Source of the DNA: Solirubrobacterales bacterium
GTDB lineage: Bacteria > Actinomycetota > Thermoleophilia > Solirubrobacterales > 70-9
NCBI GenBank assembly: GCA_030835185.1
Contig: JAUQWL010000006.1
Span: forward strand, 1 to 34,375
Direction: 5' to 3'
Length of the DNA: 34,375 nt
The notes under the pieces are model-generated. The model did no database searches, was not told the DNA's origin, and was given only the letters and a program-made list of their open reading frames with translations. Both the position numbers and the translations under genes were made by a program. Numbering within the stretch: the first letter of the stretch is position 1; every line of letters begins with the position of its first letter. Shown here one piece after another: positions 1 through 34,375 of the stretch.

Positions 1-120
1 CTGAGGGCTGTCCTGACCCGAACCGACGGCCCCTCGCTGAACCAGGCGCTGGCCGACACGGGGCTGATCCTTGGCGTATTCGCGCTGACGGCTTCGATCG
101 GGCTGGTGATCGCAAGCTGA
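1..120 (+). CDS. menA: 1,4-dihydroxy-2-naphthoate polyprenyltransferase, C-terminal end (partial)
   Basis: Frame 1 is open from the window edge to a TGA at 118-120. It encodes 39 residues beginning LRAVLTRTDGPSLNQAL and ending in a hydrophobic helix (LILGVFALTASIGLVIAS). This resembles the last transmembrane helix of MenA, the UbiA-family membrane enzyme that prenylates 1,4-dihydroxy-2-naphthoate to demethylmenaquinone. The assignment leans heavily on context, because menC and menD follow immediately on the same strand. The active-site Asp-rich motifs lie outside the window and cannot be checked. Its stop codon overlaps the likely CTG start of menC. Confidence 0.65.
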   Translation: MRAVLTRTDGPSLNQALADTGLILGVFALTASIGLVIAS

Positions 121-1163
121 ACCGGATCGCCGCATTCGAAGTGATCCCCTATGCGCTGCCGTTCCGGGAGCCCTACGTGACCGCCCGCGGAAGACTTGAC
201 CGGCGCGAGATGGTGCTGCTTCGAATCCGGACGGCCGACGGCGTGACCGGCCTCGGAGAAGGGGTGCCCCTGTCTCTGCGCGGTGGTGGCACACTGGTCG
301 ATCTGGTCGAAGAGCTGGAGGCCTGGGTTGTGCGGGCGACGGCCGGCGACAACTCACTCGCCGGGATGAGCGGGCCGGCGCGGATCGCTGCCGAGACCGC
401 CCTGACCGATGCCGAGGCCCATCGCCGCGAGGTGCCGATGCACAGGCTGCTCGACCCGGAGTCCACGCCACGCGAGCTGCACTGCAACGCGACGCTCACG
501 GCCGGCAGCCCCGGGCAGGTGCTTGAACAGGCGGAGCGGTGGGCAGCTGATGGTTTTACCGTCTTCAAACTGAAGCTGGGAGCCGGTGACGACGTGGCGC
601 AGGTCCGCGCCGTTCGAGAGGGCCTCGGCCGCGAGGTGGACATCCGGATCGACGCCAATGCGAGCTGGAGACCGGACGAAGCAGCGGCGAAACTGGACGC
701 ACTCGAGCCGTTGGGTATCGAACTGGCCGAACAGCCGGTCGGCGGCCTCGCGGCAATGGCTGCGCTGAGAGCCGGGACCGACGTTCCCCTGGTGGCCGAC
801 GAAGCGGTGAGCAGCGCGGCCGAGGCTGCCGAGGCTGCCGAGGCAGGCGCCTGTGACGCCGTTACGGTGAAGCTGAGCAAGACCGGGACCCTCGATGCTT
901 CACTCGGCAGTCATCTGCCCACCTACCTGTCCAGTGCGCTGGACGGTCCGGTCGGAATCGCGGCGGCGGCACACGCGGCACTCGCCCTCCCCCGCTCCGG
1001 ACCGTTCTCCGATGTCGCCCACGGCCTTGCCACGAGCCGCCTCTTCAGTGAGACGATCGCCGACGAAGGATCGTCGCTGACAGGCCCGTGGCTTTCTCCC
1101 GGGCCGGGACCCGGGCTCGGAGTGACGATCGACGAGGCGGCTCTTCAGAGGCTCCGGCTCTAA
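117..1163 (+). CDS. menC: o-succinylbenzoate synthase
   Basis: Enolase-superfamily enzyme that dehydrates SHCHC to o-succinylbenzoate in menaquinone synthesis. The catalytic layout is visible: the KxK pair in FKLKLG (about residues 151-153), the metal ligands in RIDAN, ELAEQP and VADEAV, and the last lysine in VKLSKTG. The ORF track starts at GTG 141, but that removes the conserved first strand. Reading in frame back to CTG 117 gives LNRIAAFEVIPYALPF, which fits the family N-terminus and overlaps the menA stop as CTGA. Four other junctions in this window use the same stop/start overlap (three TTGA, one ATGA). I therefore prefer CTG 117 (348 aa); standard gene callers would give 141 (340 aa). 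menD follows 12 bases downstream. N-succinylamino acid racemase is the main alternative within the family, but the menD neighbour argues for MenC. Confidence 0.88.
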   Translation: MNRIAAFEVIPYALPFREPYVTARGRLDRREMVLLRIRTADGVTGLGEGVPLSLRGGGTLVDLVEELEAWVVRATAGDNSLAGMSGPARIAAETALTDAEAHRREVPMHRLLDPESTPRELHCNATLTAGSPGQVLEQAERWAADGFTVFKLKLGAGDDVAQVRAVREGLGREVDIRIDANASWRPDEAAAKLDALEPLGIELAEQPVGGLAAMAALRAGTDVPLVADEAVSSAAEAAEAAEAGACDAVTVKLSKTGTLDASLGSHLPTYLSSALDGPVGIAAAAHAALALPRSGPFSDVAHGLATSRLFSETIADEGSSLTGPWLSPGPGPGLGVTIDEAALQRLRL

Positions 1164-1175
1164 CCTCCTTACAGC

Positions 1176-2906
1176 TTGGACCCGACGAATACAAACACCG
1201 CTCTCGCGTCAGTCTTCGCCGAGGAGTTGGCCCGATGCGGACTGAAACGGGCGGTTGTATCCCCCGGCTCGCGCTCGACCCCGCTCGCCGTCGCCCTGTT
1301 CCGCCATCCGGAGATCGAAGTGGATGTCGTACTGGACGAGCGCTCGGCAGCCTTCTTCGCCCTCGGTTCCGCCCTCTCCTCGGCAAGCCCGGTCGCGCTG
1401 CTCTGCACCTCAGGCACGGCCGCCGCCAATTATCACCCGGCCGTCGCGGAAGCCGATCTGTCATCAGTGCCGTTGATCGTTCTCACTGCGGATCGTCCGC
1501 CCGAGCTCCGGGACAACGGCTCCGGCCAGGCGATCGACCAGATCAAGCTCTTCGGCGATGCCGTCCGCTGGTTCAGCGAAGTCGGCAGCCACCTGGCCGA
1601 TGACTCCGGTCTGCTTCACATGAGGGCGACTGCCTGCCGGGCCTGGGCCGGCTCCACGGGAGAGCCACGGCCGGGTCCGGTTCACCTCAACTTCCCGCTG
1701 CGGGACCCGCTCGACCCTTCTCCGGTCGAAGGCGCGGTCACCGCCCGCGATCCGCTGGCCGTCGGGGGCCGTCGCGGGGCTCCGCTTACGGAGGTGACCC
1801 GTTCCGGACCATCGCTCGATCCAGAGCAGTTCGAGCGCATCGTCGGCGTCGTGGAATCGGCAGAGCGCCCGATGATCGTCGTCGGGCGGCAGCACGACAC
1901 CGGGCTGCGTCAGCCTGTCGCAGGGCTCGCCAGGAGACTCGGCTGTCCGATTCTCGCCGAGCCGACGTCCCAGCTCCGGCTCGGACCACATGACCGCGGG
2001 TCGGTGATCGCCCGCTACGACCGGATCGCCACGATCCTGCTCGACAAACAGGCCAAGGGTCCGGATCGAGGGGGTCCGGCGTCGACCCTGACACCCGACC
2101 TCGTTCTGAGGCTCGGCGAAACGCCGACATCGAAGAACCTGCGGGTCTGGCTGGCCGGTCTGCGCGGCACCCGGCAGATCGTGATCGATCGTTCGTATGG
2201 CTGGTATGAGCCGAGCCGGATTGCCGATCTGATCGTCCGGGCCGAACCCGTCACCCTGCTGACCGGAATCGAGCAGCGGCTCGGCACCGGGAGCATCGCG
2301 GCAGATCACGGTTTCCGGGATGCCTGGCTGGCCGCCGAAGCCGATGCCGGCGGCGATCGAGCCGCAGGCGGAGACGAACTCACACCCAGACGGATCCATG
2401 AAGAGATCGCCGACTGTTACCGGGACGGCGACCTCGTCTTCACGGCCTCGAGCATGGCTATCCGTGATCAGGAGAGCTTCCTGCCTCCCGGCCCCGCAGA
2501 CGTTCTCTTCCTTTCAAACCGCGGAGCCAACGGAATCGACGGCACGCTCGCATCCGGGACGGGTGCGGCTGTCGCCGTCGGCCGGCCGACGACGGTCATC
2601 ACCGGCGAGCTGGCCTTTCAGCACGACCTGGGCAGTCTCGCCCTGGTCGCGGCATCGCCGGTGGCGGTGAGGGTCGTAGTCGTGAACGACGGTGGCGGGC
2701 GGATCTTCTCCCGTCTCCCCCAGAAGCATTCGCTGACTGCGGAGGAGTTCGAAACTCTGATGAACTCGCCGGGTTCACTCGACATGGCTGCCGCCTCGGC
2801 AATGTTCGGGATTCCCCATTTCGCCGTGTCAGGAGCAGGCGACCTTGCCGAGGCATTGAAGACACCAGGCACGTGCGTCATCGAGATCGCCCTCCGGCCG
2901 GACTGA
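1176..2906 (+). CDS. menD: 2-succinyl-5-enolpyruvyl-6-hydroxy-3-cyclohexene-1-carboxylate synthase
   Basis: Thiamine-diphosphate enzyme joining isochorismate and 2-oxoglutarate, the committed step of menaquinone synthesis. At 576 aa it has the usual family length. Visible motifs are SPGSRSTPL near residue 29 (isochorismate binding), DERSAAFFALG with the catalytic Glu that activates ThDP near residue 53, LCTSGTAAANYHPAVAEA, SNRGANGIDGTLASG near residue 449, and NDGGGRIFSRLPQ near residue 505 (ThDP/metal region). The start is TTG at 1176, 12 bases after the menC stop, and no Shine-Dalgarno sequence is visible. A TAACCT box containing the menC stop lies 9 bases upstream and could be an internal -10. 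The gene converges on menF with only 2 bases between the stops. Those two genes supply consecutive steps of the pathway. Confidence 0.95.
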   Translation: MDPTNTNTALASVFAEELARCGLKRAVVSPGSRSTPLAVALFRHPEIEVDVVLDERSAAFFALGSALSSASPVALLCTSGTAAANYHPAVAEADLSSVPLIVLTADRPPELRDNGSGQAIDQIKLFGDAVRWFSEVGSHLADDSGLLHMRATACRAWAGSTGEPRPGPVHLNFPLRDPLDPSPVEGAVTARDPLAVGGRRGAPLTEVTRSGPSLDPEQFERIVGVVESAERPMIVVGRQHDTGLRQPVAGLARRLGCPILAEPTSQLRLGPHDRGSVIARYDRIATILLDKQAKGPDRGGPASTLTPDLVLRLGETPTSKNLRVWLAGLRGTRQIVIDRSYGWYEPSRIADLIVRAEPVTLLTGIEQRLGTGSIAADHGFRDAWLAAEADAGGDRAAGGDELTPRRIHEEIADCYRDGDLVFTASSMAIRDQESFLPPGPADVLFLSNRGANGIDGTLASGTGAAVAVGRPTTVITGELAFQHDLGSLALVAASPVAVRVVVVNDGGGRIFSRLPQKHSLTAEEFETLMNSPGSLDMAAASAMFGIPHFAVSGAGDLAEALKTPGTCVIEIALRPD

Positions 2907-2908
2907 CT

Positions 2909-4315
2909 TCAACCGCTGATCAGAGGCAGGAGCGCACCGAGTTTCATCTCGGTCTCGGCCAGCTCCGAGGCGGGGTCGGAATCCGCAACCACGCCGACCC
3001 CGGCGTACAGGTGGGCCTCCCGGTCACGGAGCAGTGCGCTGCGCAGGGCAACGCAGAACTCGCCATCGCCGGAACCGTCCATCCAGCCGACCGGGCCGGC
3101 ATACCAACCGCGGTCGAGTCCCTCAACTTCATCCATGACGACACTTGCCTTCTTCCAGGGCTCACCTCCGACCGCGGGGGTCGGGTGAAGAACGCCGGCG
3201 AGCTCGATCGCCGTTCTAGGCTGTGCGAGCTGTGCGACGACGGGTGTCGCAAGATGCTGGATGTTGGCAACCTTGATGATCCCTGGTTCTGCGGCCGCTT
3301 CGACCCAGACGCTCAGCCGACCGAGGGCCTTGACGATGCCCGCGACAACCAGCCCCTGCTCCTCCCTGTCTTTGCTGCTGGCGAGCAACTTCTCGGCGAG
3401 ATGGTCATCTACGGCGGGATCCGAACTGCGACGGGTCGATCCGGCCAGGCCTACGGTCGAAACGCTTCTTCCGGCGCATCTGACCAGCAGTTCGGGGCTG
3501 GCTCCGATGAACGCGGCTTCCGGCGTGCCGACGCAGAAGTTGAAACAGGAGGGAAACCCCTCGCGCAGCGCAGCGAAGATGGCAGCAGGATCGTGAGCCG
3601 AACCGGCCCGGACCACGACCTCCCGGGCGAGAACGACCTTTTCGATCTCCCCCGACCGGATGCGCTCTACCGCGGCGGCGACCGAGGCCTCGAACTGCCC
3701 GGGAGTTCGCACGCTCTCGATGCTGGGCCGGTGAGAGGGATGCGGGTCGATCATCGGCAACCCCGAACCCGAGAGAGCGGCCACCCTTGCGTGCAGCCTG
3801 CCCTTGATGGCGGAGACGTCGGCAGACCGGTCGACGATCGCATTCAGGGTCATCGTGGTCCCGGACGGCTCGGCGCTGAAGGAGATCTCAGGGAGAGTCA
3901 TAGAAGCGGGCTCGAACGAGGACCAGTCCGGTCCGGCCGCGCCCCGATCGGAGAACGCGAAACCGCCTACCCAGGTCGGGTCCGTACGGGCTCCATCGAA
4001 GGCGGGATTGATCACTTCGGCCTCGCCGGAGCGGTGGGCACATTCCGCAGCTACCTCCTGGAACCGGTTCCTGCCACGCGAGACGACGGTCTCGACGCTT
4101 CCGAGGGTGGCGATCACGACCCCGCGGTCCGGCTGCTCCCAGCAGAACCACGGCTCGCTGGCCATGCGGGACGCGAAGACGACCGCAACGGGGTCTTCAC
4201 ACTCGATCGGGACGGTGACTGAAGCGACCGTCCTGCCTTTTCGCTCGAAGGCTCTCCCGATCGCCTCGTCCAGCAGGTGAGCGAGTGCGGGTGAATCGAG
4301 AGTGAGGCCAGTCAA
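2909..4315 (-). CDS. menF: isochorismate synthase
   Basis: Chorismate-binding enzyme (468 aa) that isomerises chorismate to isochorismate, the substrate of MenD encoded convergently next door. The C-terminal two thirds carry the family blocks: FIGASPELLVR, GLAGSTRR (the usual xLAGTxRR element), IQHLATPVVAQL, LHPTPAVGGEP, AGPVGWMDGSGDGEFCVALRSAL, YAGVGVVADSDPASELAETEMK. The E..K stretch at the end holds the Mg-binding Glu. The N-terminal region is divergent, as is typical. The start is a TTG whose last bases form the ilvN stop (TTGA, 4-base overlap), so translation is probably coupled to ilvB-ilvN. A salicylate or anthranilate synthase is less likely given the men context. Confidence 0.92.
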   Translation of the reverse strand: MTGLTLDSPALAHLLDEAIGRAFERKGRTVASVTVPIECEDPVAVVFASRMASEPWFCWEQPDRGVVIATLGSVETVVSRGRNRFQEVAAECAHRSGEAEVINPAFDGARTDPTWVGGFAFSDRGAAGPDWSSFEPASMTLPEISFSAEPSGTTMTLNAIVDRSADVSAIKGRLHARVAALSGSGLPMIDPHPSHRPSIESVRTPGQFEASVAAAVERIRSGEIEKVVLAREVVVRAGSAHDPAAIFAALREGFPSCFNFCVGTPEAAFIGASPELLVRCAGRSVSTVGLAGSTRRSSDPAVDDHLAEKLLASSKDREEQGLVVAGIVKALGRLSVWVEAAAEPGIIKVANIQHLATPVVAQLAQPRTAIELAGVLHPTPAVGGEPWKKASVVMDEVEGLDRGWYAGPVGWMDGSGDGEFCVALRSALLRDREAHLYAGVGVVADSDPASELAETEMKLGALLPLISG

Positions 4316-4851
4316 TCGCCGCCGCGAGCGAGGGCGACTTCGCCGGTGCGCACCATCTCGAGCAGGCCGTGCGGTCGCAGCATGCTCTCGAAGGCTTCGA
4401 TCTTGTCATGTGAACCGGTGACTTCGACTATCAGCGCCCGTCGCGACACGTCCACGATCTTTGCCCGGAATATCTCTGCGAACTGAACGATCTCGGCGCG
4501 GTTTTCCACCGCAGCGGACACCTTGAACAGGGCCATTTCACGAGCGACCGTCTCCTGCGGCTCCATGTCGCGGATCTTGAGCACGTTGACCAGCTTGTGG
4601 AGTTGCTTGGTGACCTGATCGATCGGGTGTACGGCACCGTCGAGCGTGAGTGTGATGCGGGAGATGTTCGGATCGTCAGTCGGCCCCACCGCAAGCGTGT
4701 CGATGTTGAAGCCGCGGCGGGAGAAAAGCCCGGCGACCCGGGCGAGCACGCCCGGACGGTTCTCGACCATGATCGAAAGTACGTGCTTGCGACCTGACAG
4801 CGTGTGACCGACCTGCAGATCTTCCAACCTGACCATCTCGCCGGCGCTCAT
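4312..4851 (-). CDS. ilvN: acetolactate synthase small (regulatory) subunit
   Basis: Regulatory subunit (179 aa) of acetohydroxyacid synthase, which confers valine feedback control on IlvB. An N-terminal ACT domain is clear (HVLSIMVENRPGVLARVAGLFSRRGFNIDTLAVGPT, about residues 23-58), followed by the second ALS ss domain (VSRRALIVEVTGSHDKIEAFESMLRPHGLLEMVRTGEVAL). The N-terminal 20 residues before the ACT domain are an extra lead-in compared with short family members. The ATG shares its A with the ilvB stop (TGATG), and the ilvN stop overlaps the menF start. Family length is usually about 160-175 aa. Confidence 0.96.
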   Translation of the reverse strand: MSAGEMVRLEDLQVGHTLSGRKHVLSIMVENRPGVLARVAGLFSRRGFNIDTLAVGPTDDPNISRITLTLDGAVHPIDQVTKQLHKLVNVLKIRDMEPQETVAREMALFKVSAAVENRAEIVQFAEIFRAKIVDVSRRALIVEVTGSHDKIEAFESMLRPHGLLEMVRTGEVALARGGD

Positions 4852-6530
4852 CAGCCCACCATGTCCCGTGCGGCACTGCCGGCGGGGATCATCGGGTAAC
4901 AGTTCTCCCGGGGACTCACCCTCACGTCGAGAAGAGCCGGGCCGTCATGGTCAAGTGTTGCCTGCATCATCTCTTCGAGGTCGGCGTTGTCCTCACATCT
5001 GAGGCCCTTGGCCCCGAATGCCTCCGAGAGCTTGACCCAGTCCGGGCTCGGTCCGTTGTCGACACCACTGTAGTTCTCCGACCAGAAAAGCTCCTGCCAC
5101 TGGCGGACCATGCCCATGTAGCCGTTGTTCATCAGGAAGACCTTGACCGGGACATCTTCATTCACCGCCGTCGCCAGTTCCTGGACGTTCATGATCAGGC
5201 TGCCGTCGCCGGAGAGGCAGACGACCTGCTCGTCCGGACAGCCTACCTTGGCGCCGATCGCTGCCGGCAGGCCGAATCCCATCGTGCCGAGACCGCCCGA
5301 ATTGATCCACCGGCGCGGCTTGTTGAAGCCGTAGTACTGGGCGGTCCACATCTGGTGCTGGCCTACGTCGGAGGTGACGATCGCGTCGCCGCCAGTGACC
5401 TTGTGCATCGTCTCGATCATGAACTGGGGCTTGATCTCGCCTTCGCTGCCCGGTTCATAGGTCAACGGGTATTCCTCCTGCCAGGCGTTGATCCGGCTCC
5501 ACCAGCCGTCAAGACGAGAGCCGTCCGTCTGGAGCGAGCGGTACTCGCGGGTCAGCTTCGGCAGGACCAGACCGACATCGCCGACGATCGGGATGTGAGC
5601 CGGGATGTTCTTTGAGATCTCGGCCGGATCGATATCGATGTGGATGAACTTGGCGTTGGGGGCGAACTCCGAGAGCTTGCCGGTGATCCGGTCGTCGAAG
5701 CGGGCACCGATCGCGATGATCAGATCGGCTTCGTCCATCGAGTAGTTGGCGGCGCGGATGCCGTGCATGCCGAGCATGCCGAGCCAGTTGGGGTCGTCCG
5801 ACGGAAAAGCACCCAGGCCCATCAGGGTCGAAGTGACCGGGAAGCGATCGCTGGCGCAGAGTTCCCGCAGCTCCGACGAGGCGTTTGCCTTGATCACTCC
5901 ACCTCCGGTGTAGATCACCGGGCGCTTCGCGTTGGCCATCGCCTTGGCGGCGATCCTGATCTGCTTCGAGTTGCCCTCGAGGTTCGGCCGGTAGCCGGGC
6001 AGCTCGACCGCCGCGGTCGGTGGCTCGTACGAGATCTCCTGCCGGGAGAGGTCCTGCGGGACGTCGACCAGGACAGGACCCGGCCGGCCGGTGGAGGCGA
6101 TGTGGAAAGCCTCGTGGATGTACTCGGGAATCTGGGCTCCATCCGTGACCATCATCGAGTGCTTGACGATCGGCAGGGTGATCCCGACGATGTCAGCCTC
6201 CTGGAAGCCGTCGGTGCCGAGCAGGTCCGACCGGACCTGTCCGGTGACGAAGACCACAGGAACCGAGTCCATCATCGCGTCGGCAATCGCCGTGACCAGG
6301 TTGGTCGCACCCGGACCCGACGTGCCGAAAGCGACTCCGGTGCGGCCGGTGGCCCAGGCGTAACCTTCGGCAGCGTGTCCGGCCGCCTGTTCGTGGCGAG
6401 CCTGGACATGGCGCAGGTCTGCTCCGACGATGGCATCGTACGTGGGCAGGTTCGCCCCTCCGGGAATACCGAAAATGTGATCCACGCCCTCGCCTCGGAG
6501 GGCTTCCATCATGGCGTCTGCGGCTCTCAT
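4851..6530 (-). CDS. ilvB: acetolactate synthase large (catalytic) subunit
   Basis: ThDP- and FAD-dependent carboligase (559 aa) forming 2-acetolactate or 2-aceto-2-hydroxybutyrate for branched-chain amino acids. The N-terminal Pyr domain has the catalytic glutamate in RHEQAAGHAAEGYA (about residue 47). The central domain is present (YTGGGVIKANASSELREL; IAIGARFDDRITG, where FAD contacts occur). The C-terminal PP domain has GDGSLIMNVQELATAVNEDVPVKVFLMNNGYMGMVRQWQ, the GDG...NN metal/ThDP motif. It is the first gene of the ilvB-ilvN-menF run. Only 25 bases separate it from the sqd1 stop. No T-box, leader peptide or attenuator is visible there. A TAGGAT hexamer 10 bases before the ATG is a possible -10 box. 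Confidence 0.97.
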   Translation of the reverse strand: MRAADAMMEALRGEGVDHIFGIPGGANLPTYDAIVGADLRHVQARHEQAAGHAAEGYAWATGRTGVAFGTSGPGATNLVTAIADAMMDSVPVVFVTGQVRSDLLGTDGFQEADIVGITLPIVKHSMMVTDGAQIPEYIHEAFHIASTGRPGPVLVDVPQDLSRQEISYEPPTAAVELPGYRPNLEGNSKQIRIAAKAMANAKRPVIYTGGGVIKANASSELRELCASDRFPVTSTLMGLGAFPSDDPNWLGMLGMHGIRAANYSMDEADLIIAIGARFDDRITGKLSEFAPNAKFIHIDIDPAEISKNIPAHIPIVGDVGLVLPKLTREYRSLQTDGSRLDGWWSRINAWQEEYPLTYEPGSEGEIKPQFMIETMHKVTGGDAIVTSDVGQHQMWTAQYYGFNKPRRWINSGGLGTMGFGLPAAIGAKVGCPDEQVVCLSGDGSLIMNVQELATAVNEDVPVKVFLMNNGYMGMVRQWQELFWSENYSGVDNGPSPDWVKLSEAFGAKGLRCEDNADLEEMMQATLDHDGPALLDVRVSPRENCYPMIPAGSAARDMVG

Positions 6531-6540
6531 CTGACCAGTA

Positions 6541-6546
6541 ATCCTA
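6541..6546 (-). promoter_or_regulatory. Candidate -10 box upstream of ilvB
   Basis: On the minus strand the 25-base gap between sqd1 and ilvB reads TAGGAT, then 10 bases, then ATG. The same hexamer TAGGAT precedes the starts at 7797 and 33428. No convincing -35 is seen, and readthrough from sqd1 is equally possible. If used, transcription would start only about 3 bases before the ATG. Confidence 0.35.
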
Positions 6547-6555
6547 GCAATGCGG

Positions 6556-7749
6556 TCAGGTTTCCGGACCGACTGCGAGGATGCTTCCTTCGAGCTCGCC
6601 GGGAATCCACTGGGTCCGCGGCGTGATCGCCTTGAAGATCACCCTGTCGCGGTGTGAGTTGATCGTGCCGATCAGCGAGTGAAGCAGTTCGTCACCGAGC
6701 AGATGCGGTTCCAGGCCGAGGTCCAGGAGCTTCTGGTTGCTGGCGTTGTAGTAGTGCTGTTCCAACTCGACGCGCGGGTTCGGGAAATTCTCGATCCGGG
6801 CCTCGTAGCCAAGTTCTCCGGCGCAGCGCTGGACCAGTTCGGCCAGCTCCGACACCGAGAACTGCTCGGTGAACTGGTTGAAGACCCGGTACTCGCCGCG
6901 GTCGGCCGGAGTCAGAGCCGCGAGCTCGACGCAGCGCAGCGTATCCTTGATGTTCAGATAGCCGCGGGTCTGTCCGCCGGCCCCGTAGATGGTGAGCGGA
7001 TGGTCGACGACCGACTGGACACAGAACCGGTTGAGCACGGTGCCGAAAGTCTCGTCGTAGTCGAAACGGGTGGCCAGCCGCGGATCGAGGGCGGTTTCGT
7101 CGGTTTCGATGCCATAAACGACACCCTGGTTCAGGTCTGTAGCCCGCAACCCCCAGATTCTCGTGGCGAAGTGGATGTTGGTCGAATCGTGAACCTTGGA
7201 GCAGTGATAAAGCGAGCCCGGCATCTTCGGGAAAGGCAGAGTGTCCTTGCGGCCGTTGTGCTCGATCTCGATGTAACCCTCTTCGATGTCGATGTTCGGC
7301 GTGCCGTACTCGCCCATCGTTCCGAGCTTGATCAGGTGGGCGTCAGGAACGTATGTCTGCATCGAGAAGAGCAGATTGAGAGTGCCGATGACGTTTGTCC
7401 GCTGGGTTTCGACCGCAGTCTGGCGTGAGCGCATCGAGTAGGGCGCCGAGGGCTGCTCGCCGTAGTGGACTACGACTTCCGGCAGGAACTCGGCGACGGC
7501 CTCGTCGAGGAACTCACCGTCTTCGATCGAGCCGATCCGGGATTCGATCGTCTTGCCGGAAACTTCGTTCCAGGCATCGATCCTTTCACCGAGAGGGAGG
7601 ATCGGCGTCAGCGAGTCAGTTGACTGCTCCAGGTGCCAGCGCCGTCGGGCAAAGTTATCGACAACCGCCACCTCGTGACCACGAGCCGAAAAACGCATCG
7701 CCGTGGGCCAGCCGAGGTAGCCGTCGCCACCGAGAATTAGGATTCGCAT
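6556..7749 (-). CDS. sqd1: UDP-sulfoquinovose synthase (SQD1/SqdB family)
   Basis: NAD-dependent extended short-chain dehydrogenase (397 aa) that converts UDP-glucose plus sulfite to UDP-sulfoquinovose, the sulfosugar donor for sulfolipid or sulfated glycans. The Rossmann motif is GGDGYLG at residues 8-14. The active site matches plant SQD1 closely: Thr144 in LGTMGEYGTPNIDIEEGY, and Tyr181/Lys185 in YHCSKVHDS. Further family blocks are GEQPSAPYSM, ATDLNQGVVYGIETDE, GGQTRGYLNIKDT and EYRVFNQFTEQFSVSELA. From memory these are near-identical to the Arabidopsis enzyme, so the family call is strong. No SqdX/SqdD-type glycosyltransferase adjoins it; the divergent neighbours are GT-C glycosyltransferases. 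This suggests that the sugar may go to a surface glycan rather than, or as well as, a diacylglycerol sulfolipid. Confidence 0.93.
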   Translation of the reverse strand: MRILILGGDGYLGWPTAMRFSARGHEVAVVDNFARRRWHLEQSTDSLTPILPLGERIDAWNEVSGKTIESRIGSIEDGEFLDEAVAEFLPEVVVHYGEQPSAPYSMRSRQTAVETQRTNVIGTLNLLFSMQTYVPDAHLIKLGTMGEYGTPNIDIEEGYIEIEHNGRKDTLPFPKMPGSLYHCSKVHDSTNIHFATRIWGLRATDLNQGVVYGIETDETALDPRLATRFDYDETFGTVLNRFCVQSVVDHPLTIYGAGGQTRGYLNIKDTLRCVELAALTPADRGEYRVFNQFTEQFSVSELAELVQRCAGELGYEARIENFPNPRVELEQHYYNASNQKLLDLGLEPHLLGDELLHSLIGTINSHRDRVIFKAITPRTQWIPGELEGSILAVGPET

Positions 7750-7783
7750 GTGACCATTGAGGTTACCGGAACGGTGGGCCTTC

Positions 7784-7789
7784 TAGGAT
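7784..7789 (+). promoter_or_regulatory. Candidate leaderless -10 box for the first GT-C gene
   Basis: TAGGAT lies exactly 7 bases before GTG 7797, the spacing expected when transcription starts at the first base of the start codon. The AGGA inside it could also be read as a weak Shine-Dalgarno sequence. The divergent sqd1 start is only 47 bases away, so the two genes must share this short control region. Confidence 0.5.
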
Positions 7790-7796
7790 CGCCTCC

Positions 7797-9116
7797 GTGC
7801 GTCTGATCGTCCTCACGCTGATTGTCATGGCTGGACTGGGACTTCGTCTCGATGCCGCCTGGGAAGGGTCGGAGACGAACCTTCCCGATTCGGCTGCCTA
7901 CGAACGCATCGCCCGCGGCATCGAACAGCGCGGTGAGTTCGAGCAGGTCGGCCCCGGAATCCCGCCCGCAGCGCAACGGGCGGACAACTACTCCCCCGGG
8001 TTGCCGCTCCTGGTCGGCGGTCTTTTCGAGCTGACCGGAAGCGACGACGTCCGGATGGCGCGCCTCCTGCTGGCGGTGATCGGGGCGCTTTCCATCCCGT
8101 TGACCTACATGCTGGGAGTGCGGATCAGCGGTGCGACGGCCGGCCTCGCCGGCGCCGCCTTTCTCGCCTTCTACCCGACGCTGATCGACGATGCGGGCAT
8201 GCTGTTGACCGAACCCCTGGCCGGGACGTTGATCGTTGGCGCCGTCCTGCTCCTGCTGAATGCGAGAGACAGAGCGACCCTCGGCTCGTGGATCCCTCCC
8301 GGCCTGCTAATGGGACTGACCGCGATGGTCAGGCCTGAATACCTGGCGATCACGGCACTTCTGGGTACCGCGATCGTCGTCTCCGGACTGCGCCGGGGAG
8401 ACGCCCGGCCGGCATTCCGGGCGGCGGTGATGGTGCTCTCCGCCCTGCTGGTGATCGCGCCATGGACGGTTCGCAACCTCAGCGAGACCGGTCGGTTCGT
8501 GCCAATCTCGACCGGTGCCGGACAGACGGTCTTCTCCGGCAGCTACCTGCCATCGGGAGGAGACCCCCAGAAAGTGACGCCGTCGCTGCTGGATGAGGAT
8601 CCGGTGCTGGCTTCGATGGTCAGGAAGCGCACCGGAGCCGATCCTGCGGCGGCTCCACCCGACCTTGTGTTTCGCCTGATGGCCGACCGCAGGTACCCCG
8701 GCATGCCCACCGATCAGGCACTGACCCGCATGGGAGGTGAGCAGTATCTCGAGGAACTCCGCGCCGATCCGCTGGCCTTTTCCATCTTCCTGGCAACCAA
8801 AGCCCATCGCATCTGGTGGCGGGGTCGATCGGAGTTGACCGACCAAACCCCCGGCAAGGTCCTCCACTGGCTGATCGCGGCACTGTCGCTGGCCGGTCTG
8901 GCCGCTCTCGCACGCTCCAGACCATATGAGTTCCGCATCCTGGCTCTGTTCCTGGTCGGGGCCACTGCGCTCGGAGTGATCTTCGTCGCTTCGCCCCGGC
9001 GGGCACTGGCGCTCTGGCCGGTCGTCTCCTGCCTCAGCGGGGTCGGCCTGGCGATGGCAGCCCCGGTCCTTCCCGGCCGCCCGGAGAGCCGGGAAAACAC
9101 GGTTGCCATACCCTGA
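7797..9116 (+). CDS. GT-C family membrane glycosyltransferase (PMT/ArnT-like)
   Basis: Polytopic membrane protein of 439 aa with about nine or ten hydrophobic segments: a short N-terminal helix, a cluster across residues 70-240, then three near residues 355-430. A soluble loop lies at about residues 240-350. The first loop contains an acidic element (LPDSAAYERIARGI) followed by NYSPGLPLL, the layout of PMT/ArnT-type enzymes that use a polyprenyl-phosphate sugar. GLTAMVRPEYL and PWTVRNL are shared with the next gene. It would act in the cytoplasmic membrane, transferring a sugar to lipid, glycan or protein outside the cell. Substrate and product cannot be told from sequence. It is first in a three-gene plus-strand run ending in a GT2 enzyme that could supply the lipid-linked sugar. 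Confidence 0.75.
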   Translation: MRLIVLTLIVMAGLGLRLDAAWEGSETNLPDSAAYERIARGIEQRGEFEQVGPGIPPAAQRADNYSPGLPLLVGGLFELTGSDDVRMARLLLAVIGALSIPLTYMLGVRISGATAGLAGAAFLAFYPTLIDDAGMLLTEPLAGTLIVGAVLLLLNARDRATLGSWIPPGLLMGLTAMVRPEYLAITALLGTAIVVSGLRRGDARPAFRAAVMVLSALLVIAPWTVRNLSETGRFVPISTGAGQTVFSGSYLPSGGDPQKVTPSLLDEDPVLASMVRKRTGADPAAAPPDLVFRLMADRRYPGMPTDQALTRMGGEQYLEELRADPLAFSIFLATKAHRIWWRGRSELTDQTPGKVLHWLIAALSLAGLAALARSRPYEFRILALFLVGATALGVIFVASPRRALALWPVVSCLSGVGLAMAAPVLPGRPESRENTVAIP

Positions 9117-9125
9117 CCGGCTCTC

Positions 9126-10493
9126 ATGGGCTCGCCTGACAAAAGCGTGGGGGGCCGGCTGGTCGCGGCCGCGGACCGGCATGGCCGAAAGTCGCTGATC
9201 GTCCTCGTGCTGATTGTGGCCGTCGGATTCGGTTTGCGGATGGACCAGGTGATCAACCCCCTCGACGACCCCGGGGACGACGCTTTCGCATACCGCGCGC
9301 TGGCCGAGTCGCTGTACGAGGAGGGAAGCTACGGAGGGTCCGGATTCAAGACGCCCAGCGACTGGTCTCCGGGTGCCCCGTTGCTGTACGCCGGCGCTTA
9401 CTACCTCACAGGTGGAGTGAGGGACGGAGTCGCCCGGGGAGTGCAGGCGCTGCTCGGAACCGCCGCGATCCTGGTCATCTACCTGCTCACCCTCCGCCTC
9501 AGTTCGAGAAGGTCCGCTGCCCTGGTCGCGGCGGCGATGGTCGCGGTCTACCCGCCTTTCATCCATTCGACCGGGGCCCTGATGAGCGAGCCGCCCGCGA
9601 TCTTCACGCTGCCGGCGGCGATCCTCGCCCTGCTCTGGGCCGATTCGAACCGGTCGGGCTGGGCCTGGGCCCTCTCCGGACTGCTGTTCGGGCTCACTGC
9701 CCTGATCCGGCCCGAGTACCTCTTCGTCGCCCTGGCCTTCGCGGTACTGGTCCTGGTCCGGCGCGGGATGCAGGCCGGTCCCGGCCGGGCCCTGCTGACG
9801 ACGGCCGTTTTCCTCGCGGCTGTGCTGGTTCCGATCGTCCCCTGGACCGTCCACAACTATGTGCAGCTCGACCGGATCGTGCCGATCTCCACCGGTAGCG
9901 GCAAGGCCCTGTACGTCGGCACCTACCTGCCCGCCGATGGCGAGTACCAGAGGGTCAAGGCCGATCTTCACGAGCGTTTCACCGGTAAAACGCTCGAACC
10001 GGACTCCGACGCCCTTGACGAAGTGGATCCCGTCCCCCTCTTCGACGAAGTCGCTGAGCAGTACCCGGATCTGTCCCGCGACGCGGCCCTCGGCAGGGTC
10101 GGCCGGGAAAACCTCGACAGGTACCTGTCCGGAGATCCGATCGGCTACGCCGCAATGAGCCTGCGCAAGGTCTGGCGCATGTGGAGTTCGGGTGTGGGGG
10201 AAGCGATGTCGAGTACCCCCGGGAGGATCATCCAGACCGTTCTGGTCCTTGCCGGCATTGCCGGTCTGCTTGTACTCGCACGACTGAAGCGCTGGGAGGC
10301 ACTCGTCGTGGCCCTCCCGATCCTGACCGTCACAGCGATCGGGGCCGCCACTCTGGCACCCCCCAGGCGCAACGAGATCCTGATGACGCTGGTTCTGCCG
10401 CTCGCCGCAATAGCCTTCACCGAAGCGACGGCCCGACTCTGTCAGAAGACCGGACAGGCCGGCGAAGACCCGATGTCGCCGACCCGGGCATAA
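9126..10493 (+). CDS. GT-C family membrane glycosyltransferase, paralogue of the preceding gene
   Basis: Polytopic protein of 455 aa, clearly a tandem paralogue of its neighbour. Shared blocks in the same order are WSPGAPLLYAGAYYLTG (versus YSPGLPLLVGGLFELTG), GLTALIRPEYL, PWTVHNYVQLDRIVPISTGSGKALYVGTYLPADGE (versus PWTVRNLSETGRFVPISTGAG...SYLPSGGD) and APPRR near the end. The first loop has more acidic residues (NPLDDPGDDAFAYRALAE), a better match to the usual GT-C acidic motif than the first copy. About 20 N-terminal residues precede the first helix. It starts 9 bases after the previous stop, with no clear Shine-Dalgarno sequence. Probably a lipid-linked sugar transferase in the cytoplasmic membrane with unknown acceptor. 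Confidence 0.75.
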   Translation: MGSPDKSVGGRLVAAADRHGRKSLIVLVLIVAVGFGLRMDQVINPLDDPGDDAFAYRALAESLYEEGSYGGSGFKTPSDWSPGAPLLYAGAYYLTGGVRDGVARGVQALLGTAAILVIYLLTLRLSSRRSAALVAAAMVAVYPPFIHSTGALMSEPPAIFTLPAAILALLWADSNRSGWAWALSGLLFGLTALIRPEYLFVALAFAVLVLVRRGMQAGPGRALLTTAVFLAAVLVPIVPWTVHNYVQLDRIVPISTGSGKALYVGTYLPADGEYQRVKADLHERFTGKTLEPDSDALDEVDPVPLFDEVAEQYPDLSRDAALGRVGRENLDRYLSGDPIGYAAMSLRKVWRMWSSGVGEAMSSTPGRIIQTVLVLAGIAGLLVLARLKRWEALVVALPILTVTAIGAATLAPPRRNEILMTLVLPLAAIAFTEATARLCQKTGQAGEDPMSPTRA

Positions 10494-10518
10494 ACCACCG
10501 GAAACCCAGCCCACAGCA

Positions 10519-11583
10519 ATGACCATCGCCTCGATCCTGCCCGACCAGCTCACGACCCTTCGTGCAAGCGGCCTCCTCCTTGCCGCGCTGATAATCGCTT
10601 TCGCCGTGGTCAGGCGCCGCGAGCTGCGCAACGCGGACGTCCTGATCCTTCTGCTCACAGGTATCGGGCTGGCGATCGTTTCCGGAACCGAGCTCACGGA
10701 CCGGGTGCTCTCTGCGCTTTCGTTCGAGCGCGGCAACGGCGGGCGGATTCTCGGCCTGGCGGTGTTCGCCATCGTGTTCCTGTTCCTGATCTCGATCAGG
10801 GCGCTCTCGGTCGGCGGTCGCAATACGCGTCAGATTGCGGCCGTGCTCGAAGGTATCGCCTCCGAGCAGTTCCGCCTCGAAGGTCACCGCAAGCACTTCC
10901 GAAACCGGATCGCGGTACTGATTCCCGCCTTCAACGAAGCCGACAACATCGGCTACGTGCTGGAACAGGTGCCGGGGGAAGTCTGCGGGATTGCGACCGC
11001 GATCCTGGTGGTCGATGACGGCTCACGCGACGGCACCGAGGAAGTCGCGGACGCCCACGGAGCCGTGGTCGCCCGGCATGTAGTCAATCGCGGCGGCGGC
11101 GCAGCACTCCGGACCGGCTACCGGCTGATGGTCGACTCCGAGGCGGCGATCGTAGTCACGCTCGATGCCGACGGTCAGCACCTGCCGGCAGAGATGCCCG
11201 ACCTGGTCAAACCTGTCCTCGAGGGTCAGGTCGACGTGGCTCACGGGTCGCGGGTTCTCGGCCACGCCGACAAGAACCATTTCGCCAGAGAGCTCGGGAT
11301 CGTCTTCTTCAACCGCATGGTGTCGCTGATCACCCGGACCCATGTGACCGACTGTTCGAACGGTTACCGGGCGGTTCGGACATCGGTTCTCCCGCAGCTG
11401 GTGCTCAAACAGGAGCAGTTCCACACGTCTGAATTCATGATCGAGGCGATCAAGCGCGGCATACCGGCCCGGGAGGTCCCGGTAACGGTCGAGCAGCGAC
11501 TTCACGGGAGTTCGAAGAAACCGGCGGTCCTCCGGTACGGAGTCGGGTTCGCGAACGCGATCATGAGGACGTGGCTGCGCTGA
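10519..11583 (+). CDS. DUF2304-like membrane domain fused to a GT2 polyprenyl-phosphate glycosyltransferase
   Basis: A 354-aa protein in two parts. Residues 1-115 hold three hydrophobic helices in the pattern of the DUF2304 membrane family, ending in a basic stretch. From about residue 130 there is a GT-A fold, family 2 transferase of the dolichyl-phosphate mannose synthase type: VLIPAFNEADNIGYVL, VVDDGSRDGTEEVA, the DxD motif in VTLDADGQH, then DVAHGSRVL, DCSNGYRAV and VPVTVEQRLHGSS. Such enzymes make polyprenyl-phosphate sugars at the inner face of the membrane, which GT-C enzymes like the two upstream gene products then use. DUF2304 and GT2 are often separate adjacent genes; here they are one frame. 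The start ATG is 25 bases after the previous stop and no good ribosome site is seen. Confidence 0.8.
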   Translation: MTIASILPDQLTTLRASGLLLAALIIAFAVVRRRELRNADVLILLLTGIGLAIVSGTELTDRVLSALSFERGNGGRILGLAVFAIVFLFLISIRALSVGGRNTRQIAAVLEGIASEQFRLEGHRKHFRNRIAVLIPAFNEADNIGYVLEQVPGEVCGIATAILVVDDGSRDGTEEVADAHGAVVARHVVNRGGGAALRTGYRLMVDSEAAIVVTLDADGQHLPAEMPDLVKPVLEGQVDVAHGSRVLGHADKNHFARELGIVFFNRMVSLITRTHVTDCSNGYRAVRTSVLPQLVLKQEQFHTSEFMIEAIKRGIPAREVPVTVEQRLHGSSKKPAVLRYGVGFANAIMRTWLR

Positions 11584-11591
11584 AGCAGAAC

Positions 11592-11607
11592 CGGGCTGCT
11601 CAGCCCG
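11592..11607. terminator. Short GC hairpin between convergent genes
   Basis: CGGGCT-GCTC-AGCCCG forms a perfect 6-bp stem with a 4-base loop in the 33-base gap between the GT2 stop and the zinc-ribbon gene stop. There is no U-tract, so it is a weak, possibly bidirectional terminator candidate. Confidence 0.4.
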
Positions 11608-11616
11608 ACGACTGTG

Positions 11617-11922
11617 TCAGTTGTCGCCGGTCCAGCGCCGCTTCGGCGGCGGCATCCTCACCTCGGACGGATCCGGCAGGTAGAGCTCGGTGCCACAGCG
11701 CGGACAGACCTGGACGTAGAGCTTGACCGTATTGCCGCAGGAAGGGCATCGACGCTCCGGTTCGGTCCGCTCGTTCCGGGTCATGATCGCCGCCGCCAGC
11801 CCGAAACCGGGCAGCACGGTGCCGATCGCAAGCCACAGGAAGAACGAGCCTCCCTTGGACTTTCCGACCAGGGCGGTGGCGATCCCGAATGTCACCGCCA
11901 CGAAAACGAACTCGTAGCCCAC
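11617..11922 (-). CDS. Small membrane protein with C-terminal zinc ribbon
   Basis: A 101-aa protein of unknown function. Residues 1-47 contain two hydrophobic segments (FVFVAVTFGIATALVG and FFLWLAIGTVLPGFGLAAAIM). Residues 58-80 form a zinc ribbon with two CxxC knuckles (CPSC and CPRC), followed by a basic, proline-rich tail. The GTG start lies 3 bases after the ndh stop, so it is almost certainly cotranscribed with the type II NADH dehydrogenase and may be translationally coupled. Its role might be metal or redox linked, but nothing in the sequence shows this. A long antisense frame covers it; the two CxxC pairs and hydrophobic pattern support this strand. Confidence 0.7.
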   Translation of the reverse strand: MGYEFVFVAVTFGIATALVGKSKGGSFFLWLAIGTVLPGFGLAAAIMTRNERTEPERRCPSCGNTVKLYVQVCPRCGTELYLPDPSEVRMPPPKRRWTGDN

Positions 11923-11925
11923 CGT

Positions 11926-13239
11926 TTACCCCGACGGCCGGTGCGAGCCGCCGTGCTCGTACTTCTCGGGGCTGAGCACACCCGGCCTTCCGATCGAACC
12001 CACCTCCGAGAGATCACGACGGAAGGGCAGGCTCGCAGTCCAGTCGATGACCGCTCTCACCTTGCGGGAAAAGCTCGGGATCTGGCTCATGTGGTAGGTC
12101 CTGGCCATCCACCAGGCGGGAAACCCACGGAATTTCAGGTTGCCGACCTTGCCGACCGCCTTGTAGCGGCCGAGGTTCACGAACGACGCACTGTCCCTGT
12201 ATTCGAATGTCTCCGACGTGCCGATGCCAAACGCGGCGGCGATGTTGTTCGCCACGACCGGCGCCTGGCGTACCGCGTGCTGAGCGGTCGGCGGGCAGAA
12301 ACCGCCGTTGGGGCTGGGAACGGCGGCGGCATCTCCGAGTGCCCACACGCCCGGCAACCCTTCGACCCCCATCGAACTGTCGACCACCACCCGTCCGCGC
12401 TCGTCCAGAGGGACGCTGAGCCGCTTCAGACTCGGATGCGGTACCACTCCGGCCGTCCAGACGACCGTCTGCGCGGGGATGACCTCGCCGGTGGAGATCT
12501 CGGCCGAATCGGCTTCGACCTTGCTCAGAGTTGTGTTCAGACGGACGTCGATCCCGCGCCCGCGAAGTTCACGCAAGGCGTAATCAGCCAGGTCGGAATC
12601 GATCTCCGGCATCACCCGTCCGGCTGCCTCGATCAGCATCCAGCGCATTCCGTGCAGCCTTGCCCGCGGGTAGTCGCTCATCGCGTCGGCTGCGAAATCC
12701 TGAAGTTCGGCCAGGGCTTCGAGTCCGGCGTAGCCGCCACCGACGAATACGAAGCCGAGCAACTGATCACGCAAGGCGTCATCGTCGGTGGCGTTGGCCA
12801 CCTCCAGACACTCGATCACGTGGTTTCGCAGATAGATCGCGTCGGCGAGGCTCTTGAACCCGACTGCGTGCTCACTCAGACCGGGCACCGGAAGGAACCT
12901 CGAAATCGATCCGGGAGCCAGGACCAGGTGGTCATACCCGACCGTTTCGCTCTGGCCGTCGTGATCGCGGATCTCCACGCTTTTCGCCACCGGGTCATGC
13001 GAGGAGACCACGCCGAGTTTGAGGTTCGCACGGTGGATGATTTCCCTGAGCGGGGTGACCACGTGGCGGGGTTCGAGCGTACCTGCCGCCGCTTCCGGGA
13101 GGAAGGGCGTGTAGAGCATGAAGTTGACGTCGTTGACGAGAATCAGTCTGGCCGACTGCTTCGGGAGCAGGCGCTCCAGATTCCGGACCACGTTGGCTCC
13201 GGCGAATCCTCCTCCTGCGATTACGACGTTCCATGCCAT
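11926..13239 (-). CDS. ndh: Type II NADH:quinone oxidoreductase (NDH-2)
   Basis: Single-subunit, non-proton-pumping flavoprotein (437 aa) that passes electrons from NADH to the membrane quinone, here presumably menaquinone, whose synthesis genes are in the same window. It has the FAD dinucleotide fold GGGFAGANVVRNLE (residues 9-14 core), the NAD fold FVFVGGGYAGLEALAEL near residue 166, the FAD-contacting WALGDAAAVP, and the NDH-2 quinone-site motif PPTAQHAVRQA. The C-terminal region (FPAWWMARTYHMSQIPSFSRKVRAVIDW) is the amphipathic membrane anchor typical of the family. The ATG is preceded by TATACT at 7 bases, with an operator-like inverted repeat just upstream. The gene is divergent from the protease gene and followed by the zinc-ribbon gene. 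Confidence 0.93.
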   Translation of the reverse strand: MAWNVVIAGGGFAGANVVRNLERLLPKQSARLILVNDVNFMLYTPFLPEAAAGTLEPRHVVTPLREIIHRANLKLGVVSSHDPVAKSVEIRDHDGQSETVGYDHLVLAPGSISRFLPVPGLSEHAVGFKSLADAIYLRNHVIECLEVANATDDDALRDQLLGFVFVGGGYAGLEALAELQDFAADAMSDYPRARLHGMRWMLIEAAGRVMPEIDSDLADYALRELRGRGIDVRLNTTLSKVEADSAEISTGEVIPAQTVVWTAGVVPHPSLKRLSVPLDERGRVVVDSSMGVEGLPGVWALGDAAAVPSPNGGFCPPTAQHAVRQAPVVANNIAAAFGIGTSETFEYRDSASFVNLGRYKAVGKVGNLKFRGFPAWWMARTYHMSQIPSFSRKVRAVIDWTASLPFRRDLSEVGSIGRPGVLSPEKYEHGGSHRPSG

Positions 13240-13246
13240 CCGAACG

Positions 13247-13252
13247 AGTATA
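13247..13252 (-). promoter_or_regulatory. Leaderless -10 box for ndh
   Basis: On the minus strand TATACT is followed by 7 bases (CGTTCGG) and the ndh ATG, which places the transcription start at the start codon. A GTGACA hexamer 15 bases upstream is a poor -35 candidate. Confidence 0.6.
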
Positions 13253-13255
13253 TGC

Positions 13256-13276
13256 CTTGTAACAAAGTGTCACGAG
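13256..13276. promoter_or_regulatory. Operator-like inverted repeat in the ndh promoter
   Basis: CTTGTAAC-AAAGT-GTCACGAG: the arms are complementary at 6 of 8 positions (CTYGTRAC type). The element sits immediately upstream of the ndh -10 box, between ndh and the divergent protease gene, where a repressor would block ndh. The half-sites resemble the TTGTGA/TCACAA arms of Rex redox-regulator sites, but the spacing is about one base too long, so the identity of the regulator is a guess. Confidence 0.4.
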
Positions 13277-13299
13277 GGGTTACCAGGCACCCTGTGGCG

Positions 13300-13305
13300 T
13301 ACGAT
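13300..13305 (+). promoter_or_regulatory. Leaderless -10 box for the protease gene
   Basis: TACGAT followed by 6 bases and ATG 13312. This supports ATG 13312 over the in-frame GTG 13294, which lies upstream of the box and would not be in such a transcript. Confidence 0.45.
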
Positions 13306-13311
13306 GCGCCG

Positions 13312-14619
13312 ATGGAGTATTCGGGCAAGGGCCTGGCGGAACGCGGGGCCCCGGCGCGGGCCAGGTCGACCGCGGCGTACCTCACGGTCGCCTGTACGGC
13401 CGCGGTTGGGGTGCTGCTGCTTCTCCCCGCGACTCCCGCCGCCCGGGCCGGCGGGGACGGCACCGGTAGCAGGCCACCGGATCGGGCAGTGGTCGGGGCT
13501 CCCATTGCTGACGAGCCCGCGGACATCGCGCAGTTCTGGACGCAACAGCGGATGCTGGACGCCAGGCCCGCCGAAACGCCGACTCCGCCCGAAGCGGCCT
13601 TTGACATTCAACCCCCCGGTTCGACCTGGACATCGACAGCACGGGCTGCAGCCGGGGAGAGCTACTTCTTCCCCACCGGAATCGAGAGCTTCCCGCTTCG
13701 GGTTCACGGCAAGATCTTCTTCCTCGTCGGCGATCAGGCTTTCGTCTGCTCCGGGACCGTGGTCGATTCCAGGGGCGGCAATGTGGTCTTCACGGCCGGC
13801 CACTGCGTTTTCGACCGGGAGAACGGCCAGTACGTCGATCGACTTGCCTTCGTACCCGCCTACCGGGACGGGGATGCGCCACTCGGGATCTGGCCGGCGA
13901 CCGCCGTCTTCACCCCCAGCCGATACGCCGAACAGGGACAGCTCAGCCACGACCTGGGTGCCGTGATTCTGGCGGAGAGGATTCAGCAGACTCTCGGCGC
14001 CAGGAAGATCGCCTTCAATCTCGACCCGTCAGGGCGTTCCTTCAGGATCCTCGGCTACCCGGCCCAACCCGCTCCTCCCTTCGACGGCGAGCGCATGGCC
14101 GGTTGCGATTCAGAGGTGATCGGCCGGGATCCCGGGCACGGCAGGCCTTCCACGCTCGCGGTCGCACCGTGCCTGATGGGAGAGGGCGCAAGCGGCGGCG
14201 GCTGGATAACCGGTGGCGAGTACCTCAACTCGGTGATGAGCTACACGTACTGCCGGGAAGACACGCAGGATCTCTGCGGGACCGTCTTCGGACCGTACTT
14301 CGGCTCCCAGGCCGTCGATCTCTATACCTTCCCGGCAGTCGGCGGATCGGTCACTCCGACGATCCGGCTCAGGTCGGCGCCGCCGCGTCGCATCAACCGC
14401 AGGTGGGCGAAATTCAGGTTCGGCGGTTCCGGCAGCACGCCACTCAGCTTCCGCTGCAGGCTCGACGGCCGCTCACCTTTCAGGTGTGGAAAGAAGACGA
14501 CCCTCAAGCGCCTGCGCGAGAGCAGGCACGTCTTGCGGATCTACTCGATCGACCAGACCGACAGGCGCAGCAAGCGGACCGTCAAGCGAAGCTTCCGGGT
14601 GGTGCCCCGGGGCCGCTGA
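13312..14619 (+). CDS. Secreted trypsin-like serine protease with C-terminal Cys-containing module
   Basis: The real gene is the 3' third of a 1001-aa open frame; I place the start at ATG 13312 (435 aa). Residues about 31-50 are a hydrophobic signal/anchor segment (YLTVACTAAVGVLLLLPATPAARA). The S1-type triad is readable: His164 in VFTAGHCVFD, Asp214 in SHDLGAVIL, Ser294 in GEGASGGGWI. FVCSGTVV upstream of the His is the usual Cys pairing region. The last 75 residues (RRINRRWAKFRFGGSGSTPLSFRCRLDG...FRCGKKTTLKRLRESRHVLRIYSIDQTD) form a beta-rich module with two cysteines. I know it as a recurrent element of secreted proteins in this actinobacterial group, usually a binding or stalk domain. It is probably exported or membrane-anchored; the substrate is unknown. 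Confidence 0.82.
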   Translation: MEYSGKGLAERGAPARARSTAAYLTVACTAAVGVLLLLPATPAARAGGDGTGSRPPDRAVVGAPIADEPADIAQFWTQQRMLDARPAETPTPPEAAFDIQPPGSTWTSTARAAAGESYFFPTGIESFPLRVHGKIFFLVGDQAFVCSGTVVDSRGGNVVFTAGHCVFDRENGQYVDRLAFVPAYRDGDAPLGIWPATAVFTPSRYAEQGQLSHDLGAVILAERIQQTLGARKIAFNLDPSGRSFRILGYPAQPAPPFDGERMAGCDSEVIGRDPGHGRPSTLAVAPCLMGEGASGGGWITGGEYLNSVMSYTYCREDTQDLCGTVFGPYFGSQAVDLYTFPAVGGSVTPTIRLRSAPPRRINRRWAKFRFGGSGSTPLSFRCRLDGRSPFRCGKKTTLKRLRESRHVLRIYSIDQTDRRSKRTVKRSFRVVPRGR

Positions 14620-14662
14620 GTCACCCTCCCGGTGCGTTCCGGTCGATGCCGCTGAGTCACCC
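14612..14662 (+). repeat. 15-bp direct repeat, 36-bp period, spanning the protease stop
   Basis: GCCGCTGAGTCACCC occurs at 14612-14626 and again at 14648-14662, exactly 36 bases apart, with partial similarity continuing on both sides. The first copy contains the protease stop codon; the second carries an in-frame TGA. It looks like a small tandem duplication of the gene end. Confidence 0.75.
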
Positions 14663-14680
14663 GCCCTGCCCCGGCCCTGG

Positions 14681-16129
14681 TCAGAGTCCGAGCGACTGCC
14701 GCAGCAGCCTCGTCACCTCACCGCCGTCAGCCCGGCCGCGGGTCTCTTTCATCACCGCGCCGACCAGGGCTCCGATCGCTTTCTCGTTGCCACCCCTGAC
14801 CTGCTCGGCTACCTTCGCGTTTCCCTCGATCGCCGCATCGACGATCCGCTGCAGCTCGCCGGTATCCGAGATCTGCTCGAGGCCCTGCTCACGGACGATC
14901 GCTTCGGGGTCGCTCCCGTCGGCGACCATCCTCTCGAGGACCGACTTGGCCGATCCATGCGAAACCCGGTTGGCCGAGACCATCGAGACCAGGTTGCCGA
15001 GACTCTTCGGGCTCACCCGGCTGTCGGCGGGATCCTGCTCACCCTGGCGTCGGAGCTCCCCCGCGAACTCTCCCGTGACCCAGTTGGCAGCCACCCGCGG
15101 TTCGATCGATTCGTCGGAGCCCAGCACATCTTCGAAGAAGGCAGCCCATTCGGTTTCGACCGAGAGCAGCCGCGCAGCCCCTTCCTGAATGCCGAGCTCG
15201 CTGTGGTAGCGCTCTGCCCGCGCGGCCGGTAACTCCGGCAGCGAGGCGGCAGCCGCGTCGAGCATGGCGGTGTCGGGGGCCAGCGGCACCAGATCCGGTT
15301 CGGGCATGTAGCGATAATCGTGCGACTCTTCCTTGGAGCGGAGTGAGTGGAGCTCTCCACTCGACGGATCAAAGTGGAGGGTCTCCTGAACCACCCTTTC
15401 GCCGGACGCGACCAGTTGCTTCTGGCGCTCGATCTCCGCCTCGACTCCACGCTCCAGGTAGCGGAACGAGTTCATGTTCTTCATCTCGGTCTTGGTACCG
15501 AGCCCGGATGAGCCGACCGGGCGGATCGAAACGTTCGCGTCGCAACGCAGGCTGCCCTCCTCCATGTTCACGTTCGATACCCCGAGTTGCTTGACCGTCG
15601 CCCGCAGGAGCTGACCCCACTCACGGACCTGGGCACCACTGGTCAGGTCCGGCTCGGTAACGATTTCGACCAGCGGCGTACCGGCCCGGTTGAAGTCCAC
15701 CAGTGAAGTGTCGGAACCCTGGATCCGCCCACTCGTCCCGACGTGGATCATCTTTGCCGCATCTTCCTCGAGGTGGGCCCTGTGGATCCTGACTTCACCG
15801 AGGTGACCGTTCGACGCGAGCGGAATGTCGAACTGGCTGATCTGATAGGCCTTCGGATTGTCCGGATAGAAGTAGTTCTTCCGGTGGAAGATCGAGCGCG
15901 GCGCGACGTCGCATTCGAGTGCGGCGGCGATCTGGAGGCCGTACTCGATCGCCCGGCGGTTCGGCACCGGCAGGACGCCCGGGTGTCCGAGGCAGATCGG
16001 ACAGGTGTGGACATTCGGCTCGTCGCCGAAGGAGAGCCGGCAGCCACAGAACATCTTGGTCTCGGTCGAGAGCTGAACGTGAATCTCAAGCCCGATGACC
16101 GCTTCAAATTCATCGGTAGCGCCGCTCAA
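14681..16129 (-). CDS. gatB: Asp-tRNA(Asn)/Glu-tRNA(Gln) amidotransferase subunit B
   Basis: Kinase/tRNA-binding subunit (482 aa) of GatCAB, which phosphorylates and then amidates misacylated Glu-tRNA(Gln) or Asp-tRNA(Asn). The opening EFEAVIGLEIHVQLSTETKMFCGC, with the CPICLGHPGVLPVPN block, gives the CxC...CxxC zinc site. KNYFYPDNPKAYQISQFDIPL, EEDAAKMIH, DFNRAGTPLVEIVTEPD and SLRCDANVSIRP are catalytic-domain signatures. The C-terminal YqeY-like helical tail ends with GRADGGEVTRLLRQSL. The start is TTG, overlapping the gatA stop as TTGA. It is last in the gatC-gatA-gatB run and converges on the protease gene with a 61-base gap. Confidence 0.97.
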   Translation of the reverse strand: MSGATDEFEAVIGLEIHVQLSTETKMFCGCRLSFGDEPNVHTCPICLGHPGVLPVPNRRAIEYGLQIAAALECDVAPRSIFHRKNYFYPDNPKAYQISQFDIPLASNGHLGEVRIHRAHLEEDAAKMIHVGTSGRIQGSDTSLVDFNRAGTPLVEIVTEPDLTSGAQVREWGQLLRATVKQLGVSNVNMEEGSLRCDANVSIRPVGSSGLGTKTEMKNMNSFRYLERGVEAEIERQKQLVASGERVVQETLHFDPSSGELHSLRSKEESHDYRYMPEPDLVPLAPDTAMLDAAAASLPELPAARAERYHSELGIQEGAARLLSVETEWAAFFEDVLGSDESIEPRVAANWVTGEFAGELRRQGEQDPADSRVSPKSLGNLVSMVSANRVSHGSAKSVLERMVADGSDPEAIVREQGLEQISDTGELQRIVDAAIEGNAKVAEQVRGGNEKAIGALVGAVMKETRGRADGGEVTRLLRQSLGL

Positions 16130-17580
16130 ATCCCGGACCTCACCTTCGAGCCGTCAAAGCCGATCGCGCCTTCGAGCGCAAAGGAGGCCTCGAGGAGCTT
16201 CTGCTCGTGGAACGCAGGGGCGGCGATCTGGAAGCCGACCGGGAGCCCGGGGCCGCCGCCTTCGGGCTCGGCGAGACCGGCGGGGATGGAGATCGCGGGG
16301 ACGCCGGCGAGAGACATCGGCACCGTGAACAGGTCGTTGAGGTACATCGCCCACGGATCCCCGGTCTTCTCCCCCAGTTCGAAGGCGACGGACGGTGAGG
16401 TCGGTGTGACCACAAAATCGACGGCTTCGAACGCAGCGTCGAAATCGCGCACGATCATCGTCCGGACCCGCTGGGCGCGTCCGTAGTAGGCCTCGTAGTA
16501 ACCCGACGAAAGGGCGTAGGTGCCGAGCATGATCCGGCGCTTGACTTCGGGCCCGAAACCCTGCTCACGGGTCTCTTCGTACATGTCGACCAGATTGGAC
16601 CCCGGACTGCGGTTGCCGTACCTGACGCCGTCGTAGCGCGACAGGTTGGTCGATGCTTCGGCCGGAGCCAGCACGTAATAGGCGGAGATCCCGTGGCGGG
16701 CGTGTGGAAGCCGGACATCCTCGATCCGACCGCCGAGGTCACGGATCTTGCCGAGCGTCGCTTCGAATGCCGCCTTGACACCCGGGTCGACGCCTTCGGC
16801 GATCAGGTCGCCGGGAACTCCGAAGACGAGTCCGGAGAGGTCCTCGGACTGTGGTCGGGTGACGCCGCCTTCGATGCCGACCGAAGTCGAGTCCATTTCA
16901 TCCCGTCCTTCGAGCAGACCGAGCATCAGGGCGGCGTCGGTCACGTCGACCGTCAGCGGACCGCACTGGTCGAGCGAAGAAGCGAAGGCGATCATGCCGT
17001 ACCTGGAGATCGAACCGTAGGTCGGCTTCAGACCGACGATCCCGCAAAGCGCTGCCGGCTGGCGGATTGAACCGCCGGTATCGGTTCCCAGAGCCCAGGG
17101 AGCAAGGCCTCCGGCGACGGCGGCCGCCGAACCTCCCGATGACCCTCCCGGCACCCGGCCGGTGTCCCAGGGGTTGAGTGCGGGCCTGAAGGCGGAGTTC
17201 TCGTTCGAAGAACCCATGGCGAACTCGTCCATGTTCGTCTTGCCAAGCATCGGCAGACCCGCAGACCGGACCCGGGTGACCGCGGTCGCATCGTATGGCG
17301 GCCGGTAGCCCTCGAGCAGCTTCGAGGCGGCGGTCGTCGGCACGCCGGCGGTGCAGAAGATGTCTTTGATCGCGATCGGCACGCCGCTCGGCGGTCCACC
17401 CACCTTGGCGGTGCCGGCATCGGCCTGGTCGCGAGATGCCCGCCAGAGGTAGGCGCCCAGTTCGTCGCCGGCAGCCCGGTCAATCCAGGTGCCAAGACAT
17501 TCGTCGGCCGAAAGCTCGCCGGAGGCGATCAGGTCGGCGGTCTCAGCCGCGGTCGCGGCCGTCAGGTCCCCGGAGTACAA
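16126..17580 (-). CDS. gatA: Asp-tRNA(Asn)/Glu-tRNA(Gln) amidotransferase subunit A
   Basis: Glutamine amidohydrolase subunit of GatCAB, which releases ammonia for transfer to aminoacyl-tRNA. The amidase-signature Ser-cisSer-Lys triad is visible: Lys in GVPIAIKDIFCT, the cis-Ser in GTDTGGSIRQPAALCG, and the nucleophile side in PGGSSGGSAAAVAGGLAPWALG. The ORF track runs to 17697, but that extension (MFFATTCRDR...) is an out-of-frame shadow of gatC. The family N-terminus begins at YSGDLTAATAAETADLIASGEL, so the start is TTG 17580, one base after the gatC stop (484 aa, normal length). No strong Shine-Dalgarno sequence is seen, so translation is probably coupled to gatC. Confidence 0.95.
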   Translation of the reverse strand: MYSGDLTAATAAETADLIASGELSADECLGTWIDRAAGDELGAYLWRASRDQADAGTAKVGGPPSGVPIAIKDIFCTAGVPTTAASKLLEGYRPPYDATAVTRVRSAGLPMLGKTNMDEFAMGSSNENSAFRPALNPWDTGRVPGGSSGGSAAAVAGGLAPWALGTDTGGSIRQPAALCGIVGLKPTYGSISRYGMIAFASSLDQCGPLTVDVTDAALMLGLLEGRDEMDSTSVGIEGGVTRPQSEDLSGLVFGVPGDLIAEGVDPGVKAAFEATLGKIRDLGGRIEDVRLPHARHGISAYYVLAPAEASTNLSRYDGVRYGNRSPGSNLVDMYEETREQGFGPEVKRRIMLGTYALSSGYYEAYYGRAQRVRTMIVRDFDAAFEAVDFVVTPTSPSVAFELGEKTGDPWAMYLNDLFTVPMSLAGVPAISIPAGLAEPEGGGPGLPVGFQIAAPAFHEQKLLEASFALEGAIGFDGSKVRSGI

Positions 17581-17581
17581 A

Positions 17582-17872
17582 TCAGATCTCGGCCTGCGGG
17601 GAAGGCACACGGAAAGCCCCGTCGGCGGCGTCGGGAGCCTGTGCCAGGCTGACTTCGCGGTCGAGACTCGGTCGCGGCACGTCGTCGCGAAGAACATTTT
17701 CCAGCGGCACGACGTGCGACGTCGGTTCGATCCCTTCGATATCTATCTCGGCGAGGCGATCGACGTGATCGAGGATCGAGGACATGTCCTTCTGCATCGA
17801 CGCCAGCTCTTCTTCGCTGAGTTTCAGCCTCGAAAGGCGGGCGACGTGGAGTACCTGGTCTCTCTCGATCAC
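17582..17872 (-). CDS. gatC: Asp-tRNA(Asn)/Glu-tRNA(Gln) amidotransferase subunit C
   Basis: Small (96 aa) subunit that wraps GatA and GatB together. The N-terminal pattern IERDQVLHVARLSRLKLSEEELASMQKDMSSILDHVDRLAEIDIEGIEPT and the later PLENVLRDDVPRPSLDREVSLAQAPDAADGAFRVP are the standard family blocks. It starts with GTG at 17872. TAGACT lies exactly 7 bases upstream, so the gat operon probably has its own leaderless promoter despite lying only 30 bases from the preceding gene. Confidence 0.95.
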   Translation of the reverse strand: MIERDQVLHVARLSRLKLSEEELASMQKDMSSILDHVDRLAEIDIEGIEPTSHVVPLENVLRDDVPRPSLDREVSLAQAPDAADGAFRVPSPQAEI

Positions 17873-17879
17873 GGCCAGC

Positions 17880-17885
17880 AGTCTA
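17880..17885 (-). promoter_or_regulatory. Leaderless -10 box for gatCAB
   Basis: On the minus strand TAGACT is followed by 7 bases (GCTGGCC) and the gatC GTG. No clear -35 is visible. Confidence 0.5.
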
Positions 17886-17902
17886 GTTGAGACAGCCGGG
17901 AA

Positions 17903-18346
17903 TCAGCATTCGCGGGCCACGCTTCGCCAACCGAAGAAGGTGACGAGCAGGGAGCCGGCCGCGACTACGAAAAAACCGGTGCCGAGCCCGCCGGACGGAG
18001 TCCAGATCAGCCTCAGTATCAGCAGCAGCGTGCCCAGCAGAGCCAAAGTTGAAAGGAACGTCTCCCAGACGATCGGCAGGTCCGGCTTCGCGCCGGTCCC
18101 GACCACGACCGGAAGAGCAACTGCGCCGGCGGCGATTGCCAGAAGGATCAGCTTCAGTACCGAGAGTGACCCGAAACCGCTGACGCCGTTCGACCAGTCC
18201 ATGAAGAGACCGGAGAAAACGGTCAGGCCGCCGACGGCCACGACCCATTCGGCCGCCTTGACTCTCGGCCGCGGAATGGGCCCGGTGAGAGCGGAAATCT
18301 CCGGATCAACCGACGCGACTGCCCTGCCTTTCCTGCCCGTTTCCAT
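17903..18346 (-). CDS. Membrane protein of unknown function (four hydrophobic helices)
   Basis: Not recognised. The ORF track begins at 18403, but ATG 18346 is preceded by TAACCT at 7 bases and gives METGRKGRAV, a sensible basic N-terminus (147 aa). The first 30 residues are hydrophilic (DPEISALTGPIPRPRVKAAEW). Four hydrophobic segments follow: WVVAVGGLTVFSGLFMDW, LSVLKLILLAIAAGAVALPVVV, WETFLSTLALLGTLLLILRLIW and GFFVVAAGSLLVTFFGW. The pattern of a short cytoplasmic tail and four helices resembles uncharacterised small integral membrane proteins of actinobacteria. It lies between a second unknown membrane protein and gatC, on the same strand as both. Confidence 0.65.
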   Translation of the reverse strand: METGRKGRAVASVDPEISALTGPIPRPRVKAAEWVVAVGGLTVFSGLFMDWSNGVSGFGSLSVLKLILLAIAAGAVALPVVVGTGAKPDLPIVWETFLSTLALLGTLLLILRLIWTPSGGLGTGFFVVAAGSLLVTFFGWRSVAREC

Positions 18347-18353
18347 CGGAGGA

Positions 18354-18359
18354 AGGTTA
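18354..18359 (-). promoter_or_regulatory. Leaderless -10 box for the 147-aa membrane protein
   Basis: On the minus strand TAACCT precedes ATG 18346 by exactly 7 bases. Its first three bases are the TAA stop of the upstream gene. It decides the start codon in favour of 18346. Confidence 0.5.
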
Positions 18360-19058
18360 TCCGGCCTTCGAACGAAGGCCGATCCTGCCGGTGGCGATCG
18401 CAAACGACAGGAATCCGCCGCCGCTGATACCCAGGCAACAGAGCAGGGCGAGAAACGGGGCCGCCTCCCGCTCCGCCCCGTCCCAGGGCGGCAGGATCAG
18501 CCGGTAGGCGACCAGCACGAAGGCGCCGGCACCAATTGCAACCAGGACCAGGCCGGGTCGGATTCTGAGGCGCAGGCCGGCGAATCCGGCGACGGCAGAG
18601 CCGACCGCGACCACACTGACGGCCAGCAGAAAGAGGTCTATCCAGGCGAACGAGACCCAGGCGTCGAAACTGCGGCCGAGACCGACGCCGACCGCGCCCT
18701 CGGTGACCGGCGCCGCCGTTTCCAGACCGAACCAGCCCCTGAACAGGAGCAGGAAGAGCAGGAAGCCGGCCAGGGCCGCGAGCAGCAGGCCCGGATCGGG
18801 CCGGAGTCGATCGGGTCGCGCTCTTTCCGAATCGGGCTTTCCTGAACGGCGGTCACCGGCGCCCGGTCCGATCCGCCCTTTCCGGTCGACTCCCTTCCCG
18901 CTCACCGCCGGCGGGCCCGGGCTGGACTTTCGTGGGCGCGGCCGGCCCGGTCGCGATCCGACGGGCCGCGATCCGACGGGTCGCGATCCGACGGGTCGCG
19001 ATCCGACGGGCCGCGATCCACCAAGTCGGGAGCCGCTGGGGCGCCCCCCGTCAGGCAC
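18357..19058 (-). CDS. Membrane protein with Arg/Pro-rich N-terminus and pentapeptide repeat
   Basis: Not recognised. As given (233 aa, GTG start overlapping the folD stop by 8 bases) it has a low-complexity N-terminus with five near-identical GSRPV units, then a basic stretch to about residue 90. At least four hydrophobic segments follow (GLLLAALAGFLLFLLLF, IDLFLLAVSVVAVGSAVAGFAGL, PGLVLVAIGAGAFVLVAY, APFLALLCCLGISGGGFLSFAIATG). The overall plan resembles that of the next gene: a charged tail plus helices. The start is uncertain. GTG 18905 would skip the repeats and give about 182 aa, but the 15-bp repeat unit keeps frame, which favours the repeats being coding. It is probably cotranscribed with folD. 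Confidence 0.6.
   Translation of the reverse strand: MPDGGRPSGSRLGGSRPVGSRPVGSRPVGSRPVGSRPGRPRPRKSSPGPPAVSGKGVDRKGRIGPGAGDRRSGKPDSERARPDRLRPDPGLLLAALAGFLLFLLLFRGWFGLETAAPVTEGAVGVGLGRSFDAWVSFAWIDLFLLAVSVVAVGSAVAGFAGLRLRIRPGLVLVAIGAGAFVLVAYRLILPPWDGAEREAAPFLALLCCLGISGGGFLSFAIATGRIGLRSKAG
18950..19039. repeat. 15-bp tandem repeat, about six units
   Basis: Units of GTCGCGATCCGACGG (or GCCGCG...) start at 18950, 18965, 18980, 18995 and 19010. The fifth diverges in its last bases, and a degenerate sixth covers 19025-19039. On the minus strand each unit encodes Gly-Ser-Arg-Pro-Val. Copies two to four are nearly identical, suggesting recent slippage. Confidence 0.85.
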
Positions 19059-19908
19059 GGTTCCGGGCGGCCTGGAGCGTGTTCGAGATCAACATCGCGA
19101 TCGTCATCGGACCGACCCCTCCCGGGACGGGGGTGATCGCCCCGGCCACCCGGCTCACGGCATCGAAGTCGACATCTCCGACCAGACCGTCGTCGGTCCG
19201 GTTGATACCGACGTCGATCACGACGGCACCCGGCTTTATGTGGGCTGCACCGATCAGCCGCGGCACGCCGACGGCCGCAATCAGCACGTCCGCGCGACGA
19301 CAGACGGCCTTGAGGTCGCGTGTCCTCGAATGACAGACGGTCACGGTCGCGTTGCGGTCGAGCAGCAGGCTGACGAGGGGACGACCGACAAGTTTCGAGC
19401 GGCCGACGATGACCGCCTCCGCCCCTTCGAGTTCCGTTCCCTGGTGGTCGAGAAGCTCGATCACTCCCGCCGGCGTACAGGGGACCATGCCGGGGCTGCC
19501 CCCGGCGAGCAGGCCGGCGCTGACCGGGCTCAGGCCGTCGACATCCTTGGCCGGGTCGATCGCGGCGACGACCGCGTCCGCGTCGATGTGGTCGGGTACG
19601 GGAAGCTGGACGAGGATGCCGTCGACCCCGTCGTCGGCGCCGAGCCGCGCGACCAGCTCGAGCAGATCCGCCTGCGTCGTTTCGTGCGGCAGACCGTGGT
19701 GGACCGACTCCATGCCCGCCTCTTCGCAGGCACGGTGTTTGTTGGCAACGTATACCTCGGAAGCGGGGTCTTCGCCGACGATGACCGTCGCAAGCACCGG
19801 CGGCTTTCCCCCTCCGGCCACGAAGTCGGATACTTCTGCGGCGACCCGGGCCCTCACCCCGGCCGAAACCTTTCTTCCATCGATAACGCCGGCTGACATC
19901 TTCATCAT
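19051..19908 (-). CDS. folD: Bifunctional methylenetetrahydrofolate dehydrogenase/cyclohydrolase
   Basis: Cytosolic NADP-dependent enzyme (285 aa) interconverting 5,10-methylene-, 5,10-methenyl- and 10-formyl-THF. The motifs are all present: the catalytic Tyr and Lys in YVANKHRACEEAG (about residues 53-57), GILVQLPVPDH, DPAKDVDGLSP, the NADP loop VIVGRSKLVGRPLVSLLL, and the closing ITPVPGGVGPMTIAMLISNTL. The sequence starts ATGATGAAGATG directly after GGAGGAA. The first ATG overlaps the pcrA stop (ATGA), and the second ATG is better spaced from the Shine-Dalgarno sequence, so initiation may occur at either. It is one of the few genes here with a strong ribosome site, as expected for an internal operon gene. 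Confidence 0.96.
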   Translation of the reverse strand: MMKMSAGVIDGRKVSAGVRARVAAEVSDFVAGGGKPPVLATVIVGEDPASEVYVANKHRACEEAGMESVHHGLPHETTQADLLELVARLGADDGVDGILVQLPVPDHIDADAVVAAIDPAKDVDGLSPVSAGLLAGGSPGMVPCTPAGVIELLDHQGTELEGAEAVIVGRSKLVGRPLVSLLLDRNATVTVCHSRTRDLKAVCRRADVLIAAVGVPRLIGAAHIKPGAVVIDVGINRTDDGLVGDVDFDAVSRVAGAITPVPGGVGPMTIAMLISNTLQAARNRA

Positions 19909-22139
19909 TTCCTCCGGATAGGGGCGTATTCAGCCATCAGTTTTCTTTCGGTGCCGTCGGCCGAGAAGCGCACCACGATAAGGCCGCGCGGCTCGGATCC
20001 GATCACGACCCCCTCGCCGAAGCTCGCGTGGACCACATCGTCTCCGACGGCGACCGACACCGGCGTCGATGGCTCGATCGGGTCGCTGCGAAAGGCCTTG
20101 CCACCCGAAGACGGACCGGCGCCCGGAGCACGGTAACTGCGAATCGGACCGGCGGGCCCCGTCCCGGCGCCCGGTCCGGGTGCCGAGCCCTGGTGGTGAA
20201 CCAGATGGGCCGGGATCTCATCAAGGAAGCGCGACGGCACGGTCGCCTCGGCCTGACCGCCGAAGATCCGCCTGGTGCGGGCGCTCGTCATGTACAGCCG
20301 CTCGCAGGCTCTGGTTATGCCGACGTAACAGAGCCTTCGTTCCTCTTCTTCCTGCCCTTCGTCCAGTGCCCTGGCGTGAGGAAAGACCCCTTCCTCGCAG
20401 CCGACGATGAAGACCACCCGGAACTCGAGCCCTTTTGCGTTGTGAAGGGTCATCAGGGTAAGCAGGGTCTGCTCGCCGACGAGCTTGTCCTGCTCGCTGT
20501 AGAGCGAGATCTGCTGAAGGAACTCCTCGAGTGCCGGGGTGTCCGTCTCGCCTTCGATCAGCCGGTTGGCGTCGAACTCTGCGGCGACCGAGATCAGCTC
20601 CTGAAGGTTCTCGATCCGGCCTTCGGCTTCGATGGTCCGTTCCGCTTCCAGCGCCTCGAGGTAACCTGAATCCCGAAGCACGGCCTCGAGGATCGTGGCC
20701 ACCGGTTCGTTCTCGGCCTTGAACTGGAGGTCGCTCATCGTCGCCTGGAACGACGTCACCGCCCGGATCGCGGCCGCGCCGAGCCCGGGTACGGTTTCGA
20801 CCGACTGGGCGACATCCCAGATCGTCTCACCCGTCGTATTGACGTGATTCAGCAGCCGCCCCTGGCTGGTGTTCCCGATGCCCCTTCTCGGGGTATTGAC
20901 GATTCTCGAAAAGGCGACCGTGTCGGCCGGGTTGTTCAGGTACTGGAGGTAGGCGACCGCGTCCTTGATCTCGGCCCGGTCATAGAACCGGGTTCCGCCG
21001 ACCACCTGATAGGGCCGGTCGAAGCGGACCAGGGTGTCCTCGAGGACGCGGCTCATCGAGTTGGTCCGATAGAAGACCGCGATCTGGTCGGCGGGGATGC
21101 CTTCCTCATCGCAGAGCCGCTCGACTTCACCGGCCACCCAACGGGCTTCTTCGTGCTCATCACCGAGGCGTACGACCTCGACTTCGTCACCCTGGCCGGA
21201 TTCCGTCCACAACTCCTTCGGGCGGCGGTCCCGGTTGTTCGCGACCACTGCGTTTGCGGCCGAGAGGATGGTCTGGGTCGAGCGGTAGTTCTGCTCGAGT
21301 TTGATCACCTTCGCGTCGGCGAAGTCCTTTTCGAAGTCGAGGATGTTGCGGATGTCGGCATGGCGGAATCCGTAGATCGACTGGTCTTCGTCCCCGACCA
21401 CGGTCAGGTTGCGGTGCTCCGCACAGATCAGCTGGAGCAGGCGGTACTGGGCGTGGTTCGTATCCTGGTACTCGTCGACCAGAACCTGGCTGAAGGTCCG
21501 GCGCCAGCGTTCCCTCGCCTCCTCGAAGAGCTCCATCACGTTGACCATCCGCACCAGAAGGTCGTCGAAGTCCATCGCGTTGTTCTCGAGCATGCGCTTC
21601 TCGTAGAGCTCGTAGACCGCACCCACCTGTTCCTCGAACCAGGATCCCTGTCTTTCGCGGTACGCGATCGAGTCGAGCAGTACGTTCTTGGCCCCTGAAA
21701 CTGCCGAGCGCACGGCTCGAGCCGGAAAGCGCTTGGTGTCGATCTCGAGCTCCTCCATGACCCGTTTGATCATCCGCAGCGAATCGGACTCGTCGTAGAT
21801 GGTGAACGACTTCGAGTAGCCGAGCTTCTCCGCGTCCACTCTCAGCATGCGCGCGCAGGAGGAGTGGAAGGTGGTCACCCACATCGCCCGGGACCGCCGG
21901 CCGACCAGCCGCTCGACCCGCTCGAGCATCTCTTTCGCCGCCCGGTTCGTGAATGTGAGCGCGAGGATCTCCCCCGGCCGGGCCCGTCCGGTTGCAAGGA
22001 GATGGGCGATCCGGTGGGTCAGAACCCGCGTCTTGCCCGAACCGGCGCCGGCGATGACCAGCAGGGGGCCGCTGCCGTACTCGACCGCCTCACGCTGCGG
22101 CGGATTGAGTCCTTCGTTGATCTCGGCGAGCGCCTCCAC
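19905..22139 (-). CDS. pcrA: UvrD/PcrA-type ATP-dependent DNA helicase
   Basis: Superfamily 1A 3'-5' helicase (744 aa) acting in nucleotide excision repair and in clearing replication and transcription blocks. Helicase motifs in order: GLNPPQREAV (Q motif), VIAGAGSGKTRVLTHRIAHLL (Walker A), ALTFTNRAAKEM, LVDEYQDTNHAQY (Walker B), VVGDEDQSIYGFRHADI, LEQNYRST, LMTLHNAKGLEFRVVFIVGCEEGVFPH and LCYVGITRACERLYM. The last 50 residues (VSVAVGDDVVHASFGEGVVIGSEPRGLIVVRFSADGTERKLM) are the PcrA C-terminal Tudor-like domain that contacts RNA polymerase, so PcrA is a better name than Rep. The GTG start is preceded by TATCCT at 6 bases. The stop overlaps the folD start. Confidence 0.96.
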   Translation of the reverse strand: MEALAEINEGLNPPQREAVEYGSGPLLVIAGAGSGKTRVLTHRIAHLLATGRARPGEILALTFTNRAAKEMLERVERLVGRRSRAMWVTTFHSSCARMLRVDAEKLGYSKSFTIYDESDSLRMIKRVMEELEIDTKRFPARAVRSAVSGAKNVLLDSIAYRERQGSWFEEQVGAVYELYEKRMLENNAMDFDDLLVRMVNVMELFEEARERWRRTFSQVLVDEYQDTNHAQYRLLQLICAEHRNLTVVGDEDQSIYGFRHADIRNILDFEKDFADAKVIKLEQNYRSTQTILSAANAVVANNRDRRPKELWTESGQGDEVEVVRLGDEHEEARWVAGEVERLCDEEGIPADQIAVFYRTNSMSRVLEDTLVRFDRPYQVVGGTRFYDRAEIKDAVAYLQYLNNPADTVAFSRIVNTPRRGIGNTSQGRLLNHVNTTGETIWDVAQSVETVPGLGAAAIRAVTSFQATMSDLQFKAENEPVATILEAVLRDSGYLEALEAERTIEAEGRIENLQELISVAAEFDANRLIEGETDTPALEEFLQQISLYSEQDKLVGEQTLLTLMTLHNAKGLEFRVVFIVGCEEGVFPHARALDEGQEEEERRLCYVGITRACERLYMTSARTRRIFGGQAEATVPSRFLDEIPAHLVHHQGSAPGPGAGTGPAGPIRSYRAPGAGPSSGGKAFRSDPIEPSTPVSVAVGDDVVHASFGEGVVIGSEPRGLIVVRFSADGTERKLMAEYAPIRRK

Positions 22140-22145
22140 CCGTCG

Positions 22146-22151
22146 AGGATA
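22146..22151 (-). promoter_or_regulatory. Leaderless -10 box for pcrA
   Basis: On the minus strand the 60-base gap after cysE contains the AT-rich GGCTATATATCCT. TATCCT is followed by 6 bases and the pcrA GTG. This is the most AT-rich spot in the neighbourhood. Confidence 0.5.
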
Positions 22152-22199
22152 TATAGCCGGGCGGCGGGCTCGAGATGCCCTGGCCGGACGGCCGCAGGG

Positions 22200-22934
22200 T
22201 CAGCCCCCTGCCGAGGAGCGGCCCTTTCTGGGCGTCGTGTCCGGATCCCCGTTTTCGGGATCTTCGCGGCCGGAAAGCTCGGCCACCTGCTTCTCCAGTT
22301 CCTTGATTCGCGCGGAGAGGATCTTTACGGCATCCTGGAGCGGGTCGGGGAGGTGGATCCAGTCGGCGTCGGGGCCTTCCACCTTGCGACCTTCCACCTT
22401 GACCGGGTGGCCCGGGTTCCCGACCACAGTCGAGCAGGGAGGAACGTCCTCGACCACGACCGTGTTCGCCCCGACCTTGGCGCCGTGCCCCACCGTGACC
22501 GGGCCGAGGAGCTTGGCCCCGGAACCGATCGTGACGTTGTCCTCGACGGTCGGATGCCGTTTGCCCGCCTGAAAGCCGGTGCCTCCGAGGGTCACCCCCT
22601 GGTAGAGCGTCACGTTCTCGCCGATCTCGGCGGTCTCGCCGATGACCACGCCGGATCCGTGGTCTATGAAGAAACCGGACCCGATCCGTGCCCCGGGGTG
22701 GATCTCGATGCCGGTGATCGAGCGGCTCGCCCAGGAAATCCCCAGAGGCAGGAGCGGCACCTCACGGGCTTTCAGACGGTGGGCGAGCCTGTAGGCAAGA
22801 ACGGCTTGGACTCCGGGCCAGGTTGCAAGGATCTCGACCGTCGAGGCACCGGCGGTTGCCGGGTCTCGTCCGCGGGCTGCGTCGACGTGGTCCATCACCG
22901 CAGCGACTACCCGGCTGATCGAGGAGCCGGCCAT
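22200..22934 (-). CDS. cysE: Serine O-acetyltransferase with C-terminal coiled-coil extension
   Basis: Left-handed beta-helix acetyltransferase (244 aa) making O-acetylserine, the substrate of CysK encoded just upstream. Core signatures: [45 protein letters not shown] (catalytic His in the DHGSG context), [49 protein letters not shown]. After the helix there is a 45-residue extension with a short coiled coil ([24 protein letters not shown]) and a charged tail ending SSAGG. The classical CysE C-terminal isoleucine that docks into CysK is absent. The start shares its A with the cysK stop (TGATG), so the two are coupled. Confidence 0.95.
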
Positions 22935-23854
22935 CAGGACGCGAAGAACGGCAGGGACATGTAGCGATCGCCGGAATCGCAGATCACCGTGACGATCCGG
23001 CCGCCTTTGAATTCCGTGCGCGCGGCCAGTTCGAGAGCGGCGTGAACGTTCGCACCTGCGGAGATGCCGCCGAGGATGCCCTCCTCTCTGGCCAGGCGGT
23101 GGGCGGTTTCGACCGCATCTTCGTCCTTTACCTGGAGGTACTCATCGATCAGGCCGACCTCGAGCACGTCTGGAACGAAGCCGGCACCGATGCCCTGGAT
23201 CCTGTGAGGACCGGCCCTGCCGCCCGACAGCACCGGCGAGGAGGCGGGTTCGACAGCGAAGATCTTCGCCGGGGACTCCCTGTCCTTCAGGAACCTGGCG
23301 ACTCCGGTGATCGTGCCACCCGTTCCCACGCCGCAGACGAATGCCGAGATCTCACCTTGGGTATCGGTCCAGATCTCCGGCCCGGTGGTCCGGAAGTGGG
23401 CCTCGGGGTTGGCCGGATTCGAGAACTGCTGTGGCATGAAAGCGTTTCGCTCTTCGGCGACCCGGGCTGCCATCGCCACCGCCTCGTCCATTCCTCCCAT
23501 CGAGGGCGTTTCCATCACCTCGGCTCCATAGGCGCGAAGCAGCCTGCTGCGCTCCCGGCTCATGCCTTCGGGCATAGTCAGGACGAGTTCGTAGTCGCGG
23601 GCCGCGCAGATCATCGCCAGGGCGATGCCGGTGTTTCCGCTGGTCGGTTCGACGATGGTGGACTCCCCACGGGCGATCAGCCCTTTGGCTTCGGCGGCTC
23701 CGATCATCGCGGCGCCGATCCGGTCCTTGACCGAACCGCCGGGATTGAAGTACTCGAGCTTGCCGCAGACTTCCGCGTCGAGGTCTCTGCCTGTCCGGGC
23801 CAGCCAGACCAGCGGTGTACCGCCGACTGTGGCCGATGCCTGAGGGGCAATCAA
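22934..23854 (-). CDS. cysK: Cysteine synthase (O-acetylserine sulfhydrylase)
   Basis: PLP enzyme (306 aa) that replaces the acetyl group of O-acetylserine with sulfide. The PLP lysine is in [12 protein letters not shown], the substrate loop is [13 protein letters not shown], and the phosphate-binding glycine loop is [27 protein letters not shown] and [12 protein letters not shown] near the end complete the family pattern. It starts with TTG overlapping the Rrf2-regulator stop (TTGA) and is followed by cysE. The tight rrf2-cysK-cysE order indicates one operon for cysteine synthesis. Confidence 0.96.
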
Positions 23855-24249
23855 ATGAAGTACATCCTCGCCGCCGCTTCCTCGCGCTCACGGCCCTCGA
23901 TCTCGGCGATAGTGGCATCACCGAAAACCCCCCGGAGCGCACCCACGCCGTCTGCCCAGATACCGCCGGCCTCGTCGGCCTCCTGACCGACTTTGCCGTC
24001 CAGCGCCTGCACGACTTCGAGCACCGTGATCTGGTCGGCGGGCCGGGCGAGCGTATAGCCGCCCTTGCTGCCGCGGTGGCTGGTCAGCAGCCCGGCGCGG
24101 CGCAGGGTCGAGAAGAGCTGTTCGAGGAACTGATCCGGGATCTCCCGTCGCTCGGCCAGTTCCTTTATCGGGACCGGGTTCTCACCGGACCGGGCCAGCT
24201 CGGCCATCGCTACGACGGCGTATCGTGACTTTGACGTAATCGAGATCAC
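23851..24249 (-). CDS. Rrf2-family transcriptional regulator, CymR-like
   Basis: Winged-helix regulator of 132 aa, first gene of the cysK-cysE operon. The N-terminal part MISITSKSRYAVVAMAELA...IKELAERREIPDQFLEQLFSTLRRAGLLTSHRGSKGGYTLARPADQITVLEVVQALDG is textbook Rrf2, with the wing HRGSKGGY. It has no cysteine at all, so unlike IscR or NsrR it cannot bind an Fe-S cluster. That agrees with CymR, the Rrf2 protein that controls cysteine metabolism together with CysK. The C-terminus is ARMYFI, ending in an aromatic residue and isoleucine. The GTG start has a TAGAAA element 6 bases upstream and a distant TTGTCC; no operator palindrome could be recognised. I infer CymR-like function from family, lack of Cys and operon context. 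Confidence 0.88.
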   Translation of the reverse strand: MISITSKSRYAVVAMAELARSGENPVPIKELAERREIPDQFLEQLFSTLRRAGLLTSHRGSKGGYTLARPADQITVLEVVQALDGKVGQEADEAGGIWADGVGALRGVFGDATIAEIEGREREEAAARMYFI

Positions 24250-24395
24250 AGGCTCTTTCTACAGCAAGCCGGCCCCGTCGGGACAAACCCGCCCGGGCTC
24301 GCCTGCCCGCAGCGCCGTTTCAACCGGCGGTTCCGGGTCGAGTGCCCGGCGCAGTGGAATGCGTCTCTCGGCAGTACCGACGCCGGCCTCGGGGA

Positions 24396-25784
24396 TCAGG
24401 CCGCGGGCTCCGGCGCCGTTGCCAGACGCCTGAGGGCGGAGTCGATCCTGTCCAGGGTTTCGACCTTGCCGAGGGCCGCCACCGATTCAAAGATCCCCGG
24501 AGAAACCGTCGTGCCGGTGATCGCCACCCGGATCGGCTGATAGACCTTGCCCGGCTTCAGGTTCAGCCGCTCGGGAATCGGCTCGAGCGCCGCTTCGACA
24601 CCCGCCGCTTCAAAGCTCTCGAGGCCGGCCAGAGCTTCACGGGCGCTGGTCAGGGCCGAAGTGGCGTGGTCCTTCATCGTCTTGCGCCAGGCCTTCTCGT
24701 CTTCTACCGGCTCTTCGAAAAGGAATCGGATCAGCGGCCACACCTCGGCCAGGGTCTGTGCCTTCTCCTGGGCGATCATGCAGGCCACGCGCAGCCGCTC
24801 GTCGACTTTGCGCCCCTCGAACGTGGCCACCGCTTCCGTATACCGGTCCAGGTCCATTTCGCGCATGTAGCGGCCGTTCATCCAGCGCAGCTTCTTCTCG
24901 TCGAACACGGCCGAAGAGCGACCGACGTCCTCCGGCCTGAAACGTGCGATCAGCTCAGCGGTGTCGAGCAGGGTCTCGTCGTCTCCCGGCCCCCAGCCGA
25001 GCAGCGCGACATAATTGCGGACCGCCGATGCCAGGTAGCCGGCCTCCCGGAGTTCCTGTACGGACGCTGCTCCGTGGCGTTTGGAGAGCTTCTTGCCGTC
25101 AGGTCCGTGGAGTAGCGGCACGTGGGCATAGCGCGGTGGCTCGACGCCCAGCGCCCCGAGCACCAGCAGCTGTTTCGGGGTGTTGGAAAGGTGGTCGTCT
25201 CCGCGGATGACCTCGGTGATGCCCATCTCGGCATCATCGACCGCGACCGCGAAGTTGTAGAGCACGGAGCCGTCGGCCCGGGCAATCACGAAATCGTCCT
25301 GGCTGGCGTTGGGGAACCGCACTTCTCCCCGGATGAGGTCGTCAACCACCGTGTCGCCGTCGGCTGGAACGCGCAGCCGGACCGCACCGGACCCGTCCGG
25401 GTCGGGGATTCCGCGGTAGCCCTTGCCCGCGCCGTGCTCGTTCTTCCAGGCACGCACGTCATCGGCGGTGGCCGCATCGTGGTAGGCCGCACCCGAATCG
25501 AGCAGCCGCTGGAGCGCCGCTGCGTGCTCGGGCGCCCGCGCAACCTGCGAGAGAGGCCCTTCGTCCCAGTCGAGCTCGAGCCACTCGAGAGCCTCGATGA
25601 TCTGCCTGACGTTGGCTTCGGTCGATCGTTCGAGGTCGGTGTCCTCGATGCGCAGGACGAGCTTTCCTCCGGAGTGCCTGGCGGCCAGCCAGTTGTAGAG
25701 TGCGGTCCTGGCCCCTCCGACATGAAGCGCACCGGTGGGCGAAGGCGCAAACCTGACCCGGAGGTCTTTCTCACTGATGCTCAT
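24396..25784 (-). CDS. gltX: Glutamyl-tRNA synthetase
   Basis: Class I aminoacyl-tRNA synthetase (462 aa from ATG 25784). RVRFAPSPTGALHVGGARTALYNWL contains the HIGH-type motif (LHVG), and KKLSKRHGAAS is the KMSKS-type loop. DFVIARADGSVLYNFAVAVDDAEMGITEVIRGDDHLSNTPKQ is the conserved active-site stretch. The ORF track starts at 25871, but family N-termini begin a few residues before RVRFAPSPTG, giving MSISEKDLRVRF. With GatCAB present it is probably the non-discriminating enzyme that also charges tRNA(Gln). Its start overlaps that of the divergent nfo by 8 bases. A 146-base gap (24250-24395) separates it from the downstream Rrf2 gene; I see no clear terminator there. Confidence 0.96.
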   Translation of the reverse strand: MSISEKDLRVRFAPSPTGALHVGGARTALYNWLAARHSGGKLVLRIEDTDLERSTEANVRQIIEALEWLELDWDEGPLSQVARAPEHAAALQRLLDSGAAYHDAATADDVRAWKNEHGAGKGYRGIPDPDGSGAVRLRVPADGDTVVDDLIRGEVRFPNASQDDFVIARADGSVLYNFAVAVDDAEMGITEVIRGDDHLSNTPKQLLVLGALGVEPPRYAHVPLLHGPDGKKLSKRHGAASVQELREAGYLASAVRNYVALLGWGPGDDETLLDTAELIARFRPEDVGRSSAVFDEKKLRWMNGRYMREMDLDRYTEAVATFEGRKVDERLRVACMIAQEKAQTLAEVWPLIRFLFEEPVEDEKAWRKTMKDHATSALTSAREALAGLESFEAAGVEAALEPIPERLNLKPGKVYQPIRVAITGTTVSPGIFESVAALGKVETLDRIDSALRRLATAPEPAA

Positions 25785-26655
25785 CGGTGCCCATGTTTCC
25801 ACAGCCGGAGGGCTGGTGAAGGCCGTGTCCCGTGGATCGGATCTCGGCTGCTCTTCGATCCAGATTTTCAACCAGAGTCCCCGCGCCTGGAAACCGACCG
25901 CTTACGGCGAGGATGACTTCACCGCCTTTCGTGAGGCGATGGACGATTCCGGCGTGGAGACCGTGATCATCCACGCCGTATACCTGATCAACTGCGCCAC
26001 GCCCGAGCCTGAGCTGCGGGCCAAATCGCTGGCCTCGCTGACCCACGCGCTCCGGATCGGCGATGCGATCGGTGCCACCGGCGTGGTCCTCCACCCCGGC
26101 GCACGCAAGGATGCGGAGTTGGCGCCGGCAATCGAGCGAGCCGGCTCGGTAATCGGCGAAGCGATCGCGGATTCGGAGAACTGCCCGGTCCTGATCGAGC
26201 AGATGGCCGGGCACAGGGGCATCCTCGGCCACGACTTTGACGAGATAGCCGCCCTGACCGAGGCGGCCGGGGGCGGCGAACGGGTCGGTCTCTGCCTCGA
26301 CTCATGCCACCTGTTCGCGGCGGGAATCGACATCCGCACCGTGGAGGGCATCTCTGCCATGGTCGACGAAATCGATTCGAAGCTGGGTCTCTCGCGCCTC
26401 AAGGCCCTTCACATCAACGACTCGATGACCCCTTTCGGTTCGAAGCGGGACCGTCACGCCGACCTGGGCGAAGGCGAGATCGGCGAAGAGGCGCTCTCCC
26501 TGCTTCTCTCGGAACCGAGCTTCGAGGGCCTGACCGCGACGCTGGAGACCCCGGGCAAGGACAAGGGGGGCGCGACAGGGGAGGACGTCGAGTTCGCCCG
26601 GGAGCTCCGAAAGCGCGGACAGGAGCTCCGCGCAGGCGAAGCGTCAGGCATCTGA
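25777..26655 (+). CDS. nfo: Deoxyribonuclease IV (AP endonuclease, Nfo family)
   Basis: Zinc-dependent TIM-barrel AP endonuclease (292 aa) of base-excision repair. Start chosen at ATG 25777 because the family begins MLIGAHVSTAGGL; the ORF track adds 14 residues that lie in the gltX frame. Metal ligands are visible: His in VVLHPGA, Glu in PVLIEQMAG, Asp and His in VGLCLDSCHLFAAGID, His in ALHINDS, the RHADLGEG pair and Glu in TLETPGKD. A GGAGG sits 12 bases upstream, inside gltX, which is rather far. The gene starts head-to-head with gltX, so its promoter must lie inside the gltX coding region. Confidence 0.95.
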   Translation: MLIGAHVSTAGGLVKAVSRGSDLGCSSIQIFNQSPRAWKPTAYGEDDFTAFREAMDDSGVETVIIHAVYLINCATPEPELRAKSLASLTHALRIGDAIGATGVVLHPGARKDAELAPAIERAGSVIGEAIADSENCPVLIEQMAGHRGILGHDFDEIAALTEAAGGGERVGLCLDSCHLFAAGIDIRTVEGISAMVDEIDSKLGLSRLKALHINDSMTPFGSKRDRHADLGEGEIGEEALSLLLSEPSFEGLTATLETPGKDKGGATGEDVEFARELRKRGQELRAGEASGI

Positions 26656-26735
26656 TCGAACGGGGTTCCGAGCAGACAGCCCGGACTCACCGGCTTCATC
26701 CGAAAGGGGCTACACGGATTCTGCGCCGAGCCGGA

Positions 26736-26776
26736 TAGCCTGACAGGACCTTCAAGCCAAGAGGAACACAGAGGAG
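26736..26776 (+). promoter_or_regulatory. Promoter-like box and ribosome site of the glutamate decarboxylase gene
   Basis: TAGCCT (26736-26741) is a possible -10. A strong purine-rich ribosome site, CAGAGGAGA, lies a few bases before ATG 26781. This gene therefore has a conventional leader of about 30-35 bases, unlike many others in the window. Confidence 0.4.
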
Positions 26777-26780
26777 ACTC

Positions 26781-28178
26781 ATGTCCGACGCAGAACCAGA
26801 CGCGCCCCGACAGCGGTTCAACTCCGAGTCCGAGGAACTGCTCGTCGAGACGTTCTTCACAAAGCCCGCTCCCTCCCAGGTGCTGCCGACCGAAGGCGTG
26901 ACCCCGAGGGCGGCCTACAACATGGTCAGCAGCGAGATGATGCTCGACGGCGATCCGGACAAGAACCTGGCCACCTTCGTGACGACTTTCATGGAGCCCG
27001 AGGCCCGGATGGTCATCGCCGAGAATCTCCACCGGAACTACATCGATCACGCCGAGTACCCCCGGACCGCGAAGATCTCGAAGCGCTGCGTGCGCATGAT
27101 CCACGATCTCTTCAATGGACCAGAAGGTCAGGACTCGCCCGGCACCGCCTGCGCCGGATCCTCCGAGGCGGTGATGCTTGGTGCGCTCTCGATGAAGTGG
27201 AACTGGAAGAAGCGTCGAAAGGACGCCGGCAAATCGGATGCGACGCCGAATCTGGTCTACGGCGCCGACGTGCATGTCGTCTGGGACAAGTTCTGCCGCT
27301 ACTTCGACGTCGAGCCGCGCGAAGTCCCCGTTCCCAAGGGGAAGACGACGATGGTGGCCGAGGACTTCAGGGGCCAGATCGACGAAAACACGATCGGCGT
27401 GGTCGGAGTCGTCGGCACCACCTTCACCGGCCAATGCGACGACATAGTCGGCATCGACGCGATGCTGACCGAGCTGAAGGGCAAGGGCCTCGAGGTTCCG
27501 ATGCATATCGATGCGGCCTCCGGCGGATTCGTCTTCCCGTTCTCCCACCCCGACTTCGAGTGGGATTTCCGGCTCGATTCAGTGGTCTCGATCAATGCTT
27601 CCGGCCACAAGTTCGGCCTCGTCTACCCCGGAATTGGCTGGCTGGTGACCCGCACCGACGAGCAGGTTCCCGAAGAGCTGATCTTCTACGAGGATTACCT
27701 GGGAGAAAAAGACGCGACCTTCACGCTCAACTTCTCCGGCAGTTCCTCCTTCGTACTTGCGCAGTACTACCAGTTCCTGCGTCTGGGTCACAACGGCTAC
27801 AGCTCAGTGGTCAGATCGATGACCAAGAACCGCCACGCGCTGGCCGACCAGCTCAGGGAGATGGACGCGATCGAGGTCTTCGACGACGACCGTCCCTGCC
27901 TGCCGCTGCTGATCGCCAAGACGAGGGATGACGAGCCCTTCGACAGCAACGACCTGGTCGGCGAGCTCGCGCGCCGGCGCGGCTGGATGGTCCCGGCCTA
28001 CCAGTTGCCGCCGGACAACGAAAACGACCGGATCATGCGAATGCTGGTCAAGTTCAACCAGACCAGGGAATTGGTCGACGCCCTCAGCGACGATTTCGAG
28101 GCGTCGATCAAGTACCTCCGCCACAAGGGTGCTGGAAAACACCCCGAGCCACCGACACACACCGGTCACGGCTACTGA
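26781..28178 (+). CDS. gadB: Glutamate decarboxylase
   Basis: PLP-dependent group II decarboxylase (465 aa, the length of the E. coli GadA/GadB proteins) converting glutamate to GABA. Lys277 in INASGHKFGLVYPGIGW is the PLP Schiff-base residue. HIDAASGGFVFPF carries the PLP-ring Asp, GTACAGSSEAVMLGALSMKW is the phosphate-binding region, and GTTFTGQCDDI is family-specific. The C-terminus ends THTGHGY, with histidines that in E. coli GadB relatives take part in pH-dependent closing; whether this works here is unknown. No antiporter or regulator gene adjoins it. It is single, with a good ribosome site upstream and a strong hairpin downstream, so probably monocistronic. A role in acid resistance is a possibility, but nothing here shows it. 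Confidence 0.93.
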   Translation: MSDAEPDAPRQRFNSESEELLVETFFTKPAPSQVLPTEGVTPRAAYNMVSSEMMLDGDPDKNLATFVTTFMEPEARMVIAENLHRNYIDHAEYPRTAKISKRCVRMIHDLFNGPEGQDSPGTACAGSSEAVMLGALSMKWNWKKRRKDAGKSDATPNLVYGADVHVVWDKFCRYFDVEPREVPVPKGKTTMVAEDFRGQIDENTIGVVGVVGTTFTGQCDDIVGIDAMLTELKGKGLEVPMHIDAASGGFVFPFSHPDFEWDFRLDSVVSINASGHKFGLVYPGIGWLVTRTDEQVPEELIFYEDYLGEKDATFTLNFSGSSSFVLAQYYQFLRLGHNGYSSVVRSMTKNRHALADQLREMDAIEVFDDDRPCLPLLIAKTRDDEPFDSNDLVGELARRRGWMVPAYQLPPDNENDRIMRMLVKFNQTRELVDALSDDFEASIKYLRHKGAGKHPEPPTHTGHGY

Positions 28179-28349
28179 GGCCGCGCAAGCGTGCCCAATC
28201 CGGGATCCCACCCGAGGAGGGCAACAGGAGGGATCGCACCCCGACCCGAACAGGGCTGCAAACCGGCCCGACGAGAATCAACCACCTATTCAGCGCGACT
28301 CGGCAGTCAAATTCCACGCGGGAGGGCCGCCCGCCCCCTCAGCCAACGA

Positions 28350-28378
28350 GAAAGCGCCCCCCGAACGGGGGCGCTTTC
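28350..28378. terminator. Strong bidirectional hairpin terminator between gadB and the acyl-CoA dehydrogenase gene
   Basis: GAAAGCGCCCCC-CGAAC-GGGGGCGCTTTC is a perfect 12-bp stem with a 5-base loop. The T-run at the 3' arm is short on both strands. It lies in the 245-base gap between two convergent genes and would stop transcription from either side. The rest of the gap (28179-28349) shows nothing recognisable. Confidence 0.85.
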
Positions 28379-28423
28379 GTAAACGCAGCGCCTCTGCCGA
28401 TGGGCAACAGCCCACCACCTGAG

Positions 28424-29698
28424 CTACCGGATGTGGTGGCCTGAGATCGCCCGCGAGATGACGATCCGCTGGATCTCCGAAGTGCCCTCGAAGATGTCGT
28501 AGATCTTGGCGTCGCGGTGCATGCGCTCGACGGGGTACTCGCGGGTGTAACCGTTGCCCCCGAGGATCTGGATCGCCCTCTCGGTGACCCAGGTGGCAAC
28601 CTCGCCACTCTTGAGTTTGGACATCGAGCCCTCGGCGTTCTCGAACGGGACCTGGTTGCGGCCCATCCAGGAAGCCCTCCAGACCAGCAACCTGGCAGCG
28701 TCGATCTCGGTCTTCATGTCGGCGAGAGTGAAGGCGATCGCCTGGTTCTCGACGATCGGCTTGCCGAACTGCTCGCGGCCCTTGGCGTACTCGAGCGCAT
28801 ACTCGTAGGCTGCGCGGGCGATTCCGATCGCCTGGGATCCGACCACGGGGCGTGACGCCTCAAAGGTCGCCATTGCGGCCTGACCCTTGCTCTTCTTGCC
28901 CTCACGAACCCGGGCGAGGCGCTCGTCGAGCTTCTCTTTGCCACCGAGCAGGCAGTTGCCGGGGATACGGCAGTCGTCGAGGTGGACGTCGGCGGTATGC
29001 GAAGCACGAATGCCATGCTTCTTGACCTTGGCGCCCTGCTCGCAGCCGGGGGTGTTCGGCGGGATGATGAAGGCGGCGTGGCCGCGCGAGCCGAGGTCGC
29101 GGTCGACCGAGGCGATCACGACGTGCACGTTGGCGATGCCGCCGTTCGTCGCCCAGGCCTTCTGCCCGTTGATCACCCATTCGTCTTTGGCTTCGTCGTA
29201 CTTGGCCGTAGTGCGGACGGCAGAGACATCGGAACCGGCGTCCGGTTCGGAGGAGCAGAAAGCGGCGACCTTGACGTCGTCCTCGGTGCCGAAGCACTGC
29301 GGAATCCATTCGCCCATCTGTTCCGGTGTGCCCTGGCCGAAAATCGAGGCGACGGCGAGCGTGGTGCCGAAGATGGCCATACCGATTCCGGCATCGCCCC
29401 AGAAGATCTCCTCGTTGACGATCGGCATGCTGAGGCCGCTCTCGTCGGCGAAGAACTGGGCGATGCCCTCGAACCCGTAAAGCCCGATCTTGGCGGCTTC
29501 CTGGACCACCGGCCACGGAAACTCCTCTTTCTCGTCCCACTCGTGGGCGGCGGGACGCATGACGTTCTCGGCGAATCCGTGGGCCCACTCCTGGATGTCC
29601 TTCTGGTCCTGGCTCAACTCAAGGCTGAAAGGAGGCTTGTCGGAGCTGTCTGAAACCTGCTCCTGAACCTGATCTGGAAGTTCCGTAGAAGTAGTCAT
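28424..29698 (-). CDS. Acyl-CoA dehydrogenase
   Basis: FAD-dependent dehydrogenase (424 aa) oxidising acyl-CoA to trans-2-enoyl-CoA. An acidic, disordered N-terminus of about 28 residues precedes the helical domain (LSQDQKDIQEWAHGFAENVMRPAAHEWDEKEEFP). The middle has the FAD/substrate motif AAFCSSEPDAGSDVSAVRT and WVINGQKAWATNGGIA. The C-terminal domain has QILGGNGYTREYPVERMHRDAKIYDIFEGTSEIQRIVISR, with the catalytic-base Glu in FEGTSE (about residue 403). Chain-length preference cannot be read. The gene is alone; no electron-transfer flavoprotein or thiolase gene is nearby. The ATG is preceded by TAACAT at 6 bases. Confidence 0.93.
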   Translation of the reverse strand: MTTSTELPDQVQEQVSDSSDKPPFSLELSQDQKDIQEWAHGFAENVMRPAAHEWDEKEEFPWPVVQEAAKIGLYGFEGIAQFFADESGLSMPIVNEEIFWGDAGIGMAIFGTTLAVASIFGQGTPEQMGEWIPQCFGTEDDVKVAAFCSSEPDAGSDVSAVRTTAKYDEAKDEWVINGQKAWATNGGIANVHVVIASVDRDLGSRGHAAFIIPPNTPGCEQGAKVKKHGIRASHTADVHLDDCRIPGNCLLGGKEKLDERLARVREGKKSKGQAAMATFEASRPVVGSQAIGIARAAYEYALEYAKGREQFGKPIVENQAIAFTLADMKTEIDAARLLVWRASWMGRNQVPFENAEGSMSKLKSGEVATWVTERAIQILGGNGYTREYPVERMHRDAKIYDIFEGTSEIQRIVISRAISGHHIR

Positions 29699-29704
29699 GA
29701 GTCG

Positions 29705-29710
29705 ATGTTA
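29705..29710 (-). promoter_or_regulatory. Leaderless -10 box for the acyl-CoA dehydrogenase gene
   Basis: On the minus strand TAACAT is followed by 6 bases (CGACTC) and ATG 29698. It lies in the 85-base gap after dnaE, so the dehydrogenase probably has its own promoter. Confidence 0.5.
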
Positions 29711-29783
29711 CATGGATTCATGACACGGTCTGGAGTCCTGTGAGGCACGTCACGCGAAGCGATGGGGGCGGCTGTGACCCGGG

Positions 29784-32700
29784 TCAGGCGGCGCGGGCGC
29801 CACTCTGGCCGAGGATTTCATCGAGTTCGCTGCTGAGGCCGGGCGACCGGCGGACCCGGTAGTCGGGTCCGAGCTTGAGACGACGTTCGCGCCCGCCATT
29901 GATCATCACGAGGTGGACATCGGAGTCGCCCTTGTGATGCTCGAAGATCGATTTGATCTCTTCGAGCGTGTCCAGCGAAAGGCGGGCAGAGTCGACCTTG
30001 AGAGTGAAAGGTTCGTTCTTCTTCTTCTGGGCTTCGATGGCGCGGGCGATCTCGTCAGGGCCCGGGTCGAAGGCAACTGCCTCCTGGGCGACGATCTTGG
30101 TGCCCTTCTCGGTCTGGTCGACCCGTCCCTTGACCAGGATCACCGCGTCCGGCTGGATCGCACTCAGCTTCTCGGACTCGCCCGCCTTGAAGACGATCAG
30201 CTCTACCTCGGCCTCGATGTCGCTCAGAGTGGCGAAGGCCATCTGACCACCGCTCTTGGTGCGCATCTTGCGGTACTCGGTGACGATGCCGCCGATCTTG
30301 ACCCAGGAGCCGTCGTCCCGGGATGGAAGCTCGGCGATGCCGCAGTCCGACCGGGCGAGAATCGCCTCACGCAGCCCGTCGAGCGGATGCGACGAGAGGA
30401 AGGTGCCGAGGGTCTCCTTCTCGAGCCTGAGCAGTTCTTTCTGCTCGAACTCGGATTCTGAAATCGATGTGTGCCGGGCCGCAGCGGCGGCGTCCCCCGA
30501 GCCGTCGCCCATGTCGAAGATCGATCCCTGCCCGAGATGCGCATCCGACTGGGCTTTGTTGCCGGCTGCCTGGACCTCGGGCAACGCTTCGAGCATTCCC
30601 CGGCGGGAGCCGGGCAGGGAGTCGAACGCCCCGCACTTGACCAGGCACTCGATCGCACGTTTGTTCACCGCGCGCGAGTCGACCCTCTCGCAGAAATCCC
30701 AGATCGATGAAATCGGCCTGTCCTCGCGGGCACGGATGATCGCCTCGACCGCCGAGTAGCCGACGTTCTTCACCGCATCGAGTCCGAAACGGATTCCTTC
30801 GTCGGTGACGACGAAGCCGTGGTCTGACTGGTTGATGTCCGGTGGGAGTACCTCGATGCCCATGTCGGCACAGCGGCTGATGAAGAACGGGACCTTGTCC
30901 TTCGTGCCCATGACCGAGGAGATCACCGCAGCCATGTACTCAGCGGGGTAGTTCGCCTTCAGGTAGGCGGTGCGGTAGGCGATCAGTGCGTAACAGGCGG
31001 CGTGAGACTTGTTGAAGGAGTAATCGGCGGCAGCCTCGTTGACCGCCCACAGGTTCGCGGCGGTTCGCGGGTCGGTACCCGAGGCGGCCATACCCTCCAT
31101 GTATGCCGGCTTCATCTTCGCCATCAGGCCGCGTTTCTTCTTGCCGATCGCCTTGCGCAGATCGTCGGCTTCCGACGGCGAGAACCCGGCCATCTCTTTG
31201 GCAACCGCCATCAGCTGCTCCTGATAGAGGAAGCATCCGTAAGTCGCTTCGGTTATCTGTCGCAGCCGCGGGTCCTGGTACTCGACCGTGTCCGGATCCG
31301 CCTTGCCCCGGGCGTAGCGCGGGATCTCCCCCATCGCTCCGGGGCGGTAGAGCGAGACCAGCGCCGTGATGTCATCGAACTCGGTCGGTACGACACGCTT
31401 CATGGCTTCGCGCATTCCGTCGGACTCGAGCTGGAAGACTCCGGTCGAGTCACCCCGGGCCAGCATTTCGAATGTCTTCGCATCGTCGAGCGGGATCGTG
31501 CCGATGTCGATCTCTTCATTCCTCGAACGCCGGATGATGTCGATTGCATCGTCGATCACGTCGAGGTTCCGAAGGCCGAGAAAGTCCATCTTCAGCAGGC
31601 CCATCTCCTCGACCGGCCCCATCGCGTACTGGGTCACGGTCTTGAAGGTCTTGACCGGGCGACCGTTCTCATCGCTCGCGGCGGGGGCCGATTTGTCTTC
31701 GACCAGCTGGAGCGGCACGATTTCCTTGAGTGGGCGGCCGGAGATCACCACCGCCGCGGCGTGGACCGAGGTGTTGCGGATCTTGCCCTCGAGGCCTCGT
31801 GCGGTGTCGATCACCTTCTTCGCGTCGGGGTCGCTCTCGTAGGTCCTGTTCAACTCCTCGCCGGGCTTGAGGCAGTCCTCGAAGGAGGGCGAACGACCCA
31901 TGATCGGCTCGGGAATCTGCTTGGCGAGCTGGTCACCCATCTTGTAGTCGTAGCCGTGGACTCTGGCGGAATCCCGGATCGCCGCGCGGGCCGCCATGGT
32001 TCCGAAGGTGATGATCTGGGCGACCGAGTCGCTGCCGTACTTCTCGGTGACGTACTGGATCATCCGGTCCCGTCCCCGCACCGAGAAATCGATGTCGATG
32101 TCAGGCATCGACTTGCGTCCGGGGTTGAGGAAGCGCTCGAACAGGAGCCCGTGCTCGACCGGGTCGATGTCGGTGATACCGAGTGCGTAGGAGACGACCG
32201 AGCCGGCCGCCGAGCCTCGTCCCGGGCCCACCGCGATGCCGTTTTCCTTCGCGAACTTGATGAAGTCCCAGACGATCAGGAAATAGGACGGAAAGCCCAT
32301 CTCCTCGATCACCCCGAGTTCGAACTCGAGACGCTCGACCGCCTCCGGGGGCGGCGGATCGCCGTAACGGCTGCGCAGGCCTTCCTCCGCGAGTCGGCGG
32401 AGCATCACCGACTCGGGCACGCCGCCCTCGGTCGGATAGTCGGGGAGGAGAATCTCACCGAGCGGGATCTCGACGCTGCAGCGCCCGGCGATCTCGAGGG
32501 TCATCGGCACCGCCTCGGGCCACTCGGCGAAGGCCGCGGTCATCTCGTCGCCGTCCTTGAGGTAGAACTCGTTCGTATCGAAGGTCATCTTCGGTGCGTC
32601 GAGCGTCGACTTCGTCTGGACGCAGAGCAAGGCTGTGTGGTTGTCGTAATCCTCGCGGCGCAGGTAATGGACATCCGCGGTTCCGACCAGGGGGCGCCCG

Positions 32701-33311
32701 ACCTCGCGGGCGATCCGGGCGATCTGCGCATTCGCCTTGTCCTGGTCACCGATGCCGTTCTTCTGGATCTCCATGTAGACCTGCTCGGCACCGAAGACCT
32801 GGATCAGCTCGTCGAGGTGGGCGCGGGCGTCGTCCGGGCGGTCCTCCACCAACCGCTTGACGAACCTCGCCTGCAGGCAGCCGGTCAGACAGATGACGCC
32901 TTCGGAGTGGCGATCGAGAAGCTCCATGTCGATGTTGGCCTTACCGCGGTGATAGCCCTCGAGAAAACCCTCCGAGCTGAGAGCGACCAGGTTACGGAAG
33001 CCAACATCGTTTTCGGCCAGCAGGGTCAGGTGGTTTCGCTCGTAGCGGGGCATCTCCTTGACCGAATGCCGGTCGTCGACGTAGTACGCCTCGATGCCGA
33101 GAATCGGCTTGACGTCGTTTGCCCTGCAGGCCTTGTACATGTCGAGGGCGCCGTTCATCACGCCGTGGTCGGTGAGGCTGAGGGCCGGCATGTTCAGCTC
33201 CGCCGCCCTGGCGGCCATCTGCTCGATGTTGCAGGCACCGTCGAGCACCGAGTGCTCGCTGTGAACGTGAAGGTGGGCCACCTGGGCCCCGGATGGGGTA
33301 CCGGAATTCAT
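29784..33311 (-). CDS. dnaE: DNA polymerase III alpha subunit
   Basis: Replicative C-family DNA polymerase (1175 aa from ATG 33311). The N-terminal PHP domain keeps the metal-site residues: HLHVHSEHSVLDG, SLTDHGVM, GIEAYYVDD, NHLTLLAEN, CLTGCL and GTADVHYL. The palm has VGPGRGSAAGSVVSYAL and the catalytic aspartates in MPDIDIDFS (about residues 400-406). Later blocks are FQLESDGMREAMKRVVP, RPGAMGEIPRYARGK, YQEQLMAVAKEMAGFSPSEAD and SFNKSHAACYALIAYRTAYLKANYP. A helix-hairpin-helix and an OB fold (VKIGGIVTEYRKMRTKSGGQMAFATLSD) end the protein. The ORF track starts at TTG 33329, but ATG 33311 (MNSGTPSGAQVAHLHVHS) suits the family better. Confidence 0.97.
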   Translation of the reverse strand: MNSGTPSGAQVAHLHVHSEHSVLDGACNIEQMAARAAELNMPALSLTDHGVMNGALDMYKACRANDVKPILGIEAYYVDDRHSVKEMPRYERNHLTLLAENDVGFRNLVALSSEGFLEGYHRGKANIDMELLDRHSEGVICLTGCLQARFVKRLVEDRPDDARAHLDELIQVFGAEQVYMEIQKNGIGDQDKANAQIARIAREVGRPLVGTADVHYLRREDYDNHTALLCVQTKSTLDAPKMTFDTNEFYLKDGDEMTAAFAEWPEAVPMTLEIAGRCSVEIPLGEILLPDYPTEGGVPESVMLRRLAEEGLRSRYGDPPPPEAVERLEFELGVIEEMGFPSYFLIVWDFIKFAKENGIAVGPGRGSAAGSVVSYALGITDIDPVEHGLLFERFLNPGRKSMPDIDIDFSVRGRDRMIQYVTEKYGSDSVAQIITFGTMAARAAIRDSARVHGYDYKMGDQLAKQIPEPIMGRSPSFEDCLKPGEELNRTYESDPDAKKVIDTARGLEGKIRNTSVHAAAVVISGRPLKEIVPLQLVEDKSAPAASDENGRPVKTFKTVTQYAMGPVEEMGLLKMDFLGLRNLDVIDDAIDIIRRSRNEEIDIGTIPLDDAKTFEMLARGDSTGVFQLESDGMREAMKRVVPTEFDDITALVSLYRPGAMGEIPRYARGKADPDTVEYQDPRLRQITEATYGCFLYQEQLMAVAKEMAGFSPSEADDLRKAIGKKKRGLMAKMKPAYMEGMAASGTDPRTAANLWAVNEAAADYSFNKSHAACYALIAYRTAYLKANYPAEYMAAVISSVMGTKDKVPFFISRCADMGIEVLPPDINQSDHGFVVTDEGIRFGLDAVKNVGYSAVEAIIRAREDRPISSIWDFCERVDSRAVNKRAIECLVKCGAFDSLPGSRRGMLEALPEVQAAGNKAQSDAHLGQGSIFDMGDGSGDAAAAARHTSISESEFEQKELLRLEKETLGTFLSSHPLDGLREAILARSDCGIAELPSRDDGSWVKIGGIVTEYRKMRTKSGGQMAFATLSDIEAEVELIVFKAGESEKLSAIQPDAVILVKGRVDQTEKGTKIVAQEAVAFDPGPDEIARAIEAQKKKNEPFTLKVDSARLSLDTLEEIKSIFEHHKGDSDVHLVMINGGRERRLKLGPDYRVRRSPGLSSELDEILGQSGARAA

Positions 33312-33414
33312 GCCCGCCCATAATGGCAACTGGATCTGACGTCACCGCAACCGGCGAAGGCCTGAATCACGGACTTTGCAGGAACACTTCGCGAAGCCAC
33401 GGGCCGGTCGTGCG

Positions 33415-33420
33415 TAGGAT
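33415..33420 (+). promoter_or_regulatory. Leaderless -10 box deciding the sixA start
   Basis: TAGGAT followed by 7 bases (GCCGGTC) and ATG 33428. The alternative in-frame ATG at 33419 overlaps this box and would lie upstream of the predicted transcription start. Confidence 0.5.
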
Positions 33421-33427
33421 GCCGGTC

Positions 33428-33865
33428 ATGATCTATCTGCTCAGACACGGCGACGCGGAAGCCGACCATGGTGAAGGGGACGCCGCCCGCGAACTGACCG
33501 GGAAGGGCCGTCGTCAGGCCGACGCTGCCGGGCGGGCAATCGCCCGGCTCGGCTACAGGCTGGACGGCTGTCTGGCCAGCCCGAAAGCGAGGGCACTGGG
33601 CACGGCCCGACTGGCCTGCGCCCACCTCGATCTCGAGCCCGAGATATGCGAACCGATCGCCGACGGCGGCTACGACACCCTGAAACTCGTCGCAGGGCGC
33701 GGCGATCAACTGCTGGTCGGCCACGAGCCGGACATGTCAGACGAGATCGCACGGCTGACCGGCGCCGACGTCAAGTTCAAGAAGGGCGGTCTGGCGGTGC
33801 TCCAGCCAGGGATGCTCAGGGTGCTGATGACACCGGCCGAGCTGGCCGCAGTCGCCGGGAGCTGA
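33428..33865 (+). CDS. sixA: Phosphohistidine phosphatase SixA-like protein
   Basis: Small histidine-phosphatase-superfamily protein (145 aa from ATG 33428). IYLLRHGDAEA gives the RHG motif with the phospho-accepting His7. SPKARALGTA holds the second-loop Arg, and LLVGHEPDMSD has the second catalytic His. The size and the absence of any cap domain fit SixA, which removes phosphate from protein histidines, rather than a phosphoglycerate mutase. The ORF track adds leaders at 33293 and 33419; only the last ATG gives the family N-terminus MIYLLRHG and a matching -10 box. It is divergent from dnaE and converges on the transglycosylase gene with a 6-base gap. The substrate here is unknown. Confidence 0.88.
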   Translation: MIYLLRHGDAEADHGEGDAARELTGKGRRQADAAGRAIARLGYRLDGCLASPKARALGTARLACAHLDLEPEICEPIADGGYDTLKLVAGRGDQLLVGHEPDMSDEIARLTGADVKFKKGGLAVLQPGMLRVLMTPAELAAVAGS

Positions 33866-33876
33866 CCGGCGTCAGC
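33861..33876. terminator. Hairpin spanning both stop codons of convergent genes
   Basis: GCTGAC-CGGC-GTCAGC is a perfect 6-bp stem with a 4-base loop. The left arm contains the sixA TGA, and the right arm contains the TCA that is the transglycosylase stop on the other strand. No T-run follows, so termination strength is doubtful. Confidence 0.4.
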
Positions 33877-34375
33877 CGGCGCAGACCCAGGCGCCGGGAC
33901 CGTCCTTGGCCCAGATCAGGGCGGCGATCCTGTCCTGCTCCGCCTTCGATGCCTCGTTCGGCAGCCCCTCGCCACCGTAGGCCGCCCAGGTCGAGGGCAG
34001 GATCTGGTAGGCACCGCCCGCGCCGCTCGAAGGATTCAGCGCTGCATAGTTGCCGCCGGACTCGCACATCACGATGTAGGTCGGGATCGCGTACGGGCCG
34101 CCGAGCTGTGCGGCGACCTCTGCCTCGGCCTCGAGCGCCGACTTTGCCTCCATCTTCCGGATCCGTTCCTCCCAGCCTTCGATGTCAGACTTGAGGGAGT
34201 CGATTTCCGACTTGCGGTTGGCGCTCAGCGAGGCAAACCGGGCGGCGCTGGCCTCGGCCTGCGACCTGACCGCAGCGATTTCCGAACGGGCTGCGTCGAG
34301 AGCTGCGACCTCGGCCGCCGCTTCCCGCTCCAGCCCGGCGAGTCTCACAACCGACGTCTTCAGAGAATCGCGGAC
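33872..34375 (-). CDS. Coiled-coil protein with C-terminal transglycosylase (Rpf/SLT-like) domain, 5' end cut by window
   Basis: The frame is open through the window edge: nine codons (VRDSLKTSV) precede the GTG used by the ORF track, so the true start lies outside. The visible 167 residues begin with a long Ala/Glu-rich coiled coil (about residues 1-90: LEREAAAEVAALDAARSEIAAVRSQAE..., IDSLKSDIEGWEERIRKMEAK). A compact lytic-transglycosylase-like domain follows: IPTYIVMCESGGNYAALNPSSGAGGAYQILPSTWAAYGG...AEQDRIAALIWAKDGPGAWVCAG. The Glu in CESGGNY is the expected catalytic acid, and the two Cys probably form a disulfide, as in resuscitation-promoting factors. It is likely an exported cell-wall hydrolase; the signal peptide is not in view. 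Confidence 0.85.
   Translation of the reverse strand, partial: VRDSLKTSVVRLAGLEREAAAEVAALDAARSEIAAVRSQAEASAARFASLSANRKSEIDSLKSDIEGWEERIRKMEAKSALEAEAEVAAQLGGPYAIPTYIVMCESGGNYAALNPSSGAGGAYQILPSTWAAYGGEGLPNEASKAEQDRIAALIWAKDGPGAWVCAG

What the first reader, a model, noticed from the sequence alone, without database searches (positions are those of the whole stretch)
22200..24249. CymR-like regulator carries the CysK-docking type tail (…MYFI) that its operon partner CysE lacks
The Rrf2 protein encoded first in the rrf2-cysK-cysE operon has no cysteines and ends in ARMYFI. CysE in the same operon ends in a coiled coil and SSAGG, with no C-terminal isoleucine. From established work on the cysteine synthase complex, CysE docks into the CysK active site through a C-terminal Ile, and other CysK partners such as CdiA toxin use the same trick. 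CymR of Bacillus/Staphylococcus is a known CysK partner. My inference is that in this lineage CysK pairs with the regulator through its tail, not with CysE, so O-acetylserine level is sensed by release of the regulator from CysK.
Basis: partly seen in the sequence, partly recalled or inferred. Interest (0 to 1): 0.7.

Follow-up and report, generated by a model that had tools for sequence, protein, structure and literature searches.

The report
CysK-docking tail on cysteine regulator
In this group of soil and water actinobacteria, the protein that probably switches cysteine-making genes ends in a short tail of the shape known to plug into the cysteine-making enzyme CysK, and the tail was kept in nearly every relative checked even where the usual plug, on the enzyme CysE, was lost.

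Summary
Window rrf2-cysK-cysE is a tight operon of a Solirubrobacterales (Thermoleophilia) genome; the regulator has no cysteine and ends RMYFI, and CysE ends SSAGG. The requested conservation test passes: all 80 named order-level loci end in Y-x-I, and 141 of 143 class genomes with the orthologue match to the last profile position (the two exceptions are a contig end and a broken frame). Twenty paralogous Rrf2 proteins: none ends in Ile. CysK keeps the whole docking pocket, and the tail's aromatic-x-Ile shape matches known CysK ligands. A CymR-like, CysK-docking regulator is therefore the best reading, but binding is inferred. The idea is not new in kind: B. subtilis CymR binds CysK, and its C-terminal Ile is already noted in print. 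'Regulator instead of CysE' holds for this order but is derived: in 29 of 54 other genomes with the tailed regulator, CysE also ends in Ile. The most interesting addition is that tailed regulators elsewhere in Actinomycetota usually carry a three-cysteine [2Fe-2S]-type loop, which this order lost apparently independently of Bacillus CymR. CysE's new AGG end is itself conserved and unexplained.

The parts
23851..24249 (-). rrf2: cysteine-free CymR-like Rrf2 regulator, 132 aa
   Evidence: Pfam Rrf2 100.8 bits; nearest solved fold 2y75 B. subtilis CymR
23854..23865 (-). C-terminal tail M-Y-F-I, presumed CysK-docking peptide (aromatic at third-last position, terminal Ile)
   Evidence: Y-x-I invariant in the order; last residues of low confidence in the model
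23851..23854 (-). 4-nt overlap of rrf2 stop (TGA) with cysK start (TTG)
   Evidence: sequence; same overlap in 13 relatives
22934..23854 (-). cysK, O-acetylserine sulfhydrylase, the only CysK of the genome
   Evidence: best solved relative is M. tuberculosis CysK1, whose complex with CysE tail DFSI is solved (2q3c; PMC9547175)
23630..23644 (-). CysK TSGNT loop (residues 71-75), binds the carboxylate of a docked Ile
   Evidence: invariant in alignment A3
23423..23428 (-). CysK Gln143-Phe144, pocket for the Ile side chain
   Evidence: invariant in A3
23177..23188 (-). CysK GAGF (residues 223-226), Phe226 is the likely equivalent of HiCysK Phe233 that stacks on an aromatic at the third-last peptide position
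   Evidence: role from PMC9547175; equivalence by motif
22200..22934 (-). cysE, serine O-acetyltransferase, the only CysE of the genome
22272..22343 (-). CysE C-terminal helix (residues 198-221)
   Evidence: AlphaFold2 model
22203..22223 (-). CysE C-terminal motif G-R-S-S-A-G-G replacing the usual terminal Ile; conserved, function unknown
   Evidence: AGG in 51/54 loci, Gly codons vary synonymously

Best explanation
The first gene encodes a CymR-like regulator that reads the cysteine state through CysK. Its last residues (Tyr-x-Ile) insert into the CysK active site when O-acetylserine (OAS) is scarce; the CysK-regulator complex binds the operator of this cysteine operon more tightly and represses it. 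When cysteine runs short, CysE is relieved of feedback inhibition, OAS rises, occupies CysK, displaces the tail and the operon is expressed. In Solirubrobacterales the regulator is the only one of the two operon partners that can plug CysK, because CysE has lost its terminal Ile, and the regulator has also lost the cysteine ligands seen in its relatives, leaving CysK as the only input visible in its sequence. Shown: gene order, tail and pocket conservation, co-occurrence, loss of CysE Ile and of the cysteine loop. Inferred: tail binding, release by OAS, repression (by analogy with B. subtilis CymR).
For: Y-x-I end in 80/80 named loci of the order and match to the last profile position in 141/143 class genomes, against 0/20 paralogues. 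The same end is read in solved CymR sequences of S. aureus and Listeria (YMFYI) and in the Thermincola regulator 4cic (YMYYI). The aromatic sits where DFSI (M. tuberculosis CysE) and MNYDI (0.22 uM for Salmonella CysK, about 50 times tighter than the native pentapeptide YGDGI) carry theirs (PMC9547175). Pocket residues T71, S72, T75, Q143, F144, F226 are invariant. Tailed regulator co-occurs with CysK: 141/143 genomes with it against 22/107 without. Regulator Ile 48/48 against CysE Ile 11/48, with at least 8 changes of CysE state on its tree. P. aeruginosa CysE, which lacks the Ile, does not affect its CysK (PMC13256707). B. subtilis CysK binds CymR and stabilises it on DNA, with OAS as signal (PMC4961446, PMC2940859).
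Against: No binding, structure of a complex or expression datum exists for this lineage. One Rrf2 next to cysK (L279) lacks the tail, and 22 class genomes have CysK without a tailed regulator found at that threshold. No operator palindrome was recognised upstream of rrf2. The protein scores 85 bits with the NCBI CymR model, below its 195 cut-off.
Confidence: 0.7

Rival explanations
1. The tail docks into CysK but CysK works as an anti-regulator: it pulls the protein off DNA, or the tail mainly serves to cap and slow CysK, taking over the job of CysE in the classical cysteine synthase complex.
For: Same docking evidence as above; CysE and CdiA tails occupy the CysK active site (PMC12895370, PMC5562914), and in C. 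elegans docking sequesters EGL-9 (PMC5562914).
Against: The only characterised relative, B. subtilis CymR, is stabilised on DNA by CysK (PMC4961446).
Confidence: 0.17
2. The tail is not for CysK: it is a degradation signal or a structural element of the regulator.
For: Short hydrophobic C-termini can be protease signals (general knowledge); the model places it at the end of the last helix.
Against: Only Ile is accepted, never Leu, Val or Met, with an aromatic fixed two residues before it; it co-occurs with CysK and matches CysK ligands; the end is flexible in the model.
Confidence: 0.1
3. The end is a by-product of the overlap with the cysK start codon and ribosome-binding site.
For: In the window and 13 relatives the stop overlaps the cysK start by 4 nt.
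Against: The tail is kept in loci where cysK is tens of bases to 5 kb away and in L225-L226 where another gene follows; Ile codons vary.
Confidence: 0.01

Closest known systems
CymR of Bacillus subtilis, Staphylococcus aureus and Listeria
   Same: Rrf2 fold (nearest solved structure 2y75), no cysteine loop, end M-[YF]-[YF]-I, CysK as presumed partner and OAS as presumed signal
   Different: About 32% identity in the fold match; well below the NCBI equivalog cut-off; on a different branch of the tree; encoded in an operon with cysK and cysE
Cysteine synthase complex (CysE tail in CysK, GxGI or DFSI)
   Same: A C-terminal Ile peptide aimed at the CysK active site
   Different: Here the tail is on a regulator; CysE ends in Gly
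IscR-type [2Fe-2S] Rrf2 regulators, including Thermincola potens IscR (4cic)
   Same: Fold; several actinobacterial relatives with the same tail carry C-x7-10-C-x5-C, and 4cic ends YMYYI
   Different: All 80 order-level loci lack any cysteine in that loop
CdiA toxin of E. coli 536 and EGL-9 of C. elegans
   Same: Unrelated proteins with a C-terminal Ile that bind CysK or its homologue (PMC5562914)
   Different: Not transcription regulators of cysteine genes

Membership tests
Rrf2 regulators (Pfam PF02082) | score over the gathering cut-off | tested here: met
   100.8 bits against 30
CymR (NCBIfam NF047409 equivalog) | score over 195 bits | tested here: not met
   85.3 bits, although aligned end to end 3-132 / 2-139
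CymR | no [2Fe-2S] cysteine loop | tested here: met
   0/80 order loci have a Cys in the loop; 76/80 have no Cys at all
CymR | C-terminal aromatic-x-Ile tail | tested here: met
   CymR ends
CymR | binds CysK, released by OAS | not testable with these tools
   needs binding assays
CymR | binds operators of cysteine genes | tested here: inconclusive
   upstream alignment shows a conserved TGCGGTAGAAAGG-like block but no palindrome
Canonical cysteine synthase complex (CysE-CysK) | CysE ends in Ile | tested here: not met
   0/54 complete CysE in the order end in Ile; 54/54 end in Gly
CysK | equivalog model and docking pocket intact | tested here: met
   TIGR01139 394 bits over 351; pocket invariant

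The most novel reading that the evidence does not exclude
Gram-positive bacteria hold a broad clade of regulators with two inputs on one protein, a [2Fe-2S] loop and a CysK-docking tail, coupling iron-sulfur supply to cysteine supply. CymR of Bacilli and the regulator described here are two independent reductions that dropped the cluster and kept the tail. In Solirubrobacterales CysE meanwhile exchanged its CysK-docking Ile for a conserved AGG end with a new, unknown partner.
Probability: 0.45. Interest if true: 0.7.

Novelty: new variant of a known kind. Interest (0 to 1): 0.5.

Why it matters
It carries the CymR-CysK 'enzyme as sensor' idea from Firmicutes to a large actinobacterial class. 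It offers a simple evolutionary readout of which CysK partner matters most (regulator Ile kept, CysE Ile lost repeatedly), and it gives a cheap, decisive peptide-binding test. The tail on proteins with an intact cysteine loop predicts a physical link between cysteine synthesis and Fe-S regulation that the papers read here do not report.

Tried and rejected
Overlap with the cysK start as the cause of the tail: rejected. A strict either/or between regulator tail and CysE Ile: rejected, both coexist in families f5, f6, f7, f73, f26, f62 and f72. Coupling of cysteine-loop loss to CysE-Ile loss: not clean, since two f5 genomes lack the loop yet keep CysE GAGI (G136, G425). CysE AGG as a sulfur-carrier end, prompted by a ThiS-ThiF-JAB cluster in a sister family: only a thought, as CysE has no beta-grasp fold. 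The key papers Tanous 2008 and Campanini 2015 are not held, so they are cited through others.

Full report
What is there. The window carries, on the minus strand, rrf2 (24249-23851), cysK (23854-22934) and cysE (22934-22200), overlapping by 4 and 1 nt, between gltX upstream and a UvrD-like helicase gene downstream. Named relatives place the genome in Solirubrobacterales, class Thermoleophilia, phylum Actinomycetota. The genome has one CysK, one CysM-type enzyme and one CysE.

Is the tail conserved? Yes. In 60 of 61 order-level genomes the best match runs to the last residues (one incomplete genome lacks the gene), and all sequences read end in [MTSL]-Y-[FYHWQ]-I. In 80 named loci the last residue is Ile 80/80 and the third-last Tyr 80/80; Ile is encoded by ATC 63, ATT 16, ATA 1. 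In alignment A4 columns 130 and 132 have zero entropy, while most of positions 86-128 vary. In a class-wide sample of 250 genomes, 143 hold the orthologue and 141 match to the last profile position; the two exceptions are a contig end and a broken frame. Twenty Rrf2 paralogues from the same genomes: none ends in Ile.

Is it tied to CysK? Of the 143 genomes with the tailed regulator 141 have CysK, against 22 of 107 without; for CysE 136 of 143 against 19 of 107 (Fisher p about 1e-43 and 1e-39; these do not correct for shared ancestry). rrf2 lies within about 5 kb of cysK in 64 of 80 loci. CysK is closest in sequence to M. tuberculosis CysK1, whose complex with the CysE tail DFSI is solved, and its docking residues are invariant.

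Does the tail look like a CysK ligand? Reviews give the rules: the terminal Ile supplies about 80% of the energy, through the TSGNT loop and the Phe144 pocket, and an aromatic at the third-last position stacks on Phe144 and Phe233 of Haemophilus CysK. MNYDI binds Salmonella CysK at 0.22 uM and native YGDGI at 11.8 uM (PMC9547175). R-M-Y-F-I has Tyr at that place. The same end is read in solved CymR sequences of S. aureus and Listeria (YMFYI) and in Thermincola 4cic (YMYYI); the B. subtilis end YMFYI is from memory, since the 2y75 construct stops short of it.

Regulator instead of CysE? In this order yes: 0 of 54 complete CysE end in Ile. Outside it the picture is mixed. Of 54 genomes of the class and phylum with the tailed regulator, 29 have CysE ending GAGI, GSGI, GDGI or similar and 25 do not (in about 20 of these genomes the regulator's tail is known from the profile match only). 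On the CysE tree of 48 genomes the Ile state changes at least 8 times, while the regulator's Ile never changes. So both partners probably docked in the ancestor, the regulator tail is the durable one, and the order's CysE lost its plug. P. aeruginosa CysE, also without the Ile, shows no effect on its CysK (PMC13256707).

The cysteine loop. Most tailed regulators of families f6, f7, f73, f26, f23, f62, f72 and others carry C-x7-10-C-x5-C, the usual ligand pattern of [2Fe-2S] Rrf2 proteins; the order has none (0/80) and f5 mostly 0-1, at most 3. The Thermoleophilia tailed proteins form one clade (98/89) with cysteine-bearing f6 and f7 at its base, and Bacilli CymR lie on another branch. The simplest reading is two independent losses of the cluster with the tail kept. 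4cic, named T. potens IscR, has the tail and serines at the three ligand places, probably an engineered variant (inference). The tree rests on 148 columns and many forks are weak.

The CysE end. In the order CysE ends G-x-x-[SPT]-A-G-G (AGG 51/54, Gly 54/54) with synonymous codon changes, after a disordered linker. Within f5, GAGI, AAGG and PAGG occur side by side, suggesting that Ile was replaced by Gly and the end then recruited for something else. This is unexplained.

What is known already. CymR-CysK of B. subtilis, its OAS signal, the C-terminal Ile of CymR and the missing CysE-CysK complex there are in print (PMC12895370, PMC2940859, PMC4961446). Two searches of the held library gave no report on such a regulator in Thermoleophilia or on the tail of cysteine-loop-bearing relatives, but most subscription papers are not held. 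Hence: a new variant of a known kind.

Limits. Everything on binding and direction of regulation is inference. One Rrf2 beside cysK (L279) lacks the tail. The NCBI CymR cut-off is not met, so I describe the protein as CymR-like rather than as CymR.

Noticed in passing
22203-22223 (-) and CysE ends in L111-L185: CysE of Solirubrobacterales ends in a conserved G-x-x-[SPT]-A-G-G under protein-level constraint; partner unknown.
   Followed up: partly
L221 1889-7400: Sister family f6 has rrf2-cysK-ThiS-ThiF-JAB-ATP-pyrophosphatase (LarE-like by eye)-C_GCAxxG_C_C protein-cysE, a sulfur-carrier type cysteine cluster.
   Followed up: partly
L225 2348-4439, L226: In family f7 the tailed rrf2 is followed by an ATP-pyrophosphatase (LarE-like by eye) and cysE with end GLGI; cysK lies elsewhere in the genome.
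   Followed up: partly
L279 1658-3112: cysK followed by an Rrf2 with three loop cysteines but no tail, then what looks like a short NifU-like fragment.
   Followed up: partly
L289 2420-2821: Rrf2 next to cysK in G240 ends NYSI, close to the DFSI end of M. tuberculosis CysE, and has five cysteines.
   Followed up: no
L292 4441-5872: cysK-cysE pair of another actinobacterial family with CysE ending DPAMYI, an aromatic-Ile end on CysE.
   Followed up: no
24250-24290, upstream of rrf2: Block TGC[GT]GTAGAAA just before the start codon is conserved in 19 relatives; may be a -10 element or ribosome-binding site.
   Followed up: no
L282 622-1713 (-): Second PLP enzyme of the genome, resembling mycobacterial CysM (by eye), with Tyr in place of the pocket Phe after Gln.
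   Followed up: no
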